Virus record (IMG/VR): IMGVR_UViG_3300045910_000051 | Span: 1-29,262 of that record | Origin: a virus | DNA: 29,262 nucleotides | Reading direction: 5' to 3' (one strand) | Shown here: in pieces, positions 1-29,262 of the stretch | Numbering within the stretch: the first letter of the stretch is position 1 | How the letters are laid out: every line of letters starts with the position of its first letter | Notes under the pieces: generated by a model | The model's database searches: none | What the model was told of the DNA's origin: nothing | The model's input: only the letters and a program-made list of their open reading frames with translations | Program-made: the position numbers and the translations under genes

Positions 1-7
1 CCTTAGC

Positions 8-30
8 AAAAGAGGCGGCGCCTCCTTTTA
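8..30 (-). terminator. Probable bidirectional terminator after terL
   Basis: A GC-rich stem (GAGGC, 3-nt loop, GCCTC) at 12-24 is flanked by an A-run on one side and a T-run on the other, so it could stop transcription on either strand. It lies about 36 nt past the terminase stop codon, where the minus-strand gene series ends. Function is inferred from shape alone. Confidence 0.6.
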
Positions 31-59
31 TTTTGAGAGAAATATGAAAATCGATTGGC

Positions 60-1571
60 CTAGCCTAAGCTTGTCGCGAGTGATTCAATACCATTACCCT
101 CACGCTCTCTATCCTTCAATCCATGGTATAATCTGTTGTCATATGCATCACTGTAGTGGGTGGCATGTTGTGGTTTTATATCGGGATTCTGTTCACTACT
201 CTTATCCTTCTTATCTCCCTTCATTGGTGTCCCCTCGAGAGAGATCTTTGCATCAGCGCAGTTAGTAGCATTATGACGGATCCTGGGCATGCGCGAATCT
301 TCACCCTTATGTAACTTGTTAATAAAGCGATATCGCTCCAGGTGATCTATGTCTCCTGTCTTCTTCCTGATCACTCTCCAATCTTTGAGGCGTAAGCGAT
401 CAGCAAATTGTTCGAAGTAATTCTTCTTTGAGTTAGCCTGAGCATTGTTACCTGTTCGATCACCCCATTGGTACACGATGCGTCTTCTATGCATACGGTA
501 GTAATCAATGAACGTATCAGCCAGGTCATCGAGATCTTTCTTATCTACCCCATCATTGAACGTGTGCATTGCTTTAATGAAACGGATCTCCTTGGGATAC
601 TCCTGGTCTATCCATATACAATTGAACTTCCCGAAGTCATGAGAGATATTCAACGGCATGTCTGGATTGTAGTCATCATGACCTTCATCATAAGAAGCGT
701 CCCTTTTGAAATTAGTGCTATTGATGGGCAGGCTTATAACCTTATCATTAGCAATTGGGATATACCAATGCTTAGGGCCCAACGATGGATAAAATGTATT
801 ACCATAATTGGTCAGCTGCTGGTTATCGATCATCACTGTGACGTGTAATGGATCCATTTCCGCTATCATTTGCAAAATCGCCTTATCACCCAGCACATAT
901 CTGTTCATCCAGGTGGACCCTTTTTGAATTTTTGCATTCGGCTCCCATCCAAAGAACGCATACATTTTAGGATTTGACTTTGCTTTTTGATAGTAGTCCA
1001 GGAGATAATCGCCCTGATTCCTATGAGGCATGCTACTTGTAAATGTTTGCTGCAGATGGAGTGGGCAGCTTCTAAATGACGGATGTGTTCCTCTCACAGT
1101 TGGCACAACGTATAGATCGTACGATTCCTTATCAATCATATAAGCTTCGTCGGTATCGACGTCATCGTATGATCCTCCGGAGATCAGCTGTGCCCGATCA
1201 AAGGATCCGAAGATGATTGTCCGGCCATTCCAAAATGTCACAACATTTTCGTACCGATGTGGCCGATGATAAGGCTTCTCGAAATGTTTCGGTGGCGATT
1301 TACCCACAACGTAGTGAATATCCTCAATGTAGCCCATATGCTGTTCCCAACTGGCCTTCATCGGTACCAACGTCTTCGTATAGATCATCTGATAAGTCGG
1401 TGAATTGAACAAACCGACGCTCCTTGGCATTAATGCAAGTTTGTTCGCTTGCTTTAGACCATTGGTGAAGCTCTTTGAAAATCCACGTCCAGCGAGAAGC
1501 ACGTTGTATGCGACGATTGCAATCAGATGTTGCTGAGCCACCGGATTAAGGTATCGCTTCAGCTTGATCAT
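60..1571 (-). CDS. terL: Terminase large subunit (DNA-packaging ATPase/nuclease)
   Basis: Packaging motor: the ATPase drives DNA into the prohead and the nuclease cuts the concatemer. In this 503-aa protein the Walker A-like motif is A-G-R-G-F-S-K-S at residues 27-34 and the Walker B is D-V-D-T-D-E-A at about 137-143. Candidate nuclease aspartates are in S-H-D-F-G (about 312), W-G-D-R-T-G (about 371) and Y-S-D-A-Y-D (about 475), the usual RNase H-like layout. I chose the start at 1571 because its ATG overlaps the stop of the 23-codon ORF upstream (ATGA); an ATG four codons earlier (1583) is also possible. Walker A has Ser where the family usually has Gly before the Lys. It is the last gene of the minus-strand series and is followed by a hairpin terminator. 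Family assignment is firm. Confidence 0.92.
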   Translation of the reverse strand: MIKLKRYLNPVAQQHLIAIVAYNVLLAGRGFSKSFTNGLKQANKLALMPRSVGLFNSPTYQMIYTKTLVPMKASWEQHMGYIEDIHYVVGKSPPKHFEKPYHRPHRYENVVTFWNGRTIIFGSFDRAQLISGGSYDDVDTDEAYMIDKESYDLYVVPTVRGTHPSFRSCPLHLQQTFTSSMPHRNQGDYLLDYYQKAKSNPKMYAFFGWEPNAKIQKGSTWMNRYVLGDKAILQMIAEMDPLHVTVMIDNQQLTNYGNTFYPSLGPKHWYIPIANDKVISLPINSTNFKRDASYDEGHDDYNPDMPLNISHDFGKFNCIWIDQEYPKEIRFIKAMHTFNDGVDKKDLDDLADTFIDYYRMHRRRIVYQWGDRTGNNAQANSKKNYFEQFADRLRLKDWRVIRKKTGDIDHLERYRFINKLHKGEDSRMPRIRHNATNCADAKISLEGTPMKGDKKDKSSEQNPDIKPQHATHYSDAYDNRLYHGLKDREREGNGIESLATSLG

Positions 1572-1639
1572 TTGCAGCGGCATTTACATTGTGTCACATA
1601 AAAACTGCCGCACTCCTTACAATAGTATAAGCGACTCAT
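1568..1639 (-). CDS. 23-aa Cys-rich microprotein (zinc-ribbon-like) upstream of terL
   Basis: This tiny ORF is defined by translational coupling at both ends. Its ATG overlaps the stop of the 194-aa gene upstream (ATGA at 1636-1639) and its TGA overlaps the terL ATG (ATGA at 1568-1571). It encodes five cysteines in the pattern C-x2-C-x8-C-x-C-x-C among basic residues, suggesting one metal-binding knuckle. Small zinc-ribbon ORFs near terminase genes are something I recall from Bacteroidota phages, but I cannot name the family. It fills what would otherwise be a 64-nt hole in a gap-free operon. It could also be only a coupling leader for terL. Confidence 0.5.
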   Translation of the reverse strand: MSRLYYCKECGSFYVTQCKCRCK

Positions 1640-2220
1640 TCAACCTCCTTGTGTGGAATATCCTTGATCAGCTCTTTTTGCAACGCATTTGCCTGTGCCA
1701 CGAGCTCGGCTTCACTGGAAACGATCACCACCTGGTGCGGCTTGATCTTCTTCAGTAGATCTGCCACTCCATTCGCATTCTCGTCGTATAGGTGATTCAG
1801 GTTCATGTAGATCTTCAGAAACTTGTGATATGCATCCATGTCGCCATCCTTCCAGCTCTTATCTGCTCCCTTTAACGCCATCGTCTCAGCAATTGCTCGC
1901 TTAGCGTCTTTTGTGTTCTCCTCTGGGGTACCGAAAAGCATCATCGCGTGACGAACATCATCAAAGGCTAGCGACTGAGAGATGTTACACACCTTGACAA
2001 GAATATCGACAGTTTGTTTCCTCGTTCGATGACGAGTCATCAGAAGCCAGGCCCGTTCCCATCGATCACGAATTCGCTCCTCTTCTGAACTGAGCTTAAC
2101 CCTGGTCTTGTTATGGTGATAGAACTTATAGATCCGGTCGAAAATAGTATCAGCGGTTCTTCTATCTTCTGTTGGGAGCTTGCTCTTATCCTTCACGATC
2201 ACGCTTTGCTCGCGCTTCAT
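1636..2220 (-). CDS. Putative terminase small subunit-like protein
   Basis: A charged, mostly helical 194-aa protein. Residues about 60-100 resemble a helix-turn-helix (T-R-K-Q-T-V-D-I-L, then the Q-S-L-A-F-D-D-V region), as expected for a DNA-recognition subunit of terminase. Position supports this: it lies directly before the 23-codon ORF and terL in the same overlapping series. Its first 35 nt overlap the end of the preceding gene in another frame; no nearby alternative start fits better. I do not recognise a specific family, so the small-subunit call is inference from position, size and predicted fold. Confidence 0.55.
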   Translation of the reverse strand: MKREQSVIVKDKSKLPTEDRRTADTIFDRIYKFYHHNKTRVKLSSEEERIRDRWERAWLLMTRHRTRKQTVDILVKVCNISQSLAFDDVRHAMMLFGTPEENTKDAKRAIAETMALKGADKSWKDGDMDAYHKFLKIYMNLNHLYDENANGVADLLKKIKPHQVVIVSSEAELVAQANALQKELIKDIPHKEVE

Positions 2221-2872
2221 ACTGGAGTTTTTTAAGTTTGTTCTTCAATTCCTGCCGGCGAGCGTCATCATACGCGATCTTCTCGTTCCACATAGCGAGG
2301 CGCAACGGATTTTTTGGCTTCTTGTGCTGCATTTTCTTCTGAGTCTTATGAATGCGATCACCCAGGCGCCTTATCTCGTAGTGAAGCGCCTTAACACTTT
2401 CGCTCAGGGCCTGTGTGGGCATTCCCTGGACACGTTCCGGCAGCTTGCCGTTCATTTCGACATAACGGATATCATCAAAGATCTGCGCACCTCTGTCAGT
2501 CAACTCCTCAATTCGTGCAACATGATCCTGCAATGCCTGGCTTGCATATGATCCTTCAAGAAACAAATCAGCCAACTCTGGATTCTCATTACGCAAGCGC
2601 TTCTCTTCTTCAGTGACAATAACGCATAGTTGTGAGCTGAGAATTGCCCGGTCTTTCTTAACGGTTATGAAGTCTGCCCTTAATTCATCGAGCAATGGAT
2701 TGTCGAGCGATTTATGATCAGGCTCTGGAATGGGCTCCCAATTATCCTTCGTTTCTGCTATGATATTATTTATCGCGGTATTGGTTTTTGCAACCTTGAC
2801 CCTCGGCAACGGCTTAACCATTGCCTTCCTGATTTCTTCGTCAGCTAAAACTTTGGCGACATTGAGTTTCAT
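2186..2872 (-). CDS. Hypothetical coiled-coil protein next to terminase genes
   Basis: A 228-aa protein, rich in Glu/Lys/Arg, with long helical stretches (about residues 85-135 and 155-225) likely to form coiled coils, and a strongly basic C-terminus. The start at 2872 is set by an ATGA overlap with the stop of the small membrane protein upstream. It sits just before the putative terminase small subunit and overlaps it by 35 nt. It may be a packaging accessory, a head-completion factor or part of the small-subunit complex; the sequence does not decide among these. Confidence 0.6.
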   Translation of the reverse strand: MKLNVAKVLADEEIRKAMVKPLPRVKVAKTNTAINNIIAETKDNWEPIPEPDHKSLDNPLLDELRADFITVKKDRAILSSQLCVIVTEEEKRLRNENPELADLFLEGSYASQALQDHVARIEELTDRGAQIFDDIRYVEMNGKLPERVQGMPTQALSESVKALHYEIRRLGDRIHKTQKKMQHKKPKNPLRLAMWNEKIAYDDARRQELKNKLKKLQYEARAKRDREG

Positions 2873-3075
2873 CGGAACAGTACTCGGATAAAAATTATAA
2901 AGATGACCAGAACTACGATCCAACTGTACCAGGCAGGCATGTAGGGTATTTCCAGGAGATCATCATCACCAGTATCATTGAGCATCGCGATCAACGAACC
3001 GGCGACGATGCAGCCAGAAATGTAGGTGAGGAGAATCGAGTATAGCGCCAGAAGAATCGAGTATAGCACGTCCAT
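2869..3075 (-). CDS. Small membrane protein, two predicted TM helices
   Basis: This 68-aa protein has two hydrophobic segments (about residues 2-30 and 47-66) separated by an acidic loop with D-D-D-L-L-E. The first segment contains a duplicated L-Y-S-I-L-L motif encoded by a 15-bp direct repeat (3032-3046 and 3053-3067). ATG 3075 was chosen; a TTG two codons upstream is possible. Its stop overlaps the next gene (ATGA). It is the first gene after motif copy 1 and directly follows the 20-bp palindrome. Function unknown; a late membrane role is possible but unsupported. Confidence 0.6.
   Translation of the reverse strand: MDVLYSILLALYSILLTYISGCIVAGSLIAMLNDTGDDDLLEIPYMPAWYSWIVVLVIFIIFIRVLFR
3032..3067 (-). 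repeat. 15-bp direct repeat inside the membrane-protein gene
   Basis: The 15-mer agaatcgagtatagc occurs at 3032-3046 and again at 3053-3067, offset by 21 nt (seven codons). It duplicates the peptide L-Y-S-I-L-L in the first transmembrane segment, consistent with slippage or a tandem duplication that kept the frame. Confidence 0.75.
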
Positions 3076-3083
3076 AAACAAAA

Positions 3084-3103
3084 ATGGCGACTATAGTCGC
3101 CAT
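3084..3103 (-). terminator. 20-bp perfect palindrome plus T-tract: terminator or operator
   Basis: The sequence atggcgactatagtcgccat is a perfect inverted repeat. On the minus strand it is followed at once by TTTTGTTT and then the ATG of the small membrane protein. The stem plus T-tract looks like an intrinsic terminator for the tape-measure unit, yet it lies between motif copy 1 and the start codon. It could instead be a protein-binding operator or a leader attenuator. Confidence 0.5.
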
Positions 3104-3107
3104 ATCA

Positions 3108-3121
3108 TTAGGACGGGTTAT
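3108..3121 (-). promoter_or_regulatory. 14-bp intergenic motif, copy 1 (before the terminase unit)
   Basis: The minus-strand sequence ATAACCCGTCCTAA is identical to copies at 14264, 18001 and 24815. It lies 27 nt beyond the tape-measure stop and 32 nt upstream of ATG 3075. This copy alone is followed by a palindrome before the start codon. It is a candidate late promoter or RNA element; the function is inferred from recurrence and fixed spacing. Confidence 0.65.
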
Positions 3122-3147
3122 TTTGGGTGAGCTTCCATCTACCTCAT

Positions 3148-5352
3148 TTACACATCGGCGCTCTCCTTAATTTCGTTCACTGTTTTAATTCCTTCTTCTG
3201 TCTCAGTGACAACATTGATGACCTTCAACTTAGTTGGCCACGCCGCAACCTCACCGCGAAGTGCCTTAATTTCGTCGCGTACTGCCAGGATCTCGGCAGT
3301 TCCCAGCGACTTATCGCCACTAGCTGAAGGAGCAGCTGATTTCGAGTCAGAAGTGTATGGATTCACTGGTCCACCAGTTTCAAACCTAACGCCTCCCGCT
3401 GCCGCATTAATATCGCTGGCAATAGCTCTCAGCCTTGCATTCCTATACACGCCCTTCGTAAGAATGATTTCATCACCCTCAGCTTCGATTGGAATTCCAC
3501 CTTGTGCATGACTTGGGCCACGAAGCACAGTACCTCTCGACGCCTTCTTGACGGGAGCTTCAACTTTTTGACTCTGTATCTTTCTCACGTTTGCATACCC
3601 TGCAGCTAACGCAGCAGCTGCGGCTATTGGAGCAAGCACGCTACCGACGACCGGTATCGCAGCTGTGCTCGTGAAAGCGTTTATAGCGCCCTGGATGGTC
3701 GATAGAATTGCAGCAGTTGTAGCAAATGCTTTCCATTGCAAAGTCCCTTGCTGCTGCATTCCGGCAAGAGTGCCAAAGAAATTGCCGAAGGTACCAAGTG
3801 CGCCTGTCATCGCGGCCATCTGGTCCTTCATTTCCTGCTGTTTGATCGCGACAGCCTGATCAGCCTGTGCTTGCTGTAGACCTAGCAACTCAGCATAGGC
3901 TCGCTGATATTCCGCACTCTCTTCACCGTGTGCGGCTCGGATAGCATCAAGTCTTTGTTGTTGAAAGCCGATCGCATTCTGCGCCGTCTGTTCCTGGAAT
4001 TGAGTCTGAGTGATCTGCCCTGCTAACAGCCTTTCAGCAACCGAGTTTTGTTCCGTAGCAAAGTCCAGTTCCAGAGCAGCCATTTTCTTTTCCTGCTCAT
4101 CCTTTGCCCATTTCTCCCTGACAGCTGCAATTTGCTGCTGACGTTGTTCTTCAAGGAGAACTCGCTGTTGTGTTATTTGCTCTTCACTACCTACAAGAGC
4201 TGCAATTTTTTGATTCGTTTCATTGTCAATCTGAGCCAGTTGCTTTTGAAGTCCTTCATCCATTAACTGGATCTTAAGGTCCTCAATGTTCCGCATAGCC
4301 TGCTCTTGCTCCTTAAGCCTCTTATCTTCCTCTTTTGCGAGTTTATCCAGGCGCTGTTGTTCTTTCTGTGCGGCACGTTCACGCTCAGCCTGTTGCTTTT
4401 CGAGAAGCTGAGATCTCCGGTTTTCAATCTTCTCCTGTAGTGTGATGCTTTCATTCTGAACTTTCAATACCTCGATTCGAGCCTGGTTTTGTTTATCGAG
4501 TTGCTCATCAGAAATTGTTCCCTGCTTGATCTGAAACTCTGTTTCTTTGTTGACGGCCGCTAAGTACTCTTCATGGTACTTCAGCTTATTCTCATGGTTC
4601 TGTTTCTCTATGGCATCAACCTGATCGAGGATCTTCAACCGTTCTTCATAGCTGAGGGCAACATTCTTTGATTGAAGGAGCAGCTGATCAATCTGATTAC
4701 TTTGTTGTTGATCGATAAGCTCCATGTCACGGCGCTTTTGATCCAATTCATCAAAAGTTTCCGCTAGCTCCTGGCCTAGCTCGATACCTTCCTTGATATC
4801 GGCAACCAATCCAGTAAAGAATTCACCTGGATTAGTGAAAAGCTGGGTGAGTGTATTCTTTAGATTAAACAATCTATTGAGCAGCACATCAACGGTGTTG
4901 CCAACAGCTCGTAAAATTCCGTCGAGCTTGGTGGCGCCTTCATCCGTTTTGGCAAACCACGAAACAAGGGAACTGATTAATAGCACAAGAGCGCCAATGC
5001 CCGTTGCTGCAATCGCGCCCTTTAATACACCCATCTGGGAAACAAGACCCCCGACGCCTTGTTTCGCCATTCCTATTGACGAGCCGATCTGATTGAAGAA
5101 TTGAGCACCAGGCAACTTATTCCAGGCTGCCTTTAGCATATCACTAGCAGCTGTTGTGCCTTCAATTTGTTTTTTAAGATCTCCCTGCAGCTGTTTACTC
5201 TGCTCCAACTTCTTATTAGCATCCACCCACGCCTGAGTTCCCACTTCAGCCTTCTTTAATGCAAGCGCAGCAGCATTAACCTCTTTTTGTATTTGCTGCA
5301 TCGTCTTGCCGGCGAGCTCGCCGTTAACGAGTTTAATTACTATCTCTGCCAT
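3148..5352 (-). CDS. Tail tape measure protein
   Basis: A 734-aa protein with the typical tape-measure layout. An N-terminal helical region is followed by a hydrophobic segment near residues 112-135, a very long Gln/Glu-rich coiled coil (about 190-530), a second Ala/Gly-rich hydrophobic segment (about 550-600), and a C-terminal region with a G-G-x-P-I-E-A-E-G-D-E-x-I-L motif. Tape measure proteins set tail length and help DNA exit; the coiled coil and 2.2-kb size indicate a siphovirus of modest tail length. The start is preceded by AAAGGAGG, one of the clearest Shine-Dalgarno sequences in the window. It is the last gene of the portal-tail unit. Confidence 0.88.
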   Translation of the reverse strand: MAEIVIKLVNGELAGKTMQQIQKEVNAAALALKKAEVGTQAWVDANKKLEQSKQLQGDLKKQIEGTTAASDMLKAAWNKLPGAQFFNQIGSSIGMAKQGVGGLVSQMGVLKGAIAATGIGALVLLISSLVSWFAKTDEGATKLDGILRAVGNTVDVLLNRLFNLKNTLTQLFTNPGEFFTGLVADIKEGIELGQELAETFDELDQKRRDMELIDQQQSNQIDQLLLQSKNVALSYEERLKILDQVDAIEKQNHENKLKYHEEYLAAVNKETEFQIKQGTISDEQLDKQNQARIEVLKVQNESITLQEKIENRRSQLLEKQQAERERAAQKEQQRLDKLAKEEDKRLKEQEQAMRNIEDLKIQLMDEGLQKQLAQIDNETNQKIAALVGSEEQITQQRVLLEEQRQQQIAAVREKWAKDEQEKKMAALELDFATEQNSVAERLLAGQITQTQFQEQTAQNAIGFQQQRLDAIRAAHGEESAEYQRAYAELLGLQQAQADQAVAIKQQEMKDQMAAMTGALGTFGNFFGTLAGMQQQGTLQWKAFATTAAILSTIQGAINAFTSTAAIPVVGSVLAPIAAAAALAAGYANVRKIQSQKVEAPVKKASRGTVLRGPSHAQGGIPIEAEGDEIILTKGVYRNARLRAIASDINAAAGGVRFETGGPVNPYTSDSKSAAPSASGDKSLGTAEILAVRDEIKALRGEVAAWPTKLKVINVVTETEEGIKTVNEIKESADV

Positions 5353-5357
5353 AGGTG

Positions 5358-5831
5358 TTAACCTCCTTTTGCTGATTCCTGAAGATCTGCTTCAATTGCT
5401 TCGTCGTATGCCCGGATCAATTGTTCATTCATATCCTTTAATACTTCACTTAAACTTCTCTTGCGCCATAGCTTTGGCTTCCAGGTATCGTTCTTACGTT
5501 TATCCCAGGCAACGGCCCAGGCCAAGCGTTCGGCTGCTTCCCGATTCGAAGTCTTTGTTTCTGCCCATGTAGTAAGCGCTGCGATATCTGGTAACCTGCT
5601 CCACTCGATACGTCGCTGGTTCAGGAATACCAGGTGATCTGCAAACAAGACTTTCAATGCAGGTGACTTACTTTCATCCCCTGGAATAACTTCCACTGTC
5701 ACACTCCCAACTCCGGCACCTGTGTTCGTGTATCGCGGCTGGCTCAAAACATCCACAATAGATCTCTGCATTACCGGCGCAAATCGTTGAGCGATTTCAT
5801 CTAACGTTATGACAAGGCGTGCGCTGTACAT
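5358..5831 (-). CDS. Hypothetical tail-module protein
   Basis: This 157-aa protein lies directly upstream of the tape measure, 5 nt away. ATG 5831 is chosen because it forms a TGATG overlap with the preceding gene; a GTG one codon earlier is possible. The N-terminal half looks like an alpha/beta domain with a Gly-rich T-G-A-G-V-G turn. The C-terminal half is helical with Trp- and Arg-rich stretches. The slot before a tape measure often holds tail assembly chaperones, but I see no frameshift site or family motif to confirm that. Confidence 0.55.
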   Translation of the reverse strand: MYSARLVITLDEIAQRFAPVMQRSIVDVLSQPRYTNTGAGVGSVTVEVIPGDESKSPALKVLFADHLVFLNQRRIEWSRLPDIAALTTWAETKTSNREAAERLAWAVAWDKRKNDTWKPKLWRKRSLSEVLKDMNEQLIRAYDEAIEADLQESAKGG

Positions 5832-7744
5832 CACTGCATGGTATAAAGCTCTGCTTCGTTCACACTTACCGTTTGATGCGTGATCGTCATATCAATAGAC
5901 TTCACCAGGTAGTTCACCCGGTTAAATCTTCTCTTCTTCTCCCAGTCGAAGTTTAAGAGATTCCGGAATACGAACGCCGGCACAAGCGATACACTCCGTC
6001 TGTTCCTTTTGAACAGCATCCAATACTTCCAGAATCTATCATGAAGCCCAGTCAGGACAATAAAATCGTTGATACTTTCAAATATCTCTGTGCCATGAAT
6101 GTTGGCTGATGGATACTCGAACGTAGTCACATCGATGATACCTTGATAATAAAAAGTCCGCATCATTCCATTTTCGCCAAACTTTTGAAGAACCCGAGGG
6201 CCTTCAACAGCTTTGCCTTCGATAACTGAAGTGGTTTGCTGAAATAACCGGCCACATTGCATTTCAATTGTTTCCTCACTTACGCCTACAACTTTACTTT
6301 CATCCGACGTAGCCAGATCAGTTTCATCTTTCTTCAAAGAAAGAGTGTATCCCGTGATTCGCATATCCTCAATGTTCTTCACTGGCGAGCAGATTGATGT
6401 GATATCGTCGTAGCTTATTGACTTGGCTATAGGCTCGAGGAAACAGATCCTTACTTTTTTGGTCTGCTCATTTTCATACGTAGTGAGATTGTAGCGACCA
6501 CAAAGTCGTTTAAGGTATTCCACTACGGTGATATCAGGAACCAGCTCACGTAGGTTGAAGGTCCGTCGCATAAACACAAACTTCCTTGGACCTACAAATG
6601 GAAGCGGATAGTCGAGCGCCGCAGTATTCCACTCAAGCATATTCTCAACGTCGACGTGATCATAAAAATCACCTTCCCATTGAAAACCAAAGGTATCACC
6701 TATCTTATCGAGGACCCATTTTCGGCGAAGGAATGGCTGAAGAGAGCTATAATTCTTCACCTGGAATGGTAGATCATTATTCAACCCCCAATTGGAATCG
6801 TTATGCATGAACCCGGAAGAGTTCACCGCATTCACCAGTTCAAGATCTTTAATGGGATCATCATATGGGCGACCGTTGTGCAGTAACGGGAACCTGAGTT
6901 TGTCATTCGGATAAGTGCCGTTGATGTAACCAGCCAGGAAGGTGTCGTATTCTCCGTAATATCCGCCCATATTGGTTTCCACCAGGTAGTTTTCGCGGTC
7001 GTCCGTATCGACTGAAAGTTCGAGCAGCGGATCTGTTGCATCAGCTCTAAGCAAAAATTCCATTTCAAGCACCTCATCAAAGAAAGTATAGTAGATACTG
7101 AGCTTCAATTCAATGTACGGCGATGCTATAAGAGTTGACGGGGTGCTCCCGCTAGCCACTACAGTGGCAAACGGCATATACTTGCCAGTATCAAGCGCTG
7201 CGTCGGCGTCAACGTTGATGGCATTCGCAATTGCATTGATGTTCGATCCTGAATAATTCGTGCCATTCACGGTCAGATTATAGTTACCAGCGACGGTTCG
7301 TTGTACATAGATCTTCTTTGTAATGTTGCTGGATCCAATAACAAATTGCTCAGCAACTACATCGCGCAGCTTGGCAGTCTTGAATTGCTCGTTGATGCTA
7401 TTAAGGCCAAAAGTAAAATGAGCCGCCGCCCTGTTCCTCTCTGTACTCTTTGCTCTTAGATTCCCCTTCTTGAATGCAACGGGAGCAGATACTTCCGACG
7501 ATGCAAAAAGTGTTGCCTTTTGTATTTGATAGGCTTCATTATTCTCGATAACATCCGGATGTTTCAATTTCGCTGCGTTCTTTTCGCTGCTATTACCAAC
7601 CGGCAAATTGAAGGGGAGTGAATACGACCCAGGACTTAATTTATCCGCAGCAGCAAATAGCGGGTTCTCTAACCTGATTTTAATTGACGTTGCAGGCTCA
7701 GTTTCAAGAAATTCATTATCACCATCCAGTTGTATTCCAATCAT
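5831..7744 (-). CDS. Large tail/baseplate-type structural protein
   Basis: This 637-aa protein begins with a segment rich in short beta strands. It includes S-P-G-S-Y-S-L-P-F-N-L-P-V, a pattern I associate with Bacteroidota-phage distal-tail proteins. The central part (about 280-400) has several Trp and aromatic residues, and the C-terminus is again beta-rich. It overlaps its upstream neighbour by ATGA and its downstream neighbour by TGATG, so the three are translated together. Length, composition and position suggest a baseplate hub or distal tail protein, though its place ahead of the tape measure differs from the lambda-type order. No enzymatic motif is seen. Confidence 0.6.
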   Translation of the reverse strand: MIGIQLDGDNEFLETEPATSIKIRLENPLFAAADKLSPGSYSLPFNLPVGNSSEKNAAKLKHPDVIENNEAYQIQKATLFASSEVSAPVAFKKGNLRAKSTERNRAAAHFTFGLNSINEQFKTAKLRDVVAEQFVIGSSNITKKIYVQRTVAGNYNLTVNGTNYSGSNINAIANAINVDADAALDTGKYMPFATVVASGSTPSTLIASPYIELKLSIYYTFFDEVLEMEFLLRADATDPLLELSVDTDDRENYLVETNMGGYYGEYDTFLAGYINGTYPNDKLRFPLLHNGRPYDDPIKDLELVNAVNSSGFMHNDSNWGLNNDLPFQVKNYSSLQPFLRRKWVLDKIGDTFGFQWEGDFYDHVDVENMLEWNTAALDYPLPFVGPRKFVFMRRTFNLRELVPDITVVEYLKRLCGRYNLTTYENEQTKKVRICFLEPIAKSISYDDITSICSPVKNIEDMRITGYTLSLKKDETDLATSDESKVVGVSEETIEMQCGRLFQQTTSVIEGKAVEGPRVLQKFGENGMMRTFYYQGIIDVTTFEYPSANIHGTEIFESINDFIVLTGLHDRFWKYWMLFKRNRRSVSLVPAFVFRNLLNFDWEKKRRFNRVNYLVKSIDMTITHQTVSVNEAELYTMQ

Positions 7745-9471
7745 AGCGATGAAGGTGTAAAACTAATATTGTCATATCCTGGCTTGGCATCAAAACGAAT
7801 GAAGCGCTCATAGTTCTGATCCTGGAGCTCCATCGATGCGCCGGTGATGACAACCGGAATCCTTGACCCTGTAGTTATATTGAAGATCCGCGGCGATAGA
7901 AGGAAATCTTCCATATATTCATGCCACTCAGCTGCGAGCTTACCTTTTATGTAACCGCTGCTGAAATTATTCTTCTTTACTGATAGCACGCTGTTAACTG
8001 CGAATTCTCCATCTTCAGCCGCGTAGTCATGAGGCAGAAACTTTTGTACGACTTCCCTCGAGAACTCTGTTTGCCTGTTTGCCTGACCGACAAACCGAAG
8101 GACCTCAAATGATCCCAAAGAATTAAGGAACATGAAGTACCTGGTCAGTGGTGCTTTAACGGCTGTGTGATAGGTGCGAACTTCACTTATCTCTTCATCG
8201 TCCTGGTCAAGTAAGGCAAGCTCATATTTGACCAAATTCTTTGCCGGATTGATTAATGACGCGCCCGAGTTGTATGGTCCGGATGGAATTTGATACAGCT
8301 GCCGGTAGGCGACTGGCGTTTTTGTTTTTGTAACGTCCGTCTCATCGGTGTTGTCATCAAAATAAGCTTTTATACGAAGCTTCAGTTCGCCGATCTCTTC
8401 ATTATATATGAGGAAGTTCAGGTAATCTTCCTGCAACCTGTCAATGTATTTTTCAACAGGAGCCCAGGTAAGAAACTTTTTGTTTGTAGGCAGATACGAT
8501 GTAAGGTAGTTCAATCCCGGATAATTGAACTTGTCAATGCCTCCCCACAAAGCAAGATCGACATCAAGTTCTTCAAGAGATGGAGGAGTGATCTCATCAT
8601 CCTGAAGCTCGCCAACAAAGTTCTTGAAACGTTTAATGCGATCGGTCAGTCTGATTATATCAGTTGCCTGCAGTGTTGGTGGTGTAAACGTAAAGGCATC
8701 TCTCAATGCTTCATTCAGATAGAATGTCACATTGCCATCGCTGTCCGGCGGCAATTCTGTTTTTAGTTTTGAATTATATGTGCCCGAGTCCGCTACGTCT
8801 TCAACCCGTACTTCATTGAAAAGCCTGAAATTAGTAAGCTCATCCCATCCATCTGGCGCAGATCTCTCCAGGGTTATTGGATTTTTTGAAAGGAAGATAC
8901 GATCGGTCGGATCTGGCTCTGGTTCAGGTTCTGGCTCTGGTTCTTCATCCGGTGTGCCGGTGAACTCATATACTTCGAACTGATCAACATAGATCTCCCC
9001 ATTAAGGGTCGCGCTCCCATTAATATGAATATGGGATACTTCGTTGAATGATGGGAACAGTGAATTGGTGTGCTCGTAATAAGCTTCAATGTCAACCCAT
9101 GTATCTGTCGCTTCGGTGACAGTCTTGTCAACCCGAGAAGTCACTGATGACACGATCAAGAGGTTAGTCAGCGAAGTATTTAGTGTAATCTCATTCGCGC
9201 CGGCGCTCACTGGAGCCGCTGATGGTACACGGACCTTTGCTTTGACGAAATACTTTTTACCTAGCTCAGATGTCCATCGACATGGAAGAAGCAACGAGGA
9301 GCTTAGATCATTCTTTAGAACATGTGCAGAATATAGCCCCGCAGTCTGTTGAGCTGGGGATCGTGTGGATACAAAATGGCTATCAGCAAAGCCCCATGTG
9401 GACCTATCGGATTCAAACTGGCCAGCATTACCGTATTGATTGAGGTTTCCGGAAACAATAGTAATTGGCAT
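7741..9471 (-). CDS. Tail protein with N-terminal carbohydrate-binding-like domain
   Basis: A two-part protein of 576 aa. Residues 1 to about 170 look like a jelly-roll carbohydrate-binding domain ending in G-E-I-Y-V-D-Q-F-E-V-Y-E-F, a typical closing strand of CBM4/9-like folds. A linker of alternating Glu-Pro (about 174-188) follows. The remaining roughly 380 residues form a beta-rich domain resembling the neighbouring tail protein in size and composition. The likely role is a virion-bound surface-glycan contact fused to a tail structural domain. It overlaps the next gene by ATGA. The lectin-like call rests on strand pattern only. Confidence 0.6.
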   Translation of the reverse strand: MPITIVSGNLNQYGNAGQFESDRSTWGFADSHFVSTRSPAQQTAGLYSAHVLKNDLSSSLLLPCRWTSELGKKYFVKAKVRVPSAAPVSAGANEITLNTSLTNLLIVSSVTSRVDKTVTEATDTWVDIEAYYEHTNSLFPSFNEVSHIHINGSATLNGEIYVDQFEVYEFTGTPDEEPEPEPEPEPDPTDRIFLSKNPITLERSAPDGWDELTNFRLFNEVRVEDVADSGTYNSKLKTELPPDSDGNVTFYLNEALRDAFTFTPPTLQATDIIRLTDRIKRFKNFVGELQDDEITPPSLEELDVDLALWGGIDKFNYPGLNYLTSYLPTNKKFLTWAPVEKYIDRLQEDYLNFLIYNEEIGELKLRIKAYFDDNTDETDVTKTKTPVAYRQLYQIPSGPYNSGASLINPAKNLVKYELALLDQDDEEISEVRTYHTAVKAPLTRYFMFLNSLGSFEVLRFVGQANRQTEFSREVVQKFLPHDYAAEDGEFAVNSVLSVKKNNFSSGYIKGKLAAEWHEYMEDFLLSPRIFNITTGSRIPVVITGASMELQDQNYERFIRFDAKPGYDNISFTPSSL

Positions 9472-9474
9472 AGA

Positions 9475-9981
9475 TCAGGTCCATTTAAGTACGTCATAAA
9501 AAAGATTTGTCGGATCCTGGAAGGTGATCTGCAGCTCCCAGCCGATATACTTCGTCGATCCAATCTTTTTCTCCACAGGGCCAGTAGTCCAGGTAATAAC
9601 TTCCGTCATCAATAATTCCCATACGCCGGCGTTGTCAGCTCCTCTTTTATCGAGGAGTATCTTGGCCAGGATCTGCTCGATCGTAGCTTCACAGAAATCA
9701 AAAGCTGCATCTTCGTCTGCGAATAGTTCGCTATCCGGAACAATCATGTAAGCGACACGAGCCGTCTTGTATTTGTGAATATTGTCGCTCAGTCTGTCTC
9801 CATACCTGGCGCGCTCATAAGGCATCGCCCACAGAAAGCTATCGGTGATGTCGCTACGATTGTCATTACGAACCACATCCTTATCACCCCACTTGAAGCC
9901 GTCTATATCCACATGGCTTGCAGCGATCGCTGAGAAGTAATTTCTATAAGAAGCAAGATTGGTAAGCTTAATGTTTGCCAC
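9475..9981 (-). CDS. Hypothetical head-tail or tail protein (GTG start)
   Basis: A mixed alpha/beta protein of 168 aa ending in a strand-rich stretch with G-W-E-L-Q-I-T-F-Q-D-P-T-N-L-F-Y-D. It starts with GTG at 9981, preceded by a strong GGGAGGAA Shine-Dalgarno inside the end of the previous gene, which it overlaps by 14 nt. Its position between the connector region and the big tail proteins suggests tail completion or tail terminator function. I do not recognise the family. Confidence 0.55.
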   Translation of the reverse strand: MANIKLTNLASYRNYFSAIAASHVDIDGFKWGDKDVVRNDNRSDITDSFLWAMPYERARYGDRLSDNIHKYKTARVAYMIVPDSELFADEDAAFDFCEATIEQILAKILLDKRGADNAGVWELLMTEVITWTTGPVEKKIGSTKYIGWELQITFQDPTNLFYDVLKWT

Positions 9982-10747
9982 GCGCTTCCTCCCTTTCCTT
10001 TGAAAGTATTTCCAGATGATCGAGAACCGAGTACATGTTGGTTTGTCCCAGCTTGTCGAAATCGCCGAACACCAATGTCTTTGCTGCTTGGTGCTTTAGA
10101 TTGGCCCACATCCTTCCGGTTGGATGGACCTTCTTTTTATCCTCATCCTTGGCAAGTGATCTTGGGAGGAGAGTCTTACACCGATCCATTACTCTATTGC
10201 GTACGTGTCCAAAAGTAAAGAACACCAGCTGCAGCAATTCCGGATTTATAGTCTTAATCTGCTGCTCACGCTCTTCAACGCATTCCTTATCCCAGATCTT
10301 CTCATCAGCAGGTTGATATAACGTAACAGCGAGGCGACGCAGGTAATGCTCATATCGTTCCTGCGTTTCAGCAGTGCCCAACGCCAGGAATGACGTGAAC
10401 TCGTTGTCTGCGTATATGAATTGATCGAAGGATGTCCGTGCTAATAATGGATCCGGTTTCTTGATCAACGGGGCAGGCAACTCTGGAAAGTAGTACCATG
10501 GTTGATGCAGAAATTTGAGATCGTTGTAGATGTCTACAGCCTGTGGAACATTGATACGGTCAACCAGTCGGACATTCTTTCGAAGTAACCGAAGGATACG
10601 TATGAGCACAAATCCATATTCACTATGAGCAGAACCAATAGCAAGCGCGTGCTGCTGCAGCATGTATACACGGATGTGAGTAAGATCATCGAGATCTTTC
10701 CAAGTGGTGTGAAACAAATCAGCTACTTCGTATACCTTTTGCTTCAT
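9968..10747 (-). CDS. Hypothetical protein in head-tail module
   Basis: A largely helical 259-aa protein with many aromatic and charged residues, including P-W-Y-Y-F-P-E-L-P-A-P near residue 90. No signal peptide, membrane segment or catalytic motif is apparent. It starts in an ATGA overlap with the 165-aa gene upstream and ends 14 nt inside the following gene, so it belongs to one translationally coupled group. Function unknown; a structural or assembly role is inferred only from location. Confidence 0.5.
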   Translation of the reverse strand: MKQKVYEVADLFHTTWKDLDDLTHIRVYMLQQHALAIGSAHSEYGFVLIRILRLLRKNVRLVDRINVPQAVDIYNDLKFLHQPWYYFPELPAPLIKKPDPLLARTSFDQFIYADNEFTSFLALGTAETQERYEHYLRRLAVTLYQPADEKIWDKECVEEREQQIKTINPELLQLVFFTFGHVRNRVMDRCKTLLPRSLAKDEDKKKVHPTGRMWANLKHQAAKTLVFGDFDKLGQTNMYSVLDHLEILSKEREEARGKH

Positions 10748-11241
10748 AGTTGCACCTCTAGTTGACGTGAGCGGTTAATTTCTTCCATGACCTTCTTGAA
10801 CTCCTCGCGTTCTTCCTTGAACACATGAACGTTCAGTACATTCAATAACTTCTCCAGCTCTGTACCTTTCACCCTGGCGCGGCAATAGTCAATAAGTCCC
10901 TGCTTACCTTTCTTGTGAAACAGCCGGTGCATCGCCGAATAGTGATCAACCGCGATCATGTGTGGTACAGGTAACTCATATACTTCCCATACATTTATTC
11001 TTTCTCCGTTGAATTCCTTCATCCCGCACAGCTGCAACTCGTAGCCGGAGATCATGGTCGTATCCTTCCGGATCTGTCCAAACGCCGGAAGTTTATCTGC
11101 TACAGCATCAATAAACTGCCTCACTTCCAGCGGACAATTCTCAGCCTTGTTGTGCACAACCTCCTTGAGTTGTTGGCGCCAGATCTTCAGGTGAGTCTGG
11201 TCCACAACGTCATCGGGCATGTATCGCTTCGTTTCAATCAT
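10744..11241 (-). CDS. Hypothetical protein in head-tail module
   Basis: A soluble 165-aa protein with a central mixed region (about 55-95) and a charged helical C-terminus (about 115-165). The ATG at 11241 follows the upstream stop by 17 nt, and the gene ends in an ATGA overlap with the next. No recognised motif. Its place after the likely connector protein suggests a head-completion or tail-assembly factor, but nothing specific can be claimed. Confidence 0.5.
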   Translation of the reverse strand: MIETKRYMPDDVVDQTHLKIWRQQLKEVVHNKAENCPLEVRQFIDAVADKLPAFGQIRKDTTMISGYELQLCGMKEFNGERINVWEVYELPVPHMIAVDHYSAMHRLFHKKGKQGLIDYCRARVKGTELEKLLNVLNVHVFKEEREEFKKVMEEINRSRQLEVQL

Positions 11242-11258
11242 ATCAGCCCGTTTTCAAT

Positions 11259-12275
11259 TTAGACTACAAAGTGTTTGTTTTCCGGATCATTTGAAGGTCT
11301 CCAGGTCGGACCAGGATCCGGTTGCACTGTATAAACCGGCGATGCTTTGATGAGCGGATAGTCGTCGATGTTATCGAGGATGAATTGCCTCAGCTCCTGT
11401 TCGTCGGCCAGGTATCCAAACTCGCCATCCATCAATTGTTGTCGCAAATATTTGATATCAGCGTCCGTGGCCAGGTGTTCATGTTTGATCAGATCGTCCG
11501 TTCCGCTATATATGAATATTCCGTTCTCATTGATTTGCACTCGCATGAAAGGCAACTGCAGATATAACGCACGCTTGCAGATTATCGGCTCCAGCTTCTC
11601 CACCAGTTCTTTATTCGCAGTCGATAAATTATTTGCTTTCAACCCAGCCACGAGCTCGTCGTATTGCTCCTGACTGATGAGCTTGGGGATATGACGCGTC
11701 TCTATCTCCCTCAATTTTGCTTTTAGCTTCATGAACACGCGACGACTCTGATTGATGTCGATGTGCTTGGAAGCAATGGCAGTCCCGAAGACGATATACC
11801 CGCTCTGCTTTGTGTTGGCTGATGATGCCGCCCAGGTAGCGTAGTCTGCCATATTCTCTTCCATGAAAACAAGAAGCTTGTCAGCATGGATATCTCCGTT
11901 CTTATGTGCCTGGAATTGAAGTTTCTCGATCAGCCATCGCGGCGCAGCGTCACTGTCTTCCCCTCGATGTTGACGCACACCAAGGTCACCGAAGGTCACT
12001 GCGAGATGTGGTATGGCGAGAAGCTGGGTGTAGTATGCGAGGCACCGCTGAATGTAAGTAAGCAGTGCCGCATTGGCTGGACTTAATGGAGTTGGCGTCT
12101 CGCTAACGGATGCCGTATACAATGGCAAAAACTCGGCATAGAATTCTTTGCCAAGAAGATCTATGACGTAAAGCTGTTCTGCTTCATTCACATAAGGTGA
12201 CAGCGTCGCCATCTTCGTATTGGCATCAACAGCGATGTACTGTTTGAATTCCGATATTTTGGTTATCAGTGGCAC
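11259..12275 (-). CDS. DUF6712-like head-tail protein
   Basis: This 338-aa protein starts with GTG at 12275, immediately after the stop of the preceding gene (TAAGTG). The N-terminal pattern (L-I-T-K-I-S-E-F-K-Q-Y-I, then S-P-Y-V-N-E-A-E-Q-L-Y) resembles what I remember of the uncharacterised DUF6712 family of Bacteroidota phages, found near portal genes. It is mostly helical, with no enzymatic motif. A connector or head-completion role is inferred from position two genes after the portal. The family assignment is from memory and needs a profile search. Confidence 0.5.
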   Translation of the reverse strand: MPLITKISEFKQYIAVDANTKMATLSPYVNEAEQLYVIDLLGKEFYAEFLPLYTASVSETPTPLSPANAALLTYIQRCLAYYTQLLAIPHLAVTFGDLGVRQHRGEDSDAAPRWLIEKLQFQAHKNGDIHADKLLVFMEENMADYATWAASSANTKQSGYIVFGTAIASKHIDINQSRRVFMKLKAKLREIETRHIPKLISQEQYDELVAGLKANNLSTANKELVEKLEPIICKRALYLQLPFMRVQINENGIFIYSGTDDLIKHEHLATDADIKYLRQQLMDGEFGYLADEQELRQFILDNIDDYPLIKASPVYTVQPDPGPTWRPSNDPENKHFVV

Positions 12276-12509
12276 TTATTCGGCAGGAGAAAAATCAATG
12301 TAATAGCTTTTGCCAACCTCAAATTGATTTGCCGCTGCTTCATTAATGGTGCTCAGCACGATTGAGCCACCCGGCGTCCATTTATAGAATTGTTCGTTTT
12401 CCGGCGATCCTCCTATAACTGGGTGAAGGACAATAGTTGACCCTTTGTCTTCTGGGGTTTGAGCACCGTTTGGCTCGTTAGAAATACATGTAAATTTTGC
12501 TCGTACCAT
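12276..12509 (-). CDS. Small conserved-type phage protein after the portal
   Basis: A compact beta-rich 77-aa protein. It has K-F-T-C-I-S near the N-terminus, F-Y-K-W-T-P-G-G-S-I in the middle and G-K-S-Y-Y-I-D-F-S-P-A-E at the end. I recall similar short proteins with a final Y-Y-x-D-F-x-x-A-E in Bacteroidota phage structural modules, but know no function. It sits between the portal and the DUF6712-like gene, adjoining the latter without a gap. It could be a head decoration or connector accessory protein. Confidence 0.55.
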   Translation of the reverse strand: MVRAKFTCISNEPNGAQTPEDKGSTIVLHPVIGGSPENEQFYKWTPGGSIVLSTINEAAANQFEVGKSYYIDFSPAE

Positions 12510-12530
12510 AATTATAGTCTTTATTAATTG

Positions 12531-13901
12531 TTAAACTTTCATCGAATCTTCCTGTGGTTTATCACTCGTCGGGCTCTGTTCTTTTGTCTGCGCATAGCCT
12601 GACTTGTTTTGATCAGTACTCTGCAGGATCACATCCTTGTAACCCATGCATAGATCCTCTGGCCATCCATTTTTCTGCTTTATGAATTCGAACGGTTCGA
12701 GTGTATTCATGCGCGGAATACATGTCATCACCTGGATGTAATAATTAAACTGCTCGCGCAGGTCGCTTCCGGATCCGGATCCGAGTCCATTGGGCAAGAT
12801 TGTACCAGCTATTGACGGAGAGAGACCTATTCCACTAATCATGGCCATCGCAGCTGTGCCATATGCGCGCAGCCAGGCCTCATGCTCGATCTTGTTTTCG
12901 ATGGGTATGATTTCCCAACCTGGCGCCGGTTTACCGTCCTCGAGCACAGTAACCATGGAATAGAATGCCTTATGCACATTCTTTTCGCCAGCCAGGTAAT
13001 CATCCATCTGTAGGAATACTTGTTCCTGGTCTTTCTTAATTGCCTGAGCTCTCTCTTCTTTAGTCGGATAAGCTTCCTCTGGGCTTCGCTTTAGAAAATA
13101 GTCGAACGGGATCTTGATGTGATACTTCAGGTTCATCGAATTATCGATGTTGGCGAGGATCCAGCGCGGGATCTTCGAGGCGATGTGTAGCCATCGGGAG
13201 ATCCCGTGCCAGGCAGGATCCGGATTGTAGTCCTTATCGATGCTCACAATGTCGTGAGCGTATATACCCGATGTATTTCCTTCAGGATCGAATGCAGGAA
13301 CCTTAGCAACGTTGTTGCCGAGCTGAACAGCTCCAGTGCCGAAGTATCCGCTTAGATAATAATTTTTGATTTCGCCGTCATTTGGATCGCGAAGCTCAGC
13401 ACGCACATTCTTACGTCGCTGCCATTTCACCTGGAGCACCTTGCCGGAATTGTCGCATATGTATTGTACACAATAGGAATGCCACCACTCACAATCGCTG
13501 ATGATCCCGAGCATAAACTTATTCCACTTATTAATCCGCAAAAAATCGCGGATCTCTTGTGGGATATCTTTTTCCGGAACGATCGTTATTTTCTCGTTGC
13601 CATTTTCATCAACATCCTTCTTATAGAACATGATACCGCGTCCCCAGTGAAAAGCAATCTTCTTTTCAATCAGAGAAGCAATCGGATCACTTTTAACCGC
13701 ATCAATCAACCGCTGCGGATAATTGTCATCTGTCCCCCATCGTGCCCAGGGATTCCCATTAGTTGATACTCTGTTTGGATTCAGAGAATCAGGCTCTACT
13801 TCCTTCTTCGTAGTTTCATAGATGCTATTGGTACGCGAGCTGAAGTAGATTCCTTGCTGTATCCGCTCTAAGCCTTTTGATATGGTTGTAGGTCCGCTCA
13901 T
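12531..13901 (-). CDS. Portal protein
   Basis: Portal rings form the DNA entry vertex and dock the terminase and tail. This 456-aa protein has the features of Bacteroidota-phage portals: W-G-T-D-D-N-Y-P-Q-R-L near residue 56, then W-G-R-G-I-M-F-Y, conserved aromatic stretches, and a C-terminal half with long helices. ATG 13901 is chosen for its TGATG overlap with the upstream gene; a TTG one codon earlier is possible. The C-terminal 30 residues are hydrophilic and probably disordered. Family call from pattern and position; fairly sure. Confidence 0.82.
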   Translation of the reverse strand: MSGPTTISKGLERIQQGIYFSSRTNSIYETTKKEVEPDSLNPNRVSTNGNPWARWGTDDNYPQRLIDAVKSDPIASLIEKKIAFHWGRGIMFYKKDVDENGNEKITIVPEKDIPQEIRDFLRINKWNKFMLGIISDCEWWHSYCVQYICDNSGKVLQVKWQRRKNVRAELRDPNDGEIKNYYLSGYFGTGAVQLGNNVAKVPAFDPEGNTSGIYAHDIVSIDKDYNPDPAWHGISRWLHIASKIPRWILANIDNSMNLKYHIKIPFDYFLKRSPEEAYPTKEERAQAIKKDQEQVFLQMDDYLAGEKNVHKAFYSMVTVLEDGKPAPGWEIIPIENKIEHEAWLRAYGTAAMAMISGIGLSPSIAGTILPNGLGSGSGSDLREQFNYYIQVMTCIPRMNTLEPFEFIKQKNGWPEDLCMGYKDVILQSTDQNKSGYAQTKEQSPTSDKPQEDSMKV

Positions 13902-14230
13902 CAATGTCGTACGTTATGCCAATCAGTTGCATTGAAATCCCGGAAGGCAAAGATCTGTGATACCTTCACTGTGCGCGGCTCGCCGATATTCATGTCGTGC
14001 ACAAGCATAGTTCCGTGGCGCTGCAAGTTGAACATCCCCTTACGTCTGGACCTGGTAGCAATAAGATTTGGTGATCGTGGTTGACGTGGTGACCGCACAT
14101 TCTTCCGGCATTGCATGGTGCGGATCCTGCCCTCGGAGGTGACAAACTTGATACCGTAGTTCTTCACCTGCATCGTTTCTTCGTTGTAGGTATCATCAAA
14201 CTTCAGGAGCACGGATCCGATGTCGATCAT
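13901..14230 (-). CDS. Hypothetical small basic protein, first gene of the portal-tail unit
   Basis: This 109-aa protein is rich in Arg and strands (S-R-R-K-G-M-F-N-L-Q-R-H-G-T region). Its central R-K-N-V-R-S-P-R-Q-P-R-S-P segment may bind nucleic acid or simply be a loop. It starts 33 nt after motif copy 2, and its stop overlaps the portal start, so it is translated with the portal. Its function is unknown; small basic proteins ahead of the portal are plausible head or packaging accessories. Confidence 0.55.
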   Translation of the reverse strand: MIDIGSVLLKFDDTYNEETMQVKNYGIKFVTSEGRIRTMQCRKNVRSPRQPRSPNLIATRSRRKGMFNLQRHGTMLVHDMNIGEPRTVKVSQIFAFRDFNATDWHNVRH

Positions 14231-14263
14231 GGAGGTAAAACTATTCTCTAGGCGTGCGCTCTT

Positions 14264-14277
14264 TTAGGACGGGTTAT
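14264..14277 (-). promoter_or_regulatory. 14-bp intergenic motif, copy 2 (before the portal-tail unit)
   Basis: Identical minus-strand ATAACCCGTCCTAA, placed after a good intrinsic terminator and 33 nt before ATG 14230. The order terminator, motif, gene is what a promoter for a new transcription unit would look like; no experiment supports this here. Confidence 0.7.
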
Positions 14278-14282
14278 CCTAT

Positions 14283-14319
14283 GAAAAACAAAAAGACCTC
14301 GAGGCAAATCGAGGTCTTT
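14283..14319 (-). terminator. Intrinsic terminator after the capsid unit
   Basis: An 11-bp perfect stem (14292-14302 with 14309-14319, 6-nt loop) contains GACCTCGA and is followed on the minus strand by TTTTGTTTTT. It lies 23 nt after the stop of the 54-aa gene and just before motif copy 2, so it would end the protease-capsid transcription unit. Confidence 0.85.
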
Positions 14320-14341
14320 GATCTAAACAGAAAGAAAATAA

Positions 14342-14506
14342 TCAACAACGCTTATGGCAAGTTTCTACGAATGCATTTTTTCCAAACGGTGTTACAATAG
14401 GAATGACACTTCTTTCACTTTGTACGGGTTCGGCAACCTCAGCAGCCAGGGAGCCCTTCTTCCTGTCTGCTTCGATTACCGTTGAAGTTTTTTTGGCCTT
14501 CTCCAA
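14342..14506 (-). CDS. Small 54-aa protein with TTG start
   Basis: This short ORF lies between the 183-aa structural gene and the terminator. TTG at 14506 is the most plausible start, with AAGG four to five bases upstream overlapping the end of the previous gene (TAAGGTGA). The product begins with a lysine-rich stretch and ends in a Cys-containing basic tail (E-T-C-H-K-R-C). It fills the gap exactly between its neighbours, has no in-frame stop, and its composition looks coding. No ATG is available, so it is easily missed. Function unknown; a small head or tail accessory is possible. Confidence 0.5.
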   Translation of the reverse strand: MEKAKKTSTVIEADRKKGSLAAEVAEPVQSERSVIPIVTPFGKNAFVETCHKRC

Positions 14507-14511
14507 TCACC

Positions 14512-15063
14512 TTATGCTGCAACTAACGGAACAGTGCCAGCGTACTCGATAGGATCGTGCGCGCATGTAAACTTCCAGCTGAGCAATGCACCGTTTTGAT
14601 CGGCACGCTTCTCTCCGCTGGCAGAATCTCCAGTTTCGAAGTATGCAGGAATTTCTGTTGATAGTTCCGTGCTGGTTTTATCCAGCCTGGTTACGCCCAG
14701 CAGATATAACTTGCCGGTGTTCAGCTGACGATAAATAACTACTGAAGGAGTGTTTTGACTATCGCTGATGAAGTCAGCCAATTCGGTTCCAAGCTTTGGA
14801 TATCGGCATGAAAGAATTGTCTCTCTTCCTTTGCCGTCGCGTTCACCCACCGTCTTAGTTTCTACTTTACCGGTCTCGTCAGTAAAGTATAGCCTGGCGA
14901 ATTTTTTACCGGCATCACATGTAATATTGGCAGCTGCAGTCTTCAAGCTTGTGGCTAAAGCAAGCGCTGGTACAGTCGCGATATCAGCCTGTGGACAAAG
15001 GTATATTTCACCTACAAGACCGGCGACGTTATCGCCGCCTGGTGTAAATAAAAGATCATTCAT
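14512..15063 (-). CDS. Structural protein, possibly tail tube (paralogue of the 205-aa protein)
   Basis: This 183-aa protein is beta-rich. Near the N-terminus it has D-N-V-A-G-L-V-G-E-I-Y and A-D-I-A-T-V-P. In the middle it has V-V-I-Y-R-Q-L-N-T-G-K-L-Y-L-L-G-V, and near the end a Q-N-G-x-x-x-S-W-K-F-T and P-I-E-Y-A-G pattern. That arrangement recalls phage tube-type proteins and recurs in the protein at 24161-24778. It overlaps the preceding gene by ATGA and lies two genes after the capsid gene. Likely a virion structural component; tail tube versus head protein cannot be settled from sequence alone. Confidence 0.6.
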   Translation of the reverse strand: MNDLLFTPGGDNVAGLVGEIYLCPQADIATVPALALATSLKTAAANITCDAGKKFARLYFTDETGKVETKTVGERDGKGRETILSCRYPKLGTELADFISDSQNTPSVVIYRQLNTGKLYLLGVTRLDKTSTELSTEIPAYFETGDSASGEKRADQNGALLSWKFTCAHDPIEYAGTVPLVAA

Positions 15064-15332
15064 TTCTTTTTCGCTCCTTTCTTAGGTTTAGGTTCATCCG
15101 CCTCATGCTTTGGTTCCATGGGCTCATCAGTTTCAACTGATTCACCAACAACCTTCACATTACCACTTCCAATATTTACGAGATTGGCTATGATGGCGAG
15201 AGCATCTTCATCGCCCTCTTCAGCAGCTTTCTGTACATCGGCGGATTTATATTCCTTTCCTTTGTACCGAAAGGCCGGTACAGTGAACACAACTTCGCTC
15301 ACTGTACCAGCGGTGGATTTCGTTTTAGACAT
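15060..15332 (-). CDS. Small acidic protein with Lys-rich tail, next to the capsid gene
   Basis: This 90-aa protein has an ordered N-terminal half containing F-R-Y-K-G-K-E-Y-K-S-A-D-V. After residue 60 comes an acidic, Pro/Glu-rich segment and a terminal P-K-K-G-A-K-K-K. The start is 4 nt after the capsid stop, and the stop overlaps the next gene by ATGA. The slot after a major capsid gene often holds head-completion or decoration proteins; that is the most I can infer. Confidence 0.6.
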   Translation of the reverse strand: MSKTKSTAGTVSEVVFTVPAFRYKGKEYKSADVQKAAEEGDEDALAIIANLVNIGSGNVKVVGESVETDEPMEPKHEADEPKPKKGAKKK

Positions 15333-15336
15333 TGAA

Positions 15337-16569
15337 CTATGCTTGATCGCCTAATCTTAATGCGTCGAGATCTTGTATCTGGAAGCCAAGGTCAACAAGA
15401 ATACCAGTCTGAGTTCCCCACAATACTTCAATATTCTTGATGTCGTTCATATCACTGAGAAGGTCTGTCCCCATGACAAGGTTCATCCCCATGGCAGTAC
15501 CTGGCTGCAATGGCTCCGCTATCAACCTGCGGGAAGTACCCAACCAGGTTGCAGGCTTAGCCCAGCCCTTGAAGTTTGTCCCAGGGATCGGAATCATACC
15601 CATCTGAATGAGCGCTGATACGTCTGGAGTTGTGTATTTGGTAAGGTTTGCCTCGAGTCCATCCAATAGGAACTCGCAATCAGTAAATGATGCGTGGATG
15701 ATCACACCCCACTGCTTGTAGGCTGCAGGCATGTCGCGGAACAATTCTTTGAATGCGGCAACTGCAGTAGTTCCATCACTGATCGCGCCAGTGGATGTTG
15801 CAGCAAAGCCGCCTGATATCGCGGCGTCAATGTATGACTTCAATCCAGGAACCACTGATCGTGCAGTCACATATCTCCATTTTGCAGGCGTGTCAATAGG
15901 GTCTTCACCTGCTGTAGTGGTGCTGCCGGAAATATTTTGATAGTATTCAACAACTCCATCGACGGTATATTTCACGACCACATTCGCAGCGTAGGTTGCG
16001 GCCTCAGAGTAGGTTGCAATACCTGAATTATCAAATCCGAAATATGCTGTTTCGTCGTTGATCTCACGCTGTAAATTCTTAATGACCTCCTGCCATACGA
16101 ATGGAGCAAAGTCCATGTCCTGGAATGTTTTGCTCGCTCTGTTGCCTGGGCTTGTTCTCCATGCGAGGTGCTTCGATTTGAAGTCACGCACATCGATCAG
16201 GAGCTCGCGCTTACCACTCTTCGTCTCCAGGTAGCGATCGCTGAACGCGAGCTGACCAGATTTGAATTCTGTGGTTGAGCTGTAAGGCCTGAATCCATTG
16301 CCGACCGTCAGCTTTGTTAAGGCAATTTTGTTCTTAACATTTGGGACGACCGTAATATCCTTCGCGATATCGAGTCCGTTGACAAGTGTGGCAATCAGAT
16401 CACGCTTGTGCTCATCCGCATAAGCCGTCACAGCTGACACGTCGACTGCCGTGCCAAGTACGCCGTAGTTGTAAGCAACAGGCAACAGCAAGTACAACGG
16501 TACCGCTCCTGTTGTTGCTGTCAGAACCAGGCTGAACAGCATAAAAGAAAGTGCAAATAGTTTTTTCAT
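15337..16569 (-). CDS. Major capsid protein with signal-peptide-like N-terminus
   Basis: A 410-aa protein directly after the protease-scaffold gene, in the canonical prohead order. The C-terminal region (I-E-V-L-W-G-T-Q-T-G-I-L-V-D-L-G-F-Q-I-Q) and the 400-aa size fit HK97-type capsid proteins of Bacteroidota phages. Unusually, residues 1-30 form a classic signal-like segment: M-K-K, a hydrophobic core to about residue 18, then small residues T-A-T-T-G-A. No alternative start codon lies close downstream, so this segment is probably translated and may be removed by the prohead protease. Capsid call fairly confident; the role of the leader is unknown. Confidence 0.75.
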   Translation of the reverse strand: MKKLFALSFMLFSLVLTATTGAVPLYLLLPVAYNYGVLGTAVDVSAVTAYADEHKRDLIATLVNGLDIAKDITVVPNVKNKIALTKLTVGNGFRPYSSTTEFKSGQLAFSDRYLETKSGKRELLIDVRDFKSKHLAWRTSPGNRASKTFQDMDFAPFVWQEVIKNLQREINDETAYFGFDNSGIATYSEAATYAANVVVKYTVDGVVEYYQNISGSTTTAGEDPIDTPAKWRYVTARSVVPGLKSYIDAAISGGFAATSTGAISDGTTAVAAFKELFRDMPAAYKQWGVIIHASFTDCEFLLDGLEANLTKYTTPDVSALIQMGMIPIPGTNFKGWAKPATWLGTSRRLIAEPLQPGTAMGMNLVMGTDLLSDMNDIKNIEVLWGTQTGILVDLGFQIQDLDALRLGDQA

Positions 16570-16578
16570 CTCAAGCGA

Positions 16579-17964
16579 TTATTTGATGTTAGGAAATGCG
16601 GCTGCAACGTACTTGTCTGCCTCGTCATCGATGGACGTGCGGAACCTGGATTTCTCCTTCTCGCCTTTTACATCAGATGATACCTCAGCTTCCCGGTTAC
16701 CATCTGTGATGACAGTGGTTGCCTGGCCTGTTGGCTTCTTGTCGAGTGCTTGTTTTTGTTCTTCCACTTTTGATTCGAGCGTTTTTTTCTCGTCAGAAAG
16801 TGTAGTGATCTGAGTTTTTTGCTCAGCGACGGTTTTCTCAAGCTCAGTGATCTTAGTGTCCTGAGCGGCTTTCTCATCCTTCAGCTTCTGATTTTCGGTT
16901 TCCAGGTCCGCTACCTTTTGATCAGCAGCTTTGATGGTTGCCTCTTGTTCTTCAGCTGTAGGCGTTTTCTCTTCTGCAGCTTTCTCGGACTTTCCGAAAA
17001 TAGAGCTGAGTAATTTTGACTTAAACATTGTATTTACTTGCGCTCGTGACGAGCCGGAAGTACTTGTTAACATGGCCAACTGGCCTGCGCGATTGATCGC
17101 ACCTTGAAGCGTATCCAATCCATCGATCATACCAAGCTCCTTGGCCTGGCTAGCCGGATACATTTTGCCCGTAAAGATGTTTTCCTCTCCTGCATTCAAC
17201 CTGGCGCCGCGACCTTTCTTGACGGTACTGATAAATTCTTTTGCTAATGCTTTCAACTCTGCACGGATATCTAAGCGTTGATCATCGGTGAGTGGTTCAA
17301 TTACATTCACACGAGCTTTGTCCTCTGATTGTGGAGCGCGAATTATCTCCACGGATCCAATCTCTTTTTGGATGAATGCTTCCCAGTTCTCGTGGATGTA
17401 CAATACACCGATGGATCCAAACTCCGTGGGATTGTTTTTATTCGAAATGATCTCGCGCGCCTGACTGGCCACCCAATACCCGGCGCTGGCTACCATGCTG
17501 TCACCAAAAGCCACGACAGGCTTCTTTGAACCCTTAACCGCCATGCCAAATTCATTGGTCCCATCAACAGTCCCGCCTGGTGTTTCCATATCGAGAACGA
17601 TCGCAGCAATCTTATCAGACTTGTTTGCGCGTTCGATCATTCCGATGTAGTCGCGCATCCCATAGCTGCAGAGATCTCCGTTCTTAGTGAGTGCACCGAA
17701 TACAGGAATCATGGCGATGTTTTGTCCATGTTTCGTGGTCGCAATGAATAGTCTTGATTCCGAGTCGCGTTGAATGTTGACAATAAGGCTGTCAGCCGCA
17801 GATACAATCATCGAATACCGATTGATGATATCTTCATCTGAACGCTTCTTGATAAGGTGATTGATAGATTGTCCGTTGCTTAACAGACGCAGCGCCATTA
17901 ACCCGAAAGAGTTAGCGAATTGCTGTGCAATGGCCCACTGCCGGTATGATAAAATATCGATCAT
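16579..17964 (-). CDS. Prohead protease (S49/SppA-like) fused to scaffold
   Basis: A peptidase S49-type serine protease domain occupies residues about 40-280. The nucleophile region is D-S-M-V-A-S-A-G-Y-W with candidate Ser about 160, preceded by E-T-P-G-G. The likely general-base Lys is in Q-S-E-D-K (about 216), giving a Ser-Lys dyad. The C-terminal part (about 330-430) is a Glu/Lys/Gln-rich coiled coil, typical of a scaffold fused to a lambda gpC-like protease. ATG 17964 is preferred over a TTG nine codons upstream and gives 36-nt spacing from motif copy 3. It would cleave itself and the capsid precursor during maturation. Confidence 0.85.
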   Translation of the reverse strand: MIDILSYRQWAIAQQFANSFGLMALRLLSNGQSINHLIKKRSDEDIINRYSMIVSAADSLIVNIQRDSESRLFIATTKHGQNIAMIPVFGALTKNGDLCSYGMRDYIGMIERANKSDKIAAIVLDMETPGGTVDGTNEFGMAVKGSKKPVVAFGDSMVASAGYWVASQAREIISNKNNPTEFGSIGVLYIHENWEAFIQKEIGSVEIIRAPQSEDKARVNVIEPLTDDQRLDIRAELKALAKEFISTVKKGRGARLNAGEENIFTGKMYPASQAKELGMIDGLDTLQGAINRAGQLAMLTSTSGSSRAQVNTMFKSKLLSSIFGKSEKAAEEKTPTAEEQEATIKAADQKVADLETENQKLKDEKAAQDTKITELEKTVAEQKTQITTLSDEKKTLESKVEEQKQALDKKPTGQATTVITDGNREAEVSSDVKGEKEKSRFRTSIDDEADKYVAAAFPNIK

Positions 17965-18000
17965 TGACGACCGAAAATTGGCACAATACAAACGGGCCTT

Positions 18001-18014
18001 TTAGGACGGGTTAT
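18001..18014 (-). promoter_or_regulatory. 14-bp intergenic motif, copy 3 (before the protease-capsid unit)
   Basis: Identical minus-strand ATAACCCGTCCTAA. Its TAA doubles as the stop codon of the spanin-like gene, and it lies 36 nt before ATG 17964. No intrinsic terminator precedes this copy, so read-through from the lysis genes is likely in addition to any initiation here. Confidence 0.7.
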
Positions 18015-18610
18015 TTTGCTATCAACACGCCGCCAATAAATCCTACACCAAGCGCAATCCAACCGATAGCTTTGTGACGGCGAACTTTTTTTTCCAGCGT
18101 GGATATGTTCTTTTCATGAACGCTGACGATCTGCTTAAACTCAGCAGTGATCCTTCCGTTCAATCGCTGCTGATGCTGGTAGGCCTGTGTTAGCTCCTGA
18201 CTTGTTTGATCGGATACTTTAAGGTCTTGCTGTAAGTGAACGATCTCCGTACCCTGTCGGCTAATGATAGTGTCCTGCGTTGCGATAAGATCTAAGAACG
18301 CCGGATTTCGATCAAGTAGACTGTCAATTGCTTTACGTTGCTCGGCAGCCTGTTTTTTTAGTCCAGCTATTTGGAGGTTGCTTGCTTTTTGCCTGGCTTC
18401 TGACTTCTTACTTTCAGATGTTCGCTTGGTTAAAAGCGAATCTATTCGGTCCTGCAGAATTGTGGCCCTTTCACGCACAATACGGATTGTATCTTTTAAT
18501 TGTTCTACTCTTTCCGCTGTCGTGTCCGTTGGTGGCTGCTGGCAGGATCGAACAGCCAAGAAAATAACGAGCCCCACAATAATTACCAGGTACGGCAGGT
18601 GGGCTTTCAT
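18011..18610 (-). CDS. Spanin-like lysis protein (possible unimolecular spanin)
   Basis: This 199-aa protein has an N-terminal hydrophobic segment (about 6-20) ending in V-R-S-C at Cys23, a long Gln/Glu/Lys coiled coil (about 30-170), and a C-terminal hydrophobic helix (W-I-A-L-G-V-G-F-I-G-G-V-L-I-A). A lipobox-like start plus a C-terminal membrane helix is the layout of unimolecular spanins, which link outer and inner membranes and fuse them in the last step of lysis. The lipobox is imperfect (Arg at -2), so two plain TM helices are the alternative. ATG 18610 is set by an ATGA overlap with the gene before it. The stop lies within motif copy 3. Confidence 0.6.
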   Translation of the reverse strand: MKAHLPYLVIIVGLVIFLAVRSCQQPPTDTTAERVEQLKDTIRIVRERATILQDRIDSLLTKRTSESKKSEARQKASNLQIAGLKKQAAEQRKAIDSLLDRNPAFLDLIATQDTIISRQGTEIVHLQQDLKVSDQTSQELTQAYQHQQRLNGRITAEFKQIVSVHEKNISTLEKKVRRHKAIGWIALGVGFIGGVLIAK

Positions 18611-18981
18611 AGAAAATAGATTAGTGAACATGCCACGAAGACAGATAGACGAATTATGAACCGTACCCACGGAGAAAACCGTGCCCAAAGTTGGTCCGCC
18701 TTTGAGCTCTTGCCGATGTAGGTGAACCAGCGAGCTTTATGGCTGATGACATTATTCCTTCTGAGAAAATGAACAATCAGATAATCGAAATAACCGAAAT
18801 GCCATCCAAAAATCGCAGCGAGTGTTTTGTACCATTCAATTCCGATAAAGCTGAAGATAAATGCCATTATAAGAGAACCTGCACTGAGTGCCAGTAGGTC
18901 ATTTAGTTTTCGATTGTCTCCATTTCTGTCATCAAAGACGTGAATCACTAGTGGTAGGGCGCAGAGGAAATAGAAGATCAT
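18607..18981 (-). CDS. Hypothetical membrane protein in lysis cassette
   Basis: This 124-aa protein has a hydrophobic N-terminus (F-Y-F-L-C-A-L-P-L-V-I), a second hydrophobic stretch (about 28-50) and a C-terminal one (I-I-R-L-S-V-F-V-A-C-S-L-I-Y-F-L). Predicted topology is three or more TM helices with a basic aromatic loop. The start at 18981 and the stop at 18607 both form ATGA overlaps with neighbours. Location between a holin-like gene and the spanin-like gene suggests a lysis or superinfection role; family unknown. Confidence 0.55.
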   Translation of the reverse strand: MIFYFLCALPLVIHVFDDRNGDNRKLNDLLALSAGSLIMAFIFSFIGIEWYKTLAAIFGWHFGYFDYLIVHFLRRNNVISHKARWFTYIGKSSKADQLWARFSPWVRFIIRLSVFVACSLIYFL

Positions 18982-19199
18982 TTTAACAACTGTTTGATCC
19001 AGGCTATCAACGGGCGCATAATGAAATAGGCGAATATCACGCAGAAGATTACCAGTGACACTTTGCCGATAATCGTCATATCCGAAAACCTGATGTCGTA
19101 GCTTATCTTCTTCTCTTGAATAAGTAAGTCTGCAAGGCAAACGAAGAAAAATACAAGGCCTGCCGCTATTTGTATGCGTGGATCATTAATGCTTTTCAT
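18978..19199 (-). CDS. Small two-TM membrane protein, holin candidate
   Basis: A 73-aa protein with two hydrophobic helices (about 10-26 and 44-64) separated by a short charged loop and ending in a basic tail, the general shape of a class II holin. Both ends overlap neighbouring genes by ATGA. Two other small membrane proteins lie in the same cassette, so which one forms the lethal pore cannot be decided from sequence. Confidence 0.5.
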   Translation of the reverse strand: MKSINDPRIQIAAGLVFFFVCLADLLIQEKKISYDIRFSDMTIIGKVSLVIFCVIFAYFIMRPLIAWIKQLLK

Positions 19200-19462
19200 A
19201 GGCCTTTCTTTTTCACTTGTACATCAATAGGGCTTTCTGATTTTACTTTCACTTCAGTCTGAAAAATATCAACCACTCCATCGTGGTCTTTATCTTCCAT
19301 CCACATCCCCACCAAATAGCCAATGACAGTTCCAACAGCCACGCAGACCTGAACTGTCTGGTTAGTGTTCAGTACTTCCATTCCGGCCTGGCCGAGGATC
19401 CCGCCGAGCGCGAAGGTGTCTTTGATCTTCGTCCACAGAATTGCTTTTTTCCAGATGCTCAT
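19196..19462 (-). CDS. Small membrane protein with EF-hand-like Asp motif, holin candidate
   Basis: An 88-aa protein with one clear TM segment (V-C-V-A-V-G-T-V-I-G-Y-L-V-G-M-W, about 38-53) and a weaker hydrophobic region before it. Just after the membrane segment is D-K-D-H-D-G-V-V-D, which matches the D-x-D-x-D-G-x-x-D calcium-binding loop consensus. The C-terminus is Lys/Val rich. It follows the endolysin gene after a 32-nt gap and overlaps the next gene by ATGA. Holin-like by size and place; the metal-binding loop is unusual for a holin and its use is unknown. Confidence 0.5.
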   Translation of the reverse strand: MSIWKKAILWTKIKDTFALGGILGQAGMEVLNTNQTVQVCVAVGTVIGYLVGMWMEDKDHDGVVDIFQTEVKVKSESPIDVQVKKKGL

Positions 19463-19494
19463 ATCGATACCTTTTTTTTAAGTACTTGTTGTTT

Positions 19495-19980
19495 TCAAAC
19501 CATGCCAATTACGTACTGGTCATGGGGAATATACTTAGCCTTCAACTTCACCAGCACTTCACCTCTGTTCTTCAGTGGGTCCTGCTTTAATGAGACATGT
19601 ATCCAGGAAGGTTTCCCATGCTGGTCGGGGTACTCAAGGATCAACTGATCGAACATCAATTTTTCCTTGATGAACATGAAAATTAGAAGGTTATTCCCGA
19701 AGCCAAAGGTATCCGCGTCGATGTCGATAGCCTCACCAGTCATATGTTGAGAAGTCCTGGAGGATCCGGGTGTAGCATCATTGAGTTCTTTCGACCGAAA
19801 GAAGGACGAAGCATGAAGTGGCCCACGAATAAATTCCCTAACCTTATCAAATATGTTGACAGCGACATGCTTCATGTTAGCCAATTGAACGTCGTCCGGA
19901 AGATTGTCGATACCTAATCGACGAGCATTCTGGCTTTTGGTAGCCTCATCAAAAGTCAGATATTTTGATATCCCGGTCAT
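19495..19980 (-). CDS. Endolysin, peptidase M15-type (D-Ala-D-Ala or L-Ala-D-Glu peptidase)
   Basis: Cell-wall hydrolase of 161 aa. The zinc motif S-Q-H-M-T-G-E-A-I-D (residues 77-86, His79 and Asp86) fits the family signature S-x-H-x-x-G-x-A-x-D, and the second zinc site W-I-H-V-S supplies His128. Family members cut peptide bonds in peptidoglycan stem peptides. There is no signal peptide, so export should depend on the holin-like proteins encoded just downstream. It starts in an ATGA overlap with the GAF-like membrane protein. Family call is strong; the exact bond cut is not determinable here. Confidence 0.85.
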   Translation of the reverse strand: MTGISKYLTFDEATKSQNARRLGIDNLPDDVQLANMKHVAVNIFDKVREFIRGPLHASSFFRSKELNDATPGSSRTSQHMTGEAIDIDADTFGFGNNLLIFMFIKEKLMFDQLILEYPDQHGKPSWIHVSLKQDPLKNRGEVLVKLKAKYIPHDQYVIGMV

Positions 19981-20588
19981 AGCCTGTCAAATATTGCTTC
20001 GAGTCTTTTTTTGCTCTGCATGAGCGTGCCGATCTGCTTTTTATCCAACGGATTGTTGAAAGGAAAATGCAGCACGAGCAGAGCCACTGTATCATTCGTT
20101 CGCGAATCCGCCAGCCGGATCATCATAAAACTCTTTATCTCATGCACATTCATTTCGTCAAATAAAGAATCGTCTTCTTTCACAAAATCCTGAAAAGGGA
20201 TATACATGTGATCCAATGCTTTTATGTCTCGCATAAGCTTGTGCAGTCCATCTGAAACCTGAGCTCCGTTGTAATCTGGAGATATCTTTCTTATCCCTGG
20301 GTACACAACTTCATTTGTTACCGTGACACGTATCCTGGACTGTCCAGTGTAATACTCATCTCCATTGTGGAACTGCATTACAAAACACCTTGATGACCGA
20401 TATAGTGAAAGCATCTGCCAGAGAATGTTATCAATACTTGCGGTAAGGGCGGCATCAAAGTCGAGTCTGCTTTTTACTTTATGTTTGCTGTTTTTTTTTA
20501 GTCTCCATTTTCTAAACTCATTGATCAGGTAAACGGCCGACAAAAAAATATATCCTATGAAATCAAGTTTGTCTCCTAAATCCATCAT
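19977..20588 (-). CDS. Membrane-anchored GAF-like sensor protein in the lysis cassette
   Basis: A 203-aa protein with an N-terminal hydrophobic helix (about 8-24), a Lys/Arg-rich segment, and then a domain of about 150 residues whose strands include C-F-V-M-Q-F-H-N-G. The F-H-N-G turn after a helix recalls small GAF-type sensory domains. It directly precedes and overlaps the endolysin gene (ATGA). A lysis-timing or host-sensing role is speculation; a conserved phage hypothetical is the safe label. Confidence 0.5.
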   Translation of the reverse strand: MMDLGDKLDFIGYIFLSAVYLINEFRKWRLKKNSKHKVKSRLDFDAALTASIDNILWQMLSLYRSSRCFVMQFHNGDEYYTGQSRIRVTVTNEVVYPGIRKISPDYNGAQVSDGLHKLMRDIKALDHMYIPFQDFVKEDDSLFDEMNVHEIKSFMMIRLADSRTNDTVALLVLHFPFNNPLDKKQIGTLMQSKKRLEAIFDRL

Positions 20589-20606
20589 TACGCATACATA
20601 TTCAAA

Positions 20607-20954
20607 TTAAGTGTTTAGAACGTTGGCCCGGTCGTCTACCGGGCGCGTTCTGCTGAAAAAAGGTGTTATCGCATGCCCTTCATCAATTGTAAATTTCTTT
20701 ATGTCCCCAATTAATCTTTTATACTTTTCCCGCCTCAAACTGCGGAGTAATCTTTCTGTTACTTGCTCAGTGGCGGATACCTTCAGTCTGTTTTTCGCAC
20801 TGGTTAATCTAATACCATCTCCTTTCCATACAGATGCGGAGGGGGCTTTTGCCCTGCGTTTTTTATGCTCTTTTAAAACTTTCTTCTCTGTTTCCTCACG
20901 GAGATAAAATATACTATCGAGCACCTGGCGACCGTGGCGACCATAGAATGCCAT
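20607..20954 (-). CDS. Hypothetical small basic protein
   Basis: A highly basic, helical 115-aa protein (K-E-H-K-K-R-R-A-K-A near residue 30, then R-L-L-R-S-L-R-R-E-K-Y-K-R around residue 70). The ATG follows the stop of the secreted beta-protein gene with no gap (TAAATG). No family recognised. Basic composition might suggest nucleic-acid or membrane contact, but its place between fibre and lysis genes gives no clear hint. Confidence 0.5.
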   Translation of the reverse strand: MAFYGRHGRQVLDSIFYLREETEKKVLKEHKKRRAKAPSASVWKGDGIRLTSAKNRLKVSATEQVTERLLRSLRREKYKRLIGDIKKFTIDEGHAITPFFSRTRPVDDRANVLNT

Positions 20955-21656
20955 TTACTCAACTACTATCTTATCAATCATCACAAAGCCACTTACTGCT
21001 GATGGATTTTTATTTCCGGTAACCCTTATTTTTAAGATATGGCTTCCCTCTGTCACATCTTGCGTGAAGATCACTTGATTATTATTGACTTTTGTATTCG
21101 CATACAAGTCACGCAAAATCTCTGGGCCATTACCAATAGTAAAACCTGCTATACCTTTATTATCAGACAACTCACCGTAAACTATTACTCGCTTGCCGGT
21201 AAAAGTGAAAAGAATGTATTGATCTCTGACTTGCGAATAAGAAACAGTCTTTTGATAAAAGCCTTGCGTCCATGCCGGATACGGAACTGTGTTACCGTTA
21301 TAGTGATTCCAACCAACAGCATTGTACACGTTATCGCCCAAGTTAGGTGCCTGCGCTCCAGTTGCTAGCCTGTAATCCAAGTCGCCATGAACATCATCAT
21401 ATTCACGTTTTGGAACATAGGTTTCAAATAAGACTGTAGCAACTATCTGATCTCCGTCTCCCGGATCAGTTTTAAAGTAATGTACCGTATCGTTGGGAAG
21501 AAGCCAACTATAAGATGTGCCCGGCAAAGCAGGTACATCTTTCCTATAATTCCATTGCCGGTGAATGGTGACTTCAGCAAATGCGCTAACAGGAGGTGGA
21601 GTCTGTGCCATTACTGCAAATGGCAAAAAGAAAAGAAACAGAATAGCTTTTCTCAT
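20955..21656 (-). CDS. Secreted beta-sandwich protein with signal peptide (carbohydrate-binding-like)
   Basis: The 233-aa product starts M-R-K-A-I-L-F-L-F-F-L-P-F-A-V-M-A-Q, a textbook Sec signal peptide with a cleavage site near A-Q. ATG 21656 is preferred over a TTG five codons upstream. The C-terminal half has strands I-L-F-T-F-T-G-K-R-V-I-V-Y-G-E and G-S-H-I-L-K-I-R-V-T-G-N-K-N-P, with a closing M-I-D-K-I-V-V-E. This resembles galactose-binding-like or CBM6-type beta sandwiches. A secreted carbohydrate-binding protein inside a virion-gene block is unusual. It may coat the host surface, or be an acquired host gene. Confidence 0.6.
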   Translation of the reverse strand: MRKAILFLFFLPFAVMAQTPPPVSAFAEVTIHRQWNYRKDVPALPGTSYSWLLPNDTVHYFKTDPGDGDQIVATVLFETYVPKREYDDVHGDLDYRLATGAQAPNLGDNVYNAVGWNHYNGNTVPYPAWTQGFYQKTVSYSQVRDQYILFTFTGKRVIVYGELSDNKGIAGFTIGNGPEILRDLYANTKVNNNQVIFTQDVTEGSHILKIRVTGNKNPSAVSGFVMIDKIVVE

Positions 21657-21660
21657 AGTA

Positions 21661-22050
21661 TTAAAATTCAATTATTGAGGCTCTACGATCGTAAACAATA
21701 TTTGCCAACTCGTCAAACTTTCCGCTTGAAATCATATCTGTGATTGTCGTATCCAGTTGCTCCTCCGGTGTACCGGTATTCTCCCACACAACTTGACCCT
21801 TCAATGCCATCGTGAACTGAGAAACCCACTCCTGATAGTTTTGTGAATTGGGATGAAATAAAAATCCCGCGCCGATGAATCGAACTCTTGCCCATAATGA
21901 TGGTGTGCGCCCGCCGGTATTGCCACTGGTTCCATCCTGACCTGAGAGAAAGGTTGCAATATCGCGGATGAATTGCTTTGATACGTTTTGAAATCTTGTG
22001 CTTTGCTCTAAGAGTAAACATTGTTCTTGGGTGATTGCTACTTTTGCCAT
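21661..22050 (-). CDS. Hypothetical protein in fibre module
   Basis: A soluble 129-aa protein with a helical N-terminus and a central G-x-x-G-T-S-G-N-T-G-G-R-T-P turn region; the rest is mixed. It ends close to the signal-peptide gene and begins 12 nt after the preceding stop. No family recognised. In this location it may be a fibre chaperone or a small appendage subunit; neither is shown. Confidence 0.5.
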   Translation of the reverse strand: MAKVAITQEQCLLLEQSTRFQNVSKQFIRDIATFLSGQDGTSGNTGGRTPSLWARVRFIGAGFLFHPNSQNYQEWVSQFTMALKGQVVWENTGTPEEQLDTTITDMISSGKFDELANIVYDRRASIIEF

Positions 22051-22062
22051 ATTTATTTTAGT

Positions 22063-22740
22063 TTAGTTTCTTAATATGTATAAATAACCTTGATGTTGTC
22101 CACCTGAATTTAAAGTGCATTCAATTTGATGTGATCCCGATTCTACAACGGTATAGCTAATACCATTCATAAAGTTTGCCGGTGCTGCCGACTGAACTAT
22201 TGATCCGGTCACCAAAGGAAACCCGCTAGTGATTCGAATTGACCATGTAAAGAACTTGCCAGTTTCGACACAGTCAGCCACAAGGATTAATGTTCTTCCT
22301 TGATAGGCAAACACATCATCACCGCTAGGCCACCGGATAGTTCCTGTATTTACACTACCCGAAGTTTGCACGTTACGAACTTGCCGCAATACGCCCGCCC
22401 AATCTTTTACGATCCACCCTACGGCAGATTTTTTGTTATTGCTTGCATCGCCAAAAGTGAAGGAACTTCCTTCTGTTCCCTCAGCAACTTTAGAATAAAT
22501 TCGAATATCTGGTAAGTCTGTTATTGTTGTATGGTCCAACGTAAAGCCTGTAGGCACTGTCGTTGGCCCACCGCTAGTGCTACACCCATACATAAAAACA
22601 ATAACGTCGCCGGCAATAGGCGCGCCGGGAAATATAACGGTAATACTTGTGCCGGTGTTTGCTTCTTTGCCTGCGGCATAGCGTACACTAGGCGAAACGC
22701 CCGCGACAACCATTTGACGCTTTCGTAATAATAGACTCAT
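22063..22740 (-). CDS. Beta-sandwich tail appendage protein
   Basis: This 225-aa protein has the strand pattern of an Ig-like or jelly-roll domain found in tail appendages. It contains P-I-A-G-D-V-I-V-F-M-Y, then V-P-T-G-F-T-L-D, Y-S-K-V-A-E-G-T-E-G-S-S-F-T-F and W-I-V-K-D-W-A-G-V. The N-terminus is short and not a clear signal peptide. It overlaps the 475-aa fibre gene by ATGA. Host-surface binding is likely by analogy with similar domains; the exact family is not identified. Confidence 0.55.
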   Translation of the reverse strand: MSLLLRKRQMVVAGVSPSVRYAAGKEANTGTSITVIFPGAPIAGDVIVFMYGCSTSGGPTTVPTGFTLDHTTITDLPDIRIYSKVAEGTEGSSFTFGDASNNKKSAVGWIVKDWAGVLRQVRNVQTSGSVNTGTIRWPSGDDVFAYQGRTLILVADCVETGKFFTWSIRITSGFPLVTGSIVQSAAPANFMNGISYTVVESGSHQIECTLNSGGQHQGYLYILRN

Positions 22741-24164
22741 GATGCGTTATAGGCGTAAGATGCTGCCAGTTCAAAACGTGTCGATGATATTCGCGAAAAG
22801 ATCAGTATAAAAGGTGATGCCGTAGTACCTACTACAGTCAATGTTTTAGCACCATTGTTCCATCTTAGGTCACTTGTCTGCATGACTACCGATGATGGTA
22901 ATGTGATTACAACAGTTCCTGTTATTGGAACATTAACTTCAAAAAATTCCGCATTGGATTCACTTGAAAAGGCTATCGTAAAATTTGAACTTCGTGCCGT
23001 GGTGTCTTCAAATCTAATTTCTTCTTTACTTGCAATGTCCAACGTCATTGTTCCGCTCGACACGGCGGCACTAGCGCGTTTAATACTGTGCTTGCCTTCC
23101 ATCGACGACGCCGTCAAAGGTTTGGTTGTGTCTGTTCCGGTTATCGCTTCTGCTGCTGTCGCTCCGGCTACACTTTCTAAATCTTTGTTACCGTCAACTT
23201 TTAGAAATTGACTAGCGGTTGTAGAGTTGAATCTAGGTGCAGCGGTAAATATTTGCTGAAGAGTCCACGTCCATGCTTTAGTAACAAAATTTCTAATGAA
23301 ATGATATAGTCCGATTTCTGACGGAGTTCGATCGTCGCTTAGGCCGGTTGTTGAGCCCGCCGCCGCCTGTGTGGCAATTGCTTCTGCTTCGGCTTGAGTT
23401 GATCGTTCGACCTTACCTTTTGTTGTATCGCTCCAATCAGGGAATGTAATGTCCAAGCTCTCCTGCTCTGCCCTCTTTATGTAGTCAGTGATAGCTCCAG
23501 TCGTGGCAGCAAGCTTCTCATATATTGCCCAGCCAGTGTCAACCGTGGCATCAGCGCTTGCATCATCGACCATGTACCAGAGTCCATCTTCCTGGTTAGC
23601 TTGGTCTGCCAACAGTGCTGCGATATTTGCATATGTGGCCGCGATTACAATCCCGCCACCACCACCTCCTGAAGCAATCGGCTCCCAATCACCCGCAGTT
23701 ATCTCCGTTTCAATATTTACAGAGTTGTATGGACGAACTGGCTCAAGTAGTTTGTAAAGGCCACTTCCATCCACGCTGTGGTTATGGTAAACGATTATCA
23801 GTCCTGGTCCATACAATCCTGGGGACCACTCCGGAATGGCTGCGCTTGAGCTCGAACTGACTTCTTTCCAGTGAGTATTTTCAGTGATCGCCGGATTTGT
23901 AGGTGGTTCGTTATTGATGTTACCGTCGGTCTTAGTTTCGAAGATTCTTTTCTTTCCGTCGGTATCAGGATGTTTACAATACATCCCAGCTCCGGATCCG
24001 TCGGTATTGAAAGTAAGTGCATTAGTCCAATCCGGAATAATAGTTGAAACCTGAGTTGTGCTAAAATCAATTACCGCGAAGAAAGAATTGATTACTTTAA
24101 TCACCTGGTTTACCGGCGCGGTGAGCTGCTCAAGAATGTAGTCTTTCAGTTCTTGTATCGTCAT
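22737..24164 (-). CDS. Tail fibre/appendage protein
   Basis: The 475-aa product starts with a virion-attachment-like helical region. It continues with repeated short beta segments and flexible runs (a Gly run near residue 170, a Ser run near 105). Near residue 345 it has A-A-E-A-I-T-G-T-D-T-T-K-P-L-T-A-S-S-M, a motif I associate with phage tail fibres. The C-terminal roughly 120 residues form a beta-rich domain that is the likely receptor-binding tip. It overlaps its neighbours on both sides by ATGA. Confidence 0.75.
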   Translation of the reverse strand: MTIQELKDYILEQLTAPVNQVIKVINSFFAVIDFSTTQVSTIIPDWTNALTFNTDGSGAGMYCKHPDTDGKKRIFETKTDGNINNEPPTNPAITENTHWKEVSSSSSAAIPEWSPGLYGPGLIIVYHNHSVDGSGLYKLLEPVRPYNSVNIETEITAGDWEPIASGGGGGGIVIAATYANIAALLADQANQEDGLWYMVDDASADATVDTGWAIYEKLAATTGAITDYIKRAEQESLDITFPDWSDTTKGKVERSTQAEAEAIATQAAAGSTTGLSDDRTPSEIGLYHFIRNFVTKAWTWTLQQIFTAAPRFNSTTASQFLKVDGNKDLESVAGATAAEAITGTDTTKPLTASSMEGKHSIKRASAAVSSGTMTLDIASKEEIRFEDTTARSSNFTIAFSSESNAEFFEVNVPITGTVVITLPSSVVMQTSDLRWNNGAKTLTVVGTTASPFILIFSRISSTRFELAASYAYNAS

Positions 24165-24778
24165 GAGCTGGTGATATAAAAGTCAGTGAAGCCGAAATCC
24201 GATTCTATATTCAGAACCTCTCCAGGAGACAGGGAAGCGATTGGAGAGCCATTGTACATTACGACCGCCGGTGGAGTTCCAGTAGGTGCACTCGATACCT
24301 CTCCGTTGTACTCAAAGATGTTGTCAGGACCGTCAAAATAGAATTCGCACTTGTAGTGGTTTAACTCGGAGTGAAGTGCCCCGGAATTGTGATCAAATTG
24401 AAGCTTGACCGGATATTCTAGTAACCCAAAAAGTTTTTGCGTGCCGTTACCGTCCTTAAACAGAACAATTAGCTCTTCGTCTTCTGCCAGTTCAAGTATT
24501 GTTCGAACACTTGCCCTGTCCTTAGCGATGAGAAATGGGAGTCTGTTGGTTTTGGTACTGCCCTCTCGCGATGGTCTCGATAAACTGGTCGCGCTTGATG
24601 ACTCTGGAATGGCCTGCCATATCACCCAGGTTTTACCTGGTTTGAACTCGATATCCCCAAACACAACGCCGTCTACCGGATCCGGTATAAGGTCAATATC
24701 AGCAGACCTCGCTATACGCAGTTCCAGGATTCCGCCAAGATTGTCATTCGTAAATCGAGTGATTGATTGCAGACTCAT
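24161..24778 (-). CDS. Structural protein, paralogue of the 183-aa capsid-adjacent protein
   Basis: A beta-rich 205-aa protein. Its N-terminus (F-T-N-D-N-L-G-G-I-L-E-L-R-I, then S-A-D-I-D-L-I-P) parallels the protein at 14512-15063 (D-N-V-A-G-L-V-G-E-I and A-D-I-A-T-V-P). Both share a central hydrophobic strand followed by N-G/T and L-x-G, and a C-terminal P-x-x-x-E-Y-x-G. It is the first gene after motif copy 4, with 36 nt between motif and ATG, and it overlaps the fibre gene by ATGA. It may form a tip or adaptor ring built on the same fold as the tube or head protein. Confidence 0.6.
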   Translation of the reverse strand: MSLQSITRFTNDNLGGILELRIARSADIDLIPDPVDGVVFGDIEFKPGKTWVIWQAIPESSSATSLSRPSREGSTKTNRLPFLIAKDRASVRTILELAEDEELIVLFKDGNGTQKLFGLLEYPVKLQFDHNSGALHSELNHYKCEFYFDGPDNIFEYNGEVSSAPTGTPPAVVMYNGSPIASLSPGEVLNIESDFGFTDFYITSS

Positions 24779-24814
24779 TACACCACGAAGGTGATCGATC
24801 TGGTGTGCTGGTTT

Positions 24815-24828
24815 TTAGGACGGGTTAT
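24815..24828 (-). promoter_or_regulatory. 14-bp intergenic motif, copy 4 (before the fibre-lysis unit)
   Basis: Identical minus-strand ATAACCCGTCCTAA, 36 nt before ATG 24778 and just downstream of a 9-bp hairpin. It marks the switch from the small-gene/DGR region to the structural genes, so it is the best candidate for the first late-transcription element. Confidence 0.7.
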
Positions 24829-24836
24829 GTGCACAC

Positions 24837-24864
24837 GATTTTGGCGATTGCATTTGCCAAAATC
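24837..24864 (-). other. 9-bp hairpin between the 162-aa gene and motif copy 4
   Basis: The arms gattttggc (24837-24845) and gccaaaatc (24856-24864) are perfectly complementary across a 10-nt loop. No T-tract follows on the minus strand, so a classic intrinsic terminator is not supported. An operator, an RNA-processing site or a factor-dependent terminator would fit. Confidence 0.55.
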
Positions 24865-24891
24865 TCTTTCTATTACAGTTTTTTTAAATAT

Positions 24892-25380
24892 TCACCGATG
24901 TGGCGACAAATTCGGGATAAAATTTACCCTGTTCTGGGAAAATTTCCGTATCCAGTCAGGGTTTCGCTGTTTGTATTTCTGCCAAACCTTATATGCCGCA
25001 GCGTACGTGTATTCGTTCTCGTCGATATTGAAGAAGGCAAGAAAGTCTTTCGTGCTTTGGTTTGGGTTGATACCTTCGTCACTTTTAGCATAGATCCAGA
25101 GGATCATATGTTCCTTAAACATTTCCTCCAGAAGTGAATTAATGTACACCAGGCGCTTTATTCTGGGGCCTCTTTTTTCGAAGCGCTTGCTTAACGTTAC
25201 CTCTATTGTATCCAGGTACTGATCGCTGACGTTCACATATTCTATCTTGTCGACCATCGAGCTCATCAGATTACGACCTAGACTCGTATTCATATCCAGC
25301 CGAAACGGCTCACGAGCGTCGTACATTTTCAGCAGAAACTTCTTCAGGTGTGTTTTTGTAGGAATCTTGATTGTATGCAT
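24892..25380 (-). CDS. Hypothetical protein, possibly DNA-binding
   Basis: A helical 162-aa protein with a basic N-terminus. The C-terminal section T-K-D-F-L-A-F-F-N-I, then Y-T-Y-A-A-A-Y-K-V-W-Q-K-Y-K, looks like a helix-turn-helix-like unit seen in phage proteins I cannot name. It lies directly upstream of the hairpin and motif copy 4, at the boundary of the structural genes. That is a natural place for a late regulator, but this is inference from location only. It is not reverse-transcriptase-like and does not look like the DGR accessory protein Avd. Confidence 0.45.
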   Translation of the reverse strand: MHTIKIPTKTHLKKFLLKMYDAREPFRLDMNTSLGRNLMSSMVDKIEYVNVSDQYLDTIEVTLSKRFEKRGPRIKRLVYINSLLEEMFKEHMILWIYAKSDEGINPNQSTKDFLAFFNIDENEYTYAAAYKVWQKYKQRNPDWIRKFSQNRVNFIPNLSPHR

Positions 25381-25399
25381 AGTCTAAAAAATGTGGGGT

Positions 25400-25606
25400 T
25401 TATTTCCATTGGAATCCTTTGAAGTTCAAAAGATGTTCGTTGGCGGAGTCACTGAGTGCCTTCGGGACGAGCAAATTGCCTTCCGTGTTACGCTTGTGAA
25501 GCAGAACACCGTATTGATTTGATTTTCCGAGCTGCGCTTTTCTGTCAGCTTCCTGAAGGTTTTGCAAGCTCGTTATTTGCTGATATATGTTTCCAATTCG
25601 TTTCAT
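25400..25606 (-). pseudogene. DGR reverse transcriptase remnant (N-terminal stub)
   Basis: This 68-codon ORF starts M-K-R-I-G-N-I-Y-Q-Q-I-T and continues with Q-N-L-Q-E-A-D-R-K and L-G-K-S-N-Q-Y-G-V. From memory this matches the extreme N-terminus of DGR reverse transcriptases. Bordetella phage BPP-1 RT shares the pattern N-[IL]-x2-Q-I-T-x3-N-L-x2-A-x-R-K-x3-G-K. Homology seems to stop at N-L-L near residue 46 (about nt 25469), followed by 22 unrelated residues and a stop. A full RT is roughly 300-400 aa with a Y-x-D-D core; none of that follows, and another gene starts 20 nt later. It sits 113 nt after the template repeat, the usual RT position. An internal deletion is the simplest reading. 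Confidence 0.75.
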
Positions 25607-25719
25607 TCGATCCTTTGCTTTTCGTAAGTCGTCTTCACCGTGCGGTTACCAACGCCTTAGATTTTTAATTCGTTATTTTTTGCCGAGAGGCATGGCCTGC
25701 AATGATTTATATTTTATTC

Positions 25720-25795
25720 GCATAGGTGAGAGCTGACATTCGAATTCGAATTCCAGTTATCGTAGTCGTTGAACTGAAAGCCGGAAGAACCACGC
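25720..25795 (-). repeat. DGR template repeat (TR), 76 bp
   Basis: This 76-bp segment lies between the 130-aa target gene and the RT stub. On the minus strand it starts GCGTGGTTCTTCC, ends in TATGC, and contains 17 adenines, many in AAC/AAT codons (it would translate with N at five sites). Compared with the copies in the two target genes, the first 20 bases are identical. VR1 differs at 13 sites and VR2 at 15; all but one of these differences fall on template adenines. That is the hallmark of adenine-directed mutagenic retrohoming. It begins 26 nt after the stop of the 130-aa gene. It also lies within a 29-codon ORF (25714-25803) whose translation I do not trust. Confidence 0.9.
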
Positions 25796-25821
25796 TCAAT
25801 CATTGCACAGCCGGTTACTTT

Positions 25822-26214
25822 TCACAAGAAATATTCGTTGTATAGTTTATTGAAATTCGTGACAACGTACTCAGCCACGTCCCTTGAAATAAAGCAAAGG
25901 CGAGAGCCGACATACGAACCCGAATCCCAGTAACCGAAGCCGTGGAACCGAAAGCCGGAAGAACCACGCTTCTCTTTATATAACCACGCTTCGTACTTGT
26001 ATTGATTTGGATTGTCAAAATCAGGAATCCATTCTTCACCTCCATTTGCCAGCCGGTTGGCAGCACGGACAATAATGACGAGCTTTGCGTGTGCGATCAT
26101 TGAGGCTTGATCCTTCTTTAGAAAATTTGAGAAGTTAGGAATAACCGTTTTTGGATCCAGGCCCTCAACCTTGCAAGCGCCTTCGAATGTTTTGAGTTGA
26201 TTGAGTGATTTCAT
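25822..26214 (-). CDS. DGR variable protein 1 (130 aa)
   Basis: A small target protein of a diversity-generating retroelement. An N-terminal helical part (about 1-60) is followed by W-I-P-D-F-D-N-P-N-Q-Y-K-Y and a C-terminal domain with R-G-S-S-G-F-R-F and V-G-S-R-L-C-F. Residues 83-107 are encoded by VR1. Sites matching mutable template codons are 89, 91-95, 97, 99 and 101, alternating with fixed Phe, Trp and Ser as in a scaffold that presents variable side chains. I recall this G-F-x-F ... V-G-S-R-L-C-F family from Bacteroidota phages. It begins 5 nt after its paralogue's stop. There is no signal peptide or fibre domain, so what it binds is unknown. Confidence 0.85.
   Translation of the reverse strand: MKSLNQLKTFEGACKVEGLDPKTVIPNFSNFLKKDQASMIAHAKLVIIVRAANRLANGGEEWIPDFDNPNQYKYEAWLYKEKRGSSGFRFHGFGYWDSGSYVGSRLCFISRDVAEYVVTNFNKLYNEYFL
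25894..25969 (-). repeat. DGR variable repeat 1 (VR1)
   Basis: This 76-bp copy of the template lies in the 130-aa gene. It differs at 13 positions (repeat positions 21, 26, 30, 33, 36, 38, 44, 50, 51, 56, 62, 69, 73); every one is an A in the template, changed to G, C or T. None of the 59 non-A positions differs. Homology ends at TGC, where the target continues T-T-T and the template G-A-A. Confidence 0.92.
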
Positions 26215-26219
26215 AGCCT

Positions 26220-26669
26220 TTAGTCGATTACCATGAAATCTTTATACACCGATTCGAATTGCTTGCCTGCATATTCCGCAAGCTCCCTTGTTTTGAAGCA
26301 AAAGCGAGAGCCGACATCCGAAACCGAAGACCAGTAAACGTAGCCGACGAACCGAAAGCCGGAAGAACCACGCATTTCAAACCATGGAAAATATTTGTTC
26401 TCGTTTGAACTAGCCCAGTCGGGAGTCCATCCCTGGTTGAGTGACTTCACCAGGAATTTCAACAGCCTGTACGCTTTCTCATCCTTGGGCAGATCGACGC
26501 ACGAGAAATCAAATTCCTCCTGTGTTATATTATTGTCTGCGAGAACGTCGGCGACTGTCTTGATCCTGTCAATAGGATCCTTCACTTCTTTGAACTTGAG
26601 CTGGCCGGACTGCTTGTTAAAGCTTTCGACCTCGTACCCTTTCGGGATTTCAATCATAAGCGTTTTCAT
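26220..26669 (-). CDS. DGR variable protein 2 (149 aa)
   Basis: Paralogue of the 130-aa protein. The N-terminal part (about 1-75) contains an acidic helical stretch with I-T-Q-E-E-F-D-F. The C-terminal domain runs from W-T-P-D-W through P-W-F-E-M-R-G-S-S-G-F to V-G-S-R-F-C-F, with a closing E-L-A-E-Y-A-G-K-Q-F segment. VR2 encodes residues 100-124; sites matching mutable template codons are 106, 108-112, 114, 116 and 118. Relative to VR1 they encode a different loop (V-G-Y-V-Y-W-S-S-V-S-D against H-G-F-G-Y-W-D-S-G-S-Y). It lies beside the replication gene rather than among tail genes. Its job may be intracellular or on the host surface; no export signal is seen. Confidence 0.85.
   Translation of the reverse strand: MKTLMIEIPKGYEVESFNKQSGQLKFKEVKDPIDRIKTVADVLADNNITQEEFDFSCVDLPKDEKAYRLLKFLVKSLNQGWTPDWASSNENKYFPWFEMRGSSGFRFVGYVYWSSVSDVGSRFCFKTRELAEYAGKQFESVYKDFMVID
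26298..26373 (-). repeat. DGR variable repeat 2 (VR2)
   Basis: The second 76-bp copy lies in the 149-aa gene. Fourteen differences from the template fall on template adenines (repeat positions 21, 26, 27, 30, 36, 38, 44, 45, 50, 51, 56, 62, 69, 73). The one exception is C to T at position 71, near the 3' boundary where DGR target and template often carry fixed differences. Confidence 0.92.
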
Positions 26670-26696
26670 TGTTGATTTTGGTTAAGTGGAATATGT

Positions 26697-27041
26697 CTAG
26701 ATCTGAAAAATTTGCCTTGATATAATTAGTAACCAGGTCGAAGCCTTGACAACGCCAGATTCGAATCTCCGTTGGCGGATTTCATTAAACTGCGTTCTAT
26801 TCTTATCAGCTCGCTGGAAGAAGGTAGCCAGGTAGCTTTCATATGTCGGTTTGTCAACAGGATCCATCCTTGATATCGTTTCATCCAGGCGCTGCTTCGA
26901 TGGATACGTTACATTTTGGTGACATAATGGTAAGCTTTGGTCTTGATCTGGCACAATGATCTCAGTGGTCTGCGTATCGCTTACGCGCTTCAGGCAGTGG
27001 CCGGCCTTCCGGAAATAGTGGGGATAGGGTAACTCGTTCAT
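26697..27041 (-). CDS. Hypothetical protein between the pentamer array and the DGR genes
   Basis: A soluble 114-aa protein with N-terminal Y-P-H-Y-F-R-K-A-G-H-C and a helical C-terminal half rich in Arg and Gln. ATG 27041 is preferred; reading upstream in the same frame would run into the GTTAC array and give repetitive, unlikely sequence. No family recognised. It could belong to the early region that includes the primase-helicase. Confidence 0.5.
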   Translation of the reverse strand: MNELPYPHYFRKAGHCLKRVSDTQTTEIIVPDQDQSLPLCHQNVTYPSKQRLDETISRMDPVDKPTYESYLATFFQRADKNRTQFNEIRQRRFESGVVKASTWLLIISRQIFQI

Positions 27042-27281
27042 GGGATTATAAGTAAAGTTTTGTGAAAAAATGCGCTGCGAAAAAACTCGTGTAACGCGTA
27101 ACGTAACAAACATTTGTAACAGTTTACCTGAGTAAAGTAACTTCTGTAACATCGGTAACACCTTGCCGTGACTAGAATCATCGTTTTTACTATCATTTTC
27201 TTAATTGTTACAATTGTTACAGATGTTACTGATTTTCGAAGTCGATAATATTTTAAAGTCCTTTTTACGATCGCTCGCCAA
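27042..27281. promoter_or_regulatory. 240-bp intergenic region with phased GTTAC array
   Basis: This is the longest gap with no supported gene in the window. It holds ten GTTAC pentamers, seven written GTAAC on the plus strand (27091-27159) and three GTTAC (27207-27229). Within two clusters the units recur exactly every 9 bp (27137, 27146, 27155; and 27207, 27216, 27225), and AATTGTTAC is repeated twice without a gap (27203-27220). The two clusters are oppositely oriented. This resembles an iteron or operator array for a DNA-binding protein; beside a primase-helicase gene, a replication origin is possible. Confidence 0.55.
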
Positions 27282-29262
27282 TTAGAACGGTAAATCATCA
27301 CCATTGCCATTTCCGTTTTGTGTAGTTTCCGTCACAACCGTTACCAGTTCCGCCGTCGCCGTCGTCCTGATCGGTTGCTTCCACTGTTCAACCTCAGCTG
27401 GTTTAATCCATTCTTCTGCCACAAACTTGTAAGGCCGTTGCAGTACCGACTGATACATGATCTTTGGCGGAAGGCTAGAAGCTTCCTCCGGAACATCATA
27501 TCCAATGGGAATTGAAAAGCGTTGTGGAACATCTGGGGTCATTCCTTTCCGATCAACCAGGTAGTTCTTCAATTCAATTCCATCAATCTTGTACTTGCTA
27601 GTCTTAGGATCATTAAATACCTCAGTCAGATATTTCATGCTATATCTTAGCACTGGCAGGCGGTAGAGCATAAACTGTTCACGGATCCAATCCTCAAACA
27701 CCCGATCAATCCTGTTCTTAGTCGTTTCAACAATCACCTTAAACTGCTCGGTGATAAACCACTCCGACTTAAACCAGAGCCGGTCTGATCGTGGATGGAA
27801 AATGTTTCTATTGTAAATGAAATGGATAAAAGCTTCTGCCTCGGCCTTCAGCTTTAGCTCGAGATCCGGATCCTTTTTTTCTGGTGGAATCACCGGGACC
27901 CTAACAACAAACCAACGACTCTCACCATCTTCAATCTTCATCACGCGATCGGCATCGTTGCTGCAAATAATTACCTTACCATAGTAGTTGATGCGCCGAA
28001 CATTCATCCCCTTGTTCTCCAGGAAGGCGCTGTCGGCTGTGACGAGCTGTTTCAGTCTTTCCTTCTCCGCCTTCTTATCAACTTCCAAAAACCCTTCATC
28101 AATAGCGATAATGAACTTCGTTATGTAGTGGCCGTTGAACTTCATCTTGAACTGTTCGTTTCCCAGGATACACATGTTGGTACCAAACAACATTTGTAGC
28201 CATTTCAAGAATGTTGACTTTCCGGTATTGTTCTCTGGACTTACCAGGATGGGAACAGGAAGCATAATTTTAGGATGTTTGAAAAGCAACGTGAGATAAT
28301 CAAGAGCTACGGTAAACTGATCTCCAATGATACTATCCTCACTTTCGAATCGTCCTTGATCGTCCAACTGAACCTGGCCATTCCCCTGAAAGATGTGTTT
28401 GAGAAACCCGATAGTGCTGGCAATAGATCCTTCCTGCGGTCGCCATTTTAGCGGCTCGTATAGGTTGTAGCACCCTTTGATTATCCGTTGATAACCACCG
28501 TTCCAGTTTGGTTCAACACAGAAGTCATCATACTTCATGATCTGCTCGAGGAAGTCAGGATACTTTTTATAGTCGCGAACAATCTCACTTATCTTCCAAC
28601 TGACGATCTCTTGCTCATCCTCTCCAAACTTGTTTTGTTTGGTTATCACTTTCACCCAGTCAGGTCCGATGCGCATAAACTTGTCAGCATCTTCGTGCCG
28701 GACAAAAACGACTTCCTTCTTTTCATTGTCATAGATGTAGCGCCGGCGCTTGAACTTGAATTCTTGAGCTCCGATGAAGTCTTTGTAGGTTTTATAGAAC
28801 TCTTGCTCGTCGCTTAGTCCAAGGTATCGCCAGAGCTTACCCTGGACATCCTTGTTGGAGTCATTGATCTGGAAACCGCTGAAGTATTTCCGTGAAAAAT
28901 TGAGAGAGCACAGATCCTCCTGGATTTCCACTACACGCTCAGGATATTTGCATAGCAGGTCATCAATTCCCTTTGCTTCGTTGAGATACTTAGAATTGAT
29001 GTGCATGTAATAGACATACTTCAGATTAATATTGTCATCATCCAGGAGCAGCTGCAGGCTTTCGCGATATGCCTTGATCGATCCATAGAAGCTTGACGGT
29101 CGTTTGAAAAGATCTTTATCCTGCGCCCACTTCACAGTGAGTAAATCTGCGTCGAACAACAGAATGATCTTTTCGACTTTGCACGTGATGATCAGCTCCT
29201 GGATATCGTCGTGCAGCGTGCCTTTGAAATCACCGTTGTAGAATCCAAAGATCCCTGGCAGG
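27282..29262 (-). CDS. Primase-helicase: TOPRIM-like motif and SF3-type helicase (5'-partial)
   Basis: The reading frame is open to the window edge, so the N-terminus is missing; about 659 codons are visible. Near nt 29150-29170 it encodes I-L-L-F-D-A-D-L-L-T, a TOPRIM-like acidic motif. The C-terminal half is an SF3-type helicase. Walker A is S-P-E-N-N-T-G-K-S-T-F (about nt 28210-28245), Walker B is F-I-I-A-I-D-E-G (about 28095-28120), and the sensor strand is V-I-I-C-S-N-D (about 27955-27980). Family knowledge: such fusions prime and unwind phage DNA at replication forks (DUF5906-like in Bacteroidota phages). The C-terminus is Thr/Gly-rich and ends D-D-L-P-F, a tail resembling SSB-type interaction peptides. 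Confidence 0.85.
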   Translation of the reverse strand, partial: LPGIFGFYNGDFKGTLHDDIQELIITCKVEKIILLFDADLLTVKWAQDKDLFKRPSSFYGSIKAYRESLQLLLDDDNINLKYVYYMHINSKYLNEAKGIDDLLCKYPERVVEIQEDLCSLNFSRKYFSGFQINDSNKDVQGKLWRYLGLSDEQEFYKTYKDFIGAQEFKFKRRRYIYDNEKKEVVFVRHEDADKFMRIGPDWVKVITKQNKFGEDEQEIVSWKISEIVRDYKKYPDFLEQIMKYDDFCVEPNWNGGYQRIIKGCYNLYEPLKWRPQEGSIASTIGFLKHIFQGNGQVQLDDQGRFESEDSIIGDQFTVALDYLTLLFKHPKIMLPVPILVSPENNTGKSTFLKWLQMLFGTNMCILGNEQFKMKFNGHYITKFIIAIDEGFLEVDKKAEKERLKQLVTADSAFLENKGMNVRRINYYGKVIICSNDADRVMKIEDGESRWFVVRVPVIPPEKKDPDLELKLKAEAEAFIHFIYNRNIFHPRSDRLWFKSEWFITEQFKVIVETTKNRIDRVFEDWIREQFMLYRLPVLRYSMKYLTEVFNDPKTSKYKIDGIELKNYLVDRKGMTPDVPQRFSIPIGYDVPEEASSLPPKIMYQSVLQRPYKFVAEEWIKPAEVEQWKQPIRTTATAELVTVVTETTQNGNGNGDDLPF

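Follow-up and report, generated by a model that had tools for sequence, protein, structure and literature searches.

A Bacteroidota-phage diversity-generating retroelement cassette whose reverse transcriptase gene has probably been deleted recently

Results

Genes and features of the locus

Throughout this section the window refers to the whole stretch of DNA that was analysed, a linear contig of 29,262 nt. The features of the diversity-generating retroelement (DGR) cassette are all read on the minus strand and comprise two target genes with one variable repeat (VR) each, a template repeat (TR), a spacer RNA and the remainder of a reverse transcriptase (RT) gene:

26220..26669, minus strand: variable protein 2 (VP2), 149 aa, DGR target; phrog_11581, function not assigned, no named domain
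26298..26374, minus strand: VR2 (the VR2 of the sequence-only reading), inside the VP2 ORF; IMH in the last ~18 nt, about 26298-26315
25822..26214, minus strand: variable protein 1 (VP1), 130 aa, second DGR target and tandem paralogue of VP2
25894..25970, minus strand: VR1, inside the VP1 ORF; IMH at about 25894-25911
25720..25796, minus strand: TR, between VP1 and the RT stub; IMH* end at about 25720-25737
25611..25697, minus strand: TR-RT spacer RNA, RT-17-like; full-length match to Rfam RF03020 (RT-17), 35.7 bits, E 1.5e-5
25681..25692, minus strand: spacer hairpin 1 (UGCC/GGCA), covarying in relatives
25626..25658, minus strand: spacer hairpin 2 (AAGGCG/CGACUU, one G.A), covarying in relatives
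25466..25606, minus strand: RT stub, codons 1-47 of a DGR RT, 77% aa identity to the RT of the relative L002; catalytic part missing
25394..25465, minus strand: junction sequence of about 72 nt, origin unplaced; lengthens the stub ORF by about 20 aa, followed by a stop
24892..25380, minus strand: 162-aa ORF where synteny with the RT-bearing L002 resumes (74% identity)

VP1 and VP2 are located between a primase-like gene and the 162-aa gene and neither has a tail annotation. For the ORFs tested around the TR, Pfam gave no match except for the primase-like domain of ORF 27282-29261. Beside the primase-like gene, GTAAC/GTTAC motifs in both direct and inverted orientation form a cluster (27080-27230, arms 27136-27160 and 27206-27230); these are possibly replication-origin iterons.

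The AlphaFold model of VP2 has a pLDDT of 88.8 overall and of about 60 in the block that contains part of the VR. Foldseek found no significant match for the model in the PDB, VIA-align returned only two chains with Z values of 2-2.2 and the matches in BFVD were uncharacterised phage proteins, some of them crAss-like. According to Roux et al. 2021 (PMC8144416), annotated VRs are linked with the C-type lectin fold. The VP2 model has no PDB match that would point to this fold, and the present family may represent a variant of it. In the phage collection searched there was no named phage with this target, and the best RT match was the crAss-like cr55_1 with 55% identity.

Differences between the template repeat and the variable repeats

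TR, VR1 and VR2 are 77-nt copies without gaps, and 18 of the 77 TR bases are A. We compared the TR to each VR and detected the following differences: VR1 differs at 13/77 positions, all 13 of them at a template A (hypergeometric p = 4.7e-11), and VR2 differs at 16/77 positions, 15 of them at a template A (p = 3.5e-12). When each template A was replaced by N, the resulting pattern was found at exactly three sites in the window with 0 mismatches, and at none in 100 shuffles. Both VRs lie within open target genes (25822-26214 and 26220-26669). The sequence-only reading had used a 76-nt frame and had reported 17 template As, 13 differences for VR1, all at A, and 15 for VR2, 14 of them at A. Our realignment returned the same 13 for VR1, and the other figures are correct for the shorter frame. 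Across both alignments the single difference at a base other than A is a C to T change in VR2, which falls into the IMH zone.

The IMH/IMH* pair, placed by comparison with relatives, occupies the last ~18 nt of the repeats (TR: GTCAGCTCTCACCTATGC; VR1: GTCGGCTCTCGCCTTTGC), with the IMH at the VR end and the altered IMH* at the TR end as far as the sequence can tell. In the window this zone holds three A differences per VR in addition to the C to T change of VR2. Across the RT-bearing cassettes of the family 511 of 512 TR A cells in the IMH zone differ from the VR, and differences in this zone are therefore fixed and not the result of mutagenesis. Thus only about 10-11 A-type differences per VR count as evidence of mutagenesis, and not the 13-15 previously taken as its signature. 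The A-only pattern is still far from chance after the IMH differences are removed: the core, which excludes the IMH, has changes in 21 of 28 A cells and in none of its 76 non-A cells. The corresponding baseline of the family is 1894/2797 changed A cells versus 24/6355 non-A cells.

VP1 and VP2 are paralogues and hence some similarity between the repeats is to be expected, as it would be if duplicated gene segments had simply diverged in the ordinary way without any retroelement. The core counts refute this explanation, as had already been argued from the sequence. Moreover, the TR lies outside the target genes yet matches both VRs, and in 89 relatives a TR of this kind is accompanied by an RT. 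We consider ordinary divergence practically impossible. Judged by these repeats, the TR/VR set of the window is a product of adenine-mutagenic retrohoming.

We also noted that some template As in CAG context outside the IMH zone are G in every VR of the respective locus (window, L001, L002, L004 and L012). For L012 at least one such always-G template adenine is at a synonymous site (TCA/TCG). These always-G outcomes suggest that the outcomes at CAG adenines are biased or constrained.

The reverse transcriptase stub and the deletion junction

The next ORF after the TR (25400-25606, 68 aa) consists of 47 RT codons followed by unrelated sequence. Its PHROGs match to reverse transcriptase covers profile positions 96-140 only, and in an alignment with 11 intact RTs the window has nothing past codon 47, YxDD included. 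A full RT in the relatives has about 315-320 aa. Neither RVT_1 nor any other RT gave a match in the whole 29,262-base record, and the window thus has no intact DGR-type RT with YxDD beside its TR. The record being a linear contig, the phage or its host may nevertheless carry a second RT elsewhere. As only RT codons 1-47 are left, we classed the window as an RT-less DGR derivative and not as an intact DGR. The earlier attribution of the repeats to adenine-mutagenic retrohoming by a DGR holds for their origin, and a complete DGR is found in relatives that share this layout. It does not hold for a working element, since the RT is a 47-codon stub.

L002 (IMGVR_UViG_3300001372_000009), the closest relative, has a complete DGR with the order VP2, VP1, TR, an RT of 319 aa and genes of 98, 113 and 163 aa. 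The window shares with it the order VP2-VP1-TR, the RT N-terminus (77%), the IMH/IMH*, the primase (75%) and the downstream 162-aa gene (74%), whereas the full RT and the 98-aa and 113-aa genes are found in L002 only. The two sequences align at about 71% through the TR, the spacer and RT codon 47, where the alignment breaks, and it resumes at ~25393 before the 162-aa gene. What is missing from the window are RT codons 48 to the end and the next two small genes. A DUF1643 gene between a small upstream ORF and VP2 in L002 (2977-3459) is also absent from the window. We considered the 162-aa gene as a candidate DGR accessory protein and rejected it: it has no Pfam family match and also occurs in L016, a relative without a DGR at that place.

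The junction is about 250 nt away from the repeats and not in a repeat. For the 72-nt junction sequence no source was found in the fetched relative loci, and the peptide it encodes is absent from the viral contigs searched. This bears on whether the break could be an assembly artefact or belong to a defective minority genome within a real phage population with an intact RT. We saw a single record of this genotype, and DGR loci hold near-repeats which are able to confuse assemblers. However, with the junction outside the repeats, synteny resuming cleanly and the ~72 nt insert matching nothing in the relatives, and with other RT-less loci in existence, one of them on a 117-kb contig, we regard such an artefact as very unlikely.

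An RNA element in the TR-RT spacer

The spacer from the TR to the RT start is 113 nt long in the window. The score of its RT-17 match (35.7 bits) is below the curated gathering cut-off of RF03020 (40.4 bits) and we therefore term the element RT-17-like; the relatives L003 (41.4 bits) and L100 (40.5 bits) pass the cut-off. Both hairpins are kept in the window. Across 52 different spacers 91.8% of the hairpin cells are paired, and hairpin 2 often has one G.A. Both sides had changed in 63 hairpin cells compared to 15.3 in shuffles, of which not one in 500 reached this count, and to no more than 24 when the partners were slid, although the pairing was picked by eye on the same 52-spacer alignment and the control counts hence favour it. 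In this DGR family the spacer between TR and RT coincides with an RT-17-like RNA, which gives RF03020 a concrete context.

RT-less cassettes among the relatives

Relatives were fetched with VP2 as the query. Profile scans returned 65 bacterial loci, most of them in Bacteroidota genomes, together with 80 loci on viral contigs, and a TR was located by a mechanical search in 101 loci. We limited the RT census to cassettes whose sequence extends for 1.3 kb or more past the TR, 96 in total. A full RT is present in 89 of the 96 and none in six (L029, L036, L049, L100, L118 and L147); the window is the only one with a stub. RT-less and stub cassettes together thus make up 7/96, about 7% of the family cassettes. 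The RT and the 98-aa gene occur together in all 11 cassettes that were found first. The 98-aa gene (L002:5470-5766; phrog_19665, function unassigned) follows the RT, has homologues in 10 other DGR loci and none in the window; it is possibly a DGR accessory protein. In the RT-less L049 (4607-5033) the TR is directly followed by a homologue of this gene, and the TR/VR match has decayed with six non-A mismatches per VR.

A recurring RT-less state could also mean that these DGRs are non-autonomous. In this case the window phage would keep the TR, the spacer RNA and the VRs, the RT would be supplied in trans by a co-resident prophage or a co-infecting phage and the VRs would still be diversified. 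Several observations fit this scenario besides the recurrence itself (six cassettes plus the window among 96). In most RT-less cassettes the break falls near where the spacer RNA ends or the RT begins, with the TR and the RNA intact, and the spacer of the RT-less L100 even reaches the RT-17 cut-off. Except for L049, the RT-less loci show a TR/VR match almost as clean as that of loci with an RT. In addition, the genome holding the RT-less L029 (Aquimarina algiphila) encodes a full RT on another contig, beside a TR and leader 99.5% identical over 201 nt. However, the Aquimarina algiphila assembly has single-N joints at this locus, and we therefore put L029 aside as weak proof of supply in trans. 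The locus (L029:3480-5330) contains four VRs, with the single-N joints inside target genes, and is perhaps two collapsed cassettes.

Whole-record searches detected no RT in L100 (117 kb), L147 (35 kb) and L118 (10.9 kb), nor did a search of the bacterial assemblies holding L036 and L049; the two longest phage records and both assemblies thus speak against a supply in trans. On the VP tree the RT-less rows are scattered tips that form no clade, as would be expected of short-lived losses. The seven RT-less or stub rows require seven label changes, at least four of which are forced by well-supported branches, in a tree that has few columns and a bootstrap that has not settled. Overall we consider a supply in trans unlikely.

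Timing of the RT loss

The TR of the window and that of L002 differ at some non-A bases (GTTCTTCC vs GTTCGTCC; AATTCG vs AATACG), and the bases specific to the window are copied in both of its VRs. The element must therefore have worked after the split from L002. Between the RT stub and L001 we counted 7, 5 and 25 differences at codon positions 1, 2 and 3, similar to the 7, 8 and 25 of the intact pair L001-L002, a test of recency that has little power as it rests on a 47-codon stub. Taken together, the copied TR bases, the intact TR/VR match (0/76 non-A changes in the core) and the evolution of the stub suggest that the RT was lost recently.

Discussion

We conclude, with a probability of roughly 75%, that the window holds a Bacteroidota-phage DGR cassette from which the RT gene was recently deleted. 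As long as the RT was present, it would have copied TR RNA into cDNA with errors at A, and this cDNA would have taken the place of the VRs of the two small proteins. RT codons 48 to the end and the two following small genes would then have been lost in a rearrangement. After this deletion the TR and the VRs would still be readable while the VRs would no longer be updated. The VP1 and VP2 ORFs are still open and presumably retain the last variants.

The DGR of Bordetella phage BPP-1 is the prototype of these elements, and its TR, VR, IMH/IMH* polarity and A-specific changes are all found in the window as well. Unlike the window, which has no RT and small unannotated targets, BPP-1 has an active RT together with Avd, and its target is a tail-fibre protein. 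The RT-17 family of Rfam (RF03020) is matched over its full length, but below the cut-off, and the copy in the window precedes an RT stub only. A parallel in terms of RT loss is found in the epsilon crAss-like phages: several of their genomes have a fragmented RT gene or a deletion of it, and the authors read this as retrohoming not being in use by these phages (PMC11054128). As in the window, the RT of these Epsilonunovirus DGRs is fragmented or absent and the VR target is retained. Their published target, a receptor-binding protein, has a C-type lectin fold (PMC11054128), whereas the window has two small proteins of 130-150 aa for which no such match was found. Phage DGRs with a fragmented RT were thus already known, and what is new here are the different DGR targets, a count and the retained RNA element. 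A literature search on non-autonomous DGRs gave no usable match.

DGR surveys that work outward from the RT gene will miss RT-less cassettes. If these cassettes are frozen, diversification has repeatedly been shut down permanently, each time following a recent bout. Were they instead served in trans, DGRs would have parasites or partners, and hypermutation would be shared between phages in one cell.
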